The notes beneath the pieces are model-generated. The model did no database searches and was not told the DNA's origin. It worked only from the letters and a program-made list of their open reading frames with translations. The position numbers and the translations under genes are program-made. A stretch of 64,000 nucleotides of DNA from an uncultured Poribacteria bacterium (GTDB taxonomy: Bacteria; Poribacteria; WGA-4E; WGA-3G): the NCBI GenBank assembly GCA_951828385.1, contig OX639973.1:5137200-5201199 (forward strand), given 5' to 3'. This document shows, piece after piece, positions 1-64,000 of the stretch. The first letter of the stretch is position 1. The number at the start of each line of letters is the position of its first letter.

Positions 1-232
1 AACTGAGGTTTCAAATCCCCGCAACGTGGTCCGGGTTTGTATCCAAATAGCAGACGAAAGGACAAATATACCTTTTACAGCACAACGGATATGATGTTGT
101 TTTTCTACAATACGCCTACGGTGTTGAAGACCGAAAACTGACTGCTTTTGCTAAGAAAAAGACCGCTTGACATTTCCCAGAAAAATCTGTATCATAGAGC
201 ATATATCTTTTCAATACATATCGGAGAAATTT

Positions 233-1825
233 ATGCAAAACAACTTTTTCACACGCGTTTTCTTACTTATTGTCCTGATACTGCCGATTGCCATGTTTTC
301 GCCTGTCTATGCTGATTCGCATCAGCAGCAGGGCGGCACCCTAATATTTGGACGCGGCGGCGACTCTGTCGGGTTAGACCCAGCACTTGAGGAAGATGGA
401 GAATCTTTCAAAGTTTGCGACAATATCTACGATACGCTCGTGGCATACAAAGATGGAAGCACTGAACTTGAGGCGGGTCTTGCGACAAGCTGGGAGAGTT
501 CAGAAGACGGTTTGACCTGGACTTTTCACTTGCGGCAAGGCGTAACCTTCCATGACGGCACCCCTTTCAACGCCGAGGCGGTACTTTTTTCGCTGAACCG
601 ACAGCACGATGAAACACATCCGTTCCATAAGGTGGGTGGCAGCTACATCTACTGGATAGCCACCGGCTTGGCAGAGATCGTGGATACTATTACTGCCGTT
701 GATGAATTTACTGTCCAAATTCGGCTTAAAACGGCTTATGCGCCGTTTATCTATACGATTGCCATAACCCCGTTCTCTATTGTCAGCCCAACAGCCGTTC
801 AAAAATGGGGGGATGCGTTTTCCAACAATCCCGTTGGCACGGGGCCCTTCAAGTTTGGGCAGTGGGATAGAGGCGATAAAATCGTGCTTACGGCAAACGA
901 CGCTTATTGGGGCGGTCGTCCGATGTTAGATAGGGTCATTTTCCGCTCTATTCCTGACAATTCGGTGCGGCTCATTGAACTTCAGCAAGGCAGCCTTCAC
1001 GCCATGGAGTTCCCAAATCCAGACGATTTGCAACAGATTCGGGATGACGCGACCCTTGAATTACTATCGCAACCTGGGATGAGTATCGGCTATTTGGCGA
1101 TGAACATGGACAAACCGCCGTTTGACAATCTTAAAGTACGGCTCGCTATCAACCATGCCATTAACAAACCGGTGATTATTGAACATCTATATCAAGGTTT
1201 GGGGATCCCAGCGAAGAACCCGATTCCACCGACGCTTTGGAGTTATGACGATTCGATTGAGGCTTATGCATACGATCCTGAACTCGCGAAGCAACTTCTC
1301 ACTGAAGCCGGATACCCTGATGGATTCGAGACGACACTCTGGGCACTCCCCGTACCGCGTCCGTATATTCCTGATGGTCGCGCGCTTGCAGAAGTGCTGC
1401 AATCCGAACTTCGAAACATCGGTATTGAGACAAAAATAGTGACCTTCGACTGGGGCACCTATCTTGAGAAGACCAAAAATGGGGAACACGATATAGCGAT
1501 GTTAGGATGGAGTGCCGACCTCGGTGACCCGGATAACTTCCTCTATTTCCTCTTAAGCAAATCGTCAGCGGAGAAACCTGCTGGAAACATTGCATTTTAC
1601 CGAAGTGATGAGATGCAAGATGTGCTGGAACGGGCGCGGGCAATCAATGATCGAGAAAAACGTGTTTCGCTCTACCAAGAAGCACAGCAGATTTTCCATA
1701 AAGATGTCCCCTGGGTGCCGTTAGCGCACGCAAAACAGATTTTAGTCATAAACAAAAAGGTTAAGGATCTCAAACTGCATCCGTTGAAATGGCGGTACTT
1801 CCGCCACATTTGGCTCGAAAAATAA
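233..1825 (+). CDS. ABC transporter substrate-binding protein, family 5 (dipeptide/oligopeptide type)
   Basis: Probable secreted solute receptor of a peptide- or nickel-type ABC importer. The 530-aa protein begins with a basic tip and a hydrophobic stretch (residues ~7-25) ending in a signal-peptidase-like site near VYADS. The mature part opens with GGTLIFGRGGDSVGLDPAL, and WTFHLRQGVTFHDGTPFNA follows; both are typical of the SBP_bac_5 (DppA/OppA) family, and the length fits. The frame is open to a TTG at 167, but the ATG at 233 has GGAG at 223-226 and directly starts the signal peptide, so I chose it. No permease or ATPase of this importer lies nearby, so it is an orphan receptor here or belongs to a transporter left of the window. 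A MITE-like repeat starts 5 bp after the stop. The family is secure; the substrate is unknown. Confidence 0.9.
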   Translation: MQNNFFTRVFLLIVLILPIAMFSPVYADSHQQQGGTLIFGRGGDSVGLDPALEEDGESFKVCDNIYDTLVAYKDGSTELEAGLATSWESSEDGLTWTFHLRQGVTFHDGTPFNAEAVLFSLNRQHDETHPFHKVGGSYIYWIATGLAEIVDTITAVDEFTVQIRLKTAYAPFIYTIAITPFSIVSPTAVQKWGDAFSNNPVGTGPFKFGQWDRGDKIVLTANDAYWGGRPMLDRVIFRSIPDNSVRLIELQQGSLHAMEFPNPDDLQQIRDDATLELLSQPGMSIGYLAMNMDKPPFDNLKVRLAINHAINKPVIIEHLYQGLGIPAKNPIPPTLWSYDDSIEAYAYDPELAKQLLTEAGYPDGFETTLWALPVPRPYIPDGRALAEVLQSELRNIGIETKIVTFDWGTYLEKTKNGEHDIAMLGWSADLGDPDNFLYFLLSKSSAEKPAGNIAFYRSDEMQDVLERARAINDREKRVSLYQEAQQIFHKDVPWVPLAHAKQILVINKKVKDLKLHPLKWRYFRHIWLEK

Positions 1826-1829
1826 GAAT

Positions 1830-1955
1830 TATAGTGAATCCTAAAAATAAATAGACACATTCGTACCACAAACTTCCAGTTTGTGCCAGTCTGAATGCCT
1901 GTTATAGGTATTCAGACTGTTGGAGAGTGCCCAATTAATTCTAAACTTTACTATA
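1830..1955. repeat. MITE-like palindromic repeat, copy 1
   Basis: 126-bp element bounded by TATAGT and ACTATA with imperfect ~28-bp terminal inverted repeats. It holds two inner hairpins, CACAAACT-TCC-AGTTTGTG and CAGTCTGAAT...ATTCAGACTG. Near-identical copies lie at 3823-3951 and 6857-6982 and a shortened one at 61776-61872. It encodes nothing and is flanked by genes on both sides, so it may also act as a transcript-end hairpin for the upstream gene. Confidence 0.85.
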
Positions 1956-1968
1956 GATAGGAATAACA

Positions 1969-2994
1969 ATGGACAAATCCGTATTTCGCATAGGTATCAC
2001 ACGTGACTTTGTGGGACCCAATGGCACCTCTGATTTAGATGGCATCGCCGGTCCACTTTTTGACCAAGCCGGTCTGCACTGGGAATATATCGCAGAAAAC
2101 ACACCGGTATTACAAGCAACACAGGTGCAGGATTACGATGCGCTCTTAGTGTTGGGCGCGGGCATCACGGCAGAGACGTTCACAGATGCTGACAGGTTAG
2201 CGATTATCGCTCGGTTCGGTGTCGGATATGATAAGGTAGATGTCGAAGCGTGTACCGAAAATGGTGTACTGCTCACGATTGCTCCAGATGGTGTTCGCCG
2301 TCCCGTTGCCACCTCTATTATGACTTTTGTTTTATCGCTGAGTCATCAGTTGTTAATAAAGGATCGACTCACCCGTGCCGGTGGATGGAGAGACACGAAA
2401 AACTACATGGGAATGGGGTTAGTCGGCAGAACACTCGGTCTCGTCGGTATGGGCAATATCGGAAAAGAGGCGTTCAAACTGGCAAAACCCTTCGGGATGC
2501 GTCACATCACCTTCGATCCGTACCTCGCACCTGCCGAAGCAGAAGAGGTCGGTGTAGAACGCGTCGATTTGGATACTTTGATGCGAACCGCTGATTTTGT
2601 CTGCGTCTGCTGTCCCTTGAACGAAGAGACGCGAGGACTCGTCGATGCAAGGCGGATCGGGCTGATGAAGCCGACGGCTTACCTGATTAACACCGCACGC
2701 GGTCCAATCGTTGACCAGCAGGCACTCACAGCAGCACTCCAGAATCGACGGATTCAAGGCGCAGGACTTGATGTCTTTGAGCAGGAACCCATCAGTGATG
2801 ACGATCCGCTCTTAAGTTTGGATAACGTCATCGTCACCCCGCACAGTATCTGCTGGACGGATGAGTGCTTTGAAGGCAACGGCAAAAGTGCGTGTGAGAG
2901 CATTATCAGCGTCGCTTCTGGGCAGATCCCTTCGTATATTGTCAACAGCGACGTTATAGACACCCCACAACTACAGCAGAAGTTGGCACGATGA
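1969..2994 (+). CDS. D-isomer-specific 2-hydroxyacid dehydrogenase (phosphoglycerate dehydrogenase-like)
   Basis: NAD(P)-dependent oxidoreductase of the D-2-hydroxyacid family (SerA, hydroxypyruvate and glyoxylate reductases), 341 aa, the usual size for a two-domain enzyme without ACT domain. The Rossmann nucleotide-binding motif is LGLVGMGNIGKEAFKLA (~residues 155-171). The active-site signatures follow in order: NTARGPIVDQQAL with the catalytic Arg, FEQEPISDDDPL with the Glu, and VTPHSICWTDE with the catalytic His. AGGAAT just upstream of the ATG serves as a ribosome binding site. The gene starts 13 bp after MITE copy 1 and is followed 27 bp later by a PhyH-type gene, probably cotranscribed, which suggests a small-molecule catabolic pair. 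The substrate cannot be told from sequence; a serine-biosynthesis role is possible but unproved. Confidence 0.88.
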   Translation: MDKSVFRIGITRDFVGPNGTSDLDGIAGPLFDQAGLHWEYIAENTPVLQATQVQDYDALLVLGAGITAETFTDADRLAIIARFGVGYDKVDVEACTENGVLLTIAPDGVRRPVATSIMTFVLSLSHQLLIKDRLTRAGGWRDTKNYMGMGLVGRTLGLVGMGNIGKEAFKLAKPFGMRHITFDPYLAPAEAEEVGVERVDLDTLMRTADFVCVCCPLNEETRGLVDARRIGLMKPTAYLINTARGPIVDQQALTAALQNRRIQGAGLDVFEQEPISDDDPLLSLDNVIVTPHSICWTDECFEGNGKSACESIISVASGQIPSYIVNSDVIDTPQLQQKLAR

Positions 2995-3021
2995 AACTTG
3001 TGTCAGGAAAAGGAACATATC

Positions 3022-3816
3022 ATGCTTACAGAACAGCAAATCAAGCATTTTCACACCTTGGGATTCCTCGTTTTTCGGCAATTATTTAGTCAAGACGAAT
3101 TGAACACAATACACGAAGAGTTTGAAGCGGCGATGGCGGCAGCATATCGTCATGTCCCATTTGATGGCACGCGCCGACATTGGCTGCCGATGATGGGACC
3201 GGAAACGCCATTCTTTACAAATTTACCGGAAGATCCACGGTTCTCCGAAGTGGCAGAGCAACTGTACGGCGATGATGTATTTTTCATTGTCTCGGATGCA
3301 AACCGTTATGTCGGCAATACCGGTTGGCATCCCGACCATAACGCCGATCCGACCCAAGACTGCTATGGGGTGAAATTTGCGTATTATTTGGAACCTGTTG
3401 ATGCGGAAAGCGGTGCGTTGCGACTGATCCCAGGTTCTCACAAGAATCCGCTGCACGAGGATCTACGGGAAAATTTGAATGAACTGGGACTGGAGATTTG
3501 TGATGTGCCGGGTTATGTTTGCAAATCGGAACCGGGTGACGTAGTCGCTTTCGATATGCGTTGCTGGCATTCAAGTTGGGGTGGCAGTGAGGATCGTCGG
3601 ATGTGTACCGTGGTTTACTACAACAACCCGAAGACACCTCAAGAAGATGCCGCTACACGTAATCGGGCACGCAGCAATGCGAGAACTCCGGAACAATTTA
3701 ACCGCCCAGACGACCCGCTCTACCATCCAGACTGGGTCGCAAATGCGTCCGGAAGTGAAAAACGACAGCGTTGGATTGATCGGTTGCGTGAATTGGGATT
3801 TTTGGATACGGTTTAA
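3022..3816 (+). CDS. Phytanoyl-CoA dioxygenase (PhyH) family protein
   Basis: Predicted Fe(II)/2-oxoglutarate-dependent oxygenase of the PhyH/EctD superfamily, 264 aa. The iron-binding facial triad is visible as GWHPDHN (HxD, ~residues 108-114) and the distal RCWHSSWGG. SGALRLIPGSH in between and the Arg after the distal His (SEDRRM), the likely 2-oxoglutarate anchor, complete the fold signature. The frame is open from a TTG at 2998, but the ATG at 3022 follows AGGAAAAGGAA at good spacing and gives the family-typical N-terminus (MLTEQQIKHFHTLGFLVFR). It is probably cotranscribed with the upstream dehydrogenase. PhyH proteins are strongly expanded in several marine uncultured phyla and their substrates there are mostly unknown; I make no substrate claim. 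MITE copy 2 begins 6 bp after the stop. Confidence 0.9.
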   Translation: MLTEQQIKHFHTLGFLVFRQLFSQDELNTIHEEFEAAMAAAYRHVPFDGTRRHWLPMMGPETPFFTNLPEDPRFSEVAEQLYGDDVFFIVSDANRYVGNTGWHPDHNADPTQDCYGVKFAYYLEPVDAESGALRLIPGSHKNPLHEDLRENLNELGLEICDVPGYVCKSEPGDVVAFDMRCWHSSWGGSEDRRMCTVVYYNNPKTPQEDAATRNRARSNARTPEQFNRPDDPLYHPDWVANASGSEKRQRWIDRLRELGFLDTV

Positions 3817-3822
3817 ATTTAC

Positions 3823-3951
3823 TATAGTGAATCCTAAAAATAAATAGACACATTCGTACCACAAACTTTTAGTTTGGGTTTCCAGTCTGAATGTCTATAA
3901 TAGATATTCAGACTGTTTGAGAGTGCCCAATTAATTCTAAACTTTACTATA
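3823..3951. repeat. MITE-like palindromic repeat, copy 2
   Basis: 129-bp copy of the element at 1830-1955. Ends TATAGT/ACTATA and both inner hairpins are present; the first hairpin has diverged to ACAAACTTTTAGTTTGGG. The second hairpin, CAGTCTGAATG...TATTCAGACTG, is kept by compensating changes in its loop-proximal part. Confidence 0.85.
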
Positions 3952-3963
3952 AATTTTATAGGA

Positions 3964-3998
3964 GCGGACTTTCCTCCCAAGTCTAAAGGCTTCGGAGA
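3964..3998. mobile_element. Remnant end of the IS605-type element
   Basis: The stretch containing TTTCCTCCCAAGTCTAAAG (3971-3989) matches the left-end palindrome region of the tnpB element at 16503-16525. Its right palindrome arm has decayed (GGCTTCGG in place of GACTTGGG) and no transposase follows. I read it as a relic or solo end lying 12 bp after MITE copy 2. Confidence 0.5.
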
Positions 3999-4013
3999 AA
4001 AACTCAAAAACTA

Positions 4014-4565
4014 ATGAGAAAGAAAAAACAGACAACGATTGACAAGCGGATACTCAGAGCGGAGTGCCTGCGAATTACACCAGACCACTGTGCACTGCAT
4101 TTTCAAGAGGAGCTGCACAAAAATTTTGAATTTCGCATAGGATTTATCCACCAAGGCGTTGTTGCCCACGTCGAAGAAATTGGTATACCTGAAGAGCTGG
4201 GTGCGCACGACGCAGCGAAAGATATTGCTATACCGCGCCTGTCATGTTTTATTGTGCTCGTAACACAAGTAGTCCTCCACCATATCAATCGCTTACCCAC
4301 CCTGTTCCAGCACGCAGTATGGGAAACTGTTGACGATATCATTGATGAGGATGCCGAAATTCCAGAGGTGCTTTTAGTTATTGTTGCCAATTGCATAGAG
4401 AAGGCGGCCGGAGAAATCAACTACAACCAATTGAAGAGTGAAAATGTCTTAAATCGGTTATGGAATAGTATCAAGTCCGCTTATGGCGAGAAATACGCGC
4501 CAAGTGATATTGAGATTTTCGACAGTTTTTACGAATCTGAGGAGGATCCGGACGATGCAGAATAG
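4014..4565 (+). CDS. Hypothetical protein
   Basis: 183-aa protein that I do not recognise. It has a basic N-terminus (MRKKKQTTIDKR), mixed hydrophobic and charged middle helices (SCFIVLVTQVVLHHINRL, ~residues 75-92, may be amphipathic rather than transmembrane) and a very acidic tail (YESEEDPDDAE). No Cys-based metal site and no signal peptide are seen. The ATG at 4014 is preceded by GGAG at 3993-3996, which is far but usable. The gene sits between an IS605 relic and the ECF sigma gene, so it may be an insertion-linked accessory gene. Codon use looks normal for the region and the antisense frames give no better protein, so I keep it as likely real. Confidence 0.6.
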   Translation: MRKKKQTTIDKRILRAECLRITPDHCALHFQEELHKNFEFRIGFIHQGVVAHVEEIGIPEELGAHDAAKDIAIPRLSCFIVLVTQVVLHHINRLPTLFQHAVWETVDDIIDEDAEIPEVLLVIVANCIEKAAGEINYNQLKSENVLNRLWNSIKSAYGEKYAPSDIEIFDSFYESEEDPDDAE

Positions 4566-4753
4566 CAACATAGTCACCCCTTCCCACCTTCCCAGTTTTT
4601 TCAAGTAATTGATACCGCTTTCCACAAAAAACCCCTATCCGTCAACTTGCAGAATTATGCAACCTTTTCTCCTCTATTCGCGTCACTAAGTCAAAAACCG
4701 GATGAGCACGGAGTGTTGAAATTTAAGCCCAGTTGCATCCATAGGAGGTCTCG

Positions 4754-6019
4754 ATGAAAAACGATGATGTTGCATTGGTTCACCGGACCCTTGCAGGTGA
4801 TGAAACGGCCTTCGCGATGTTAGTGGAGAAATACCAAAAACAGGTTCACGCGACCGCGTGGCGAACAATTAAGGATTTCCACATTGCTGAAGACATCGTC
4901 CAGGAAACCTTCCTGAAAGCGCATCAGAAACTTGAGACGCTGAACGATCCGCATCGATTCTCTGCGTGGATTAACGCCATTGCCACGCGCTGTTGTCTTG
5001 CGTGGTTTCGTGAGAAACGCCTGAATTCCGAACTTGCTGAGAATATAAACATCGCCATGAGACACGGCGATCCGTATTCTGGATACCTCGCGGGAGAGCA
5101 AGCGAAAGAGGCAACCCAAGAACTACGTGAAACCATCAAAAAGTGGCTTGCGAAATTGCGGGAAAGTGAACGCACTGTCGTTACACTCCATTACTTTGAT
5201 GGCATGTCCTGCGAAGAGATAGCCGCTTTTTTCGATGTAACTACCAATACCATAAAAAGTCGGCTCAGCCGTGCGCGGCAGCGATTAAAGAAGTGCGAAT
5301 CTTTAGGGCAATCTACTCCTGACAATTTTCAAACTTTCGCGACACTAAGTGAGGTAGCTAAAATGGAACGCAATATAAAGGTCAGTTTTAATGCCGCCAC
5401 CGAAAGTGGCAATCAATCAGGAGATGGAAGTGTCTCCTTAATAAGAAACGATGCCCTTTTGCGAGTTAAAAGTCTTAATTGCGGTTGGGAAGGAGACAGT
5501 CAATTTGAGTGTGTGCTAACAGCCTTGCTTGGAACGGCTGTTACGCCTTCCGTTCTCAGGTTTCCCATAGTTTTAGGCGATACCTGGACTCAGGAAGGAT
5601 TTTGGAATTCGCAGGTGGAGACGATCTTGGATAGTCACGAACAAGTAGAAGTTCCCGCCGGTGTTTTCCCTACGTGTCTGAAGCATAAAAGTGTCCTTAC
5701 GGACATCGATTCTCACTCACAGAACGGCCCGCTTATTATTACTAACGACAAACGCTATGAGCCAGGTGACAGGCAGATGAGCCCGTTTGTTAACGGCGTA
5801 CGCTATTTGTGGTTTGCTAAAGGAATTGGGCTTGTGAAAACGCGTTATGAACATGCTAACGGCATCACAACAGAGATAGAATTAATGGAATATAGGACCC
5901 CGGGCAAGACAGAAGAATATCTGCCTTTGCAGATTGGTTCTACGTACACGTATAAATCACATAGTTCCTATCTCGACGAAACGATTATTGAAACATGGCG
6001 CGTCACCGAAAACTTTTGA
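4754..6019 (+). CDS. ECF sigma factor with a ~235-residue C-terminal extension
   Basis: RNA polymerase sigma-70 family factor of the extracytoplasmic-function type. Region 2 covers residues ~5-90 (DETAFAMLVEKYQKQVHATA, DIVQETFLKAHQKL) and region 4 covers ~125-185 (RTVVTLHYFDGMSCEEIAAF followed by the DNA-contact helix NTIKSRLSRARQRLKK). An ordinary ECF factor would stop near residue 190, but this frame runs on to 421 aa. The extension has no clear membrane helix and carries beta-rich text such as RYLWFAKGIGLVKTRYEH and LPLQIGSTYTYKS, suggesting a sensory or regulatory domain. AGGAGG at 4742-4747 is an excellent ribosome binding site. A lipoprotein gene and two ABC permease genes follow on the same strand and may be its targets. 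No anti-sigma gene is adjacent. Confidence 0.85.
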   Translation: MKNDDVALVHRTLAGDETAFAMLVEKYQKQVHATAWRTIKDFHIAEDIVQETFLKAHQKLETLNDPHRFSAWINAIATRCCLAWFREKRLNSELAENINIAMRHGDPYSGYLAGEQAKEATQELRETIKKWLAKLRESERTVVTLHYFDGMSCEEIAAFFDVTTNTIKSRLSRARQRLKKCESLGQSTPDNFQTFATLSEVAKMERNIKVSFNAATESGNQSGDGSVSLIRNDALLRVKSLNCGWEGDSQFECVLTALLGTAVTPSVLRFPIVLGDTWTQEGFWNSQVETILDSHEQVEVPAGVFPTCLKHKSVLTDIDSHSQNGPLIITNDKRYEPGDRQMSPFVNGVRYLWFAKGIGLVKTRYEHANGITTEIELMEYRTPGKTEEYLPLQIGSTYTYKSHSSYLDETIIETWRVTENF

Positions 6020-6095
6020 ACTTGGGCAGCACCCAACAGACTTCCAGCACCATAACCTTGATTTAATCCCACGCTGAAAAAAGAGGAGAAAAAAC

Positions 6096-6842
6096 GTGAA
6101 ACATATTGTTCTAACTATGCCACTTTTGTTCATCTTCGGAATTACAATTGTTGGGTGTCGCGCAATAGTGGCGCCTGAAGTGAGCAGCGCGCTGCATTCC
6201 GAGTCTTCAATAGAGAAATATACTGGCCCCCAAACGGTTGAAGCCCTTATGGAAGCGTTTGATGCAAGATACAGTTCTCGTGCAGTAAATACAAAGTGGA
6301 GCACCGCTTCAGAGAGTTCCTATGGCGAAAAACGCTACCTTGAATTTACGCTTGCAGATATGGATGCCAAATATCCTCGCGAAGAATGGCTGCAGATGTT
6401 TCTCAACAAAGGGATTACGATAGAGGATTTCGAGACTTATAACGAATACCTCAATGTCCGTTCGGATCTCATCTTGAAAGAATTCCACACCAAAGATGAT
6501 TGGGAAACCGTTAAAGCGAAATATATTGACACCCAGACCCAGAAGTATCAAGAGCAGCAAGTCAACCAAGGGGTAGAAGGTTGGGTTGTGTTAGGTGAAA
6601 ACAGATTACCTGTTATCCCCGGGAGGATGTATGTACAAAAAACTGAGTCAGGGTCCCGTATCTGGCATACGACACGTTCTACATCAAAATCATGGGATGG
6701 AAAGACAGAGAGCCTCTCGGTTAAGGGTACTGAACTTTCTGAGAAACAGAAGTCTGACCTCTTGAATAACGGGGTGGAACCGGTAGGATGGGAAGTTGTG
6801 TATTTGGATGAAAAGGGTAACTATACCCCCCAAGACAAGTAA
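6096..6842 (+). CDS. Predicted lipoprotein of unknown function
   Basis: 248-aa protein starting at GTG with AAGAGGAG 8 bp upstream. The N-terminus MKHIVLTMPLLFIFGITIVGC is a lipoprotein signal with the lipobox Cys at residue 21. The mature part is hydrophilic and acidic, with a central helical segment (DIEVF-like charged stretches around residues 85-150) and a beta-type C-terminal part (GREWVV-like repeats are absent; GWVVLGENRLPVIPG is visible near residue 163). I do not recognise a family. It lies 76 bp downstream of the ECF sigma gene and upstream of MITE copy 3 and the ABC permeases. It may be the cell-envelope partner of that sigma factor, by position only. Confidence 0.7.
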   Translation: MKHIVLTMPLLFIFGITIVGCRAIVAPEVSSALHSESSIEKYTGPQTVEALMEAFDARYSSRAVNTKWSTASESSYGEKRYLEFTLADMDAKYPREEWLQMFLNKGITIEDFETYNEYLNVRSDLILKEFHTKDDWETVKAKYIDTQTQKYQEQQVNQGVEGWVVLGENRLPVIPGRMYVQKTESGSRIWHTTRSTSKSWDGKTESLSVKGTELSEKQKSDLLNNGVEPVGWEVVYLDEKGNYTPQDK

Positions 6843-6856
6843 GATATTACTCCTAC

Positions 6857-6982
6857 TATAGTGAATCCTAAAAATAAATAGACACATTCGTACCACAAAC
6901 TTCCAGTTTGTGCCAGTCTGAATGCCTGTTATAGGTATTCAGACTGTTTGAGAATGCCCAATTAATTCTAAACTTTACTATA
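6857..6982. repeat. MITE-like palindromic repeat, copy 3
   Basis: 126 bp and almost identical to copy 1 at 1830-1955, including both hairpins and the TATAGT/ACTATA ends. It lies between the lipoprotein gene and the first ABC permease gene, 62 bp before the permease start, so it may interrupt or terminate the upstream transcript. Confidence 0.85.
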
Positions 6983-7044
6983 TTTATCGAACTCGCGTTA
7001 GAAAGGAAAAATCATCACTACGCGCTATAGCTGGAGGCAATGTG

Positions 7045-8532
7045 ATGCTTTGGACAATTGTTAGAAGAGAAATCACAGCAAATATATTGAGCTTCAGATT
7101 CCTCATGGGATTGCTCATCTATTTTTCCTTGATTGTGACAAATATCTTCGTTTTGACCAGAGGTTACGAGGACAGACTGCAAAGTTACCAAACGGCTGTG
7201 CGAGAAAATGAAGATAAGATAAGTCAGGTCGAGAAATACTCTGAATACGGACTCACTCACATGTTAAAGTGTGATAGGAAACCGAAACTGCTGAGCATCT
7301 TCAACGAAGGCGTGGATAAAAGAAAGGGGAATACAGTAACGGTGGCACACGGATATGTTCCCGCCGTTGCTGAACAACACGGTTCTGATAACCCCTATTT
7401 GAACATTTTCGCCTCTATCGACTTCACAGTCATCTGTCAAGTGGTGATGAGTCTGCTCGCCTTGTTGTTCTCTTACGACGCGATATCGCGAGAGAAGGAA
7501 GCGGGGACCTTGGGATTAACACTCTCTTGTGCAGTTCCGAGACCGACGCTGCTTTTGGGAAAATACATTGCTGGAATGGCATCTATTTCTCTTCCGCTTA
7601 TTGCGAGTTTTGTTGCAGGGTTGTTAGTGATCCAATTCTCTCCTTACGTCTCTTTTAGCGGTTCGGATTGGGGACGGATATTGTTAATCTTCCTTGTATC
7701 AATGCTCTATGTATCTCTCTTTTTCCTCATTGGACTTTTTCTTTCGACTCGAACGGACCGACCTTCTATTACGCTAATGTTTTCAATGTGTGTCTGGGTG
7801 CTTTTCGTGCTTATCGTTCCGAATCTAACAGTTTTACTCGTGGAACATGCAAGTCCAATACAATCGGAGGAACCCTATAAAGAGCAGGCAGGTGACCAGT
7901 GGAAGCAATATGAAGCCGAAGTCAAAGATTATTTACAGAAGCGTGGGGTTGAGAATCCTCTTGATCTCGCCAATCCCAGTGGCGTTGGTGTCCGCTCAGG
8001 TGTCAATGATTACGACAGTGGAGAGACGGTCAGTGCAAGCGGTTTTCCGAATGAAGAAGGCTTGCCTCTTGCCCAAGAATGTTATGGATTCAAGGAAAAT
8101 CTCCGTGCGCAATACGCCGATCGGATATGGCAAATACGCAAAGAATATCTTGACCAAAATCCAAACCGACAGTCTGTGTTGGCACTGAACATATCCCGTA
8201 TATCTCCGGCAGCGGTTTATTACAATGCCGCTGCAATTCTTGCAGAAACAGACCTCGGAAGTTTCTGGCAATTTATGGAACAGACTCGACAGTACCGCCG
8301 CGAACGGGTCGAATATCTGAGAGACAAAAAAATATTTTCTTCACGTAGATGGTTTACGACCGAATTCGAGGAACCATTTGACTTAAGCAGCATCCCCAGA
8401 TTTAAGGAGCGGAGCGAAGGCATCGGTGGCAGTCTACAACGTGCATCATTAGATATTATGGTACTTGCGGTACTAAATATACTGTTCTTCATGGGAGCAT
8501 TCATTTCGTTTCTACGCTACGACGTGATATAG
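7045..8532 (+). CDS. ABC-2 type transporter permease
   Basis: 495-aa membrane protein. A first helix lies near residues 15-38 (FRFLMGLLIYFSLIVTNIFV) and is followed by a ~110-residue extracytoplasmic loop. Helices then cluster at ~130-265 with the ABC-2 signature LFSYDAISREKEAGTLGLTL, a second soluble domain follows, and a last helix lies at the C-terminus (VLAVLNILFFMGAFISFLRY). This plan fits ABC-2 permeases of the gliding or multicopper-type exporters. GGAGG at 7033-7037 is 7 bp from the ATG at 7045 and only 4 bp from a GTG at 7042, so I prefer the ATG. A second permease of the same plan follows after 36 bp; the two probably form a heterodimer. The ATPase subunit is not in the window. Confidence 0.85.
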   Translation: MLWTIVRREITANILSFRFLMGLLIYFSLIVTNIFVLTRGYEDRLQSYQTAVRENEDKISQVEKYSEYGLTHMLKCDRKPKLLSIFNEGVDKRKGNTVTVAHGYVPAVAEQHGSDNPYLNIFASIDFTVICQVVMSLLALLFSYDAISREKEAGTLGLTLSCAVPRPTLLLGKYIAGMASISLPLIASFVAGLLVIQFSPYVSFSGSDWGRILLIFLVSMLYVSLFFLIGLFLSTRTDRPSITLMFSMCVWVLFVLIVPNLTVLLVEHASPIQSEEPYKEQAGDQWKQYEAEVKDYLQKRGVENPLDLANPSGVGVRSGVNDYDSGETVSASGFPNEEGLPLAQECYGFKENLRAQYADRIWQIRKEYLDQNPNRQSVLALNISRISPAAVYYNAAAILAETDLGSFWQFMEQTRQYRRERVEYLRDKKIFSSRRWFTTEFEEPFDLSSIPRFKERSEGIGGSLQRASLDIMVLAVLNILFFMGAFISFLRYDVI

Positions 8533-8568
8533 TGGGCGATTCTCGGTCGTCTGCAAAAGGAATCAAAT

Positions 8569-10038
8569 ATGATCTGGCACATAGCAAAACGAGAAATCCT
8601 TGATAATTTGACGCGTTTTCGATTTGCACTCACATTGATGCTGGTAATGGTGCTGATGGTGATGAATGCCGTGATATTTGTGAGCAGTCAATATCCGCGA
8701 AGGGTCGCGGAATATTCCGAAGATATGCACAAAGCCACTGAATCGCTAAAAAAGAAAAGTCGTAATTTAGGTGAACTTGCAGTAAAAGGTCCAGGCGATC
8801 TGTACAAATCCGTGAGCCCATTAACCTTCATCGCTACCGGTGAAGATGCGAACTTACCAAAGCGAGTTGAAGGCGCTCATAGTGGCGGCTATGGCGTCGG
8901 TATGACAACGCCTGATTTTAGCTTCAGCTACTCTTGGTCAGCGAACTGGTGGCTTCAGTATCCACAGGATATATCCCGCAAAAATGATTCATTGCCCAAT
9001 TTCACAGAATTAGATTGGACATTCATCATCGGGTTGGTTATGAGTTTTATGGCGATTCTGTTCACTTATGATGCAATTTCTGGAGAGCGTGAAACTGGAA
9101 CGTTAAACTTGCTCATGGCTAATTCTGTATCCCGTGCTACTGTGCTTCTGGGGAAATTCATGGGAGCATTCCTGAGCATTATGGGCCCGTTAATCGTGGG
9201 AATATTATTGAATTTACTGATTGTCAGCGCGTCGGACCTGGTATCACTCAATGGAGGCGAATGGACGAGAGTTGGGATAGTCTTTGTTACTTCTGCACTC
9301 TACATCTCAATATTCTTATGGCTCGGACTGCTTATTTCAAGTCAATTTTCTAATTCATCAAGCAGCTTGTTGACATTGTTGCTAATTTGGATCGTATTTG
9401 CGGTGCTTATACCGAACACGATGGGAGTATTAGCAAGCGGTTTCCAACAGGTCTCCTCAAGAAGCGAAATTTCTCGGATAACAAAAGCAAAGGAAGACGA
9501 AATTGATAACCGGCACAAAGCAGGCGATAAGCTTTATCGAACAGGCTCGCCTTCTGACAAGCCTCCTAAAATTGAAGTGTTACGGATGTGGGCTGACTAT
9601 CTAAACGAACATGCTGATGCCAAGAGCGTCCTCAATGATGAACATCTCAATAAGCAGTTTGCACAGGTTGAGTTCACCCAACAAATTACGCGGCTATCCC
9701 CAGCGGCTATCTACAAATATGCCGTAGAATCTCTCGCTGGAACGGGATTTGCCAGACATAAAAGATTTATTCAACAAGCACGGCGTTATAGACAACAATT
9801 TACTGACTTCATCAAATCCGAGGATAGCGCAGATAAAGAAAGCTACCACGTCTATTTTGTAAAGGAAGGGTTATCCCAAAAACCGGTTGCTTTTAACAGT
9901 ATTCCTAAATTTTCAGAACAACTGACGCTGAACATCACTTTTGAAGGGGCAGCGTTGGATCTGACGTTGTTAGTCTCACTCGCGCTACTCCTGTTTATGG
10001 CGGCTGTTTTAGTATTTATGAGAGGTGATGTTAAATAA
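8569..10038 (+). CDS. ABC-2 type transporter permease (paralogue of the preceding gene)
   Basis: 489-aa membrane protein with the same plan as its neighbour: helix 1 at ~residues 22-40, a large outside loop, then helices from ~150 with LFTYDAISGERETGTLNLLM, which corresponds to the SYDAISREKEAGTL motif of the first permease. A second soluble stretch follows and a C-terminal helix (LTLLVSLALLLFMAAVLVFM) ends the protein. AAAAGGA lies 8-14 bp before the ATG. The pair clearly arose by duplication and would form the membrane part of one exporter. It ends before a perfect hairpin at 10085-10103 that separates it from the convergent PhyH gene. Confidence 0.85.
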   Translation: MIWHIAKREILDNLTRFRFALTLMLVMVLMVMNAVIFVSSQYPRRVAEYSEDMHKATESLKKKSRNLGELAVKGPGDLYKSVSPLTFIATGEDANLPKRVEGAHSGGYGVGMTTPDFSFSYSWSANWWLQYPQDISRKNDSLPNFTELDWTFIIGLVMSFMAILFTYDAISGERETGTLNLLMANSVSRATVLLGKFMGAFLSIMGPLIVGILLNLLIVSASDLVSLNGGEWTRVGIVFVTSALYISIFLWLGLLISSQFSNSSSSLLTLLLIWIVFAVLIPNTMGVLASGFQQVSSRSEISRITKAKEDEIDNRHKAGDKLYRTGSPSDKPPKIEVLRMWADYLNEHADAKSVLNDEHLNKQFAQVEFTQQITRLSPAAIYKYAVESLAGTGFARHKRFIQQARRYRQQFTDFIKSEDSADKESYHVYFVKEGLSQKPVAFNSIPKFSEQLTLNITFEGAALDLTLLVSLALLLFMAAVLVFMRGDVK

Positions 10039-10084
10039 TAATCTTTGGGTTTTCGGATTTCCAAGAGGTGCTGAACCGTCGTAG

Positions 10085-10103
10085 GGGCTGGGTCTCCCAG
10101 CCC
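10085..10103. terminator. Perfect hairpin between convergent genes
   Basis: GGGCTGGG-TCT-CCCAGCCC, an 8-bp perfect stem with a 3-base loop. It lies between the ends of the second permease and the minus-strand PhyH gene. No clear T-run follows on either strand, so it could be a bidirectional Rho-independent-like stop or a dispersed intergenic palindrome. Confidence 0.5.
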
Positions 10104-10175
10104 GTCATCAACGGACAATGTGCATATTTAATACTTAAACTTGTTTATGTGTTCAACATTCCGCGTCTATTAATG

Positions 10176-11024
10176 TTAATCAACAGCAGGACGTGGTGGG
10201 TTGCCCCAATGTCCGTTTTTATCCGCTCCACTCACGACGACACCTTCTTGATCCCAGCGATAGGATGCTTGGACATCAGTGGAGCAATAGCGTAATGTAA
10301 GACCACAGCGTCGTTTCGGTGACGGATTGGCGTTTGATCCGTGCAAAAGCAGATCGGTGTGGATAGAGATTTCGCCTGCTTTGAGTTCAACGTTAACGGT
10401 TTCACCGTACTGTTCAGCGTCTTCGACGACTTGACCCAACACACTGTTTTCGTCGGGGTCGCTGTGCCGAGGTGTCAAGTGTCCTAAGTGATGTGAGCCG
10501 GCAATAAACCGCATCGCGCCGTTTTCGACAGTGGCATCGTCAATCGCGAGCCAGACGGTAACGGTTTTCGAGGGCGTGAGAGGCCAGTAACCCGCATCTT
10601 GATGCCAACCGACAGTTTTCGAGTCGTGCGGCATTTTGCAGAAGTAGTGCGCACCCCAGCCGATAACGTCCTCGCCGATTATATCTTTTACACAGGCAAC
10701 AATCTTTGGGTGCGTGAGAAGATCATAGACCTTGCCGTATTTTATATGGGCGGAGATAATTGAGTAGCTGCTGCCGCCTGCCGCGATAACGTTTTCTAAT
10801 AAGGCATCGAAGTACTGGCGGTGTTCACCGATTTCGGCTGCATCGAAAATCGGGATACCTTTGATATAGCCGACGCGATTGAAATCCGTCACCTGTTCCT
10901 GAGTCAGCACCTTTGGCTGCTCGGTGACGCTTGGATAAAACTGAAGATCGCGTCCTATTTCAGCGAGTTGTGCCGGGGTCGGCATGATTTTCTCGGTCTT
11001 GTAAGCTACGCTTTGGGTTGACAT
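10176..11024 (-). CDS. Phytanoyl-CoA dioxygenase (PhyH) family protein
   Basis: Second Fe(II)/2-oxoglutarate-type oxygenase of the window, 282 aa. The metal site is VGWHQDAGYWPLTPSKTVTV (HxD, ~residues 136-140) and the distal His in DLLLHGSNANPSPKRRCGLT, followed by the Arg pair that should hold 2-oxoglutarate. NGAMRFIAGSHHLGHL is the conserved strand before the distal part. AAGGTG lies upstream of the ATG at 11024. The sequence is distant from the PhyH protein at 3022 (different loops and N-terminus), so they are separate subfamilies rather than a recent duplication. It stands alone on its strand, divergent from the KOW-like gene at 11219. Substrate unknown. Confidence 0.9.
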   Translation of the reverse strand: MSTQSVAYKTEKIMPTPAQLAEIGRDLQFYPSVTEQPKVLTQEQVTDFNRVGYIKGIPIFDAAEIGEHRQYFDALLENVIAAGGSSYSIISAHIKYGKVYDLLTHPKIVACVKDIIGEDVIGWGAHYFCKMPHDSKTVGWHQDAGYWPLTPSKTVTVWLAIDDATVENGAMRFIAGSHHLGHLTPRHSDPDENSVLGQVVEDAEQYGETVNVELKAGEISIHTDLLLHGSNANPSPKRRCGLTLRYCSTDVQASYRWDQEGVVVSGADKNGHWGNPPRPAVD

Positions 11025-11079
11025 TGTTGTTTCACCTTATCGAAATTCTGATTTCATTTTAGCATAAATACAATGAAAA

Positions 11080-11088
11080 TGGTATAAT
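11080..11088 (+). promoter_or_regulatory. Extended -10 promoter element upstream of the KOW-like gene
   Basis: TGGTATAAT matches an extended -10 (TGn-TATAAT). No good -35 box is seen 17 bp upstream (TAGCAT). Transcription would start ~125 bp before the coding region, leaving a leader with the long inverted repeat at 11109-11167. Confidence 0.45.
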
Positions 11089-11108
11089 ATATTAGGTATT
11101 CAGTTATT

Positions 11109-11167
11109 GGTCATCGGTTGTTGGTAATCAACTATCAGAAGATCTTTCTATAAACAAACCGATGACC
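11109..11167. repeat. 11-bp perfect inverted repeat in a leader
   Basis: GGTCATCGGTT (11109-11119) and AACCGATGACC (11157-11167) pair perfectly around a 37-base loop. It lies in the presumed 5' leader of the gene at 11219. Similar wording (catcagttgttgg, tgataactg) occurs at ~48.2 and 49.7 kb, so this may be one member of a degenerate intergenic repeat family. Confidence 0.55.
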
Positions 11168-11218
11168 TAATTTTAAAAAATCATATTACAAATTATCTCT
11201 TGAAATTGAGGCTTTTTA

Positions 11219-12355
11219 ATGGCGCATGCATATACCCCCGGTCTTAAAGTTACCGAGGGAATGACGATTCAAAAAGAACGTCGGCTCCCCCTTGAAGGCG
11301 AGGTACTCGTCGAAGCCGGTGTAACAGTCAAGGCAGAGGATGTCGTCGCGAAGGCGGATCTGCCGGGCAATGTTCAACTGTTGAATGTTGCGAACCTACT
11401 CAGTGTCCCGCCGGAAGAAGTTGCGGAACACATGCTTAAATCTGTCGGTGCAGCCGTCTCGGAAGACGAGATTATTGCAACCACAAAAGGGATTTTCGGA
11501 CTTTTTAAATCGCAGGCGCGTTCGCCGATTGACGGCACGATTGAGTCGGTATCGGATGTCACGGGCCAAGTGATCCTGCGTGAACCGCCTATTCCTGTCG
11601 AAGTTAAAGCCTACACCGACGGAACAGTAACGGCGACGTATCCGAATGAAGGTGTCACCGTGGAGACTTACGGCACTTATATCCAAGGTATCTTCGGGAT
11701 CGGTGGTGAGACGATTGGGGACTTAACCGTTGTCGCAGAATCGCCGGATGATGCATTGACGGCTGAACAGATACAGTCTGAGCATCGGGATAAAATTTTG
11801 GTTGGCGGATCACTCGTCACGACCGATGCAATTCAAAAAGCAATCCAAAACGGTGTTAAAGGCATCATCGCGGGTGGGATGGATGACGCGGATCTGCGCG
11901 AACTTCTCGGTTATGAGCTCGGTGTGGCAATTACCGGGTCTGAGGAGATCGGAATTACATTGGTGATTACAGAGGGGTTCGGGCGCATCGAGATGGCGGC
12001 GCAGACGTTCACGCTTCTGAAAGTACGGGAGGATATGAAAACCTCTATCAACGGTGCGACGCAGATTCGGGCTGGCGTTGTCCGTCCAGAGATCCTGATT
12101 CCGTTCATGTCTGATACGGCAGCAACAGCGTCCGACGCTGTGGATGGTGCGATGGAAGGCGTTCTAAGGGTTGGCAGTTCAGTGCGCGTCATCAGGGAAC
12201 CGTATTTTGGGAAATTAGGACGCGTCACGGAACTGCCAGTAGAACTCCAGAATTTGGAGACGGAGGCACAGGTACGGGTCTTGCGCGTCGAACTCGAAAA
12301 CGGCGAACAGACGACACTGCCGCGCGCGAACGTTGAAGCAATTGAAGGGTCTTAA
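11219..12355 (+). CDS. Conserved KOW-like / barrel-sandwich protein of unknown function
   Basis: 378-aa protein that I recognise only in outline. Residues ~1-130 are beta-rich with alternating Gly/Val/Glu as in barrel-sandwich (lipoyl-like) folds: KERRLPLEGEVLVEAGVTVK, and ARSPIDGTIESVSDVTGQVI. The middle (~195-300) has alpha/beta text such as GVKGIIAGGMDDADLRELLG and EEIGITLVITEGFG. The C-terminus (~320-375) holds a KOW-like piece, VGSSVRVIREPYFGKLGRVT, of the kind seen in NusG and ribosomal proteins. There is no signal peptide or membrane helix, so it is cytoplasmic. GAGG is 7 bp before the ATG. Its last 4 bp overlap the convergent FG-GAP gene. The modular make-up suggests binding to nucleic acid or a large complex, but that is inference. 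Confidence 0.7.
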   Translation: MAHAYTPGLKVTEGMTIQKERRLPLEGEVLVEAGVTVKAEDVVAKADLPGNVQLLNVANLLSVPPEEVAEHMLKSVGAAVSEDEIIATTKGIFGLFKSQARSPIDGTIESVSDVTGQVILREPPIPVEVKAYTDGTVTATYPNEGVTVETYGTYIQGIFGIGGETIGDLTVVAESPDDALTAEQIQSEHRDKILVGGSLVTTDAIQKAIQNGVKGIIAGGMDDADLRELLGYELGVAITGSEEIGITLVITEGFGRIEMAAQTFTLLKVREDMKTSINGATQIRAGVVRPEILIPFMSDTAATASDAVDGAMEGVLRVGSSVRVIREPYFGKLGRVTELPVELQNLETEAQVRVLRVELENGEQTTLPRANVEAIEGS

Positions 12356-13470
12356 CTGAATAGGTTCTCATACCACTTCACATTGCCGGTGCTCAGGCCG
12401 CTCGCTACGATATCCAATCTACCGTTTCCGTTCACGTCTAAGACGTGCATCTGTCCGACACCTAATCCGCCGTTGTCAATCGTCTCTTTACGCCAATGGT
12501 TATGCGCCAGATTCTCTGGACGATAGAGGTGCAAACTTGTGCCTTCGCCGTTATAACCACAGATGACCTCAAGGATACCATCGTCATCAACGTCAACGGC
12601 AGCGAGGGAATGCCCGCGGTTGAGCGTGTCATCAATGAGGTGACGCTCCCACGGATCGGCCCGTAGATCACCCGTAGCTTTATACCAGACGAGATTGTTC
12701 CCGTGCCACGGTTCAATCGCTAAAATTTCATTGACACCGTCGCCATCAATGTCTGCAGCGTATGTATCGCTACACTCGCGATCACTGATGATCCATTTGC
12801 CCCAGTCGTCCGTCATCGGGTTAGTAGGGGGTTCATACCAAATTAAGCCTTCTGTGCAGCTAATCAGTACATCATCGCGTCCATCTTGGTCTACGTCGTT
12901 GATACTCAAACCGTGATTGATGTGAAGGGAATCGTCAAGCAGATGGGATCGCCAAGAGGCTGTGTCTTGTGGGGTATCTGACAGTTCATAGCACCAGAGG
13001 GAACCCGGACTGTACCACTCTCCGGGTTTGCCGTCTTCACCGCGAATTGAGGCGACGATGAGAAAAGGCGTTGCGTTCGACCCTTTTTCTGACAAATTTG
13101 CAAGTGCGATGCGGTGGATAAACGGAACGTCAGCGATGTGGTGGCTTTTCCAATTCTGTCCGTCTTGTGCTGGTGCTTCGAGCCAATGGAGGTAGCCACC
13201 GGCAGCGTTCACACCACGGTTAAAACCGCTGCCAACGATGAGATCGGGGGTGCCGGTGCCAGTGAGATCGTAAGGTGCGATAGTAATATGTCCGCTGCCC
13301 TGATCGGTCACGAGATGTCTTTTCCAGTGGGGTGCTTCGTACCAAGCAATGATCGGTTCGCCTGTGGAGCCTGCAATGATGTCGAGTTGACCGTCGCCGT
13401 TTATATCGGCGACTGTGAGTCCGTAAACGCTTTTGAAGGTGTTGTCAAGTAGATGTCCTTTGAACTTCAC
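12352..13470 (-). CDS. FG-GAP / VCBS repeat beta-propeller protein
   Basis: 372 aa made of about seven repeats of the VCBS/FG-GAP type, each with a Ca-binding-like DxDxDG loop: DINGDGQLDIIAGS near residue 20, DVDQDGRDDVLISC, DIDGDGVNEILAIE, DVDDDGILEVICGY and DVNGNGRLDIVASG near the C-terminus. Each is followed by a WYE or WYK strand (IAWYEAPHWKRHLV, LIWYEPP, LVWYKATG, VKWYENLFS). Such proteins form integrin-alpha-like propellers. I see no signal peptide at the chosen ATG, so location is uncertain. The start is preceded by GGAGG (in GAGGAGGTCAACCGTG). The closing strand pairs the first and last repeats, as usual for complete propellers, so the gene looks intact. Function is unknown. Confidence 0.88.
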   Translation of the reverse strand: MKFKGHLLDNTFKSVYGLTVADINGDGQLDIIAGSTGEPIIAWYEAPHWKRHLVTDQGSGHITIAPYDLTGTGTPDLIVGSGFNRGVNAAGGYLHWLEAPAQDGQNWKSHHIADVPFIHRIALANLSEKGSNATPFLIVASIRGEDGKPGEWYSPGSLWCYELSDTPQDTASWRSHLLDDSLHINHGLSINDVDQDGRDDVLISCTEGLIWYEPPTNPMTDDWGKWIISDRECSDTYAADIDGDGVNEILAIEPWHGNNLVWYKATGDLRADPWERHLIDDTLNRGHSLAAVDVDDDGILEVICGYNGEGTSLHLYRPENLAHNHWRKETIDNGGLGVGQMHVLDVNGNGRLDIVASGLSTGNVKWYENLFS

Positions 13471-13499
13471 GGTTGACCTCCTCGTATGCTTATCCCCAT

Positions 13500-13946
13500 C
13501 TAAGGGTTGCGAAAAAATCGGACGATTCCTGGCTCTATCTCATACCCGACATCCGACCAGAAGGCAACCGCCCCCGGATACTTCTCTTCGACGAGTGCTG
13601 TGATGCGTTTAACACCGAGTTTCGCTAAACGCTTTTCGCCTTCTTTGACCAATGCGCGCCCAATACCACGCCGTCGGTAGTCAGGGTGAACGGCTATGCG
13701 ATACATATTGCCGCGCCATCCATCGAAAGTAGCGATTAAGGAGCCAATGATGTATCGATCCGCCTCAGCAATTAAAACCGATGCAGAACTTTCTATTGCG
13801 CCCCGGATGTCTGCAATCGTATCTGTGACACTCGGAGATGTGCCAGCAGCCTGCCATAATCTCAGAAGTGCTTCTGCTTCTTCTGGATGACACTCTCGGA
13901 TGAAGAACGGATCTGTGAGGGTATTTGTATTGTCGGACACATCCAC
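13500..13946 (-). CDS. GNAT family N-acetyltransferase
   Basis: 148-aa acetyltransferase of the Gcn5-related type. Motif A, the acetyl-CoA pyrophosphate loop, is RIAVHPDYRRRGIGRALV (~residues 81-98). It is followed by the typical helix and LVEEKYPGAVAFWSDVGYEI, the motif B strand-helix. Length and order match stand-alone RimI-like enzymes. The start is a GTG at 13946 because no in-frame ATG fits. The gene lies 17 bp downstream of ilvC on the same strand and is probably the last gene of the ilv operon. The substrate is unknown. Confidence 0.82.
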   Translation of the reverse strand: MDVSDNTNTLTDPFFIRECHPEEAEALLRLWQAAGTSPSVTDTIADIRGAIESSASVLIAEADRYIIGSLIATFDGWRGNMYRIAVHPDYRRRGIGRALVKEGEKRLAKLGVKRITALVEEKYPGAVAFWSDVGYEIEPGIVRFFRNP

Positions 13947-13963
13947 CTTTGTATAAGGACAGC

Positions 13964-14956
13964 CTATTCGTCAAGCCAACTCATCATGCTTCGCAGATTT
14001 TTCCCGACTTCTTCGATCTGATGTTCTTCTTCCTGTCGGCGGAGCGCGCCGAGAACAGGTTGGTTCGCCTCATTTTCAAGCACCCACTCACGTGCGAAGA
14101 CACCACCTTGAACGTCCTTCAAGATTTGGCGCATCTTATCGCGAACGCTATCATCAATGAGCTGCGGCCCCCGTGTGAGATCACCGTATTCGGCGGTATT
14201 GCTGACATCGTTCCGCATTTTGCTCAACCCGCCGGTATAGATCAAGTCAACAATCAATTTCAATTCGTGAAGGCACTCAAAATAAGCCATCTCTGGTTGA
14301 TAACCGGCTTCAACGAGCGTATCAAAAGCAGCTTTGATGAGTGCGGCAGTTCCGCCACACAACACGGCTTGCTCACCGAAGAGATCGGTCTCGGTCTCCT
14401 CACGGAACGTCGTCTCAATGACTCCGGCACGCGTGCCACCGATACCTTTTGCATAAGCGAGTGCAACATCGCGCGCGAGACCGCTGGTGTCTTGATGGAT
14501 AGCAATGAGACAGGGTACACCGCCACCGCCTTCAAACACTTCACGAACAAGCGAACCGGGTCCCTTCGGCGCAATCATTGCGACATCAATATCGCTGGCA
14601 GGCACAATCTGTCCAAAATGGACGCTGAATCCATGTGAGACGAGGAGCATATTGCCTGCCTCCATGTTCGGGGCGATCTGGTCGCGATAAACAGCTGCGT
14701 GCCGTTCGTCAGGTATGAGTACCTGGACGATATCTGCCATCGCTGCGGCTTCCTCAACGTTCTTGACGGTCAAACCTTCCGCCTCTGCGCGGGCTTTTGA
14801 ACGGCTGCCTTCGTATAGTGCGACAATCACGTTGGCACCGCTGTCTTTGAGGTTTAGCGACTGCGCGCGTCCTTGCGCACCATAACCGACGACGGCGACG
14901 GTACGCTCTTTCAATAAATCAAAATCGGCATCACTCTCGTAATAAATCGTTGCCAT
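13964..14956 (-). CDS. ilvC: Ketol-acid reductoisomerase
   Basis: Second enzyme of valine/isoleucine synthesis: isomerises and reduces 2-acetolactate (or 2-aceto-2-hydroxybutyrate) to the dihydroxy acid with NAD(P)H and Mg2+. 330 aa, the short class I form. The Rossmann motif is [17 protein letters not shown] (~residues 24-40). [14 protein letters not shown] and the Mg-binding acidic region [16 protein letters not shown] plus [20 protein letters not shown] in the knotted C-terminal domain are all present. AGGAAGAG is just upstream of the ATG. It lies downstream of ilvB and ilvN, separated from them by an IS605-type insertion, and upstream of a GNAT gene. The T-box leader at 19081-19380 should control it if transcription passes the insertion. 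Confidence 0.97.
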
Positions 14957-14995
14957 AAAGTCTCTTCCTTTTCGTATTCTTCTATGATAAATAAA

Positions 14996-15017
14996 GGAGC
15001 GACCGGTAGATCGCTCC
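14996..15017 (-). terminator. Hairpin with T-rich tail after tnpB
   Basis: GGAGCGA-N8-TCGCTCC, a 7-bp perfect stem. On the minus strand it is followed by TTTATTTAT, so it can act as a Rho-independent stop between tnpB and ilvC. If it works, ilvC would need read-through or its own promoter. Confidence 0.5.
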
Positions 15018-15028
15018 TACGAGGCGTG

Positions 15029-16339
15029 TCAACTACCCAAGCCTAAAGACTTGGGCTTGTTAAGAGCGTCAAACAACGTTAACTGTGTTGCGTTCTGAAA
15101 GCCTTTGTCTCGTGCTTCGTTCTTGTTTCTCGTTTCTTCGAGGGTGGTAACCCACCGCTCTCCACGAAGGGCAGCAGCTGCCCTAAGAAGTATGTTTATC
15201 GCAGCGTTGTGGTCTCGGTCTAAAACCGTGCCACAAAACTGACAGTTAAAAGTGCGTATCGCCAGAGAGAGTTTCTTTGGCGACTTCTGACCACAACTTG
15301 AGCAGATTTGCGAGGTGTCTTTAGGGTCTACTTGATGGAAGTGCAAACCGTCTCTTTCGGAAACCATGTCCGCACACCATTTAAAGAAGGTTGCCCAAGA
15401 CGCGTCGCTGATACTCTTGCTGAGGTGCTGGTTCTTTACCATGTTAGAGACCCGTAAGTCCTCTGCCACTAATACATTGTTTTTCTGGTGGTGGTAGAGT
15501 TTATAGACGAGTTTGCCGATAAAATCTTTACGTCTGTTTGTTGTTCGCTCATGGTGTAAAGCGAGTTTGTGTTGTTGTTTCTTTCTACGGTGGCTACCTG
15601 TTTTCTTACGAGACAGGTCTCTCGCGTGTTTCCGGGTCCGACCTTCTGCTTGGCGATACCAGCGCGGGTTGTCCTCTTTTTCACCATCGGAAGTTGTGAG
15701 ATAGTGCGTTGTGCCGACATCAACAGCAATCGCATCAGTCGGTTCAACTTTCGGTGTATCGGGCAGTTCACAGGAGATATGAGCATACCAGCCACTCGCT
15801 TTTTTTACCAGCGACACTTCTTTCGGATCGCCTTCTAACGGGCGGTGCATGTATATCTTGACTTCACCTAACCCCGGCACTTTGAGTCGGTCGTGTTTCC
15901 ATGCTGTTTCACGGATAGGCGTCTGGCGAACTTTTACAACTTTTTTCTCTCTGTCTTTTGTCTTTCGCTGAACAACTTTCGGATATTTGCGAAGTTTCCA
16001 CGACATAGACCTAATCCGTTTATGGTGTCTTGGATAGCCTTTTTTCGCAGCACCGGCTTCGCACCGGCTATAGAAACCGTCGTAAGCTTTGTCCGTGCGT
16101 TCCAAAATACACACTTGCATATCTTGGGGCACTTCACGGAAGTCGGCATATTTTTTACGAGCCACTGTCAACTTCTGTTGCTGAGCGTAGCAAGACACCC
16201 GTTCACCTTCAGTCTCCCACGCAACCTTGCGATCATGGCGAGCAGAGTTCTGAAGTTCACAAAGGTGGTCTAACCACCTTAATAATGTTTGTTCCTGTGT
16301 TTGTGTCGGATACACAGGGCACCTAAAAGTTATATTCAT
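15029..16339 (-). CDS. tnpB: IS605-family TnpB (RNA-guided nuclease-type transposon protein)
   Basis: 436-aa TnpB/OrfB, the transposon-encoded ancestor of Cas12 that uses a right-end-derived RNA to cut DNA. The three RuvC-like acidic residues are all visible: D in AIAVDVGTTHYLTT (~residue 207), E in VLVAEDLRVSNM (~residue 296) and D in LDRDHNAAINI (~residue 385). The zinc ribbon CSSCG...CQFCG (~residues 348-374) is intact. The N-terminal OrfB_IS605 HTH region (QTQEQTLLRWLDHL) is complete. No tnpA (Y1 transposase) is nearby, so this is a tnpB-only element. The gene lies between ilvN and ilvC on the same strand. The last ten codons are encoded by the right-end palindrome (NKPKSLGLGS), as often seen in this group. 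Confidence 0.93.
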   Translation of the reverse strand: MNITFRCPVYPTQTQEQTLLRWLDHLCELQNSARHDRKVAWETEGERVSCYAQQQKLTVARKKYADFREVPQDMQVCILERTDKAYDGFYSRCEAGAAKKGYPRHHKRIRSMSWKLRKYPKVVQRKTKDREKKVVKVRQTPIRETAWKHDRLKVPGLGEVKIYMHRPLEGDPKEVSLVKKASGWYAHISCELPDTPKVEPTDAIAVDVGTTHYLTTSDGEKEDNPRWYRQAEGRTRKHARDLSRKKTGSHRRKKQQHKLALHHERTTNRRKDFIGKLVYKLYHHQKNNVLVAEDLRVSNMVKNQHLSKSISDASWATFFKWCADMVSERDGLHFHQVDPKDTSQICSSCGQKSPKKLSLAIRTFNCQFCGTVLDRDHNAAINILLRAAAALRGERWVTTLEETRNKNEARDKGFQNATQLTLFDALNKPKSLGLGS

Positions 16340-16545
16340 GGATTATCAGATATCAGGATTTTATCCCCTAACAAGTGGGAGGCAAGTCCGCAACCTTGCG
16401 GTTACGCTTGTTAGACTTGCCAACCTGATACTATCATTATACTACTTTTTTAATCCAATGTCAAATCTTTTTTCAACCGTTGGGTCTAATTCACTCAGGC
16501 GGTTTTTCCTCCCAAGTCTAAAGACTTGGGCTTCCAAACCGAAAC
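15030..16545 (-). mobile_element. IS200/IS605-type tnpB-only insertion element
   Basis: A ~1.5-kb element framed by two subterminal palindromes in the same orientation: CCCAAGCCTAAAGACTTGGG (15036-15055, right end in the gene direction) and CCCAAGTCTAAAGACTTGGG (16511-16530, left end). Same-direction palindromes without inverted terminal repeats are the hallmark of IS200/IS605. Exact cleavage sites cannot be read without an empty site. It separates ilvN from ilvC. A guide RNA would be expected to overlap the tnpB 3' end and the right end (about 15030-15150, minus strand). Confidence 0.85.
16351..16430 (-). promoter_or_regulatory. Highly structured leader between the IS left end and tnpB
   Basis: Four exact pairings lie within 80 bases: TATCAGG/CCTGATA (16351-16357 with 16424-16430) encloses the rest; CTAACAAG/CTTGTTAG (16368-16375 with 16407-16414); GGCAAGTC/GACTTGCC (16381-16388 with 16414-16421); CCGCAA/TTGCGG (16388-16393 with 16396-16401). 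The second and third pairs interleave, which is pseudoknot topology. It lies 11-91 bases upstream of the tnpB start codon. Confidence 0.6.
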
Positions 16546-16556
16546 GTTGGTGAAAA

Positions 16557-17057
16557 TTATTTCTCGGAGCCGCGCAGCATCGCTATTTTGCCGGTGCGTG
16601 ATAACTCAAGGATACCGTACGTATTGAAAATATCTATTGCCGCTTTCAATTTACCTTCATCACCTGTAATTTCAAGGACAATGGAGGCAGGTTTCATATC
16701 TATAACCCGCCCACGGAAGACTTCCGCGACCTGTAGAATCTCGGTACGTTTTCGAGGATCATCGGTAGCAATCTTGATAAGCACAAGCTCCCGTTCAACA
16801 TGAGTCCCCGCGGTGGAAAGATCGGTCACCTCAATAACGTCAATGAGTCTGTTGAGATGCTGGTAAATCTGGTCAATGATCTGCGCGTCCCCATGCGTGA
16901 CAAGGGTTATGTGCGAGATGCTTTTATCATGTGTCTCAGCGACGTTGAGACTGTCGATATTAAAGCCGCGCCCGCTAAAAAGTCCTGCAACGCGGGCGAG
17001 GACTCCGAATCGGTTTTCGACTAAAACGGAAAAAATATGTCGTTCTTCTGGGTTCAT
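16557..17057 (-). CDS. ilvN: Acetolactate synthase small (regulatory) subunit
   Basis: 166-aa regulatory subunit that stimulates the large subunit and carries valine feedback inhibition. The N-terminal ACT domain starts HIFSVLVENRFGVLARVAGL and continues FSGRGFNIDSLNVAETHD, the classic IlvN/IlvH signature (~residues 6-36). The second half, ERELVLIKIATDDPRKRTEI and SIVLEITGDEGKLKAAIDIF, matches the C-terminal domain of the 160-170-aa form. It follows ilvB by 176 bp on the same strand. The IS605-type element begins just after its end, so downstream ilvC is displaced from it. Confidence 0.95.
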   Translation of the reverse strand: MNPEERHIFSVLVENRFGVLARVAGLFSGRGFNIDSLNVAETHDKSISHITLVTHGDAQIIDQIYQHLNRLIDVIEVTDLSTAGTHVERELVLIKIATDDPRKRTEILQVAEVFRGRVIDMKPASIVLEITGDEGKLKAAIDIFNTYGILELSRTGKIAMLRGSEK

Positions 17058-17233
17058 TTTTTAATTTTACCTTGCGGTTCGGTCAGGAGGGTTTGAACTA
17101 CCAACGTGCCTTTCCGTACATCCGTCCTCCATTCCATTACGGACTACGTTTTTGATTTAAGAATTCATTCTTCACCAGAAACTACTGCGCAATGTAATGG
17201 AGGAATGTCCAGAGCAGTTAACCATAAAAATCG

Positions 17234-18910
17234 TTAGGATAACCCGCGGATAACATCCCCGAGCCCTTTACCGGCTGGCACCATCGGGAACACGTTCTCT
17301 TCTTCATCAACAATGAAGTCGATGACGACAGGACCGTCAGTAATCCCTTTTGCCTTCTGCAATGCCGGTTCAACGTCGTCAGGGTGTTCGACCCGCAAGC
17401 CTGTGGCACCGAATGCCTGTGCAAGCAAGGCGAAATCCGGATTGTCATGGTAATCGACAGCGGAATAGCGTTTGCCGTGGAACAATTCCTGCCACTGACG
17501 TACCATCCCCAAGTACATGTTGTTGATGATAAAGATTTTAAGCGGCAGCTGCATCGTAACCGCTGGCACTAATTCTTGGATTGTCATGATGTAGGAACCG
17601 TCACCGTTGATATTGACAACGGTTTTGTCGGGGCATCCGAGTTGCGCACCGATTGCCGCAGGCAGGCTAAAGCCCATCGTGCCGAGACCACCGGAATTGA
17701 GCCACTGTCGAGGTTCCGTAAATTTGAAGTATTGCGCCGCCCACATCTGGTGCTGCCCGACATCCGCAACAACAATCGCGTCACTGTAATGCTCATAAAT
17801 TTTCTCAATAACGTATTGCGGCATAACAACATCGGATTTTTGCTCGTATTCAAACGGGTACTTCTGCTTCCACTCCTGAATTTGGGCGCGCCATGGGTCG
17901 ATATCCGCTGTGCTAACCTGTTTGTTAAGTTCCGTTAAGACGTTTTTCGCATCGCCGACGATGGGCACATCTATAGGGACATTTTTCCCAATACAAGACG
18001 CGTCTATATCAATGTGGATTTTCTTGGCATTCGGTGCGAATTTACTCAGATCACCTGTAACACGGTCGTCGAATCTCGCACCGACAGCGATAACAAGGTC
18101 TGAATCGGTGAAGGCGTAATTGGCGCAACAAGAGCCGTGCATACCGGGCATCTCCATCGCCAACGGATGTGTTTCAGGGAACGCACCAAGCCCCATCAGA
18201 GTGACAGTAATCGGGATTTGTGTATTCAAGGTCAGCTGCCGTAGTTCTTCGCTGGCATTCGCAAGGACCACACCGCCACCAGCATAAAGCATGGGGCGTT
18301 TGGCTTCTTTAATCAGTGCCGCCGCCTTTGCAATTTGGTCTGGATCGCCATGGACTTGTGGTTTGTAGCTACGGATGTCAACCGTTTCTGGATACTCAAA
18401 CAGTGCTTTATTCTTCTGGGCATCTTTGGCGATGTCAATAATAACAGGACCCGGTTTCCCGGTTTTCGCGATGTGAAACGCTTCAGCGACAACATCCGCG
18501 ATTTCGTCACTGCTTTTAATGAGGTAACTGTGCTTACAGATCGGTCGTGTTACACCGATAACATCGCATTCTTGGAAGGCATCGCTGCCGATATAGTGCG
18601 TGAAAACCTGTCCAGTGATCGCGACCATCGGAATAGAATCCATATAGGCGGTAGCGATACCAGTAACGAGGTTGGTCGCGCCGGGACCGGAGGTTGCGAG
18701 GGCAACACCGACTTCCCCTGTGGCGCGCGCGTAACCATCAGCGGCGTGGGAAGCCCCTTGTTCATGCCGCATCGGAATTAATTTGATTTCGGTCTCGCCG
18801 TACAGGGCATCGAAAATCGGCATCGCTGCGCCACCGTTCACACCGAAGATATATTCGACACCTTCCCGCTTGAGACCATCAACCAGGATTTGTGCTCCTG
18901 AAAGTTCCAT
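17234..18910 (-). CDS. ilvB: Acetolactate synthase large (catalytic) subunit
   Basis: Thiamine-diphosphate enzyme that condenses two pyruvates to 2-acetolactate (or pyruvate with 2-oxobutyrate), the first common step of valine, leucine and isoleucine synthesis; 558 aa. The catalytic Glu lies in MRHEQGASHAADGYARATG (~residue 49). SGPGATNLVTGIATAYMDS and ITGQVFTHYIGSDAFQE are diagnostic for the acetolactate synthase branch, and the TPP/Mg motif is NGDGSYIMTIQEL (~residues 440-452). The final RQWQELFHGKRYSAVDYHDN is conserved in the family. GAGGAAATTGGC precedes the ATG. A promoter (19470-19498) and a T-box leader with terminator (19081-19380) lie upstream, so expression should rise when uncharged tRNA-Val accumulates. 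Confidence 0.97.
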   Translation of the reverse strand: MELSGAQILVDGLKREGVEYIFGVNGGAAMPIFDALYGETEIKLIPMRHEQGASHAADGYARATGEVGVALATSGPGATNLVTGIATAYMDSIPMVAITGQVFTHYIGSDAFQECDVIGVTRPICKHSYLIKSSDEIADVVAEAFHIAKTGKPGPVIIDIAKDAQKNKALFEYPETVDIRSYKPQVHGDPDQIAKAAALIKEAKRPMLYAGGGVVLANASEELRQLTLNTQIPITVTLMGLGAFPETHPLAMEMPGMHGSCCANYAFTDSDLVIAVGARFDDRVTGDLSKFAPNAKKIHIDIDASCIGKNVPIDVPIVGDAKNVLTELNKQVSTADIDPWRAQIQEWKQKYPFEYEQKSDVVMPQYVIEKIYEHYSDAIVVADVGQHQMWAAQYFKFTEPRQWLNSGGLGTMGFSLPAAIGAQLGCPDKTVVNINGDGSYIMTIQELVPAVTMQLPLKIFIINNMYLGMVRQWQELFHGKRYSAVDYHDNPDFALLAQAFGATGLRVEHPDDVEPALQKAKGITDGPVVIDFIVDEEENVFPMVPAGKGLGDVIRGLS

Positions 18911-19080
18911 GCCAATTTCCTCTTTTTAAACATTAGGTTTTAACCGTTTTGTCCGCCTCTTCGCAAGAACGGATGAGGCTCCCGGTCCAAAACGGATTTT
19001 GGTTCAAGTCGACACCCTTTCGCATTTTTCAACAACACAGAAAAATGAGCAGAGGGTACACAGGTAAAAGCAATAAAATT

Positions 19081-19380
19081 AAAAAAACCCTCTCGTTCCA
19101 ATTTTGGAGACGAGAAGGACATGGGCACTGACCTTACCGTGGTACCACTCCAATTCCCTTTCTCATTTTCAATTACAGGACCAGGCTTAGGAAGCCGCCC
19201 TATAAGGAGAAAGAGCACTCTTTGGGATGCGATAACGGGCATCGGACCGACTAATCCTACGCGTATATGTTCAGATTAGCAGCTTCAGGGCGACCTTCAG
19301 TCGTGGTAACTTGAGGAGACCTCTCAGCCGATGAGTCTCCATCTCTTGCAAGCCCGGGCGACTTACTCCTCCCCTTCAAC
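19081..19380 (-). ncRNA. T-box riboswitch leader of the ilv operon, probably tRNA-Val specific
   Basis: On the minus strand the antiterminator holds GGAGTGGTACCACGG (T-box, here pairing UGGU to an NCCA end with N=A). Just downstream a GC-rich stem with one bulged C is followed by seven Ts (near 19081-19115), the terminator. Stem I near 19340-19376 pairs AGGG/CCCU and AGUCG/CGACU around the S-turn pair AGUA/GAA. The bases after GAA are G-GUC-G, so the specifier is read as GUC (valine) by analogy with glyQS T-boxes, where GAA-A-GGC-A is the specifier loop. Stems II and III (TAATC/GATTA, GATGC/GCATC) are visible. The T-box identity is firm; the specifier call is an inference. Confidence 0.88.
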
Positions 19381-19469
19381 GCTTTTTTGGGTAACTATTT
19401 AGATGTTAATTACGCACACCGTTTGAGTAAGTTTCACGGTCATGCTGAAAGAATGATATTTACACTTTA

Positions 19470-19498
19470 AGTATAACACATTTAGAGAGAGATGTCAA
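19470..19498 (-). promoter_or_regulatory. Sigma-70-type promoter of the ilv operon
   Basis: Minus strand TTGACA (19493-19498), 17-bp spacer, TATACT (19470-19475). Transcription should begin near 19463, ~90 bp before stem I of the T-box, giving a leader of about 550 bases to the ilvB start. Confidence 0.75.
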
Positions 19499-19592
19499 GA
19501 AAAATTGATTTGCGTATGCAATTTCACTTTGAAAAAATAAATTGAGTATGCTGTGGTCAAGTAGAAACTTTCAACCAACTATGGTTAATTCT

Positions 19593-19621
19593 TTGACATA
19601 ACTATCATAATATGGTAGTAT
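19593..19621 (+). promoter_or_regulatory. Promoter of the methyltransferase gene with an operator-like palindrome
   Basis: TTGACA (19593-19598), 17-bp spacer, TAGTAT (19616-19621). The imperfect palindrome CTATCATA-A-TATGGTAG (19602-19618, 7 of 8 arm bases complementary) fills the spacer and touches the -10. A repressor there would block polymerase. The coding region starts 58 bp after the -10. Confidence 0.65.
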
Positions 19622-19678
19622 ATACATGCGTTATGAAAAGATTAGGTTGATTGCTTTCAATATTAAAGGGTGAAATTG

Positions 19679-22372
19679 ATGAGTCAAAAATTGAGTCAAA
19701 AATACAAATCTGTTTATTTCCCGGAGTATCCAGCCGAAACTGCTAAGAAAAAATCGCTAACCTTAGCCTTCGGTAAGGAAACAGGCGAAATTTATGAGCG
19801 CGTTAAAGGGCTGTCCAGTGCCGAATTGCGCCAACTACTCGGAAATGACTATCCAACTCTTGTGGCCAATGCGAAAGCCGACAATTTACCCTTAAATACC
19901 TATTGCCTTCGCCAATTAGAGAATTCCATAAATCTCATTCAGGAATCCGCTGTCCAATTGTATCTGCCAGGTTTGAATATAAAAACGGAATTATTTGATC
20001 CGGTGTCTGTAACTTTCAAGGGGGGGCGAAAAGAGCCGTTCGCTCGATGGTATCCGTACTTAGAGGGGTATTCAACGCAATTTGTAGAATCTATTTTGGA
20101 AAGGTATGCTCCGAATGCCCAAACAATCCTTGATCCGTTTGGTGGAACAGGAACAACTGCTTTCACTGCATCACAACTTAACAAAACCGCTTACTTCTGT
20201 GAAATAAACCCAGTTTTGCAGTATGTAAGTTTAACAAAAATAAAAGTCAGGCGATTAAAAGCGTCTCACCGGTCCTTATTAGCTCAAGAACTAGCTCAAA
20301 CTAAAATATCGCTAAAAGCACTTGAAAAATATTCGCGAAATTGTACTTTAGACCAAACCTATGTTAATACCTTTGGTAATAGTTCATTTTTTGATGCCCA
20401 CGTTTATGACCAAGTTTTACGGATTCGCTCATGGATTAATAAAGTTGCGCTTGAGAATCCGGTTTTAGCTGATCTGATCACGATCGCAGCATTATCAGCA
20501 CTTGTTCCTGCCTCGCTAATGAAACGATCTGGCGATTTGAGGTATAAAACAACGAACGAACTTAAGCGTCAAGTTGTACCCCTTATTGAAGGAATTTGCG
20601 AAAACATAGATCAAATGGTTCATGATATACAGAATGATATTGACGGACTGAAAACTGAGCCGTTACTAATATGTGAAAACGCTCGATCGTTAGATTGCAT
20701 TCCACCTCTCACTATTGATGCCGTAATAACAAGTCCTCCCTACGTCAACGGAACAAATTATTTTCGGAACACAAAAATAGAATTGTGGTTCTTAGGGTGT
20801 TTAAAAGAAAAAAAAGATTTGGCGAAATTCCGAGAGGTTTCTTTAACGGCTGGTATCAACGACGTAACTGTCTCCAAAACACCCGTTCTATCCCACCCAG
20901 ATGTTCAAAAGATTGTCTCTAAACTGGAAAAAGACGCTTATGATTCGCGCATCCCGCGTATGATTGCCAGCTACTTTAGCGAGATATCAGAGGTATTTCG
21001 ATCGATTCGTCAACACTTGGTGTCTGAGGCGACAATTGCAATTGACATTGGTGATTCTTGTTACGCTGGTATTCATGTACCAGTCGATAGATTATTGTCA
21101 GTATGCTTGCAAGCGTACGGTTTCGTTGAAGAAGATTCCGTCACACTACGACAACGCAAATCCAGAGGTGGAATGTTGCTCAAGCAATCGTTACTCGTTT
21201 TTAGATACGCCACTCATAAGAGCAGAGGAACCGCCAAAAAACCAACCGCCAACTGGCGTGTTGAATGGGACTCCTTCAAACAAAATCTACCGCATCAGAA
21301 AATGCCATTTATAAAGAGGAACTGGGGGCATGTTCGGCACTCATTATGCTCTTATCCGGGTAAACTAAAACCTGCTATTGCACATCACTTGGTACAAACA
21401 TTTGTTCCAGAAGATGGAAGAGTTTTAGATCCGTTTGCCGGTGTTGGCACTATACCATTTGAGGCAGCATTGGCTGGTAAACATGCCTACGGTTTTGAGA
21501 TAAGTCCCGCTGCTTTTGCTATCGCCAGTGCTAAGGTTCAAGAACCTACGGAACTCGGGTGCATAACAGTTATTGAAACAGTAGAAAATTTTATTAACTG
21601 TCACTCGGTTACAGATAAAGAGCGCACTGAAGCAAACCAATTGGGATTTAATGGCAAAATAGCCGAATATTATGAACCGCAAACTTTAAAAGAAATTCTC
21701 TTAGCGCGACGTTATTTTCAAATGTACCCGCCAGAAACAGCTGAAGAGCAGTTTGTATTTGCTGCGTTGCTTCATATTTTACACGGGAACCGTCCGTATG
21801 CGCTCAGCCGTCGATCACACCCTCTTACACCTTACAAACCGACTGGACCTTATGAGTATCGCTCATTGATTGGTCAACTACGAGCGAAAGTTCAGCGGGG
21901 GTTAAATGAAGATTTACCTACCAATTTCCTACCGGGGAAAATATTTTTCCAAGATGCAACAAGTTGGTGGCCGAGGGAGATTGATCAACTGGATAGTATT
22001 ATTACATCCCCACCGTTCTTTGATAGTACCCGATTTTACGCTGCAAACTGGTTAAGGCTATGGTTTTCGGGCTGGTCTGCCCACGATTTTAAAAAACGCC
22101 CATCGGCTTTCGTTGATGAAAAGCAGAAAAGCAGTTTTGATGTATATATCCCCATTCTGCGTCAAGCGAAAGAACGGCTTAAATCTAATGGTGTCGTTGT
22201 TCTGCATCTGGGGAAAAGTGTTAAGTGTGACATGGCGGATCATTTACAGAAACTTGGTAAGCGGTGGTTTCGGTCAGTGGATGTTTTCGATGAAAGCGTT
22301 GCTCACTGTGAATCCCATGGTATCCGTGATAAAGGAACGGTTACGTCTCATCAGTATCTTGTGCTGTATTAG
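19679..22372 (+). CDS. Tandem two-domain DNA methyltransferase (probable restriction-modification methylase)
   Basis: 897-aa protein with two complete methyltransferase cores. Half 1 has the AdoMet motif ILDPFGGTGTTAFTA (~residue 151) and catalytic motif VITSPPYVNGTNYF (~residue 350). Half 2 has VLDPFAGVGTIPFEAALAGK (~residue 582) and ITSPPFFDSTRFYAANWLR (~residue 776). TSPP(Y/F) points to amino-methylation (N4-cytosine or N6-adenine). Two cores in one chain resemble enzymes that methylate both strands of an asymmetric site, as in M.FokI. The frame is open from GTG at 19670, but AAAGGG precedes the ATG at 19679. Codons are AT-rich compared with the neighbours, suggesting transfer. It overlaps the convergent HNH gene by 32 bp. 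Specificity cannot be read. Confidence 0.88.
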   Translation: MSQKLSQKYKSVYFPEYPAETAKKKSLTLAFGKETGEIYERVKGLSSAELRQLLGNDYPTLVANAKADNLPLNTYCLRQLENSINLIQESAVQLYLPGLNIKTELFDPVSVTFKGGRKEPFARWYPYLEGYSTQFVESILERYAPNAQTILDPFGGTGTTAFTASQLNKTAYFCEINPVLQYVSLTKIKVRRLKASHRSLLAQELAQTKISLKALEKYSRNCTLDQTYVNTFGNSSFFDAHVYDQVLRIRSWINKVALENPVLADLITIAALSALVPASLMKRSGDLRYKTTNELKRQVVPLIEGICENIDQMVHDIQNDIDGLKTEPLLICENARSLDCIPPLTIDAVITSPPYVNGTNYFRNTKIELWFLGCLKEKKDLAKFREVSLTAGINDVTVSKTPVLSHPDVQKIVSKLEKDAYDSRIPRMIASYFSEISEVFRSIRQHLVSEATIAIDIGDSCYAGIHVPVDRLLSVCLQAYGFVEEDSVTLRQRKSRGGMLLKQSLLVFRYATHKSRGTAKKPTANWRVEWDSFKQNLPHQKMPFIKRNWGHVRHSLCSYPGKLKPAIAHHLVQTFVPEDGRVLDPFAGVGTIPFEAALAGKHAYGFEISPAAFAIASAKVQEPTELGCITVIETVENFINCHSVTDKERTEANQLGFNGKIAEYYEPQTLKEILLARRYFQMYPPETAEEQFVFAALLHILHGNRPYALSRRSHPLTPYKPTGPYEYRSLIGQLRAKVQRGLNEDLPTNFLPGKIFFQDATSWWPREIDQLDSIITSPPFFDSTRFYAANWLRLWFSGWSAHDFKKRPSAFVDEKQKSSFDVYIPILRQAKERLKSNGVVVLHLGKSVKCDMADHLQKLGKRWFRSVDVFDESVAHCESHGIRDKGTVTSHQYLVLY

Positions 22373-23381
22373 GGGCGTTTTCCTGATGAATGACGCGTTG
22401 GTACGCCTGATCAGCTTGTCGAATCCAAGCGGATGAAATGGTTGCTGAATGCTCAAAAAAATCAAAATCCTCATATTCCAGGATCCGGTTGCGTAGTTTG
22501 ATAATTTCTGACATATAGGCTGCATATTTTGTCAGAAGTTGGTCGACCTGTTCAGATATCTTAAGGCGTTCAATTGCTACCGGATTATAGCGTGGCTGTC
22601 CAGCGAGTATTTCATACTGAACACCTGTCAGAACAGCAAGATTCTTCAACTCGTTGTCTGAATAATATGCTGAAGGCCACTTATCTGATTTCTCACTGTT
22701 ATGCTCTCTGCATAACAATGTTGCATTTTCAGTTGTCAGGGGCCACAAAAAAACAGCAGGCAGTGTATGATCAAGCGGTCGTTCTTTAGCACCAACTCCT
22801 CGTAGGTCTTTCCCACACTTAAAACAGCGATAGCCAAAACGTTTGTAGATATCTTCGCTTTTAATTTTCTGACTTCCAGAGAGATTCAAATACATTCGTC
22901 GTTTTTGGGCAGCTTCACGGTGCTGGTCTGTCAACCGAGTTTTGTTTTTAATGGCGTTGTAAACGGCTTTACATAATCTGCACTCGCCCTGACGACCAGA
23001 TTTTCGAGCACTATGGCGGTCGAATAAATCAAGTGGTTTAATCGTATTACAAATGATGCAATACTTATATTCTTGTGCTTCTTCAATATAGTCATCGTGC
23101 AGAATTGTAAACGTGCCTTCCTCAATAATAGAATTGTCTCTCCGATCTTTCAGTTCATACTCATAGAATTGCGTTTCATCTCCAGATAGCATAACTATCT
23201 CACAACTCGGGCAAACAATCTCAAAATCACTACCAATCTCACTTTTGCGAATGAAGATAAATTCCTTGCACTCACTGTTCAAACACTGGAAACCTTTAAA
23301 AACCACATCCCCCATTCCACGAACATGCTCTGCACGTATTTGATTGGTTTTATCCACTTTTGTATATGGTTTACGTCTCAT
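22341..23381 (-). CDS. HNH endonuclease, probable restriction enzyme partner
   Basis: 346-aa protein with a ββα-metal HNH core near residues 183-235: CFKCGKD zinc knuckle, RPLDHTLP with the catalytic His 205, then ENATLLCREHNSEKSDKWP with Asn 219 and His 227. Upstream are further Cys pairs (C33/C38 with CPSC at 57-60; CIIC at 108-111 with CRLC at 134-137), so it probably binds two or three structural zincs. This Cys-rich array plus HNH is unlike simple group I intron nucleases and resembles HNH restriction enzymes. A convergent methyltransferase overlaps its end by 32 bp, which is the main reason to call it restrictive. It also shares the AT-rich codon bias. Promoter at 23448-23476. Inference, not proof. 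Confidence 0.8.
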   Translation of the reverse strand: MRRKPYTKVDKTNQIRAEHVRGMGDVVFKGFQCLNSECKEFIFIRKSEIGSDFEIVCPSCEIVMLSGDETQFYEYELKDRRDNSIIEEGTFTILHDDYIEEAQEYKYCIICNTIKPLDLFDRHSARKSGRQGECRLCKAVYNAIKNKTRLTDQHREAAQKRRMYLNLSGSQKIKSEDIYKRFGYRCFKCGKDLRGVGAKERPLDHTLPAVFLWPLTTENATLLCREHNSEKSDKWPSAYYSDNELKNLAVLTGVQYEILAGQPRYNPVAIERLKISEQVDQLLTKYAAYMSEIIKLRNRILEYEDFDFFEHSATISSAWIRQADQAYQRVIHQENAPNTAQDTDET

Positions 23382-23447
23382 CTTTTACTTCTCGCGGGAC
23401 TATAGTTCTGTAGTGTTGAACGTTTAACAATATTCCGAGTTGACCGC

Positions 23448-23476
23448 TCTATATACCTTATGCCTATTCGCATCAA
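23448..23476 (-). promoter_or_regulatory. Likely promoter of the HNH gene
   Basis: Minus strand TTGATG (23471-23476), 17-bp spacer, TATAGA (23448-23453). It lies ~67 bp upstream of the ATG at 23381. Each box has one or two mismatches to consensus. Confidence 0.45.
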
Positions 23477-23603
23477 ATAATTGCATAAAGCAGGTTCTTT
23501 CTCATAAATCTAAAATTCTTCGGTTTTAACGGTTCTATTGGAATCATGTTTGGTAGGGAATGCCTGAGCGGAAACCTGAAGGAAAGCATCTGGTTATTTC
23601 AGA

Positions 23604-23646
23604 GGTAGAGGGTAGGTTTGAAACACTGTTCGCACCTACCCCTACC
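23604..23646. terminator. Long intergenic hairpin after the superoxide dismutase gene
   Basis: GGTAGAGGGTAGGT (23604-23617) pairs with ACCTACCCCTACC (23634-23646), 13 pairs with one bulged A and a 16-base loop. It lies just past the sodA stop. No T-run follows, so it may be a stop or stability element, or a dispersed palindrome. Confidence 0.45.
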
Positions 23647-23670
23647 ACACCCGAAAGGTGTTATGGAAAG

Positions 23671-24282
23671 TTAGGCGTTCGCGACGTAGATCTCGTTAAC
23701 GCGGTTCCAGTTGATGACATTCTTCCAAGCTTCAATATAATCTGGACGGCGATTCTGGTAGTTGAGATAGTATGCGTGTTCCCAGACATCAATGCCGAGG
23801 AGCGGCGTATGTCCCTGCATAATCGGGCTGTCCTGATTGGCAGTGGAATAGATTTCCAAACCGCTGTCGCCGAGGACGAGCCATGCCCAACCGGAGCCGA
23901 AACGTGTGGCGGCTGCAGTCGTGAATGCCTCATTTGCAGCCTCAAGGGATCCAAAGGCTGATTTTATCGCGTCTGCAAGGTCTCCGCTCGGGTCACCGCC
24001 GTTGCCGCTGGGGCACATAATGGACCAGAAAAGGGAATGATTGGCGTGTCCCCCGCCATTGTTGATGACGGCTTGACGCTTGTCTTCCGGGACCTGGTCG
24101 AGATTGCCGAGCAGGTCGTGGACATCCATATCGGCGAGGGCACCGAGTCCTTCTAAAGCAGCGTTGAGGTTGTTGACATAACCCTGATGGTGTTTGCCGT
24201 GATGGATTTCCATCGTATCAGCCCCGATGTGAGGTGCCAAAGCATCGTGCGCATACGGGAGCGCTGGTAATGTGTGTGCCAT
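23671..24282 (-). CDS. sodA: Superoxide dismutase, Mn-type of the Fe/Mn family
   Basis: 203-aa enzyme that disproportionates superoxide to oxygen and hydrogen peroxide in the cytoplasm. Metal ligands are visible: His in [11 protein letters not shown] (~residue 28), His in [11 protein letters not shown] (~78), and Asp/His in [19 protein letters not shown] (~165-169). Gly-rich [11 protein letters not shown] plus Gln in [11 protein letters not shown] favour the Mn form over the Fe form. AGGAGG lies 10 bp before the ATG. It has normal length and no oddities. It stands alone between the HNH gene and a low-complexity spacer, so it is probably monocistronic. Confidence 0.96.
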
Positions 24283-24629
24283 TTAAAAATAGCCTCCTGT
24301 TTTATTTTACTAACATCCGTTTGCAAGTTGCGCGCTCAGTGGCGTGCAAGCAATGTAATTAAAAAATCAAAAAGAGTATAACAGATTTGGCAGAAGTGTG
24401 CAAGTTTTTTCTGGTGGATGGGAATTGGACGTTGGATTCAGGACGGCGAGGTTGGAATGCAGATCGCATTTGGGGTGTTTTTGCTTGGGTATTTCTGCGT
24501 ATTGCTGGGGGTGTTTTTGCTTGGGGTGTTTGATAGGGTGTTTCTGCGGATTTCTGCGTATTGCTTGGGTATTTCTGCGGATTTCTTCAAGTACGCCGCA
24601 AAACCTCACCAGCCAAATACGGAGCCGGA
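24283..24629. other. Spacer with degenerate short repeats
   Basis: No gene that I trust. From ~24470 to 24595 the plus strand repeats short words (GGGTGTTTTTGCTTGGG, GTATTTCTGCG, GGATTTCTGCG) in shuffled order, so open frames here are low-complexity (Lys/Pro/Asn/Gln-rich on the minus strand). The right part reaches the 3' end of the AddB-like gene; the left holds the superoxide dismutase leader. Confidence 0.6.
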
Positions 24630-27600
24630 TTAGTCGTCCGATTGGCTTACTTCAGCGATTGCACCGACACGGCAGACACGTTTATAGGCACAATAGTTGC
24701 ACGGTTCTGTCTTATTGCCCGGGGTAACAGGTTTATCACCATCAATTTCATTCTCTACAAAACCGTATTCTTTGGTGTCTATAAGGTGCCCTTCCTCAAC
24801 TTCTTCTTCACTTCTTACAAATGTTTTGATACGCGTGATCAAAGGAAAGTTGCCTTTAGATATGCTGTCAACGTACTGTTGTACGTAGCCACTGACACGA
24901 GCAAGTCGGTCCTCGAAAATTTCATCGTCTAATAACTGACCACTTTGTGAACTAACTGACTTCCAGTCTGTACCGTTGTAGTTTTTGAATACCTCACCGT
25001 TTAAGAATTCCGTTCCGATACCGAGTTCAACTGTGCATTGGTCCAGCCTGATTTTATGATAGAGACCTGACGCTGATTCTAAACCGGTTATTCCATTATT
25101 ATCCAGCAATTTCTTTGCGATTTGTAGGTAGATCGGAAGTTGGAGGCTACGTCCACTAAGAATTTCGGGCATTCTAACCGTAGAACTACCAGTCTTGTAG
25201 TCGATAACATTAAAGGCACTGTTGCCAATATCAATGCGATCTATTTTGCCGGTCATGCGTACGTTGCCGATACGGATAGGCGTAGTACAACTGAGTTTGG
25301 AATCCCTTGGCTCACGTTCTTGCCCAAAACTAACTTCAAAATAACTTGGCGTAACAGACAGATCGCAGGTACCTTCTGCTTCGAGCCATTTGTGTAGCGC
25401 AACGCGGAGTTTCTCTATGTCAGTTTCCCAAAAGAGATTGTCATCACCGATAAGGTTTTCAGCCCGCTGATTGCGGCGTTCTTCAGATTTGGTATCCAAG
25501 ATACCATCTAACTGCCGTTTTGCCGCTTCAAAACATTGTTCGATGGGCGGGTCTTCGCGACGATTATTGTAGAATTCAAAGAGCACCTCATGGAGAAGTG
25601 ATCCTTTTTCGCGGTTAGATAACTCATCTTCTGCATCGTCTGCCTCAGCACGGAACTTTAAAACTTCACTAACAAAGTACTGAAATGGACACTTGGCGTA
25701 GGTTTCTAACGCTGTGACAGAATAGGGTTTGTTGTGAAACCTTTGCAACCGATTTTGACTGCCATCAGAAAAGTTTGCTGCCCTTAACACCCCCTCATAA
25801 GCCAAGCATTCGTGTGTTTCCTCTCGGCTCTTTTCAACTGCAATTACATGGTCAATTAAAGGACGCATATCCGCCAAGTTATCGGGGAATTCTCGGTCGG
25901 ATGGAGTGGATGTTGTCCATGCATGGTTGCCGTATGTACTGAGAAAACCTGGGACGCTGCCTTGTTCAGGATTCGCGACTTCAATCGTCTCAACGTCGGC
26001 GATTGCCTTTAATTGTCCGAGAAAAGGAGAAGGGATCAGTTCCGCTTCACGCTCACGTTGTGGTACAAGCAGGTAAAGCCGTTCACGAAAAGATTTGAGT
26101 AATCGATAGAATATGAATCGGTTATCGTATAGTTGTTCTTCTTCATTGCGATAAGGGTTTTCTGGTAATAACGGATCTGGACGATAATTTTCTGGAAACC
26201 TACCCTCTACAAAATCGCCCAAAAAGACGGTGTCAAACTCCAAACTTCTGAGTTCATTACTATATGTCAAACTTCTGAGTTCGCTCAGTGAGAAAATCTT
26301 AACGGTTTCCTCATTCACCGATGCTCTATTTTGATAGTGGGTATGCTTGGCAATATACCTGAGTTTATTAATGTAATCTTCGGATTTATATAACCTATCT
26401 TCTTCAGATTTTAACATGTCACAAAGTCCATTAACTATTTTTTGGAACTGCTGGAATGCGTTTACCTCACCTTCAACAATGCTTCTATTTTTCAGGAGCA
26501 TTGGGTTTAAAATAGTAGAAATGACTTTCTCAGATTCAAGAAAGTTGTCAATGCGATGCCTAAATTCATCGGGACGACATTCTCCTATATTTGGTTTAGA
26601 CCTAACGTCAGCGAAATAGGTGTTGCCGAGAGGAGTTTGCCGCGGTGAAAGGCGAGAGAAAATTTCTTTGACAACTTCTGACTGTGTTAATGGCACATTT
26701 TCAACAAGTGAATATGGAATGCCATAAGTCGGAAAAACTTCTGCAATTCGCTGTTGGTAATTACCTATGTTGTAAAATACAACGCAAATTTCACTCAGTT
26801 TACAGTCACTACTTAAGACCCTCTTCTGAATTAGATGAGCAATCTGTTCTATTTCTTCGGATCGATCGGCTGGTTCTAAAACCTTAACTTTATCTCTTAG
26901 ATCAGTTTTATGCGCCAAGGTGGCATTCGTTCTGAACAAATTCTCAGCAAAATGTTGATGTCGATTAAGATCCCGTTCATAGTTGGTATCAACGCAAGCA
27001 TCTGTGTCTTTAAATTGTGAAACGAGGTCAATAATATTTTTATAAAGGGCTTTATTGTCTTCAAGGCAATCGGTGCGAAACCACATCTCTATCTCAGGTA
27101 TTTCCGCAATGTGCTTCAAGAGTTTAATATCGGCTCTTGAAATCAAAGTAAAACCTTCAACAACAACAAGGTTAACACCAGGAAACGCGCCTTTGATGAA
27201 CGCCTCTTTGAAATTGTTTGCAAGGTAATGGTGTCTGCCTTTTTCATCTATCCACCGGTTTCCAAGTTTCGCCTCATACTCGCTATAAATGTGAGCGAGG
27301 TTTGCCTTCATTGGATCATCCTCTGTAAAGTTCGGATCAGTATTTCCTTGATCCCTAAGATGATTTATCGTGTCCAAGATAAGGGAGAGTGTACTATCGG
27401 GGATAGCAGTATTTTGGATTGGGCGAAATGTGTTATATAGGCGGGTATTGGTATTATCAGCCTCAGGATCCACTATTTCGTGAAGCCACAGGCGTTGGAT
27501 CCCTGATAAGATATGTTGCTTTGACGACTGCGCTTGTCTGTATAACCTTTGAATGAACTCCATACTGGTATAGACGCGCAAATTGGCAACTGCGCCGTTT

Positions 27601-27725
27601 GGATGATAGCCTACCAATTCGCGCTGGCGCTTTACACGTGCGGCATCGGTCGGCACAATGACGACAAAGGTATGCGCCTTATTGTTTTGGATAAGGGTTT
27701 TAAGGGTGTTTTCTATAGCTTGCAT
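24630..27725 (-). CDS. AddB-like PD-(D/E)XK exonuclease subunit
   Basis: 1031-aa protein resembling the AddB/RexB partner of AddAB double-strand-break resection complexes. The N-terminus (VVIVPTDAARVKRQREL) is the helicase-like domain without a good Walker A, as in inactive AddB helicase halves. The middle has the recognisable FDTVFLGDFVEGRFPENYR. The C-terminal RecB-type nuclease is complete: KIDRIDIGNSAFNVIDYKTG (~residues 846-870) with the DYK of PD-(D/E)XK, then LQLPIYLQIAKKL. Four Cys that would hold an Fe-S cluster are seen, one in YAKCPFQYF and three in CNYCAYKRVC near the end. A GTG at 27740 is possible; the ATG at 27725 is preferred. It follows metG by ~27 bp, probably cotranscribed. 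No AddA is in the window. Confidence 0.85.
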   Translation of the reverse strand: MQAIENTLKTLIQNNKAHTFVVIVPTDAARVKRQRELVGYHPNGAVANLRVYTSMEFIQRLYRQAQSSKQHILSGIQRLWLHEIVDPEADNTNTRLYNTFRPIQNTAIPDSTLSLILDTINHLRDQGNTDPNFTEDDPMKANLAHIYSEYEAKLGNRWIDEKGRHHYLANNFKEAFIKGAFPGVNLVVVEGFTLISRADIKLLKHIAEIPEIEMWFRTDCLEDNKALYKNIIDLVSQFKDTDACVDTNYERDLNRHQHFAENLFRTNATLAHKTDLRDKVKVLEPADRSEEIEQIAHLIQKRVLSSDCKLSEICVVFYNIGNYQQRIAEVFPTYGIPYSLVENVPLTQSEVVKEIFSRLSPRQTPLGNTYFADVRSKPNIGECRPDEFRHRIDNFLESEKVISTILNPMLLKNRSIVEGEVNAFQQFQKIVNGLCDMLKSEEDRLYKSEDYINKLRYIAKHTHYQNRASVNEETVKIFSLSELRSLTYSNELRSLEFDTVFLGDFVEGRFPENYRPDPLLPENPYRNEEEQLYDNRFIFYRLLKSFRERLYLLVPQREREAELIPSPFLGQLKAIADVETIEVANPEQGSVPGFLSTYGNHAWTTSTPSDREFPDNLADMRPLIDHVIAVEKSREETHECLAYEGVLRAANFSDGSQNRLQRFHNKPYSVTALETYAKCPFQYFVSEVLKFRAEADDAEDELSNREKGSLLHEVLFEFYNNRREDPPIEQCFEAAKRQLDGILDTKSEERRNQRAENLIGDDNLFWETDIEKLRVALHKWLEAEGTCDLSVTPSYFEVSFGQEREPRDSKLSCTTPIRIGNVRMTGKIDRIDIGNSAFNVIDYKTGSSTVRMPEILSGRSLQLPIYLQIAKKLLDNNGITGLESASGLYHKIRLDQCTVELGIGTEFLNGEVFKNYNGTDWKSVSSQSGQLLDDEIFEDRLARVSGYVQQYVDSISKGNFPLITRIKTFVRSEEEVEEGHLIDTKEYGFVENEIDGDKPVTPGNKTEPCNYCAYKRVCRVGAIAEVSQSDD

Positions 27726-27752
27726 TTTCTCACGGCACACGGAGCGTGCCTA

Positions 27753-29648
27753 CTACTTTACTTGTGTACCGAGCGGCATTTCTGTTTCAAGAGTTGCGAG
27801 GACTACAGCGTCGCCGCTTCCCGCGAGAACCATACCGTGTGACTCGACGTTACGGATGGTGGCGGGTTCCAAATTCGCGACGATTATTACCTGTTTTCCT
27901 ACCAAGGCTTCAGAATTATAGTGTTCAGCGATGCCAGCAACAACTTGCCGTTTTTCGGTGCCGAGGTCTACCTGCAACTTGAGAAGCCTGTCAGCCCCTT
28001 CAATGGGTTCAGCTGCGAGGATACGCGCGACGCGCAGATCAAGTTTCTGGAAATCCGCAAAGGAGACGAGATCGGTTGTTTTCTTTCCAGCCTTCTGCTT
28101 CGGCCTGGCGACCTTTTCAGGCTCGGACTGTTTCTGCTTTTTGATATCGACGCGTGGGAAAATAGGTTCACCCCTGCTGACTGTTAGACCCGCAGGTAAA
28201 CGTCCCCATTCTGAGACGGTATCGAAATCCGCTAAACCGATCTGTTTCTGGATCTTCTCAGCAGTTTCGGGAATAAAAGGCGAAATTAGCACAGAGATGA
28301 ACCGCAATGCCTCTAAGCTATTGTAAAGGATCGTGCCCATTCTCGGTTTCGTTTCCGGCTTCGCCAGCGTCCAGACCTGTGTCTGTTGGACATAACGATT
28401 GATGCGCCTGACGAATTCCCAGATAGTTTCCAATGCCGTATCAAACGCGAACACATTTATATGCGCATCTAATTTATCAACCGTCGTTTGCGCCATCTCT
28501 TTGACTTCGTCGTCAAATTCACCCGGTGTTGTCGGTACGGGAATTGCCGCAAAGTTCTTGTTGACTAAACCGAGGACACGATTGAGAAGGTTGCCGAGAT
28601 CGTTCGCGAGATCAGCATTGTAACGCGCGTGTAAACGCGCAGGGCGGTAATCGCCATCGTTGCCGAAACTAAATTCGCGCAGGAGGTAATAGCGGAACGC
28701 ATCAACGCCATAAGTGGTGATATCGCCATCCATATCAATGAAGATGCCCCGTGTTTTGCTCAATGCTTCGCCATCCTTCGTCAACCAACCGTGTGCGACA
28801 ATCTGCTTGGGAAGCGGTAAGTTGGCAGCCATCAGCATTGCGGGCCAAAGCAAGGCGTGAAAACGGGCAATGTCTTTCCCCATTATATGAACATCGGCGG
28901 GCCAAAAAGTTTGGTACTGTTCACTTTCGGTTTCATAACCGAGTGCTGTCATATAGTTACTCAGAGCCTCTATCCAGATATAGATGATATGCTCCGGATC
29001 GAACGGAAACGGAATTCCCCAAGATAGGGAGGCACGGGAAATACTTACGTCTTGTAATCCAGATTCCAAAAAATTTAATAACTCATTGCGGCGAGCTGTA
29101 GGATAGACGAAATCCGGATGCTCGTGGAGATGCGCGAGTAAACGATCTTGATATTTGGAGAGTCTAAAAAAATAATTCTCCTCTTCCAACCATTGCAGTG
29201 GCAGTTTATGAACAGGACAGATTTTTTCGTCTGTTAGTTCTTTCTCTGAAAAAAAATCCTCACATGAGAGACAGTAATATCCTTCGTACTTCCCTTTATA
29301 AACATCACCGTTGTCATAGAGTACATTCAGGAATTTTTGCGCGCCCCGCTTGTGTAAATCGCTGGTTGTACGGAAGAAGATGTCATGCGAAATGTTCAGG
29401 CGTTCCCACAGCTTAACGAACGTTGGCGCGATCTTATCGCAATAAGCTTGTGGCGAGAGCCCTTCCGCTTTAGCGGCGTTATACACATTGGCAGCGTGTT
29501 CATCAACGCCGGTAAGAAAGCAGACTTCATTGCCCTTGAGACGGTGATATCGCGCTAAGACATCGGCGGCAATAGTGGTATAGGCGTTTCCGGCGTGCGG
29601 TTCACTGTTCGGATAGTAGATAGGTGTAGTGACGTAAAATGTACGCAT
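27753..29648 (-). CDS. metG: Methionine--tRNA ligase with C-terminal tRNA-binding domain
   Basis: 631-aa class I aminoacyl-tRNA synthetase that charges tRNA-Met. HIGH-type motif is PHAGNAYTT near residue 17. The zinc-linked insertion CLSCEDFF...CPVH is present (~residues 124-146), and the KMSKS loop is degenerate, ALSKTRGIFIDM (~residue 295). The anticodon-binding helices follow. From ~525 the EMAP-II-like tRNA-binding domain starts FADFQKLDLRVARILAAEP and ends NVESHGMVLAGS. It is preceded after 10 bp by the small XRE genes of the toxin-antitoxin set and followed by the AddB-like gene, so it is in a mixed operon. Confidence 0.97.
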   Translation of the reverse strand: MRTFYVTTPIYYPNSEPHAGNAYTTIAADVLARYHRLKGNEVCFLTGVDEHAANVYNAAKAEGLSPQAYCDKIAPTFVKLWERLNISHDIFFRTTSDLHKRGAQKFLNVLYDNGDVYKGKYEGYYCLSCEDFFSEKELTDEKICPVHKLPLQWLEEENYFFRLSKYQDRLLAHLHEHPDFVYPTARRNELLNFLESGLQDVSISRASLSWGIPFPFDPEHIIYIWIEALSNYMTALGYETESEQYQTFWPADVHIMGKDIARFHALLWPAMLMAANLPLPKQIVAHGWLTKDGEALSKTRGIFIDMDGDITTYGVDAFRYYLLREFSFGNDGDYRPARLHARYNADLANDLGNLLNRVLGLVNKNFAAIPVPTTPGEFDDEVKEMAQTTVDKLDAHINVFAFDTALETIWEFVRRINRYVQQTQVWTLAKPETKPRMGTILYNSLEALRFISVLISPFIPETAEKIQKQIGLADFDTVSEWGRLPAGLTVSRGEPIFPRVDIKKQKQSEPEKVARPKQKAGKKTTDLVSFADFQKLDLRVARILAAEPIEGADRLLKLQVDLGTEKRQVVAGIAEHYNSEALVGKQVIIVANLEPATIRNVESHGMVLAGSGDAVVLATLETEMPLGTQVK

Positions 29649-29658
29649 TGTGTTTTTT

Positions 29659-29949
29659 TTATTCCGTACCCGGTTTTTCCTCTAACGGTAGGATGCGAAT
29701 TCTAAACTCTTTGCCGAGAAATTTAACAATGTGAACAAGCATCAAAAAAGCGTCCCCTGGGTATGTTGCCTTCTCAAGTGCCTTAATGACGCTTTCCTCT
29801 AAACAGACGAACTGAGCAAATTCTGCGCGAGTTCCCCCTGTTGATGTGCGTAAATTAGAAACGATTTTTGCAATCTCTGGCTTGACCTTTTCTTGTGCCA
29901 ATCGTGCCAAAGTTTCGGCATCTGTTGTCTGTTTTGGGGGCATCTTCAA
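29659..29949 (-). CDS. XRE/HTH-type antitoxin-like protein, second copy
   Basis: 96-aa protein paralogous to the gene just upstream: KVKPEIAKIVSNLRTSTGGT aligns with EIQLEIAQVVYDLRQWTSLT of that protein, and LEESVIKALEKATYPGDAF with VQESVIEDLEESAYEGNSF. Both show the HTH core of HigA-type antitoxins, but this copy has replaced typical recognition residues (AEFAQFVCLEESV). It overlaps the preceding gene by 4 bp (ATGA type) and ends 10 bp before metG. It may be a second antitoxin, a repressor or a decayed duplicate. Confidence 0.7.
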   Translation of the reverse strand: MKMPPKQTTDAETLARLAQEKVKPEIAKIVSNLRTSTGGTRAEFAQFVCLEESVIKALEKATYPGDAFLMLVHIVKFLGKEFRIRILPLEEKPGTE

Positions 29950-30359
29950 TCTCCTACATGGATTGAATCAGATTCCACAGATTGCCTGCTCGATTGCGAT
30001 GCAAGTTCTGGTTGCCGTTCAGGTTCAACATATTTCTCCGGTAGCACGGTAATAATGCAGAGTTCAAGGTCTCTACCGAGAACCTCGGCGATATGTGTGA
30101 GGAGCCCGAAAGAATTGCCTTCATAAGCAGATTCCTCAAGGTCTTCAATAACGCTTTCTTGAACCCCCACTTTCTCGGAGAATTGTGCTTGTGTGAGTGA
30201 TGTCCATTGCCGTAAATCGTAAACAACTTGTGCAATTTCCAATTGGATTTCGTCTGCTGCTAACAGTGCCATTATTTCGGGAGTATTGCTATTTGGAGAA
30301 AAGTGCAGATCAAGAATTTCAAGTGCATCTGTGATTTTCGATCCTTCAGTCATTGTCAA
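29946..30359 (-). CDS. HigA-like XRE antitoxin
   Basis: 137-aa protein with an XRE helix-turn-helix around residues 52-85 (SLTQAQFSEKVGVQESVIED and LLTHIAEVLG). It starts within the last 14 bp of the toxin gene, the usual HigBA order (toxin first) and translational coupling. The C-terminal ~40 residues are Glu/Gln/Ser-rich and probably flexible. Antitoxins of this type also repress their own promoter. A paralogue follows immediately downstream. Confidence 0.8.
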   Translation of the reverse strand: MTMTEGSKITDALEILDLHFSPNSNTPEIMALLAADEIQLEIAQVVYDLRQWTSLTQAQFSEKVGVQESVIEDLEESAYEGNSFGLLTHIAEVLGRDLELCIITVLPEKYVEPERQPELASQSSRQSVESDSIHVGD

Positions 30360-30753
30360 TCTCCTGTATGTGTATGGCGGGGTTCGCCTCGAATCTGTTT
30401 TTCCGTTGCACCGCGATGGTTATTTCTCTGTCTGGAACAGCCCCCGTTTTTTTGATGATCCCATGCGTAATGACGGCTCCAGTGTCGCCATGCCAAAAAT
30501 AGAATAGCCGATATCGGACTTTGCCAAACCGCGTCCGAAGTTCAAAAATTCCGTTTCTCAGATGCTGCGCGTGCGGAAAACGAATTTGGGATCCCTTATC
30601 TTGCAACCTCTGGATAACAACGCGACATTTTCTGCGGTGCTGAGTCGGCAAATTTTCAATCCATTCGACTACCGGAACTCGCCCACTCCGTTCGCGATAA
30701 AGCACAACACGTTTCTGTTGTTGCCCAAACTGCACATCATTAGATTTTACCAT
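30346..30753 (-). CDS. HigB/RelE-like toxin (phage Gp49-like family)
   Basis: 135-aa protein with the fold signature of ribosome-dependent mRNA interferases: VVLYRERSGRVPVVEWIENL near the start, GIFELRTRFGKVRYRLFYFW in the middle (conserved ELR...R.RYR catalytic core) and GIIKKTGAVPDREITIAV near the end. The C-terminus is ~25 residues longer than in most members. The antitoxin begins within its last codons. The module lies between holB and metG on the same strand, so it is embedded in a housekeeping gene run. RelE-type assignment is by pattern; active-site residues are plausible (Arg, Lys, Glu). Confidence 0.82.
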   Translation of the reverse strand: MVKSNDVQFGQQQKRVVLYRERSGRVPVVEWIENLPTQHRRKCRVVIQRLQDKGSQIRFPHAQHLRNGIFELRTRFGKVRYRLFYFWHGDTGAVITHGIIKKTGAVPDREITIAVQRKNRFEANPAIHIQEIDND

Positions 30754-30835
30754 GAAAAAAGCCTGTTGTCAATAAAAATTTGCCCAGAAAAGCGTGGAAT
30801 CAATTTCCAATAAGGTGGGTATTGAAAACCTCGTT

Positions 30836-31792
30836 CTATTTTAGTAATTTCAAACACATTACCTCTAAAGCCAAGGAAGCGTTTGTGTTTGTGTTTTCGA
30901 TGAGGGATTTGGTATCGAAGACCGTCTGGATGGCTTGTTGTATGCGCAGGCGGGAGTAGTACGGTACAATCGTCTGAAGTTCTTCAAGGGAATGGATATG
31001 TGTTATGAGGTCGTTGGGCGCGCCCTGTTGTAAAAAGAGCAGGTCACGATACCATGTGACTAACTCACCTAAAGTTTCAGGGTTATTTTTGAAATGCTCA
31101 GCGAGCCTGAAAGCAGCCAACGGATCTGTTTCCCTGAGAATTTCTGGCACTGCTTCTGTAAGTACATCACCTTTTTCAAGTTGCGTGAGTGCCTTTCCAA
31201 TGGCTCCGTCTGCAGCGATAGCGAGTGTTGTGGCTTGCTCTGGTGCGACTGAAAACTTTTCCACTAACATTTCGGCTAATTCTTGTGTCTGCATGGGGTG
31301 AAATTGCAAAATTTGGCATCGGGAACGCGTGGTTGGCAGCAACGCTCGGATGTTTGATGTGAGTAAGATCAAAACGGAGGAGGCAGGTGGCTCCTCAAGC
31401 GTCTTGAGTAAACAGTTCTCTGCTTCGGCGTTCATGCGATCCACGTCCGTCAATATGTAAACTTTTCGACTCGCTTCAAGGGGCTCATAGATAATCTGTT
31501 TTTGTAACTCCCGAATTTGACCTATCTTCAGTAGGCTGCCTTCAGGCCGAATGAATTGTAAATCTGGATGGTTTCCAGAGTCCACCTTCCGACAAGCGAG
31601 ACACGCGCCGCATACCGTCGGAGGCTGAGCGTCTTGCTGACAAAAAATAAGTTGCGCGAAATAGCGTGCGACTGTCTCTTTGCCGACACCTGTCGGCCCG
31701 ACGAAAAGATATGCCCCGGCAATACGATCCGATGCCACGGTATGTTGGAGCTGCTCGACAATTTGTTGATGCCCAATGATCGGATTTTGCAT
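30836..31792 (-). CDS. holB: DNA polymerase III delta-prime subunit (clamp loader)
   Basis: 318-aa AAA+ clamp-loader subunit. Walker A is LFVGPTGVGKETVARYFAQL (~residues 29-48), the zinc module is CGACLACRKVDSGNHPD (~62-78) and the sensor/SRC-like region is TTRSRCQILQFHP. The family's Walker B area is IGQIRELQKQI...VYILTDVDRMNAEAENCLLK. A TTG at 31804 is in frame, but the ATG at 31792 has GGAAGGGAAA in front. tmk lies immediately upstream (23 bp), the common tmk-holB pairing. The subunit loads the beta clamp on DNA. Confidence 0.94.
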   Translation of the reverse strand: MQNPIIGHQQIVEQLQHTVASDRIAGAYLFVGPTGVGKETVARYFAQLIFCQQDAQPPTVCGACLACRKVDSGNHPDLQFIRPEGSLLKIGQIRELQKQIIYEPLEASRKVYILTDVDRMNAEAENCLLKTLEEPPASSVLILLTSNIRALLPTTRSRCQILQFHPMQTQELAEMLVEKFSVAPEQATTLAIAADGAIGKALTQLEKGDVLTEAVPEILRETDPLAAFRLAEHFKNNPETLGELVTWYRDLLFLQQGAPNDLITHIHSLEELQTIVPYYSRLRIQQAIQTVFDTKSLIENTNTNASLALEVMCLKLLK

Positions 31793-31815
31793 TTTCCCTT
31801 CCAAGCGAGATGACT

Positions 31816-32436
31816 TTACTTTGATGATAGGTACGCTTGATATTTGGCAAAGAGTTCAGCGTGGACAGCATCAGGCGACTGTGTGGCATCTATCAGTTTG
31901 ACGCGATGCGGCTCTGCTTTCGCGACGGCCAGGTACCCCTCTCGGACTCTACGATGGAATTCCAACGGCTCTTTATCCAAACGGTCGCGATGTGTCTCGT
32001 CTTGTTGTTGACGTTGCAAACCGATCTCCGGCGGTAGGTCAAGAATAAAGGTGATATCCGGGATCAAGCCACCCGTAGCAACATCATTTAACTGATGGAT
32101 AATCTCAAGATCAATACCGCCGCGATACCCTTGATACGCCACAGTCGCATCCGTAAATCTGTCACAGATAACAATTTGATTTGCTGCCAAGGCGGGACGG
32201 ATGCGTTCGTCTACGTGTTGGGCACGTGCAGCAGCGATCAACAACAACTCTGTCATCGTTGTTATTCTGTCGGATGTCAGAAAGATGTCTCGGATCCGCT
32301 CTGAAACAGGCGTGCCACCCGGTTCACGGGTGAATACAACATCGGGCCCGAGGACGGCTGCCAACCGTTGTATTTGTGTAGTCTTGCCCGCACCTTCTAC
32401 GCCTTCAAATGTAATGAAAATACCGCGATGTGCCAT
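31816..32436 (-). CDS. tmk: Thymidylate kinase
   Basis: 206-aa enzyme that phosphorylates dTMP to dTDP. P-loop is FEGVEGAGKTTQIQRL (~residues 9-24), the DR-type substrate motif is ICDRFTDATVAYQGYRGG (~92-109) and the lid is LQRQQQDETHRDRLDKEP. The open frame extends ~90 codons upstream, but that extension overlaps the end of the lactonase gene and has no family match. The ATG at 32436 is preceded by AAGGAAG and gives the normal length. Followed by holB. Confidence 0.95.
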   Translation of the reverse strand: MAHRGIFITFEGVEGAGKTTQIQRLAAVLGPDVVFTREPGGTPVSERIRDIFLTSDRITTMTELLLIAAARAQHVDERIRPALAANQIVICDRFTDATVAYQGYRGGIDLEIIHQLNDVATGGLIPDITFILDLPPEIGLQRQQQDETHRDRLDKEPLEFHRRVREGYLAVAKAEPHRVKLIDATQSPDAVHAELFAKYQAYLSSK

Positions 32437-32554
32437 TTTTTTATTCTTCCTTGCGGATAAACGACGTGCTATGGAGCATTGACGATTTTTGATCACGAGC
32501 CGTCCGAGCACTACGTGTTGGACTTGGTTTTTGGTACGGATAGATAACGGCAGA

Positions 32555-33571
32555 TCAGATAAAAAGCACCCACATTGGACTTTCACCGACTGCATAGGTC
32601 GTAAGCGGTGACAATACGCCACTATCCCGATCAATGCGGTAGGTGGCGAGTCTACCAGAACCTTGACCACCCGCAAAAAGGAAATTGCCTGTCCCGTCAA
32701 TGTTGAAGACACGCGGTGTCGGTTCGGTCAACTGATGCCCGATGGCACTGAGTTTTCCAGTCTCTTCGTCAACTGCGAATCCTGCGATGCTATCGTGTCC
32801 GCGATTGGAGACATAGAGAAATTGCCCCTGTGGATCAATATGAATTTGCGCGCAGGTGTTGTCCGCCTCAAAATCCGCGGGAAGTGTAGAGAGATCCTCC
32901 TGTAGGTCTACTAAGATTCCGGGGTGCTCACCTTCTTCTTCAAGCGTGTACGCCGAAACACTCGATCCATTTTCGTTTGAGAAGTAGAGGATCGGTTTGC
33001 TCGGATGAAAGCAGAAGTGGCGAGGTCCGATCGGTGCGCCCGGATTGAGATTTCCTACAATATTCTGTGTAAGTTTGCCTGTCGCCTCATCAAAATGAAA
33101 CTGATAGATAGCGTTTCGCGGGACAGTATGTGGGACAAAGGCGTATCGGTTTGAGGCATCCGTTTCGATGCAGTGGGCGTGTATATCTGTTTCGACGGTC
33201 TGAAGTGTTTCGCCTTGGACGGTTTTATCGTCGCCGATCGCGTGAACAGTAACCTTACCTGCACCGTAATAGGCGGAGAGCAGGAAACTCCCGGTTTTGT
33301 CCGTTGCGATATAACACGTATCCGCATCCAGGGAAATTGTCCGCAAGTGTGAGAGGTGTTTCGTCTCTTCATCAATACGGAAACTGGCAATTTCACGACT
33401 CGACCGCAGCCCGGCATACAGGTAGTTACCGCACGGTGAAAGTGCTAAGGGACCTGGAGAACCCGTGACGTTAATGTTTTCCTGAAGTTCGATGCCGCCA
33501 TTAGATACATCAAATGTGTAAATGGCGATTCGGTTTTCTCCAGCTATGGAGAGATAGACATGTGTTTGCAT
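32555..33571 (-). CDS. Lactonase-type beta-propeller protein (6-phosphogluconolactonase-like family)
   Basis: 338-aa protein of the Pgl/lactonase seven-bladed propeller family. Blade repeats carry the consensus form, for example SPGPLALSPCGNYLYAGLR, PIGPRHFCFHPSKPILYFSN, CAQIHIDPQGQFLYVSNRG, and PTPRVFNIDGTGNFLFAGGQ. These motifs (A.HP.G..LYV.N) appear five or six times. There is no signal peptide, so it is probably cytoplasmic. In this family only some members are true 6-phosphogluconolactonases; others act on muconolactones or have unknown roles. The start overlaps the small upstream gene by 28 bp, so the two are probably coupled. Confidence 0.87.
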   Translation of the reverse strand: MQTHVYLSIAGENRIAIYTFDVSNGGIELQENINVTGSPGPLALSPCGNYLYAGLRSSREIASFRIDEETKHLSHLRTISLDADTCYIATDKTGSFLLSAYYGAGKVTVHAIGDDKTVQGETLQTVETDIHAHCIETDASNRYAFVPHTVPRNAIYQFHFDEATGKLTQNIVGNLNPGAPIGPRHFCFHPSKPILYFSNENGSSVSAYTLEEEGEHPGILVDLQEDLSTLPADFEADNTCAQIHIDPQGQFLYVSNRGHDSIAGFAVDEETGKLSAIGHQLTEPTPRVFNIDGTGNFLFAGGQGSGRLATYRIDRDSGVLSPLTTYAVGESPMWVLFI

Positions 33572-33807
33572 TTTTTCAAGCGCTCCTCTTCAAGAATTTT
33601 CTTGCAGTCCTCGTCAGTAGGGGGCGGGGCATCCGTTTTCGCAATACCGATCACCTCATCCAATGACATAGTTTGTGGTGGGGGTTGAATTCGCGAGGGT
33701 ACCACAGTCTCCAAAATCCGACGCGCCAAGTCAATGCGCATTTCTGGATCCCAAGCTCTCACGCGATTCCACACTTCAAATATCTCTTTCAAATTCATGG
33801 ATTCCAT
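33544..33807 (-). CDS. Small antitoxin-like protein
   Basis: 87-aa protein whose C-terminal half (MSLDEVIGIAKTDAPPPTDE, then ILEEERLKKC) has the 'TD.P.PTDEE...L.EER..KY' form seen in small antitoxin-type proteins next to PIN-like toxins in cyanobacteria and relatives. The N-terminal half is helical (IFEVWNRVRAWDPEMRIDLA). No toxin partner lies downstream: the next gene, overlapping by 28 bp, is the lactonase. Start is the ATG at 33807; a TTG at 33810 and an ATG at 33798 are alternatives. Either an orphan antitoxin or an unrelated regulator. Confidence 0.55.
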   Translation of the reverse strand: MESMNLKEIFEVWNRVRAWDPEMRIDLARRILETVVPSRIQPPPQTMSLDEVIGIAKTDAPPPTDEDCKKILEEERLKKCKHMSISP

Positions 33808-33946
33808 CAAAGTCTTCAGCGTGGAAACCTCTGAATTTATTCAGAAGCAGAAACGCTGTCCTCCTTTTTTAGTAGAAACGTTAAAATATTCCAAGTAACT
33901 CGAGGACGTTTGTTCATTAGAATAACTTCCGACTTTATCAAAGTGT

Positions 33947-35137
33947 CTATCTGATTGTCTGAAAAATGCCAGCAGCACCCATACCACCGCCGACACACAT
34001 CGTTACCATACCGTATTCGTGATTTTGCCTACGCATTTCATTAATCAGGCTCACAGTGAGCTTTGTGCCTGTGCAACCGAGCGGATGTCCAAGGGCGACT
34101 GCGCCACCGTTGACGTTCACCTTTTCGGGTGGCAGTTGTGCCTCTTGAAGGACAGCAAGGGCTTGCACAGCAAACGCTTCGTTGAGTTCTATGACATCAA
34201 TATCATCTAAAGTTAACCCTGCCGACGCGAGTGCCTTCGGGATGGCTGGCACCGGTCCGATTCCCATGATTTCAGGCGGAACACCGGCTGTGGCGTAACC
34301 CACAAAATGTGCCAACGGATCGTACCCCTCTGCCTTTGCTCGCTCTTCAGACATAAGGACGACTGCAGCGGCAGCGTCGCTCATCTGCGAAGCGTTACCC
34401 GCCGTCACTGTGCCGTCCACGTGAAAAACCGGCTTCAGGGATGCCAATGCTTCTGTTGAAGTATCGCGGCGAGGCCCTTCATCCGTATCAAAAACAGTAC
34501 GCACGGTTTCAGGAGTGCCTTCCGAATTGAGGTGCCTCTCCTTTACCGTCAACGGCACGATTTCTTCCCTGAATTTGCCAGCATCAATCGCCGCGATCGC
34601 CTTGCGATGGCTCTGATATGCATAGGCATCTTGATCACTGCGAGATATACTATATTTCCGCGTCAAGTTTTCAGCGGTCAATCCCATGCTAAGATATGCC
34701 TCCGGTGCGTGTTCTATAAGCGAAGGGTTCGGGGAGAGGTTAGCACCGAACGGTACCTGACTCATGCTCTCCACACCCCCTGCGATAACGATTTTGGCGC
34801 GCCCCGATAGAATCTGCTCGGCACCCATCGCTATCGTTTCTAAACCGGATGCACAGAATCGGTTGATCGTAATGGCAGGGACGGAGACCGGGAACCCTGC
34901 ACGTAAACTGGCAATACGAGCGACGTTGTAACCCTGCGGCCCCTCATGTGTAGCGCAACCGATAATAACATCGTCTACCGTATCAAGCGCAAGCTGTGGA
35001 AGTCTCTCCACCGCACCACGGAGCGCAGCGGCGGCGAGTTCGTCGGGGCGCGTATTTTTCAGTGTGCCTCTTCCGGCTTTGCCGACGGCTGTGCGCACCG
35101 CAGATACGATAACCACGCTTGATGTCGCTTGCCTCAT
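33947..35137 (-). CDS. fadA: Thiolase (acetyl-CoA C-acyltransferase)
   Basis: 396-aa thiolase that cleaves 3-ketoacyl-CoA in beta-oxidation (or joins acetyl-CoA units). The nucleophile Cys lies in [20 protein letters not shown] (~residue 90). The His is in [17 protein letters not shown] (~residue 350) and the general-base Cys in [12 protein letters not shown] (~residue 380). The frame is open to 35194, but the ATG at 35137 follows AGAGGG at 6 bp and shares the ATGA overlap (4 bp) with the upstream crotonase. The two genes form a beta-oxidation pair. The gene symbol is given for the beta-oxidation context. Confidence 0.93.
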
Positions 35138-36123
35138 TTTTTCCCTCTTTGGACCGTCGCTTCTATCCTTGCGTGCGTCTGCTGTTCTCCACAAAGACCC
35201 AGGAATACCTCATGCTCCAAGTCGAGCAGATATTGTTCCGTAACGAACTGTGGCGCCGAAAGTTTGCCACCGCAGAGTACGGACGCCAATTTATTAGCGA
35301 GGTCTTGTGTATAATCGTCAATAGTGTCTGCTTCCCGAAGGAGATGCGTCTGTAGATTGAGTCGCGCAATCCCTTCCTCACCAAGGACAAATATTTGTTG
35401 CGGCTCAGGTGGAGAATACCCGGCTCTGTGCATTGAGAGCACGAGGTGCTTGGCATCGTCAAGGTGTGTCTCTTGGTTTGATGAGACAGCATCCGTGTGA
35501 CGGAGGTAACCGAGCGTCATTGCATCTGCAGCGTTTTGTGAAACGGTGGATTCACGGATTGTCCCAAAAGCCTTATTAACGGACGGAAACAGATCCTGAA
35601 TCGGTGCGGGCAGCGTTTGCCCCTCTAAGCATCGGAGTGCCATCTCCTTAGTGCCACCGCCAGCCGGGATAAGTCCGACGCGGAGTTCAACGAGACCGAG
35701 GGAACTTTCAGTGAAAGCTTGTACAGCATCTGCGCCGAAAGCGAGTTCACATCCACCACCGAGTGCCATACCCGCTGTTGCTGCGACGACCGGCTTTGAT
35801 ACTGTCCGGAGCCTTGTGCAAACGGTTTGTAGATTGCGGAGTGTTCCTGAAATAGCGTCCCAATTTTGGCTCTTCGCACGTTCCAGAAGGAGGATGAGGT
35901 TAAGCCCCACCGAAAAATGCTTCGCTTCTGTGGCAATGACCATGCCTACGTGATTGGTTTCCACCTCATCCAACGCAGCATCAAACATCTCCAGCATTTC
36001 GTCCCCTATGATGTTCAATTTACCATGCAGTTCAAGCCGGGCAACGCCGTCGCCGATGTCTATCAGACTGGCATCCGCATTGGAAATGATAGGTTTAGCG
36101 TCTGTCGTTTTTAACGTTGACAT
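35134..36123 (-). CDS. Enoyl-CoA hydratase-like protein resembling the C-terminal part of FadN
   Basis: 329-aa crotonase-superfamily protein. It contains the oxyanion-hole strand [19 protein letters not shown] and [40 protein letters not shown], all of the FadN/FadB-like class rather than plain FadB1-type ECH. The remaining C-terminal ~110 residues ([15 protein letters not shown], then helical text ending in [20 protein letters not shown]) match the C-terminal region of the fused enzyme. In Bacillus FadN-type proteins this segment is fused behind a 3-hydroxyacyl-CoA dehydrogenase; here the dehydrogenase half is missing and a cupin gene lies upstream. It is translationally coupled to the thiolase. 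Either a split pathway protein or a truncated fusion. Confidence 0.85.
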
Positions 36124-36171
36124 TTCAATAATTTACCTTAGTGGCGTTTTCAAACCGCCGGCAATTGAGCA

Positions 36172-36570
36172 CTACGCATCGAAATGGTAGACGATTTCAT
36201 CGAACCGATCCGCTGCGAAGGTGAACAGGAAAACTAAATTCTCAGTGCCGGTACAACGGAGTGAGTGCTTTGCATGAGCGGGTATGAAGACCGACGCACC
36301 CGGACTGAGTGATGCCTCATGATCGTCTACTGTCACATACCCCTGCCCACTGATGACATAGTATGTCTCTGCAGGGGCATGGTGATGGAGTGGAAGCAGG
36401 GTCCCCGGTGTCATTTCTGCTATGCCAGTAGAGAGTTGACTGCTGGGGCCCCGTTCACCGGATATGAGGATTTTCCAACGCACTGGACTTTTGGCAACGA
36501 GGTCCGGATCGTCCCAAGTTTCCCAGTCAAGTTCTGCTTGGTTGAGGATAATCGGTTTTTGTTTATTCAT
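36172..36570 (-). CDS. Cupin-domain protein
   Basis: 132-aa single-domain beta-barrel. Cupin motif 1 is PLHHHAPAETYYVISGQGYV (~residues 59-78), a classic HxH...E metal site. Motif 2 is FIPAHAKHSLRCTGTENLVF (~96-115) with the second-motif His. The position of the Glu and His fits metal binding. It lies upstream of the crotonase-thiolase pair on the same strand, separated by 48 bp, so may be cotranscribed. Substrate unknown (dioxygenase, isomerase and sensor roles all occur in this fold). Confidence 0.88.
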   Translation of the reverse strand: MNKQKPIILNQAELDWETWDDPDLVAKSPVRWKILISGERGPSSQLSTGIAEMTPGTLLPLHHHAPAETYYVISGQGYVTVDDHEASLSPGASVFIPAHAKHSLRCTGTENLVFLFTFAADRFDEIVYHFDA

Positions 36571-36971
36571 GGGATATAGTCTAACAAATTAGGAGTGATT
36601 TTACAAGATTTTTTCCGAGACTTCGCGCGCAATGTGCAAACGGAAGGTGCCAATGGCAGGTTTCCGTAGGCCCCTTGTCCCTGTGTAGCACGGAATGCGA
36701 CGCTTCTGCCACAGCAACCACATAAAGCAAGTCCGCAAAGTGAATGAAGAAACGGAACGCTGGACGCACAGAACAAGCCCGCTGTAGCGGTGATGTCACG
36801 ATAACCTTTACACGAGAAAACGCCAGCGCACCTTACTGTTGGCGCGCACTGCGGGGATTGTAGGTGGACGTTTTTGAGTGTGGGTGTTATCTCCGGCGCA
36901 AGCCCCACTTCTGAGGATTTTTCAAGCGCGCATCTCCAAATGGTATACGCTCGCCTTCTACGGTCTCCCAA
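36567..36971 (-). CDS. Doubtful Cys-rich open frame
   Basis: 134-aa frame that touches both neighbours (4 bp into the cupin start, 14 bp into the end of the membrane-protein gene at 36958). The protein is very Cys-rich (LCGLALCGCCGR, RCAGVFSCKG) but shows no known motif, and codon use is unlike its neighbours. The DNA below reads like a degraded or repetitive spacer. I list it because nothing else explains 36571-36957, but I would not rely on it. Confidence 0.2.
   Translation of the reverse strand: MGDRRRRAYTIWRCALEKSSEVGLAPEITPTLKNVHLQSPQCAPTVRCAGVFSCKGYRDITATAGLFCASSVPFLHSLCGLALCGCCGRSVAFRATQGQGAYGNLPLAPSVCTLRAKSRKKSCKITPNLLDYIP
36571..36957. other. Gene-poor spacer between the cupin and the small membrane operon
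   Basis: Apart from the doubtful frame above I see no gene, promoter or clear terminator. It separates the housekeeping run (36570 leftward) from the end of the operon at 36958-40135. Confidence 0.5.
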
Positions 36972-37641
36972 TCTGAATACGGGCGCACTCTATCGGGGAG
37001 AACCGATCTCCGACGCACTGGCGGACGCGCCGACGAGACACCAAGCGAACGCGGGCGATCCACACCCCACGAGAAACCACCGGCGACGCGCGATGAACAA
37101 CAACACCTGAACGCTTACCATTGAGAAATAGGTTTCCCGTTTCTAAAGAAAGCAGACGTTCTTGACCACCGATGGAGAGTGTTACCTGCTTCGCTTCTAT
37201 ACCAACAACTTCCGTCGATGCGTCTATTTTCTCACCTAATGAAACGATGTGTGTCCGGTTTCCTGCGGTGGATTGTATGATGGCTTGTGGCGGCGTGTTC
37301 GCATCTATAGGAAGTATCGTACCGATGAGGCGATAGGGTTCAATCGGGCGTGGCGGTCTCCAGCCTAACGGACGGAACAGGTTATTAGAGATGATGGTTT
37401 GGTAGAACGCTTCGGAATCAAAGACGGGTCGGGTTCGGTCAACTTCCCTGTCTTGTGGTGATTCGACGGTCTGCTTACGCGTCAAGGGTTCTGGTGGCGG
37501 TCTCTTGAAAGCAAAGAAAACCGCCAGTAAGACGAACGCGCCCGCAATCAAAAGACGACAAGAAAAGACGCTGCCGTTGGCATGCGCCAGCGCAGCGTCT
37601 TTTCTGCGTTTGTTGAAAAGGGTTCGGTGTGTTTCAGACAT
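36958..37641 (-). CDS. Single-pass membrane protein, GspC/PilP-like periplasmic domain (tentative)
   Basis: 227 aa with a cytoplasmic basic N-terminus, one transmembrane helix at ~residues 28-44 (RLLIAGAFVLLAVFFAFK) and a periplasmic part. The segment FYQTIISNNLFRPLGWRPPR, YRLIGTILPID and VVGIEAKQVTLSIGGQERLL recalls the 'homology region' of GspC and the PilP beta-sandwich of type II secretion and type IV pilus systems. The rest is basic and unstructured (RVRLVSRRRVRQ). It is the last gene of a run of five on the minus strand. No other secretion gene is present, so a true T2SS role is unproven. Confidence 0.6.
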   Translation of the reverse strand: MSETHRTLFNKRRKDAALAHANGSVFSCRLLIAGAFVLLAVFFAFKRPPPEPLTRKQTVESPQDREVDRTRPVFDSEAFYQTIISNNLFRPLGWRPPRPIEPYRLIGTILPIDANTPPQAIIQSTAGNRTHIVSLGEKIDASTEVVGIEAKQVTLSIGGQERLLSLETGNLFLNGKRSGVVVHRASPVVSRGVWIARVRLVSRRRVRQCVGDRFSPIECARIQIGRP

Positions 37642-37652
37642 CGTTTCTCAGA

Positions 37653-38753
37653 CTACCGCGCCCAACACCGGTTTGTTGATGCCAAACACGACGCGGGTTT
37701 GCCACCGTTGCAATTTTGCCACGATTGACCGCACCCACTGCGTCTACAGGTCCGAACGCGGTGTCTGTTTTGCCATTGCGAGACATTCACATTCGGATTA
37801 CACGTGTAATACGTATGACCCGCAGCACACGGACGGCTTAAATGCTCGTCGGCGGAACTCACAGATCCCGTGCAAGCCGAACGACCACACGAGACCGTCG
37901 GCGGTGCTGGATACGAATGACTGTGCGAACAGGCATAAAACCCCGTCCCTGTGCAGGTCCCATTGGCATTGCTCGATGAACAACTCGCTTGATACGAATG
38001 ATCCCCACTCACGGTGGTGTTGTGAACATTACACGGATGCATCGACGGTGTGCCACCCGTTGGCGGATTGCTACCCGATGGCGGTGTGCTACCTGATGGC
38101 GGTGTGCTACCCGAACCGCTACCGCTGCCAGGACTCGAACGCCTCAACGTCGTCCAATTCTTGTTGACCGTCCAGTTACCGCCCGTCGAAGCCGTACCTG
38201 GCTCGGGGTGCCATATATCGGAGGCTTCAAGCCATTCCCCACCGCTGGGAAAACTCCATTGCCAATACGCAGGCACTAACTTGATGCTCCCGCTCGCATT
38301 CCACGAATACGTCTTCGGACTGCGGTTAAAAGAACCTCCAAAGTATGTCCCAACCGTGTTATCTATACCCGCTGCAAACGGAAGGAGTGCGTTCCAACTG
38401 CCCAACTGTTCAGGTGAACTCGCGTTGACGGCATCCCCCTTTCCTTGACCATCAATATTGCCATAAAAAAGGATCGTTGCCCACCCGAAACCATGTGTGG
38501 ATGCCTCGATTTCGACTTTAGGAGCAAGCGGGTTACGCCACCAACCATCCGTATAGATGACACCATCGCTGTAAGTCTCTCGCGTATGCGTAAAGGTATA
38601 ACCGTCGATATTACAGGAAATCGCAGGGCTACTGCTAAAGCTTAAATCTTTGTTTGAAACGTCATGGATAAAGTGCGCCTTTAGTCCTGTACCGATCGCA
38701 ATCAACACACCTAAAACGATAATGAAAAGTGAAATTCGCTGTCTACGAAACAC
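37653..38753 (-). CDS. Secreted or anchored Cys-rich protein of unknown function
   Basis: 366 aa starting at a GTG with GGAGG 6 bp upstream. An N-terminal signal/anchor helix (ISLFIIVLGVLIAIGTGLKA, ~residues 7-26) leads to a ~200-residue beta-type domain (WNASGSIKLVPAYWQWSFPS), then a Gly/Ser/Pro linker (SGSGSGSTPPSGSTPPSGSN) and a ~140-residue Cys/His-rich tail with repeating SCSS, SCGRSACTGSVSS, CNPN and CRRSGCGQSWQNC units. The tail may bind metals or be disulfide-bonded outside the cell. I do not recognise a family. It lies between two membrane-anchored proteins, 10-11 bp apart. Confidence 0.65.
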   Translation of the reverse strand: MFRRQRISLFIIVLGVLIAIGTGLKAHFIHDVSNKDLSFSSSPAISCNIDGYTFTHTRETYSDGVIYTDGWWRNPLAPKVEIEASTHGFGWATILFYGNIDGQGKGDAVNASSPEQLGSWNALLPFAAGIDNTVGTYFGGSFNRSPKTYSWNASGSIKLVPAYWQWSFPSGGEWLEASDIWHPEPGTASTGGNWTVNKNWTTLRRSSPGSGSGSGSTPPSGSTPPSGSNPPTGGTPSMHPCNVHNTTVSGDHSYQASCSSSNANGTCTGTGFYACSHSHSYPAPPTVSCGRSACTGSVSSADEHLSRPCAAGHTYYTCNPNVNVSQWQNRHRVRTCRRSGCGQSWQNCNGGKPASCLASTNRCWAR

Positions 38754-38763
38754 TGAAAACCTC

Positions 38764-39522
38764 CTAATATGGTGAAATTAAGTGTTCTAACCCATGCTCA
38801 CGCAGCGCTGCATCGAGTTTCTCTTTCGTACGCCGACTTGCCTTTGCTTTGGCTTCAGCCCCGACCCAGCTCGTCATAAAGTGAACAGGGCGAACCCTTT
38901 GAACAGACGCTTCAAGTGCCTCAATTTCCGCCGTCAGCCGATTGGCTTCGGCGACATCGCCGCGCGACTCCGCCCACCCCTGATCCTCTTGAAGCTGCTC
39001 ATACCTTTCGTATTCCTCAAGGGTCGGGGCAAACCCAACTTCCATCCGTATTTCAACCCACGGCTCGCCTTCTTTCTGTAAGACCGGATCGCCATTTTCA
39101 TCTAAAAGCGGCACGCCGATCTCCTTCCAGCGATACTTATACCCCTTCGGCGGCGGGTTCAGCCCACGTTGATGATAAAACTGGTCAATGATTCGCTGGC
39201 GTTCTTCCACCGGAAGCGACCAGAAATCGGGGGTGTTGTCGGTTTCTGGTTCATCTGTCGGTGCTGCGACGACCGCTGAATCACCAACGGCTTCGGAGTC
39301 GCTCGCATTGGCGGCATCATCGGACACCGCAACTTCAGCGGCGACGGGTTTCTCTGCGGTGTTGCGTTCGTGCCACCACTGCTGGAAGTCCTCGGACTCC
39401 GCTAACGCTTTCTTTGTCTGCTTCTCGACATGCTGCATGTAAAGCAGGCTGCCGCAGACGCACAACACAAAGAACGCTAACGCCCCTATAAAAAGGCGAT
39501 TGCTGAAAAGGTCTTTGAACAT
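38764..39522 (-). CDS. Membrane-anchored protein of unknown function
   Basis: 252 aa. One N-terminal transmembrane helix (LFIGALAFFVLCVCGSLLYM, ~residues 10-29) is followed by a coiled-coil-like and acidic stretch (DSEAVGDSAVVAAPTDEPET), a FWSLPVEERQRIIDQFYHQR segment, and a final helix-rich, charged part (AEIEALEASVQRV). AAGGAG sits 7 bp before the ATG. It belongs to the five-gene run; neighbours at 10 and 65 bp. No known family. Confidence 0.65.
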   Translation of the reverse strand: MFKDLFSNRLFIGALAFFVLCVCGSLLYMQHVEKQTKKALAESEDFQQWWHERNTAEKPVAAEVAVSDDAANASDSEAVGDSAVVAAPTDEPETDNTPDFWSLPVEERQRIIDQFYHQRGLNPPPKGYKYRWKEIGVPLLDENGDPVLQKEGEPWVEIRMEVGFAPTLEEYERYEQLQEDQGWAESRGDVAEANRLTAEIEALEASVQRVRPVHFMTSWVGAEAKAKASRRTKEKLDAALREHGLEHLISPY

Positions 39523-39587
39523 GTGAGTACTCCTTGATTTTCACACCGACACACGTCTGCATCGGTGTTCGGTTTGGTTCTATCGAC

Positions 39588-39752
39588 TCATTGCCCACAG
39601 GGGATCGCCTCACACGGCGGCGGTGTTTCGGGCAGACACACCTCTGCGACTTGACACTCGGACGGAAACCCAGCACTGCTGCGGTATGAAAGCACGACCG
39701 AGAACAATGTCAGTCCACAGAACAAAAAAATCAAAAGGATTTTGCTTTTCAA
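39588..39752 (-). CDS. 54-residue membrane/secreted small protein
   Basis: Not annotated by simple length filters, but AAAGGAG (39760-39766) is 7 bp before a TTG start at 39752. The protein is 54 aa with an N-terminal hydrophobic helix (KSKILLIFLFCGLTLFSVVL) and a Cys-containing tail (SECQVAEVCLPE, CEAIPCGQ; four Cys in the last 22 residues). It ends at TGA 39588-39590. The arrangement suggests a small secreted, disulfide-containing peptide or a membrane subunit. Unknown function; first translated member of the run after the 47-residue protein. Confidence 0.65.
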   Translation of the reverse strand: MKSKILLIFLFCGLTLFSVVLSYRSSAGFPSECQVAEVCLPETPPPCEAIPCGQ

Positions 39753-39934
39753 AGCGGTTCTCCTTTATGGGTTGAATGCAACTGATGGGAGTATTGCCGA
39801 GATGCAACAAAGAAAAAGGAAGGCTCAGGCAATCCGTTCCAAGAGGATGTTGGTCTCTATTGTTATAGCATACAAACTGCGTCATCTGCTATGATAGAAA
39901 CCAGCAGTGTCATAGTCTGGTTATGGCAGTGCCG

Positions 39935-39964
39935 CGTCGATGGGTGTCGTTACCACCCTCGACG
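39935..39964. terminator. Hairpin between the two smallest genes
   Basis: CGTCGA-T-GGGTG-N7-CACCC-TCGACG, 11 pairs with one bulged base. It lies between the end of the 47-residue gene and the start of the 54-residue gene. No T-run follows on the minus strand, so it may be a processing or partial-termination site. Confidence 0.5.
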
Positions 39965-39991
39965 CACCTCGTAAAAAATGGAGGCTGCCAA

Positions 39992-40135
39992 TTACAAAAC
40001 AATTATAGAAAAAACACACAAAATTGTTAATGAAAAGTTTTTGTGTGAATGTGATGAAACACCTGCCGAAAATGCTCCTTTTTCTGAGCTCCCTGTTTCT
40101 TGTGTTTGCTGTGTGTTTTGCTCTTTTTCAGCCAT
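39992..40135 (-). CDS. 47-residue small protein
   Basis: ATG at 40135 with AAAGGAG (40143-40149) 7 bp upstream, TAA at 39992-39994. The protein begins hydrophilic (MAEKEQNTQQTQETGSSEKG) and ends with a hydrophobic stretch (FSLTILCVFSIIVL) that could be a C-terminal membrane anchor. It is the first gene after a strong promoter (40170-40198). The shortness means the evidence is mainly the ribosome site and promoter. No homologue is recognised. Confidence 0.55.
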   Translation of the reverse strand: MAEKEQNTQQTQETGSSEKGAFSAGVSSHSHKNFSLTILCVFSIIVL

Positions 40136-40137
40136 AA

Positions 40138-40156
40138 TTTGTCTCCTTTTGGAGGG
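40138..40156 (-). promoter_or_regulatory. Shine-Dalgarno sequence inside a small palindrome
   Basis: On the minus strand CTCCAAAAGGAG is a perfect palindrome (CTCC and GGAG around AAAA) that contains the GGAG ribosome site for the 47-residue gene. It could mask or regulate translation. Confidence 0.4.
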
Positions 40157-40169
40157 TTTTTGTCTACTT

Positions 40170-40198
40170 ATGATAGTAAATTAGGCAGAGATTGTCAA
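40170..40198 (-). promoter_or_regulatory. Strong sigma-70-type promoter of the small-protein operon
   Basis: Minus strand TTGACA (40193-40198), 17-bp spacer, TATCAT (40170-40175). Start expected near 40163, ~28 bp before the ATG at 40135. Transcription could run to 36958. Confidence 0.7.
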
Positions 40199-40415
40199 GA
40201 TTCGGTGGAAAGTGTGTCGGAAGGGTCAGGCACAACTGTGTTGCTGATGCCTCACCGAGGGGTTCATCATCTGTTAAAACGAAGTAAAATGAACTATAAG
40301 GATAAATGGAACAATTAGGCATCCTGATATTCGGCACATCAACCCCTCAGAATAATTCAGTGCGGCCGATCAAGTCAGTTTAATTTCCTCTTTTTGTTTT
40401 TGAGAGATATTTCAC

Positions 40416-41747
40416 CTAAAAGGGCTCAATATCAGGGGCACGAAGAATCGGCGGTTCCGGTATGAATGGCCTTTCCTCCACTGTTGTTGGGTCCACAACA
40501 GCACCCATAAATAACACGGTTTCTGTCTGATTATCACGAATCGCGAAGAAAAATGGTCGATCTATAACAAACGGGATAGGCGGTACAGGTGCCGCTGCCG
40601 CCGTCGTTGGAACATCTTCATCTAAAAAAACAAAGGTACCTGTGGCAGCTTCAGTGCCTTCTTCATTGACTTCAACAATTGCGTGGTGGTCTAAATAGCT
40701 AATAAACACAGGCACCGGTGAAACCCGCATACGGCTGAAATCTGCATTAGCACCATCGAACGCTATACCCATACCGAGTTGTCCCAACGGGCTCCCAAGC
40801 TCTGCTGAGTATCTTAGCTTGAATTTGGGCATAACAAGTGCCACTTCCGCTTCGGAGAATTGCGACATCCAACTCTCCCAATTCTGAGTATTCAAATGTC
40901 CTAAGAAGGTGTTGAGATCGGTGTTTTGATCCGGTAGGAAGATATACATACCCATGTGACCATCGCCATAAGGGAGGTTTACAACCTGAAAGTGTTCGCC
41001 TGCGTAGTACCGGTACCAATCCGTTTTGTGCATCATTGGGATCTGTTTTTCGCCACCATCCGTGAGATAGAAAGGTTTATCTTTGGTTCGGGATACATCG
41101 AATTCTTCTTGCCAATCTCCCCTGAAATAAATTCCACTAATCAAGCATACCACCGTTGATGGTGCAATTGCCTCAATAATATTTGAGATCCTGCCATCGG
41201 TATTGTCACTCACGCTCTGATTAATCGTTGAAACATTATCCGGTTCTGTGAAATCAATTGTTGAGATTTCCGTATCCAAAAATTGGCGATTCCGATCCAA
41301 GAAACCGGGGTCAAACTCTATACCCGTGGCTCCCCAAAGCGAATTCGCAATCGACAGAGTTACCTTTGAATCGGGGGCCTGAAGTGCTCTTTGCAAGTAC
41401 ACATAGTTGGCATTGAGCGATTGCGGATCTAGCGCTTGCAGTTGTAGCGTATTTATCATCGCCTGCTCGGTCTCGTCCACGGCTCCATTGCGTACCATCG
41501 CCAACGCAACAGAAACGCTGAACGGCGAGATAAGTGTATTATTTTGCTGATCGGTTTTTCGGAGTTCGTTGAGTAACTTAAACCCGAACGTTGTATTCGC
41601 CCTGACGAGGTTCGGATCCACGGAGTCAAACTCAATTCGTTTGTTGTCAATCATGCCAAGGTTAACCCTATCACACCCAGCGAAGATTAGTAACATTAAA
41701 CTCATCAGTCCGAGCACAAGTTTCGTAGATGTCTGTTTTCGATTCAT
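40416..41747 (-). CDS. Lipoprotein serpin (serine/cysteine protease inhibitor)
   Basis: 443-aa serpin. The N-terminus MNRKQTSTKLVLGLMSLMLL runs into a lipobox LLIFAGC, so it is probably surface- or membrane-anchored. The fold signatures NTLISPFSVSVALAMV, VTLSIANSLWGATG, and the C-terminal FVIDRPFFFAIRDNQTETVL are standard. The inhibitory hinge VEVNEEGTEAATGTF is present, with small residues that allow loop insertion, so the serpin should be inhibitory. The reactive loop after the hinge (FVFLDEDVPTTAAAAPVPPI) is about seven residues longer than in antitrypsin by my count, and Ala/Pro-rich. GGAG is 7 bp before the ATG. Monocistronic in appearance. Target protease unknown. Confidence 0.9.
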   Translation of the reverse strand: MNRKQTSTKLVLGLMSLMLLIFAGCDRVNLGMIDNKRIEFDSVDPNLVRANTTFGFKLLNELRKTDQQNNTLISPFSVSVALAMVRNGAVDETEQAMINTLQLQALDPQSLNANYVYLQRALQAPDSKVTLSIANSLWGATGIEFDPGFLDRNRQFLDTEISTIDFTEPDNVSTINQSVSDNTDGRISNIIEAIAPSTVVCLISGIYFRGDWQEEFDVSRTKDKPFYLTDGGEKQIPMMHKTDWYRYYAGEHFQVVNLPYGDGHMGMYIFLPDQNTDLNTFLGHLNTQNWESWMSQFSEAEVALVMPKFKLRYSAELGSPLGQLGMGIAFDGANADFSRMRVSPVPVFISYLDHHAIVEVNEEGTEAATGTFVFLDEDVPTTAAAAPVPPIPFVIDRPFFFAIRDNQTETVLFMGAVVDPTTVEERPFIPEPPILRAPDIEPF

Positions 41748-41945
41748 CGGTTTTCTCCAACTTTTGTTTTCTAAGTTGCTCCTACAAGAGAGACAACCTG
41801 TGGATTAGAAGATTCTACTCTGGACAATAATGTAGCGGATAGAGAATTTTCTCAAGCGCACCGTCTCGCAAACAATTGAGAAAATAATATCATATTTGAC
41901 AGAAAAAATCACGGAAGAAATTAAAACGAAAATTGGAAAAGGAAA

Positions 41946-41965
41946 GGGCAGCTACGAGGCTGCCC
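41946..41965 (-). terminator. Rho-independent terminator of ilvD
   Basis: GGGCAGC-N6-GCTGCCC, a 7-bp perfect stem, with TTTCCTTTT following on the minus strand. Lies ~20 bp past the ilvD stop. Confidence 0.65.
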
Positions 41966-41985
41966 CAGGAAAAATAGGTCGGTTT

Positions 41986-43665
41986 CTATCCAGTCACAGC
42001 ACCTTCGGAGGCAGAAGATACTGAGTTCGCATACTTCGCCATGACACCGCGGGTATAGCGTGGTTCAGGGGGTGTCCACTGCTCAAACCGTGCTTGGATT
42101 TCCGCGTCGGAGAGTTCAACATCGAGGCGGCGTTCCTTGGCATCAATGACGATTTCGTCGCCGTCTTGGAGGATAGCGATCGGACCCCCTCTCGCGGCTT
42201 CAGGAGCGACGTGGCAGATCATGAAACCGTGCGTCGCACCGGAAAATCTACCGTCGGTTAAGAGTGCAACATCTTCGCTCAAACCCGCGCCGACGAGTGC
42301 TGCCGTTACACCTAACATCTCACGCATACCGGGACCACCGGTGGGTCCCTCATAACGGATAACAACGACATCACCGGGTTTGATCTCTCCACCTTTAATG
42401 GCAGCGAAGGTATCCTCTTCACGTTCAAAGATACGTGCGGGACCCCGATGAAGGGTTCTGTCCTGTCCCGCCAACTTGATAACACAGCCATCTGGTGCAA
42501 GATTCCCTCTCAAGATGGCAAATCCGCCGGTCGGTTTGAGCGGTACATCTACAGCCCTGACAACCTGCTGCCCCTCAGTTTCGGTCGCTGCGTTTGCTTC
42601 TACGCCGATGGTTTTGCCTGTGACAGTGAGCTCGTCAGCATGGAGCAGACCTGCTTCTGCCAAACGTTTTGCCAAGAACGGGATGCCCCCCGCCTCATAG
42701 AGGTCATTAGCAACAAACTGCCCGCCGGGCTTGAGATCCGCTAACACAGGCGTTCTTTGACTAATAGCGTGGAAATCCTCAAGTGTTAGGCGAACTTGTG
42801 CCTCGTGTGCGATAGCGAGTAGGTGCAGAATACCGTTGGTAGAACCTGCAGTAGCAGCGACAGATGTAATCGCGTTCTCAAGGGATTTACGGGTAATAAT
42901 TTGGCTCGGTCGCCGGTCAGCGGCGAGCATGTCCATAACGAGTTGTCCGGCTTTGTATGCCTCGCTGTCCTTTTCCTCTAAGACAGCGGGGACACTCCCA
43001 CTTCCCATAGGTGCGATGCCCAACATTTCAACGGCGGTCGCCATAGTATTGGCAGTAAATTGTCCACCACACGCACCGGGACCGGGGCAACCTTTGCTAA
43101 TCAGGTCGTCAAGTTCTTCGACGGTTATTGTGCCTTCAGCGTGCTGTCCAACGGCTTCAAATACATCTTGGATCGTGACATCGCGTCCCTGAAATTTGCC
43201 CGGCATAATCGAACCGCCGTAGAGTGTGAGTGCCGGAATGTCTAAGCGCGCCAATGCCATGACAGTGCCGGGGACGGTCTTATCGCAGCCACAGAGCGCG
43301 ACAACTGCATCAAACATGTTACCGATGGAAACCAACTCGATCGAATCAGCGATGATCTCTCGACTGATCAGCGAGGTTTTCATACCTTCGGTGCCCATGG
43401 TGATACCATCAGAGATACTAACGGTATTGAACTCAAGTGGTGTTCCGCCTGCGGCGCGGATGCCCGCTTTGACTTTAGCGGCAAGTCGTCTTAAGTGGAA
43501 GTTACAAGGACCGATCTCGATCCACGTATTGGCAACCCCGATAATCGGTTTGTCAAGGTCTTCAGGTGAAAGCCCGCCATCGCCGAACATGAGCATCGTA
43601 CGCGCGGCGGCGCGGTCGGGCCCGTCGGTGATCGCATAACTTCGGGGTTTCAATTTATTGGACAT
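41986..43665 (-). CDS. ilvD: Dihydroxy-acid dehydratase
   Basis: 559-aa Fe-S dehydratase that makes 2-oxoisovalerate (or 2-oxo-3-methylvalerate), the step after ilvC. Cluster Cys are visible in [15 protein letters not shown] (~residue 122) and [19 protein letters not shown] (~residue 193), plus the [17 protein letters not shown] part near ~400. The C-terminal [20 protein letters not shown] is conserved. AGGAG lies upstream of the ATG. It is physically apart from ilvBNC (26 kb), with its own terminator (41946-41965), so it is a separate transcript. No T-box is seen in the short 5' region. Confidence 0.97.
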
Positions 43666-43755
43666 TTCTTTAGGTTCTCCTACAAATTGGTAAACAAGCA
43701 GAAGGCGGAGGCATGGAAATCAGTTTCCCGACAACGCCGAAAACAAAAATTGCAA

Positions 43756-44271
43756 CTACATGGTAAATTCGTAGACGAGTTCCCCGTCTGGAGCATCTTT
43801 GAGTCGTAAAATGATCGTGCCTGCTTCCTGTCGATAAGCCGCCTGATACATTATCTTGATGGGTGTCAGATCAAAGCGATAGTTTTCCGTTGGATATGCT
43901 TCACATGTGTCGCCGTTAGCATTGTGTGCGATAGAAGCGGGCAGTTGAACCGGGAACGATTCGAGAAATGTATCCGAAGCGACGAGTGTGAATTCGTGAT
44001 CTTCACATCCACCACTGTAGGATACACTGATATTGAGTATATCATCTGTGATAGTCGCAGAATTTAAGGCGTATGCGTCGGTTCCGAACCTATCTCCTGC
44101 ATCCCCAACGAAAACAGTCCCTATATAAAATATTTCGTCTGGGTTAACGTCATCTACAGAAATAGATACGGTGTCATCAGGGCCCGTCTTCATCTGATCG
44201 TCTAACTGCTGACACCCGATGGTGAAGACAAGTACACTCAAGGTATATGCAATGAGGCTTTTTAGTTTCAT
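43756..44271 (-). CDS. Predicted small lipoprotein
   Basis: 171 aa from the ATG at 44271 (ATGs at 44283 and 44295 are alternatives). The signal MKLKSLIAYTLSVLVFTIGC ends with the lipobox Cys at ~residue 20. The mature part is beta-rich (SATITDDILNISVSYSGG, FTLVASDTFLESFPVQLPAS, IILRLKDAPDGELVYEF) with two further Cys (GGCEDHE, NGDTCEAYP) that may pair. No family recognised. It lies between ilvD and hppA, but spacing to either (90 and 45 bp) does not prove cotranscription. Confidence 0.65.
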   Translation of the reverse strand: MKLKSLIAYTLSVLVFTIGCQQLDDQMKTGPDDTVSISVDDVNPDEIFYIGTVFVGDAGDRFGTDAYALNSATITDDILNISVSYSGGCEDHEFTLVASDTFLESFPVQLPASIAHNANGDTCEAYPTENYRFDLTPIKIMYQAAYRQEAGTIILRLKDAPDGELVYEFTM

Positions 44272-44316
44272 ATTTTTGTCCATTTGATGTATCAAGTCCT
44301 TCGGATAGTTATTCTG

Positions 44317-46680
44317 CTACATACCGAGCCAACTATTAAGCATACCGCCGTATTTCGCGATGAGACCCGCAAACACAACAGACACCATAGACATCAACTT
44401 AATCAGAATGTTAAGCGAAGGCCCGGAAGTATCTTTAAACGGATCACCGACGGTATCACCGACAATAGTTGCTGTGTGCTGTTCGGAACCTTTTTCACCG
44501 TATTCGTCCTTGTGCTTGCCCTCTTCAATAAACTTTTTCGCGTTGTCCCATGCGCCACCGGCGTTTGCCATCATAATCGCAAGAACAAACCCAGTCGCCA
44601 AACCGCCTGCAAGTAGACCTAACACACCACCGACATCAAAAATCAAGCCGACAACGACAGGTACAACGATAGCGATGAGCGACGGGAAAATCATTTCGCG
44701 TTGTGCACCAACGGTTGAGATTTCAACACACCGTGCGTAATCGGGTTTCTCTTCACCTTTCATAATGCCGGGTTTTTCACGAAACTGGCGACGAACTTCT
44801 GCTACCATAGCACCAGCAGCACGTCCGACGGCTTTCATCGTCAATGCACAAAAATAAAATGCCATTACTGCGCCTATGAACAATCCGATGAGCACTTGTG
44901 GGTTCATCAGCGTGACATCGTAGTAATCCATAAATTGACTGACGCTAACCTTCAGCGTCTCAGTATCAACAATGCCATCGCCGTCAATATCCAGCATCTT
45001 CTCATCTGCCAAATGGATTAAGCCGTATCGGATTTCTTCCAAATAGGCTGCCAAGAGTGCGAGGGCTGTGAGTGCTGCTGAACCGATTGCAAACCCTTTA
45101 CCGGTTGCGGCGGTGGTATTACCGAGCGCGTCTAACTGATCTGTACGTTCTCGGACACTTTCATCGAGTTTTGCCATTTCAGCATTGCCACCAGCGTTGT
45201 CGGCGATGGGGCCATAAGCATCAGTCGCAAGGGTTATACCGAGCGTCGCCAGCATACCCACAGCAGCAATCCCGACACCGTAAAGTCCCATCAGCGGTTC
45301 GGTTGCACCCCCCGGGAGGTAGTAACTGACAGCAACTGCGGCAACAATCGTTATGACTGGAATCGCCGTTGATTCCATACCGACAGCAATCCCTTCAATA
45401 ATCACGGTTGCGGGTCCGGTTTGTGCCTGCTTCGCGATGGCACGCGTTGGCGCGTAATCGTGAGAGGTAAAGATTTCGGTGACTTTTCCGATAATCAAAC
45501 CGGCGACAAGCCCAGCGATAATCGCGCCCCACACCTGCCACTTGTTCGGGAGATCGAGGTAGATAAGCACAGGGAGCGACAAGATGGCGATGCCGACAGC
45601 ACTGCCGTTAATACCGAAGTTAAGGGAACCCATCAACTGCTTCATCGTCGCACCCTCTTTTGTTCGGACCATATAGATACCCAAAATAGAGAGGATCACG
45701 CCGATACCAGCGATAATCATCGGTGCTGAGAGATATTTCAGCTGGTCTACAAGGTTGTCGTGATCTTTGGCAGCGACAGCCGCGACACCGAGTGCAGCGG
45801 TCGCGAGGATTGAACCCGCATAAGATTCGTAGAGGTCCGCCCCCATGCCTGCGACATCACCGACGTTATCACCGACGTTATCCGCGATGACAGCCGGATT
45901 GCGAGGGTCGTCCTCTGGAATTCCTGCCTCAACTTTTCCGACAAGGTCTGCGCCGACATCCGCAGCTTTTGTATAGATGCCACCGCCGACGCGGGCGAAG
46001 AGTGCTTGCGTCGAGGCACCCATACCGAAACTGAGCATAATCACTGTAATCTGGGGCAGCGGGTTCGCTTCTAAGAATCCGGGTAATATCTTCGGGAAGA
46101 GGTAGTAGAGAATGAGAAACCAGCCAGTAATGTCAAGCAGTGCGAATCCGACGACTATCAATCCCATGACCGCACCGGCGCGGAACGAGACCTTCAAACC
46201 GGCGTTGAGCCCTTGCATAGCCGCACTTGTCGTGCGAGCGGAGGCATTCGTCGCGGTTTTCATGCCGAGGAAACCGCAGAGTCCTGAGAAAAAACCGCCT
46301 GTCAGGAAAGCGAATGGAATCACCTCATTTTGGGCTTTGAGGACGAAAGCCATGAAGATGAAGATAAGACAAAGGACAGCAAAGACGATACCTACGACTT
46401 TGTATTGTTGCCTGAGATATGCCATCGCGCCTTCGCGCACGGATTGTGCTATGTCTTGCATTGTTTCATTACCCTCGTCCTGTTTCATCACGGAGCGGTA
46501 AAAGTGGTAAGCAAATCCCAAAGCGATGAGTGCGCCAATAGGGGCGATCCACCATGCCGGCGGCACATCTGGACGAGGGGTCGTTTGGGCAAAAGCTTCG
46601 GTGGCTAAATTGAGGATGGGTAGGACTATTAGAAATGACTTCCAATTTAGCCACCGTCTTTTGCAAGTGATATCACGCAT
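44317..46680 (-). CDS. hppA: Membrane-bound proton-pumping pyrophosphatase (K+-dependent type)
   Basis: 787-aa integral membrane enzyme that couples pyrophosphate hydrolysis to H+ (or Na+) export. The hydrolytic motifs are GGGIYTKAADVGADLVGKVE, EDDPRNPAVIADNVGDNVGD and DAYGPIADNAGGNAEMAKL. The signature GNTTAATGKGFAIGSAALTA has Ala where K+-independent enzymes have Lys, so K+-dependence is predicted. The count of hydrophobic helices (~16) fits. GAGAGG is 7 bp before the ATG. Pump ion (H+ or Na+) cannot be decided here. In bacteria such pumps save energy under low ATP. Confidence 0.95.
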   Translation of the reverse strand: MRDITCKRRWLNWKSFLIVLPILNLATEAFAQTTPRPDVPPAWWIAPIGALIALGFAYHFYRSVMKQDEGNETMQDIAQSVREGAMAYLRQQYKVVGIVFAVLCLIFIFMAFVLKAQNEVIPFAFLTGGFFSGLCGFLGMKTATNASARTTSAAMQGLNAGLKVSFRAGAVMGLIVVGFALLDITGWFLILYYLFPKILPGFLEANPLPQITVIMLSFGMGASTQALFARVGGGIYTKAADVGADLVGKVEAGIPEDDPRNPAVIADNVGDNVGDVAGMGADLYESYAGSILATAALGVAAVAAKDHDNLVDQLKYLSAPMIIAGIGVILSILGIYMVRTKEGATMKQLMGSLNFGINGSAVGIAILSLPVLIYLDLPNKWQVWGAIIAGLVAGLIIGKVTEIFTSHDYAPTRAIAKQAQTGPATVIIEGIAVGMESTAIPVITIVAAVAVSYYLPGGATEPLMGLYGVGIAAVGMLATLGITLATDAYGPIADNAGGNAEMAKLDESVRERTDQLDALGNTTAATGKGFAIGSAALTALALLAAYLEEIRYGLIHLADEKMLDIDGDGIVDTETLKVSVSQFMDYYDVTLMNPQVLIGLFIGAVMAFYFCALTMKAVGRAAGAMVAEVRRQFREKPGIMKGEEKPDYARCVEISTVGAQREMIFPSLIAIVVPVVVGLIFDVGGVLGLLAGGLATGFVLAIMMANAGGAWDNAKKFIEEGKHKDEYGEKGSEQHTATIVGDTVGDPFKDTSGPSLNILIKLMSMVSVVFAGLIAKYGGMLNSWLGM

Positions 46681-46709
46681 TTAAAACCTCTCTTTTCTAT
46701 TTTTCATTT

Positions 46710-48092
46710 TTATTTTGATTTAAAAAATTCGAGTGCCTGACCGACGAGGTAGAGTGAACCCGTAATGCAGATCAGGTCCGTCGGCGATGCGGATGCTAAC
46801 GCTCCGGCGATTGCTTTTTCTGGGTTTGGACATATTGTAATTTTCTCACACGTACCAGACCAGGCATCCTGTATGGCTTCAGCGGTCATCACACGCGGAT
46901 TCTCGGAAACTTGTGTGGCAATCACGGTGTCTGCGGTTTTAGAGACAATATCCCCAATTGCTTTAAGGCCTTTATCTTTCATTAAACTAACGATAAAAAT
47001 CACCCGAGTGTAACGAAAACTCTCACGGAGCGTCAAGCAGAGTGCCTCCATTGAGACAGCGGAATGCGCGCCATCCAAGACAACAAGTGGGGAAGACATA
47101 ATCCGTTGGATGCGTCCGTGCCATTTCACATTCTTGAATCCGGCGTAAATACTATTTTTCGGAATTATATATCCTTTCTGTTTCAGGCATTCAATCGCTG
47201 CGATAGCGGTCGTTGCATTCACAAACTGGTGGCACCCGAGTAACGGTATTGTGAGCTGCGAATAACGCTCGGAATCCGTTTCCACGTCAAATTGTTGTGC
47301 TATAGGCAGACCATCGGCATCTTGGACGAGTTGTGAAGTTGATACCCAGTGTTCCTGTGCTACATCACTGGAAACAGGCTTGCAAGCTGCGTCACGGGTT
47401 TTAGCTGCAACAATCGGTGCCTTCCGTTCATTCGCAACCTTTTCAAACACTGCCCGCGCGTCGGGATGTTGTGGTGCAAGTGCAAGAGGACAGCCTTCTT
47501 TAATGATCTCCGCTTTTTCACCTGCTATCTCGGTGTATGTTTCGCCTAATATCGCTGTGTGCTCTAAACCAATCGGCGTGATAACAGTCGCGACGGGTGT
47601 GACAACGTTAGTTGCGTCAAGCCGCCCACCTAAACCGACTTCAATAACAGCGAAATCAGTCGCTTTGTCGGCGAAGTAGGTGAAGGCGAGTGCGGTGTAT
47701 ATTTCAAAAAACGAGACACGTCCGAATTCGGAAGTGGAAACGGTTTCAATCGCAGGTTTGATCTTATCAATATAGAGAGCAACGTCTGCCTCTGAAATCG
47801 GCTCACCATCAATACGGCATCGTTCCCGGGGCGTAATAAGATGCGGCGATGTAAACAACCCGGTTTTATAGCCAGCGTCCGTAAGGACAGACGCGACGAG
47901 TGCGGCGGTAGAACCTTTCCCTTTGCTCCCCGCAATGTGGATAACCCGCAATCTATCGTGGGGATTGCCGAGCCGTTTCAGCAAGAGAGAAATTCGGTTG
48001 AGATTGTAGAGCCGTGCCTGTCGTGAAAAATCAGGGCTTCTTTCGTAGTCAATAAACGCTTCAATATAGGCGAGTGCCGCTTCATAGTTCAT
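46710..48092 (-). CDS. folC: Folylpolyglutamate synthase / dihydrofolate synthase
   Basis: 460-aa Mur-ligase-family enzyme that adds glutamates to folates. P-loop is IAGSKGKGSTAALVASVLTD (~residues 52-71), the Ω loop LFTSPHLITPRERCRIDG (~78-95) and EVGLGGRLDATNVVTP (~151-166) are the diagnostic FolC blocks. LDGAHSAVSMEAL begins the C-terminal domain (~340). It is followed downstream by hppA. Directly upstream of its start codon stands a triple heptamer (48093-48113) in place of a ribosome site. Strand and order with glyA (48246) fit a one-carbon pair. Confidence 0.93.
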   Translation of the reverse strand: MNYEAALAYIEAFIDYERSPDFSRQARLYNLNRISLLLKRLGNPHDRLRVIHIAGSKGKGSTAALVASVLTDAGYKTGLFTSPHLITPRERCRIDGEPISEADVALYIDKIKPAIETVSTSEFGRVSFFEIYTALAFTYFADKATDFAVIEVGLGGRLDATNVVTPVATVITPIGLEHTAILGETYTEIAGEKAEIIKEGCPLALAPQHPDARAVFEKVANERKAPIVAAKTRDAACKPVSSDVAQEHWVSTSQLVQDADGLPIAQQFDVETDSERYSQLTIPLLGCHQFVNATTAIAAIECLKQKGYIIPKNSIYAGFKNVKWHGRIQRIMSSPLVVLDGAHSAVSMEALCLTLRESFRYTRVIFIVSLMKDKGLKAIGDIVSKTADTVIATQVSENPRVMTAEAIQDAWSGTCEKITICPNPEKAIAGALASASPTDLICITGSLYLVGQALEFFKSK

Positions 48093-48113
48093 AGTTTTCA
48101 GTTTTCAGTTTTC
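48093..48113. repeat. Triple heptamer directly before folC
   Basis: AGTTTTC three times in a row (48093-48113), CTGAAAA-type on the coding strand, abutting the ATG. No Shine-Dalgarno is visible. Further degenerate copies (TGATAACTG, ACTGACGACT) fill 48180-48245. Confidence 0.6.
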
Positions 48114-48245
48114 AGTCTGGTTTTCGATGCGCCAAAATCTTCTTGTAAAGGTTGTTACCCAATTGAAATACCGATGGTTACTAAGGGTTTTTTGTTAGTG
48201 AATCAGAAACCTCTTAACTGATAACTGACGACTAATAACTGATAA

Positions 48246-49511
48246 CTATTCTAAATATTCATAAATCGGGAATTGTGTGCAGAGCTCCTTGACTTTCTCC
48301 CGAACCTGGCGTTTGATGGCGGATTTCTGCCTGTTTTCAAGCGTCTCCGTGATAAAATCAGCGACTTGAACCATAGCGTCTTCTTTCATACCGCGCGTGG
48401 TAATCATCGGCGTTCCGATACGTAAACCGCTTGTCGTTCTCGGTTTCCTTTTGTCGAAAGGAATCGTATTTTTATTCACAATAATTCCGGCAGCTTCCAA
48501 ATGATCGGCAGCTTGTCGTCCACTCAATTTCTCGTATTTTGAGGTAAGATCTATCAGCATGAGGTGATTATCGGTGCCACCACTTACCAATCGGAACCCG
48601 TTTTCGATTAACCTTGCAGCAAGTGCCTTCGCATTTTTAACAATCTGTGCTTGGTATGTTTTAAAATCCGGCGCGCTGGCTTCTTTAAAAGCGACGGCTC
48701 GCGCTGCGATTGTATGGAGGAACGGACCCCCTTGTAAACCCGGAAACACGGCACGGTCGATCTTATCCGCATATTCTTCTCTACACATAATCATTGCGCC
48801 GCGAGGACCGCGTAAGGTTTTGTGTGTTGTTGTCGTAATCACATCCGCATAAGGAACGGGGTCTGGATGAACGCCGCCTGCGATAAGTCCCGCGATATGC
48901 GCTATATCTGCAAGGAGATACGCGCCTACGGCATCAGCGACCTGCCGCCACGCAGCAAAGTCAAAGTGCCGGGGATAGGCTGTCGCGCCAACAACAATGA
49001 GTTTCGGACGATGCTGTTCTGCGAGACGCGCGATTTCTGCCATGTCAATATGCTCGGTCTCAGCATCCACGCCATAAGCAGCAATATTGTAAAGATTTCC
49101 TGAAAAATTGACGTTAGCACCGTGAGTGAGATGTCCACCTTGACTGAGGGACATGCCGAGAATGGTATCACCGGGTTCAAGCAGCGCATGGTAGGCTGCC
49201 ATATTCGCTTGGCTACCGGCATGCGGTTGGACGTTGACGTGTTCAACCCCGAAAAGAGCCTTCGCACGTTCAATCGCGAGGGATTCAACGTCATCCATAA
49301 ACTCGCATCCGTTGTAGTAGCGTTCGCCGGGGTAGCCCTCGGCGTATTTATTCGCGAGGATACTGGCTTGGATTTCCATAACGGCGCGGCTGGCATAGTT
49401 CTCTGAGGGGATTAGCATAAGAGACTGTTGCTGGCGTGTGAGGTCATTCGCAACAATCTCAACAATCTGTGGGTCAACTTCACCTAATAATTTATCCATG
49501 TTTTCGCTCAT
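48246..49511 (-). CDS. glyA: Serine hydroxymethyltransferase
   Basis: 421-aa PLP enzyme that interconverts serine and glycine and feeds one-carbon units to folate. The PLP lysine is in [18 protein letters not shown] (~residue 228). The N-terminal [19 protein letters not shown] and [20 protein letters not shown] and the [20 protein letters not shown] block are diagnostic. The C-terminal [19 protein letters not shown] is also standard. An ATG at 49499 is an alternative start. folC follows on the same strand with a 150-bp spacer, linked in function through tetrahydrofolate. Confidence 0.97.
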
Positions 49512-49895
49512 CGCTTATAATTAAAATGATGGTGTGCTGTAAAGTTTAGAACATAAATTTTAACACAGATTTACCACAAATTCAAATTTTTTGTAAGTTT
49601 TACAGATGTCTCAATAGCGTTCCGACATCCATTCGCCTCATTTTGGATGTCTCCGCTTGTTTTTCTTTATTTTAGCATCCTTTCGTGGAATTTTTCAAGG
49701 AAAACTATAGAGGCATAGTCATCAGTTGTTGGGAGTTAACATGTGACGTGCAAAGCATACATAACAGCCACAAACTCACTACTGACTGCTGATTACCGAT
49801 AGACGACTGCCATTTGCTAACATTTCAGTTGCGTTATATTGGAGCCTATGCTAAATTGATATGCACTATAATTTTCTAAAGAAAGGCATTCATTC
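49512..49895. other. Divergent intergenic region between glyA and the PQQ/TolB lipoprotein
   Basis: Holds the leaders of both genes. GACATCC...GGATGTC (49624-49630 with 49645-49651) is a 7-bp inverted repeat on the glyA side. TATAAT at 49867-49872 is a likely -10 for the plus-strand gene, without a good -35. The middle carries degenerate intergenic-repeat text (catcagttgttgg, actgactgctgatt). Confidence 0.5.
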
Positions 49896-52112
49896 GTGCA
49901 TAAGATCATAGCATTGTGGAAAGCGAAATACCTGTTTGTGCTTCTGTTCATACTTTTATGGGGGTGTGATTCACAACAAAAGCAGCAGACACAGCAATCC
50001 ACTGGACAGCAGCCCATACCCTCTGAAGTGATAAAACCCGTCACGCCGCCGCGTGCCGAAGATTGGCATACATTCATGTACGATTTAGGCTTCTCTGGGA
50101 TGAGCCCGGATAAAAGCCTTGCACCGCCGCTGGAATTACTATGGAAATTCAAGACCGGTGGTCCCCTCTATGCCTCTCCAGTGATAGCGAACGGTATTTT
50201 ATACATCGGTTCGACCGATGGCAAGTTGTACGCACTGGATGCGAAGCAGTGGGGCATTAAATGGGTGTTCGATGCCGGAGATGCCATCCGCTATTCTGCC
50301 GCGGTGCTTGGAAATCGGGTCTACTTCAGCGCACGGAACAATAAAGTCTATGCGTTAGATGCAAAAACAGGCGAAAAACTGTGGGAATTCAAATCGAAAA
50401 ATTGGATGGATGCGCCACCGATTGTTGTGGATAACAAGGTTTATGTTGGCGCGTTCCCGTCAAAAATCTATGTACTGAACGCGAGGACAGGTTCACTTGA
50501 ATCAAGGCGTGAGAAGACAATCCAGATCCGTGGTATTGAATATGGGTGTGCAAATGGGGTGTTCCGTCCGGTTTCTCCAGAACACAACGCCAAGGTATGG
50601 CGAAGTCAGACAGCGGGGAGTGAAAGTTATCCTGTAACAGCAAATGGCACCGTCTACATTGGCGCGCGCGACGGGCAGCTCCACGCCTTTGACATGGCAT
50701 CAAAGACACAGACTTGGGCGTATCAACTCGGCGGATTTGTGGAAGCCGCACCTGCCATCTCTGAGGGAATCCTCTATGCTGCATCAGGCGATGGTAGCGT
50801 TTATGCATTCACAAACGCTGGCGAGGTTACAAACCTTACCAACGGGATTCAAGCGACAGACACTCGGCAAATCGGTATTGTGGCGCATGACGCTGCACCG
50901 GTTTACGCCAATAAAGAAGGCATGACTGTGTTGTTAAACCTCAACGATGGCGTGCACTTGCCGATTGTGCAAACTTCGGACGGTTGGTATGAGGTCGAAC
51001 TCCCGAACGGTGTCCGAGGATGGATGGATAAGTTCGCCTTTGGAGCGTTTAAAGATACTGATGGCATCCTGTTCAATACAACTTTTGGGCGGAGGCGCGG
51101 TCTTCCGGCGGCTTCCCCGCGTAGGATGCAATTGATTGAAGGGGCGGAGTACCCCCGTTGGAGCACCGATGGTGAGCTTATCGCATTTCTGAAAAGGAAT
51201 GATGTCGGCAGTAGGTATTGGCGTGCGGATGAATTGTGGATTATGGATCGGAACGCCGAACAAGCCCGTAAACTTTTCACTGGACATTTCTACAATCCTC
51301 AGGTCTCTTGGTCACTGGACAGCAGGATTTTGGCATTTGAGGTTGACGAAGACGGAGAACGCTATATCTATACAATGGATTGGCAGTTCGGACGGATTAA
51401 ACAGTTAGTGCGTGGCGAAGGTCCGGCGTGGTCACCGACCTCAAACCGTTTGGTCTTTAGAAGACGCGAAAAGAAGATGGATGTTATCTACCGCATTAAT
51501 AGCGATGGCAGCGATTTACGTGCGATTGCGCGTGTACCGATTGAACGCCGGCAGCGCACCTACACCTATCTTCCAGCTCCGGCTTGGTCACCTGATGGTA
51601 CACGCATCGCTTTCGGTGTGAATAACGCAAAATATGTCGGTATCCGTATCCAAGATATAGAAGGACAACGCTTAAAAGAGATTCAAACACAGCATCAAAA
51701 GGTGCATCAACTGAACTGGTCAGTAGATGCGACGCAGCTGGCTTATGTTTTATCGGGTAGCAATCGCCCGGGTCAGCGGATTGATAAGCAGTTGCACATA
51801 TCAGCCTCGGCACCCGCACTGACACAGAGCCAGATACTAAAACACACGTCGCCGGCTTGGTCGCCAACAGGAAAACAGTTAGCATATCTGGAACGCGAGG
51901 ACTGCGAAGGCATCCGCTGGAAGGTCTGGGTTTATGACCTTGAAAGCCGTGAGAAGTCTTCTATTGCCCGAACCGCGATGAAATTGACATCCGTCGCCTG
52001 GACACCAGATGGCAAGCATCTCTGCTTGTGGCAAACGTCAGACTATTTACGCGATAGTGCCTATAAACCAGCATTAACGCGCGGGTGGATTGTGCCTATT
52101 GATATTAGATAG
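49896..52112 (+). CDS. Lipoprotein with PQQ-type propeller, SH3b and TolB-like propeller
   Basis: 738 aa starting at GTG (49896) after GAAAGG. A signal helix (YLFVLLFILLWGC) has its lipobox Cys near residue 24. PQQ-type repeats follow (~80-310), for example GGPLYASPVIANGILYIGST and GDAIRYSAAVLGNRVYFSAR, as in the outer-membrane protein BamB. An SH3b-like stretch is next (NLNDGVHLPIVQTSDGWYEV, ~345-385). A TolB/PD40 propeller finishes (~420-738), for example YPRWSTDGELIAFLKRND, NPQVSWSLDSRILAFEVDED, PAWSPTSNRLVFRRREKK. A rare two-propeller chain, probably anchored to a membrane. Alone on its strand; the convergent giant gene ends 42 bp away. Function unknown. Confidence 0.85.
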   Translation: MHKIIALWKAKYLFVLLFILLWGCDSQQKQQTQQSTGQQPIPSEVIKPVTPPRAEDWHTFMYDLGFSGMSPDKSLAPPLELLWKFKTGGPLYASPVIANGILYIGSTDGKLYALDAKQWGIKWVFDAGDAIRYSAAVLGNRVYFSARNNKVYALDAKTGEKLWEFKSKNWMDAPPIVVDNKVYVGAFPSKIYVLNARTGSLESRREKTIQIRGIEYGCANGVFRPVSPEHNAKVWRSQTAGSESYPVTANGTVYIGARDGQLHAFDMASKTQTWAYQLGGFVEAAPAISEGILYAASGDGSVYAFTNAGEVTNLTNGIQATDTRQIGIVAHDAAPVYANKEGMTVLLNLNDGVHLPIVQTSDGWYEVELPNGVRGWMDKFAFGAFKDTDGILFNTTFGRRRGLPAASPRRMQLIEGAEYPRWSTDGELIAFLKRNDVGSRYWRADELWIMDRNAEQARKLFTGHFYNPQVSWSLDSRILAFEVDEDGERYIYTMDWQFGRIKQLVRGEGPAWSPTSNRLVFRRREKKMDVIYRINSDGSDLRAIARVPIERRQRTYTYLPAPAWSPDGTRIAFGVNNAKYVGIRIQDIEGQRLKEIQTQHQKVHQLNWSVDATQLAYVLSGSNRPGQRIDKQLHISASAPALTQSQILKHTSPAWSPTGKQLAYLEREDCEGIRWKVWVYDLESREKSSIARTAMKLTSVAWTPDGKHLCLWQTSDYLRDSAYKPALTRGWIVPIDIR

Positions 52113-52153
52113 GACTTACGCAATTCCGCTGGTAGGTGCGACTGTTTCATAGG

Positions 52154-55100
52154 TTACTCTGTTCTCTTGATGCTACCGAATGTTGTGAGATACCGGTTCG
52201 CAGCCGAGACATGCCCCCTCAGTCTACGGGTTGCAACCGGTTGGCGTACACCGGCAAACGAGACTTCCTCTAACCGATAGTGATAGGCAACCCCCGCCTT
52301 CGCAGTCGTATCAACATACTGATAGGTGTGACGCTCGGATGTGGTACCCGCGCCTTGGAGCATCCGGGAATTGACAACTTTGAAAGTCCCGGTTCTGGTG
52401 TCGCTCCGGAGGACGTTGAAACCCGCATTTTCCAACTCTGATTGCGTCGTCCACTTGATAACTGCGCCTTGTTCGGTCCGATCTGCACTGAAACTGGAGA
52501 GTTGGACGGGTAAGGGGCCACCTTTTTTCCACCCTGGGTAGCCGATATCCTTTGGATCGCCCCAGTAGATGATGATTCTTCGATTAGTCGTTATGGCACG
52601 AAACCAACTGCTTTTTCGTGTCCCTGTAAGAGGCACGCCATCTTCATATTGGCGTATGATGGAAGTGCGGACCCCATCGCGGTCAATACAGTTGGGCAGT
52701 TTCCAAGACGGTTCATCGTTCGTGCTGCCTTCCCCATCAAGGTTCCCGACAATATCTACTTGGTTGCCGGACTCGTCTCGAAGCACAACAGCATATCCGA
52801 CTTCTCCTAAGAGTTGCCCATTAGGGCCAAGTTGTTCCAATTTATCCGAGTGCTGTTCCGTGAGGTTATAGACGCGTTGCTCTGGAAAGTGATCGGAGTG
52901 CCGGCCATTTTTGGTGACAAGGAGCACTGTCTGCTTTGGCAATATCCGCAAAGCGTTATGAATGATAAGAGTGACAAAACGGTGTGTTGGTTTATTGGTC
53001 GGATCATATCCTTCAACTTGGAGCCGCCATCCCTGCAACGTGACCACATCGGTTTTTGACCCGTTGTATAACTCTATCCATTGGGGGAGACGTTCCGATT
53101 TCCCGGGCGTAAACATGATTTCACTGATACTCACGGGGACTGTCGCACTCGGCTGTGTAAGCGTCCTTTTTAGGTAACCTGGGGTACCGAGGCTCAGGTC
53201 TTTAGCCGTTTTGCGATCATACCCCAACCCGCCTTGATATCCGCTCTGCTGCCATGCAGCAGCTTCATACCCCGGTGTATTGGGTTGCTCCCGGAAATAT
53301 GCCTGATTCTCGCCAAACACTATCGGGGTATCAGATGCCTCGGTGTTCCCGAAATAATCACCAACGACATCAGCAATCGCCTTGGATCTATCGCGCAATA
53401 TCAGCGAGAAATTTGATGCAGGAAGATGGAGTTCTGGCACGCTGAGATAGCGGTAGGTGTATGCCTGTGAGTGTTCTAATCGGGTCTCTTTGTGTCCAGT
53501 GTTCACGAGCAACAAAACCGTACCCGCAGGGAGCGTCATCTCTGGGAACTCAAAAGTATCGGTACCCATGGATAGTGTTGAGGAGAGATTCAACTCCCAG
53601 CCACCGAGCGAAATTTCGCCGTCTGTTATATTGCGCAGCTCCACCCAATCCTCTTTATTCCTGTCGGCGTTTAGGAATTCGTTGAAAATGATACCCGTTG
53701 ACGTAACAGCGGGTAAGACTGGCCTGCTGGTCGTCCGCCGCAATACCCTGATGTTAACCATCGCGCTTCCATCTGCCGCCTGTGTTGCCCGAATCGCGTT
53801 ACCGCTTGCATCCTGGATGGACGCGCCCGCGGGTATCTTGAGGCTCCTAGACTTGATCTGAATCCCATCTGTATCTATCGGGGTATCCGAGGTGACGGTA
53901 TAAGTGAAAACGAGTTTTGTTGAACCCGGTCTTGCTTCTGTATAGTAGGCTTCAACCTCTGTTTTTCGTGAATCGGCTGCTGAGTTGTCACCGAAGAGAA
54001 GTGTCACACTCGGCATATCGGTACCTGCAGTAGACTTTACTGCCACATCAGTCTCTTCAAACGTCACCTCCACCTCAATCTTACTACCCGCAGTATACAC
54101 CGCTTGTGCATCGCCAACAAAATCAACACTGGTGATGCTCGGGGGTGTGGTATCTACTTTCTGTTTCGGATCTGCCGCCACACCAGGGTGGTTCAGATTT
54201 AAAGCGGTTCGATAACTATTTTCTATTTTGCTGCCATTGTGATTTTCTAATACGTTTGGGGCGATCTCTACGCCATCGGCATCTTCATCTCCCGTAACAA
54301 CTGTGTATTGAAAGACTAACGATGTTGTCTCGGATCCGCTGACATAATTGGCATACTTTGTAGCAGTTCCCAGTGTCATAGGTATTCTCGGTACCCCAGT
54401 AACAGTAACTTTTTCAGTTGCCTCTACTGTTACCGTGATAGTATCATCGACGGCATAGGGACCGGTGCTCGTAAAAGCGAGGGAACGAATATCGGAAACA
54501 GTCGTCCCTACTATCTGGGCATCGCCCGCATTGGCTATACCGCTGTGGTTCAGGTTGAGAGCGTTGCCGACACTGTCCGTTATAGTGCCGCCGTTAAGGG
54601 TTAAAGAGTTGGCTTTCACGGAGACACCATTCGTATCATCTTTGTCCGCTGCAGTGATCCTATACCCAAAAACGAGTGTCGTTGTACCGCCGCTGTTAAG
54701 GAAGTGTGCTGTCCTTTCCGTGCTGCCGATAACAATAATGAGCGTCGGTCTCCCCACAACGGTGACAGCCTCGCTGGTTGTCACTGTTACCTGAATGGCA
54801 CTACCGACACTGTAGGGGCCGGTACTGCTAAAGGCGAGGGAACTCACTTGTGGCAAAGTGGTATCCACCGATTGGCGTTCACCGGCATCCGCGAGCGCAT
54901 CATGGTTGAGGTTCAGAGCGGTACCGAGCTCATCCACAATCGTACCGCCGTTGCGTGAAAGCGAATTCGCACGCACCGAAACACCGTTGGTATCATCGCC
55001 ATCTCCGGAAGTAACAGTGTATTGGAAGACGAGGGTATTTGTCCCCGAGCCACTGTGATACCGCGCCGGTTTCTCTGTATGTCCGATCAGCACTTCCAGT

Positions 55101-58100
55101 GTCGCACTGCCTGTAACAATCATACTTTTTGTTGTTGTCACTGTTACCTCAATGTTATCCGAGATACCATAGGGTCCAGTGCTGGTGAAAGCGACGGAAT
55201 GGATACTTGGGATAGTCGTCCGAACTATTTGCGTATTGCCTGCATCGGCTATCCCGCTGTGATTGAGGTTTAGAGTGTTGCCGACCCCGTCTGTTATGCT
55301 GCCCCCGTTGAGGGCAAGCGAGTTATCATTCACGGAGACACCGTCTGCATCATCCTCGTCCGCTGTAGTAACCTTATACCGAAAAACAAGCGTAGAGGTC
55401 CCAGTGCCACTAAAGAACCTTGCGACTCTTTGCGTCGTGCCGATAGTCATGCCCAAGGTAGGTGTCCCTATAACTTTAACTGTCTCGCTGGTTGTTACCG
55501 TTACCTCAAGGTCGTTGCCGACACCATAGGGACCGGTGCTGGTAAAGGCGACGGAACTCACCTGTGGCGAAGTGGTATCCACCCGATGCCCCTCGCCCGC
55601 ATCCGGCAACGGATTATGGTTGAGGTTCAGAGGAGTGCCGAGCGCATCCACGATGGTACCGCCGTTGAGTGAAAGCGAGTTCGCACTGACCGAGACACCA
55701 TTGGTATCATCCCCGTCCGTTGCAGTGACCTCATACCGAAAAACGAGCGTAGAGGTCCCAGCACCGGCAAAGAGTCTCGCGGCTCTTTGCGTCGTGCCGA
55801 TAGTCATGCCAAGCGTCGGGGTACCTGTAACTTCTACTGCCTCGCTTGTCGTCAGTGTTACCTCGATGTTATCCGAGGCACCATAGGGGCCGGTGCTGGT
55901 AAAGGCGAGGGAACTCACCTGTGGCAAAGTAGTATCCACGCGTTGGGAATTCCCGCCATCGGGTAGGGCATCATGGCTGAGGTTCAGCGCGGTGCCGAAT
56001 TCATCCACGATGGTGCCGCCGTTGAGTGAAAGCGAGTTCGCACGCACCGAAACACCGTCGGAATCATCGCCGTCACCGGAAGCAACAGTGTATTGGAAGA
56101 CAAGTGTATTTGTCCCGGATCCGCTGTGATACCGCGCCGGCTTCTCTGTATGTCCGATGATAATTTTCAGCGTTGCACTGCCTGTAACAGTCACAGGCTT
56201 TATTGTTGTCAGTGTTACCTCAATCCGATCTGAGATCTTATAGGGCCCGGTGGTGCTAAAAGCGACGGAACTTATCTTGAGGAGCGTTGTGTCTACTATA
56301 TGTTGAGACGCTGCACTGACCTCACTATGCTTTAGGTCTGCCGAATTGCCTGGGATATCCGTGATGCTGCCGCCGTTCAGCTGGATTGAGTTGGCACGGA
56401 CAGAAATTCCATCTACATCAGCGTCACCGGACACAATAGTGTAGGCAAAGATAATCTCATCGGTCTCATCCCCCGATTGATAACCGGCGTTCTTCGTGGT
56501 GCCGCCGACCTGCAATTCTATCTCGGGGGAACCAGTGACGCGCACCCTTTCGCTGAACGTGACAGTTATCTGGACAACATCCCCTGTGCCATAGGGCCCA
56601 GAACTGGTAATTTCGACCCCATTTGAGACCACCACAGTATTCAAGGCGCGTGCGAAGCCTACGGCCCCTGAAGCCCCCGCGGCACCTGAGGCTCCCTGGT
56701 CATCAGATGAACCGCTTACGATTTTCGGCGGTTCTGTATCCACCTTATGCCCCGAATCATGCGACACTGCCGAGTGCCTTAAGTCCGCAGTGTTGCCTAC
56801 AGCATCTGTGATAGTGTCGCTATTCAAAGTAAGTGCATCGGCATCAATAGAGATACCATTGGCATCCGTGTCTCCAGTGGCAACCGTGTATTCAAACACC
56901 AGCACAGCCGTGCCGGTCCCCGAGGCATAGTCCGCAACCCGATCTTGGGTGCCAATCGTCAGTGTGAGTTGGGGAGTACCGGTGACATTAACCGCTTCGC
57001 TCATCGTTATTGACATCTCGATGACGTTGCCTAACATATAAGTCGCATCGTCGCCTGCACTACTACTAATCTGAATGCTCTTCAGCGTAGGTTGGACAGC
57101 GTCCACTTTATGGGACGCATTCGCTGCCACTCGCGTGTGGGTTAAGTCTGCATCGTTTCCGGAAGCATCTCTGATAGTATCACTATTCAAAGTGAGTGCA
57201 TCGGCAGTAATAGAAATACCATCGGGAGCCGCGTCCCCAGCGACAACCGTATATTCAAACAATAGCATAGTGGTATTGCTTCCCGAGGCATAGTCCGCTT
57301 TTTTCGTGTCGGTGCCGATCTGTAGTGTGAGTTGCGGGGTCCCTGTGACTATGACATCCTCGTTGAACGTCACTGTGGCTTGGATGACTTCACCCGCCAT
57401 ATAGGGTGCAGTCGTGCTGGTAATCGCAACCCCGTTGGAGACGATTTTCGGTAGGATACCATCCACCTGATGCGCCGAAGCATCGGACACGGCTGTGTGG
57501 GTTAAAACCGCAGCATTTCCTGTGGTATCTGTGATAGTGCCGTTATTCAAACTCAGTGCATTGGCACCAATAGAGATACCATCAGCATCCGTGTCCCCAG
57601 CAGCAACCGTATATTCAAACACCAACGCAGCCGTGCCACTCCCCGAGGCATAGTTAGCGTTCTTCGTGGCATTGCCGATCTGTAGGGCGAGTTGCGGTGT
57701 GTCTGTGACCACCATGTTCTCGGTAAACGCCACCCTGACTTGGACTTTATCACCTGTCTTATAGGTATTGTTGCTGGTGGGAGTGCTGGTAATAGCGATA
57801 CCGTTAATCGCCGGAACGGTACCGTCCACTTTATGTGAGGCTTGCGCAGAGAGGGCGTTATATGTCAGTGTCGCCGCGTTGCCTGCTGCATCTTGAATAG
57901 TGCCACCGTTAAGTGTGAGTTTATCCGCCCTAATTTCAATGCCATCCGCATCCACATCACTGGCGACAACTGTGTATTCAAACGCGAGCACCGTCGTCCC
58001 GGTCCCACTTGTCCAAGCCGCATTCTTATCCGCCGTGCCGATCCTCAATTCCAACTGCGGGGTACCCGCCACATCCACATTTTCAGTAAACGTCACTGTG

Positions 58101-61100
58101 GCTTGGATCGTATCGCCCGCCGTATAGATATTATTGGTGGCGGTGCTGGTAATAGCGATACCATCTGTGTCAATCGTCGGGGCGGTAGCGTCCACTGTAT
58201 GTGAGGCTTGCGCCGGGAGGGCGGTATGTGTCAGTGTCGCCGCGTTGCCCGCAGCATCTGTGATAGTGCCGCTATTCAAAGCGAGCGCATTGGCACCAAT
58301 AGAGATACCATCTGCATCCGCGTCCCCAGCGACAACCGTATATTCAAACAGTAGCACAGTGGTGCCGGTCCCCGATTTATAGGCCGCAGCCTTCGTGGCA
58401 TCGCCGATCTGTAAGGTAAGTTGTGGCGTGTCTGTGACTGTCACATTCTCTGTGAACGTCACTGTGGCTTGAATAACTTCATCCGCTGTATAGGGTGCGG
58501 TTGCACTGGTAATTGTAACGCCGTTAGAGACAATTTCAGGGGCGGTCGTATCTACCTTGTGTGAGGCATCATCAGCGAGTCCGGAATGGTTGAGAACTGC
58601 ATCAACAGTTGTCTCGTCTTTTTGAGTGATTTTAACCCCATTTCCCAATTCTATCTGCCCGGCTCCAATACCGATCCCCGTCTCATCTGTATCGCCAGCG
58701 GTGACGGTGTATTCAAACACGAGTGTCTTGCTATCACTCCCGCTTTTGTACGAAAGAGTCCTTATTTCTCTCTCCATAGATAACGCAATTGTCGGTGAAC
58801 CAGTGACAGTCACGGCTTTACTCCAATCAACAGTCACTTGGATAACATCGCCCGCCTTATAGGTATTATTGGTAGGAGTGCTGCTAATCCGAAGGGCGTT
58901 GACTCTCGGTTTATCTGTATCCACTATATGTGCTGTTTGTGCCGGTATTGCCGTGTGCGTTAAGTTAGCAGTGTTTCCGATAGCATCTTTGATAGTGCCA
59001 CCATTCAAAGTGAGAGAATCGGCATCAATAGAGATGCCATCGTCATCCTTCTCTCCAGCGACCACAGTATATTCAAACACCAACGCAGCCGTACCACTCC
59101 CCGATTTATAAGCCGCTGGCTTCTTCAAGACACTGAACTGTAGGGCGAGTTGCGGGGTGCCTGTGACGAACACTTTTTCATCGAATGTTACCGTGGTTTG
59201 GACGACTTCGCCCGCTGTATAGGGGGCAGTCGTGCTGGTAAACGCGATGGTGTCGATGCTGGGGGTCGTAGTATCCACCTGATGCGCAGAATCAGCCGGC
59301 ACTGCTGTGTGTGTTAAGACCGCAGCGTTTTCTGCAGCATCTCCGATAGTGCCGCTATTCAAACTCAGCGCATTGGCGGCAATAGAGATACCATCGATAT
59401 CCGTATCCCCATCGGCAACCGTGTATGCAAACACCAGCGCAGCCGTGCCGCTCCCCGAAGCATAGCCCGCGGTCTTCGTGGCACTGCCGATCTGTAGTGT
59501 GAGTTGTGGCGTGCCTGTAACGGACACATTCTCGGTGAATGTTACCGTGGCTTGGATGGCTTCACCGGCTGTATAGTGTGCAGTCGTGCTGGTAATGGAA
59601 ATACCGTTTGTAGCAATGGTCGGGACGGTAGCGTCCACTTTATGGTTTGAATCATTGGACACGGCTGTGTGCGTTAAGGTCGCAGCATTGCCTGCAGCAT
59701 CGCTGATAGTGCCGCTATTCAAACTCAGCGCATTGGCACCAATAGCGATGCCATCAGGAGCCGCATTTCCAGCGACCACGGTATATTCAAACACCAACGC
59801 AGTGGTACCGCTCCCCGATTTATAAGCCGCCGGCTTCTTCGTGACCTGGAACTGTAGGGCGAGTTGCGGGGTGCCTGTGACCACTACGTTCTCAGTGAAC
59901 GTCACCGTGGCTTGGACGACTTCACCGACTGTATAGGGCGCAGTCGTGCTGGTAAACGCTATGTTGTTGATACTGGGTACTATACCATCCACCTTATGTG
60001 CCGAATCAGCGGGCACTGCCGTATGCGTTAAGATCGCAGCGTTGCCTGCAGCATCTTTGATAGTACCACCATTCAAACTCAGCACATTAGCAGCAATAGA
60101 GATGCCATCGGTATCCACGTTATTGTTGACGACGGTGTATGTAAATACCAGTCCCTTGGTGCCGCTCCCGCTTAGGTAGCTTATTGATGTCGTGTTATCG
60201 CCGATCTGTAGGAGGAGTCGCGGGGTCCCCGTCACATTCACACTTTCACTAAACGTCACCGTGGCTTGGATCGTATCGTCTTTCTTATAGGTATTATTGG
60301 CAGGGGCGGTGCTGGTAATAGCGATACCGTTTGTAGCGGCAACGGTCGGTGCCACACCATCGACTTTATGTGAGGCTTGTGCAGAGAGAGCGGTATGTGT
60401 CAGCGTTGCCGCGTTTCCGGCAACATCTTTGATAGTACCACCATTCAAACTCAGCGCATCGGCACCAATAGAGATCCCATCGGCATCCGTGTCCCCGGCG
60501 GCAACCGTATATTCAAAATTTGCAGACATCAGCGCAGCAGGTTCGCTGTCCGTGATATAGTTCGCAATCTTCGTAGCACTGCCGATCTGCAGGGTGAGTT
60601 GCGGCGTGCCTGTGACAATGGCTCTTTCACTAAACGTCACTGTGGCTTGGATTTTATCGCCTGTTTTATAGGTATTATTGCTTGTGGGAGTGCTGGTAAT
60701 GGCGATACCGTTTGTAGTGGCAATCGTCGGTACCACACCATCCACTTTATGTGAGGCCTGCACAGGGAGGGCCTTGTGCGTCAGATCTACAAGTTCGCCG
60801 CTAATGGTATCAGTGATAGTGCCAAGGTTAAGCGTGAGGCTATTCGCCTTAATCTCAATCCCATCCGTATCCACATCTCCCGCAGCAACCGTGTATACAA
60901 ACGCAAGTACATCCGCTTGTATGCTACTTTTAAAATCCGCATTTCTATCCGCCGTGCCGATTTTCAAGGTCAAATAGGGTTTATCCTTATTATTCTTTAG
61001 CGTTACATTCACGTCTCTGTCGAATTTCACTGAGGCTTCGATCGTATCGCCCACCTTATAGGTATCATCAGAACCGGCATTGCTGGTAATAACGATTTTG

Positions 61101-61228
61101 TCGACAGATGCAGGCACTTCTTGGAGTGTTGTAAATAAGACCGCTGAGACAAATAGGAGCAATACTGCTTTAAGAAATAAATTTTGAGGTAAAGTTTTAC
61201 AGTTTTTCATAATATTCACGCGCTGCAA
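52154..61228 (-). CDS. Giant surface protein: ~20 Ig-like repeats plus two lamin-tail domains
   Basis: 3024-aa secreted protein. A signal/anchor helix (FLKAVLLLFVSAVLF) is followed by about 20 tandem ~120-residue repeats (residues ~40-2450). Each repeat has the pattern ITST...YKTGD.IQATVTF, LQIG...A.Y.SG, EYTV..GD.D.DGISI, LNGGTI.DAAGN, HKVD. The acidic DTDADG element may bind Ca2+. Then come two lamin-tail domains (~2510-2610, IIFNEFLNADRNKEDWVELR; ~2700-2830, SISEIMFTPGKSERLPQWIE) and a fibronectin-like end (ELENAGFNVLRSDT). No sorting signal is obvious. AAGGGG precedes a TTG at 61228; the ATG at 61210 is an alternative. Adjacent repeats are similar at DNA level, suggesting recombination. 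14 bp upstream lies a receiver protein gene. Adhesin-like role inferred. Confidence 0.9.
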   Translation of the reverse strand: MQRVNIMKNCKTLPQNLFLKAVLLLFVSAVLFTTLQEVPASVDKIVITSNAGSDDTYKVGDTIEASVKFDRDVNVTLKNNKDKPYLTLKIGTADRNADFKSSIQADVLAFVYTVAAGDVDTDGIEIKANSLTLNLGTITDTISGELVDLTHKALPVQASHKVDGVVPTIATTNGIAITSTPTSNNTYKTGDKIQATVTFSERAIVTGTPQLTLQIGSATKIANYITDSEPAALMSANFEYTVAAGDTDADGISIGADALSLNGGTIKDVAGNAATLTHTALSAQASHKVDGVAPTVAATNGIAITSTAPANNTYKKDDTIQATVTFSESVNVTGTPRLLLQIGDNTTSISYLSGSGTKGLVFTYTVVNNNVDTDGISIAANVLSLNGGTIKDAAGNAAILTHTAVPADSAHKVDGIVPSINNIAFTSTTAPYTVGEVVQATVTFTENVVVTGTPQLALQFQVTKKPAAYKSGSGTTALVFEYTVVAGNAAPDGIAIGANALSLNSGTISDAAGNAATLTHTAVSNDSNHKVDATVPTIATNGISITSTTAHYTAGEAIQATVTFTENVSVTGTPQLTLQIGSATKTAGYASGSGTAALVFAYTVADGDTDIDGISIAANALSLNSGTIGDAAENAAVLTHTAVPADSAHQVDTTTPSIDTIAFTSTTAPYTAGEVVQTTVTFDEKVFVTGTPQLALQFSVLKKPAAYKSGSGTAALVFEYTVVAGEKDDDGISIDADSLTLNGGTIKDAIGNTANLTHTAIPAQTAHIVDTDKPRVNALRISSTPTNNTYKAGDVIQVTVDWSKAVTVTGSPTIALSMEREIRTLSYKSGSDSKTLVFEYTVTAGDTDETGIGIGAGQIELGNGVKITQKDETTVDAVLNHSGLADDASHKVDTTAPEIVSNGVTITSATAPYTADEVIQATVTFTENVTVTDTPQLTLQIGDATKAAAYKSGTGTTVLLFEYTVVAGDADADGISIGANALALNSGTITDAAGNAATLTHTALPAQASHTVDATAPTIDTDGIAITSTATNNIYTAGDTIQATVTFTENVDVAGTPQLELRIGTADKNAAWTSGTGTTVLAFEYTVVASDVDADGIEIRADKLTLNGGTIQDAAGNAATLTYNALSAQASHKVDGTVPAINGIAITSTPTSNNTYKTGDKVQVRVAFTENMVVTDTPQLALQIGNATKNANYASGSGTAALVFEYTVAAGDTDADGISIGANALSLNNGTITDTTGNAAVLTHTAVSDASAHQVDGILPKIVSNGVAITSTTAPYMAGEVIQATVTFNEDVIVTGTPQLTLQIGTDTKKADYASGSNTTMLLFEYTVVAGDAAPDGISITADALTLNSDTIRDASGNDADLTHTRVAANASHKVDAVQPTLKSIQISSSAGDDATYMLGNVIEMSITMSEAVNVTGTPQLTLTIGTQDRVADYASGTGTAVLVFEYTVATGDTDANGISIDADALTLNSDTITDAVGNTADLRHSAVSHDSGHKVDTEPPKIVSGSSDDQGASGAAGASGAVGFARALNTVVVSNGVEITSSGPYGTGDVVQITVTFSERVRVTGSPEIELQVGGTTKNAGYQSGDETDEIIFAYTIVSGDADVDGISVRANSIQLNGGSITDIPGNSADLKHSEVSAASQHIVDTTLLKISSVAFSTTGPYKISDRIEVTLTTIKPVTVTGSATLKIIIGHTEKPARYHSGSGTNTLVFQYTVASGDGDDSDGVSVRANSLSLNGGTIVDEFGTALNLSHDALPDGGNSQRVDTTLPQVSSLAFTSTGPYGASDNIEVTLTTSEAVEVTGTPTLGMTIGTTQRAARLFAGAGTSTLVFRYEVTATDGDDTNGVSVSANSLSLNGGTIVDALGTPLNLNHNPLPDAGEGHRVDTTSPQVSSVAFTSTGPYGVGNDLEVTVTTSETVKVIGTPTLGMTIGTTQRVARFFSGTGTSTLVFRYKVTTADEDDADGVSVNDNSLALNGGSITDGVGNTLNLNHSGIADAGNTQIVRTTIPSIHSVAFTSTGPYGISDNIEVTVTTTKSMIVTGSATLEVLIGHTEKPARYHSGSGTNTLVFQYTVTSGDGDDTNGVSVRANSLSRNGGTIVDELGTALNLNHDALADAGERQSVDTTLPQVSSLAFSSTGPYSVGSAIQVTVTTSEAVTVVGRPTLIIVIGSTERTAHFLNSGGTTTLVFGYRITAADKDDTNGVSVKANSLTLNGGTITDSVGNALNLNHSGIANAGDAQIVGTTVSDIRSLAFTSTGPYAVDDTITVTVEATEKVTVTGVPRIPMTLGTATKYANYVSGSETTSLVFQYTVVTGDEDADGVEIAPNVLENHNGSKIENSYRTALNLNHPGVAADPKQKVDTTPPSITSVDFVGDAQAVYTAGSKIEVEVTFEETDVAVKSTAGTDMPSVTLLFGDNSAADSRKTEVEAYYTEARPGSTKLVFTYTVTSDTPIDTDGIQIKSRSLKIPAGASIQDASGNAIRATQAADGSAMVNIRVLRRTTSRPVLPAVTSTGIIFNEFLNADRNKEDWVELRNITDGEISLGGWELNLSSTLSMGTDTFEFPEMTLPAGTVLLLVNTGHKETRLEHSQAYTYRYLSVPELHLPASNFSLILRDRSKAIADVVGDYFGNTEASDTPIVFGENQAYFREQPNTPGYEAAAWQQSGYQGGLGYDRKTAKDLSLGTPGYLKRTLTQPSATVPVSISEIMFTPGKSERLPQWIELYNGSKTDVVTLQGWRLQVEGYDPTNKPTHRFVTLIIHNALRILPKQTVLLVTKNGRHSDHFPEQRVYNLTEQHSDKLEQLGPNGQLLGEVGYAVVLRDESGNQVDIVGNLDGEGSTNDEPSWKLPNCIDRDGVRTSIIRQYEDGVPLTGTRKSSWFRAITTNRRIIIYWGDPKDIGYPGWKKGGPLPVQLSSFSADRTEQGAVIKWTTQSELENAGFNVLRSDTRTGTFKVVNSRMLQGAGTTSERHTYQYVDTTAKAGVAYHYRLEEVSFAGVRQPVATRRLRGHVSAANRYLTTFGSIKRTE

Positions 61229-61242
61229 TTTTGTTTTCCCCT

Positions 61243-61755
61243 TTAAGTAAGTCCGATGAGTTTCGCTTCAAGATTCCACTTTTCAACAAGCGATAATGTA
61301 ATTTGCTGAATCTCTACTTTCACAATAGGTTTACGGATATAGAGCAACTTGTGCAGCGGTTCCATACCCATAGCAATCTCATACACAGGTCTATCAGTGT
61401 ATGCGGTCATGATAACGATTTCGAGATGCTTCTCAAACATTCTGATCCGCCGCACCGTTTCAATGCCATCCATCCCGGGTGGCATCCTGATGTCAATATA
61501 CGCGACTGCAAAGGGCTGGTTGGCTTCCATTGCTGCTTTGATGATCCGATAAGCTTCATCTCCACTGAAGGCGTGTGAGAGTTCAAAGGTAGGAAGATAA
61601 TAAGTTGGGCTGGGGGTGGAATCTACAGGCAGAAATGCCCCTGCTAAATCGTCGGAATCGGTTGCCCGGCTCCGTGGGTTCAAGATCTCCTGAAAGTCAA
61701 TATGAATGTCGTGTTGGTCGTCAACAATCAAGACCCGTGTGTTGCGATCAAGCAT
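61243..61755 (-). CDS. Stand-alone receiver (response regulator) protein
   Basis: 170-aa CheY-like receiver without output domain. Acid pocket VLIVDDQHDIHIDF (~residues 9-22), phospho-acceptor Asp in [15 protein letters not shown] (~89), Thr/Ser in MTAY and Lys in YIRKP (~140) are present. About 30 extra residues (SRATDSDDLAGAFLPVDSTP) are inserted between helix 1 and strand 2. The rest is very like the receiver of the sigma-54 regulator at 62328. Fourteen bp separate it from the giant repeat gene, so they are probably cotranscribed. Its partner kinase is unknown. Confidence 0.85.
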   Translation of the reverse strand: MLDRNTRVLIVDDQHDIHIDFQEILNPRSRATDSDDLAGAFLPVDSTPSPTYYLPTFELSHAFSGDEAYRIIKAAMEANQPFAVAYIDIRMPPGMDGIETVRRIRMFEKHLEIVIMTAYTDRPVYEIAMGMEPLHKLLYIRKPIVKVEIQQITLSLVEKWNLEAKLIGLT

Positions 61756-61775
61756 TTAGTTCTGTCCCCGCGTTT

Positions 61776-61872
61776 TATAGTGAATCCTAAAAATAAATAG
61801 ACATCTTTGTAGCACAAACTTCCAGTTTGTGCTACCAGTCTGAGTGCCCAATTAATTATAGGTTTTACTATA
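61776..61872. repeat. MITE-like palindromic repeat, copy 4 (internally deleted)
   Basis: 97-bp copy. The TATAGT and ACTATA ends and the CACAAACT...AGTTTGTG hairpin are kept, but the second hairpin (CAGTCTGAAT...ATTCAGACTG) is missing its middle and right arm: CCAGTCTGA runs straight into GTGCCCAATT. It lies just upstream of the receiver gene. Confidence 0.8.
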
Positions 61873-62327
61873 TCGTGCAAACTTGTATGAAGGTTAAAAG
61901 TTAATTCGGTAATATGTAATGTTCTATGTCTGAATCTGGATTTAACAGATTATAGCCATAGCATGATGATGCTTTAAAAGCAAAAGCAAGAAGCGTGCCA
62001 AAAGGTAAAATCGGTCTTATCCTTGATGTGAATTCCGTGATAGCATTGTCCGATGTCAAGGCATATCGGGGTCGGAAGATAGGGCTGGCAATGGGATGCG
62101 CTTGCTTAAGGGGGTTTTCGTGGATTGTTTCAAAATACAACAGATTTGGTAGGCGTGAGTGCCGGAACCCTTGACAAAACAAGGGATGGCGTGCTTATGT
62201 TGCAATAAGCAACAGCGTAGCATATTGCAACAGCATTTTTAACGATAGCAGGGCGGAGCTTGCCTGATAGGATTGTCAGAATCTCGGATGGACAGGATTT
62301 TCAGACCAAGGAATTACGTAAGATCGG
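61873..62327. other. Spacer between the sigma-54 regulator and the receiver gene
   Basis: An open frame on the minus strand (61901-62182, 93 codons) has no ribosome site or recognisable motif and I do not call it. The right part (62260-62320) reads like the dispersed 'GATTGTCAGAATCTCGGAT' spacer wording. No promoter for the receiver gene is convincing. Confidence 0.5.
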
Positions 62328-64000
62328 CTATAGGAAGTTATATTTCTTTAATTTCCGATGCAATGTGGACCTATCGATGCCCAACGCCCGAGCTGCAGCG
62401 GAGATATTATTGTGTGTCACTTTGAGGGCCTGAAGGATGCTCCTGCGTTCAACCTCGTCAAGCGGCAGGATCGCAGCGGTATCCGTCGGGTTATCCGTGT
62501 CAGTTGGTGAAACCGTTTCTAACAGATTCAACGGGAGGTTCCACCGTTGGAGTAGGTCTGTCGTCTCAAGCAAAACAGCACTTTCAATCGTATTTTCAAG
62601 CTCGCGTACGTTCCCGGGAAAATCGTGCTGCATCAACACTTGTAAGGCATCAGGGGCGATGGCACGAATGGATTTTTCGGCGGTTGCAGCATATTTTTTC
62701 AGAAAGTGGTTCGCCAAGATAGCAATATCTTCGAGCCGTTCTCTCAACGGCGGAATCATGATTCGGAACGCCGCAATCCGATAATACAAGTCCATGCGGA
62801 AATTACCGCTTTCAATGGCATCCGTTAAGTCCTGATTTGTGGCTGTTAGTACACGGATGTCAGTAGAGATAGTACGGGTGCCACCGACTCGCTGAAATTG
62901 GTGATCTTGTAGGACGCGCAGCAATTTCGCCTGCAATGCCGGTTGCATATCGCCAATTTCATCAAGAAAGAGCGTCCCTTTGTTCGCTTGCTCAAATTTC
63001 CCTATCTGCAGCGTGGATGCCCCGGTGAAAGCCCCGCGTTCGTGGCCAAACAACTCACTTTCAATCAGTGATTCCGGGATCGCAGCACAATTGACCGCAA
63101 CGAAAGGACCCGCTTTTCGAGGACTATTATAGTGTATGGATTTTGCAACTAACTCTTTGCCAGTACCACTTTCCCCTTGAATTAAGACGGTGATATCGCC
63201 TTCTGTCGCCGTTTGAATCTGAGCGAAAAGTTGCTGCATCTTTTTGCTTTTGCCAATGATTTCACCAAAGGCGTAGTTCTTCTCCAGTTCAGCCCGAAGG
63301 ACCATGACCTCCGCCGCCATCTGCTGAATCTCAACATCTTTTGACATGTCTCGGTAACTGACAACTTTATCCGAGACACCGTCCTCATCTCCTTGAAGGG
63401 ACGTGGTTAAGCAACAATACAACCCCGGCTGACTTTGCTCAGCATCGCCAACAGCTTCCAAAACACCCGTGAAATTCTCAGGCGTGGCAACCACGTGATC
63501 CAACTCCGATAGCTTCAACTCTCGAAACCGCGCATTGAGGCGTGTGTTCAGTTCATCCGGCGAAATCTGCTTAAGGGCGTCAGGCGATATACCTAACAGT
63601 TGACAATACTGTTGATTCGCAAACAACAGCTGGTTGTCTTTATCTAACACGCCGATGGCATCCCCGGTAGCATCCAGCACCGCTTTAAGCCTTTGATAAC
63701 TCAGGTCAAGGGACCGCTGGTCCTTGATAGACTGCTGTTCAACATTCCACTTTTCAACAAGCGCAGCCGTAATCTGCTGAATCTCCTCCTTGGCAACCGG
63801 TTTACGGATGTAGAGCAATTTGTGCAGCAATTCCATATTCGTGACAATCTCATGCAGCGGTTTATCGGTATAGGCGGTCATGATAACGATCTCAAGATTC
63901 TTCTCAAACTCCCGAATCCGCCGAATCGTTTCAACGCCATCTATGCCGGGCGGCATCCGGATGTCAATATACGCGACCGCGAACGGACGGTTCGCTGCTG
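62328..64000 (-). CDS. Sigma-54-dependent response regulator with PAS domain (5' end outside the window)
   Basis: NtrC-family regulator, partial; the frame continues past the right edge (coding begins beyond 64000). Visible are the receiver end with [21 protein letters not shown] (phospho-acceptor Asp), a PAS domain (~[20 protein letters not shown], ~[16 protein letters not shown]), an AAA+ sigma-54 activator domain (Walker [37 protein letters not shown] with the GAFTGA loop, [20 protein letters not shown], and R-finger region) and a Fis-type HTH tail ([20 protein letters not shown]). It should activate sigma-54 promoters, target unknown. It is paralogous to the receiver protein downstream. 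Confidence 0.9.

Follow-up and report, generated by a model that had tools for sequence, protein, structure and literature searches.

A fused two-core methyltransferase and a zinc-rich HNH nuclease as a very probable type II restriction-modification system in Poribacteria, with a conserved palindrome at the methyltransferase promoter

In restriction-modification (R-M) systems of the FokI kind, two methyltransferase activities are fused in one protein. Type IIA/IIS systems combine one nuclease with two methyltransferase activities and, optionally, a C protein, and in type IIA systems each methyltransferase modifies one strand (PMC4081073). EcoRII, SsoII, ScrFI, and MspI are C5-cytosine methyltransferases carrying a helix-turn-helix, and enzymes of these types repress themselves at an operator over their own promoter through this N-terminal element (PMC3874152). 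Here, we compare with these systems a gene pair, methyltransferase M and nuclease R (Table 1), from an uncultured Poribacteria bacterium, with positions given in the window, i.e., the whole 64,000-nucleotide stretch of DNA that was analysed. Like the FokI and SapI kind (type IIA/IIS), the pair would have one nuclease and two methyltransferase activities, but its R has no Pfam or NCBIfam match above cut-off and only marginal PADLOC matches, and its M is a TSPP/TSPP fusion with an extra N-terminal domain. R appears to have a zinc-stabilised beta-beta-alpha-metal nuclease in common with Hpy99I, PacI, and KpnI (PMC4081073), though it differs from them in its three zinc sites and endonuclease-VII-like core (phrog_1035), and a PDB search returned no sequence match to any of the three. 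As in EcoRII, SsoII, ScrFI, and MspI, we infer that M would bind an operator overlapping its own promoter via its N-terminal domain, though unlike these enzymes it is an amino-methyltransferase fusion, and its N-terminal domain matches no family.

Table 1. Features of the gene pair and its upstream region (window positions)
Feature	Position	Strand	Description	Basis
Promoter-like site of M	19593..19621	+	TTGACA, 17 bp, TAGTAT	palindrome inside spacer, over second hexamer
Operator-like palindrome	19601..19619	.	ACTATCATAATATGGTAGT	upstream alignment and genome scans
M	19679..22372	+	fused two-core DNA methyltransferase, 897 aa	PF01555 6e-24; PADLOC MTase_II PDLC03389 1.7e-69 over residues 109-511; model
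Extra N-terminal domain of M	19700..19942	+	residues 8-88, predicted b-b-a-a-a-a	model and homologue comparison
M core 1	20132..20743	+	motif I DPFGGTGT (20132-20155) to motif IV TSPPY (20729-20743)	sequence motifs
M core 2	21428..22018	+	motif I DPFAGVGT (21428-21451) to motif IV TSPPF (22004-22018)	sequence motifs
M/R tail-to-tail overlap	22341..22372	.	32 bp	ORF coordinates; comparison with relatives
R	22341..23381	-	HNH/endonuclease-VII-like nuclease, 346 aa	phrog_1035 endonuclease VII 4.2e-16
R HNH core	22689..22826	-	residues 186-231, CFKC...LDH...C..HN..K	sequence motif and homologue alignment
R second zinc site	22971..23060	-	C108/C111/C134/C137	sequence motif and homologue alignment
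R N-terminal zinc site	23202..23285	-	C33/C38/C57/C60	homologue alignment

The preliminary description of this DNA held that M carries two full AdoMet/TSPP cores in one chain, and three lines of evidence bear this out. Each core has a DPF.G.GT motif I followed ~190-200 residues on by TSPPY/F (residues 152-159 and 351-355 in core 1; 584-591 and 776-780 in core 2), in homologues the first half can be aligned to the second (24-27% identity, E-values down to ~1e-12), and the AlphaFold model contains two methyltransferase folds (pLDDT 79). The motif order I-IV is that of the alpha class. Profile matches (PF01555 and PADLOC MTase_II) assign M to the DNA amino-methyltransferases, and the TSPP motifs suggest N4-methylcytosine as its product. 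Because the two cores are separate genes, M1 and M2, in Ureibacillus and Psychrobacter, the window M is most simply a fusion. Each core probably protects one strand of the same site, and from two methyltransferase domains on the type IIA model one might guess at an asymmetric site and type IIS cleavage. Two cores alone do not prove two methylations, and in a symmetric-site system one core could methylate and its partner serve for DNA recognition or be inactive; we consider this improbable, as alignment of the copies shows motifs I and IV preserved in each of the two cores, and the split systems likewise keep them in their two genes. M starts at an ATG behind the sequence AAAGG, and a GTG in the same frame lies at 19670. 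At the start of M (19679-19705), the window carries a short in-frame duplication (ATGAGTCAAAAA TTGAGTCAAAAA) that relatives lack; they start at the second copy.

R had been described as an HNH core with two or three extra zinc sites, and we find one zinc knuckle within the core plus two extra Cys4 sites. The possibility that its catalytic residues had been lost was checked by alignment, and D204, H205, and N228 (LDH at 203-205) are conserved in all homologues aligned, leaving a nuclease with an intact catalytic site. The knuckle ligands, CxxC (186/189), C224, and H227, are kept in the aligned copies of the fused family (Cys or His at 227), and the distant Psychrobacter R keeps the three catalytic residues and the knuckle ligands, with Cys for H227. 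Both extra Cys4 sets are invariant in 14 homologues. Residues 97-242 match phrog_1035, a phage endonuclease VII family, and there is a weak match to the HNH domain of Cas9, which makes R a Zn-HNH nuclease that carries one more zinc module at its N-terminus and ends in a helical part. The structural model is weak (pLDDT 62), and Foldseek against the PDB found nothing under E 0.36. As judged by sequence, R is a divergent HNH enzyme of the endonuclease-VII-like type, one that the Pfam, NCBIfam, and PADLOC models lack.

The convergent arrangement reported earlier, in which M and R end inside each other by 32 bp, was recovered from the open reading frames, and most intact Poribacteria copies show the same overlap, as do two of the three copies from Latescibacterota. 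Purifying selection acts on M and R alike (dN/dS 0.05-0.11), which, together with the recurrence of the overlap, argues that the pair is more than a chance juxtaposition. The overlap is not essential, since it is shortened or the gene order is reversed in some relatives (L042, L043, L044), with a divergent order seen once, in a Desulfobacterales locus (L042), though where present it may add mutual antisense effects on M and R.

Across the 98 genomes searched, R is present in 12, and in each of these M or a piece of M adjoins it; the genes are likewise linked in other phyla. Separate occurrence, which would have counted against the R-M reading, was looked for, and in these 98 genomes R was never away from M or its remnant. 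M without R in G054 and an M fragment in G037 are contig edges. Full-length M copies in this genome set are 75-90% identical to the window M, and a scan of genome collections recovered the pair in Latescibacterota, Desulfobacterales, Chloroflexota (Anaerolineae), Acidobacteriota (Pyrinomonadaceae), and Ureibacillus manganicus, the last being a split version (M1, M2, R) in the cultured type strain DSM 26584 (L047 5977-9498). A plasmid search added a distant version on pA39BP3 of Psychrobacter sp. ANT_P39B (L033), which resembles the window in that its M1, M2, and R are homologous and likewise arranged convergently, but differs in that M is split in two genes, the N-terminal domain is missing, and a separate XRE-type C protein is encoded, by a small helix-turn-helix gene before R with a PADLOC Control_protein match of 4e-23. 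The plasmid R (471 aa) also has an N-terminus unlike that of the window R.

Together, the constant adjacency of M and R, the conserved catalytic residues, the low dN/dS of both genes, and a split homologue beside an R-M controller gene strongly support the restriction-modification reading, and we regard the pair as very probably a type II R-M system. Patterns of decay fit this reading: only about the first 36 residues of R survive beside a whole M in a further Chloroflexi metagenome-assembled genome (L050), both genes are frameshifted in G050, and in G029 (L060 14987-15319) M has an in-frame internal deletion at a 5-bp TTTAC repeat that leaves its N-terminal region. The G029 locus also speaks against restriction-modification in that a full-length R stands with this deleted M, though that R differs at four otherwise invariant alignment columns, with D152G and P236S among these private changes. 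If M were instead an epigenetic methyltransferase and R a mobile HNH nuclease of the homing type, this would accommodate the resemblance of R to phage HNH/endonuclease VII proteins and the TnpB element that the ilvB-SOD gap, where the pair lies, takes in G009; this reading is nonetheless highly improbable, as R is always accompanied by M or its remnant, the two genes stay together whether convergent or divergent, a C protein is encoded in the Psychrobacter copy, and a scan of viral contigs found no relative of R.

Within the genus, the locus reads ilvN-ilvB-[M><R]-SOD-addB-metG, and the pair has the same place in a sister genus, the addB and metG part being seen in the genus only; in genomes without the pair, ilvB adjoins SOD. 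The divergence of M and R roughly parallels that of SOD, and in the tree the Poribacteria M group in a single clade, adjacent to one formed by the Latescibacterota M, although M of G054, from another genus, groups with G030, possibly through transfer or a binning error. This constant place, roughly parallel divergence, and clade structure mark the pair as an old resident of the ilvB-SOD gap in Poribacteria, with either many losses or repeated insertion at a single spot, and with an earlier history of transfer between phyla. The preliminary description had called both genes more AT-rich than their neighbours, which hinted at recent acquisition. The difference is real against the window (GC 42.0% for M and 40.8% for R vs 48.3%), but it is not specific to the pair, because the addB-like neighbour is as AT-rich (42.5%), and AT-richness alone is therefore no evidence of recent import. 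Inside Poribacteria, recent horizontal import is not supported, given the shared ilvB-SOD place in two genera and the single M clade.

Several neighbouring elements were observed at this locus. The ilvB/ilvN genes are preceded by a T-box leader (19103-19388, minus strand; Rfam RF00230, 100 bits) that directly borders the R-M insertion, and a TnpB-type gene (15029-16339, minus strand) lies near ilvN. The G009 TnpB (L066 238-1226) is related to the latter and adjoins SOD on the side that holds the R-M pair in other genomes, and the ilvB-SOD gap may thus be an insertion hot spot. Beside SOD, an AddB/RecB-nuclease-like gene (24630-27740, minus strand) shows 50-84% identity among genus members, far below SOD and metG.

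What is new here is a conserved palindrome at the M promoter, found only at M among the 98 genomes. In the upstream alignment, TTGACA-n2-ACTAYCATAATATGRTAGT-ATATAC, with small variations, precedes every fused M with a readable 5' flank, and across four phyla the palindrome hardly varies amid unalignable flanks, being kept in Latescibacterota, Desulfobacterales, and Chloroflexota. It is unique in its own 6.66-Mb genome at up to 3 mismatches, and promoter plus palindrome (≤2 mismatches) occur in 11 of the 98 genomes, exactly those in which the 5' flank of M is retained, and in each case immediately ahead of M; G029 and G037 drop out of this count because their contigs end before that flank. Lying over the spacer and second hexamer, the palindrome occupies what would be a repressor position. 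Another 28 matches in viral contigs are probably fortuitous, with neither M nor R adjacent. The palindrome is missing from both split systems, Psychrobacter having a C protein gene instead.

The N-terminal domain of M follows the same division, an extra stretch of about 90 residues being present in all fused M and missing from the split M1 of Psychrobacter and Ureibacillus, and its profile, at strong E-values, matches only M in the same genomes. The domain has no Pfam match, and its best PDB sequence hit is at E 1.8; these family and PDB sequence searches recognised no DNA-binding fold in it, the PDB structure comparison having covered the whole M model. Ribbon-helix-helix and helix-turn-helix folds were considered from secondary structure, and neither has sequence support. 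In ORF listings, no separate small helix-turn-helix controller was recognised beside the window pair or its fused relatives, and no controller gene in Ureibacillus.

Given the palindrome at the promoter, an N-terminal domain only in fused M, a C protein in Psychrobacter, where both are missing, and the known precedents, autorepression by M is the simplest reading, and we put at about even chances that fused M represses its own promoter via this domain in place of a C protein. With the same balance of confidence, the domain would be a new kind of built-in repressor reading ACTAYCAT-AAT-ATGRTAGT, by which a two-headed amino-methyltransferase sets its own level without a C protein. On entry into a host, the promoter would be unrepressed and M made freely, so that both strands of each site become methylated; once M is plentiful, its N-terminal domain would bind the palindrome, which sits between the promoter's -35 and -10 boxes, and so shut off further expression of M, and R, held together by zinc, would cut unmethylated copies of the site in incoming DNA. 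Self-control by M would thereby do the job of the separate C protein in the Psychrobacter relative.

Two other R-M readings of the palindrome were weighed. Control could lie, in CfrBI style, with methylation of a recognition site inside the palindrome and involve no DNA-binding domain of M, as a methylated promoter site controls some R-M systems (PMC3874152) and the half-sites contain cytosines. However, half-site variation among loci (ACTATCAT, ACTACCAT, GCTACCAT, GCTTCTAT) hits these cytosines, which is hard to fit with one fixed recognition site, and the N-terminal domain that accompanies the operator is left unexplained, such that we hold this version unlikely. The palindrome could instead be bound by R, with the zinc ribbon at its N-terminus as the contact, or by some regulator of the host. 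R does have two spare zinc modules, but the Ureibacillus R keeps the same N-terminal region where the palindrome is absent, and a host regulator would have to be common to several phyla with no other site in the genome, so to this binding, too, we give little credence.

If M does govern itself, fused and split M form a natural experiment in the replacement of a separate R-M controller by methyltransferase self-control. The restriction toolbox gains a nuclease family missing from profile libraries together with a methyltransferase fusion that spans phyla, and as cultured relatives carry the system (Ureibacillus manganicus DSM 26584 and Psychrobacter sp. ANT_P39B), its site and cut are measurable there.
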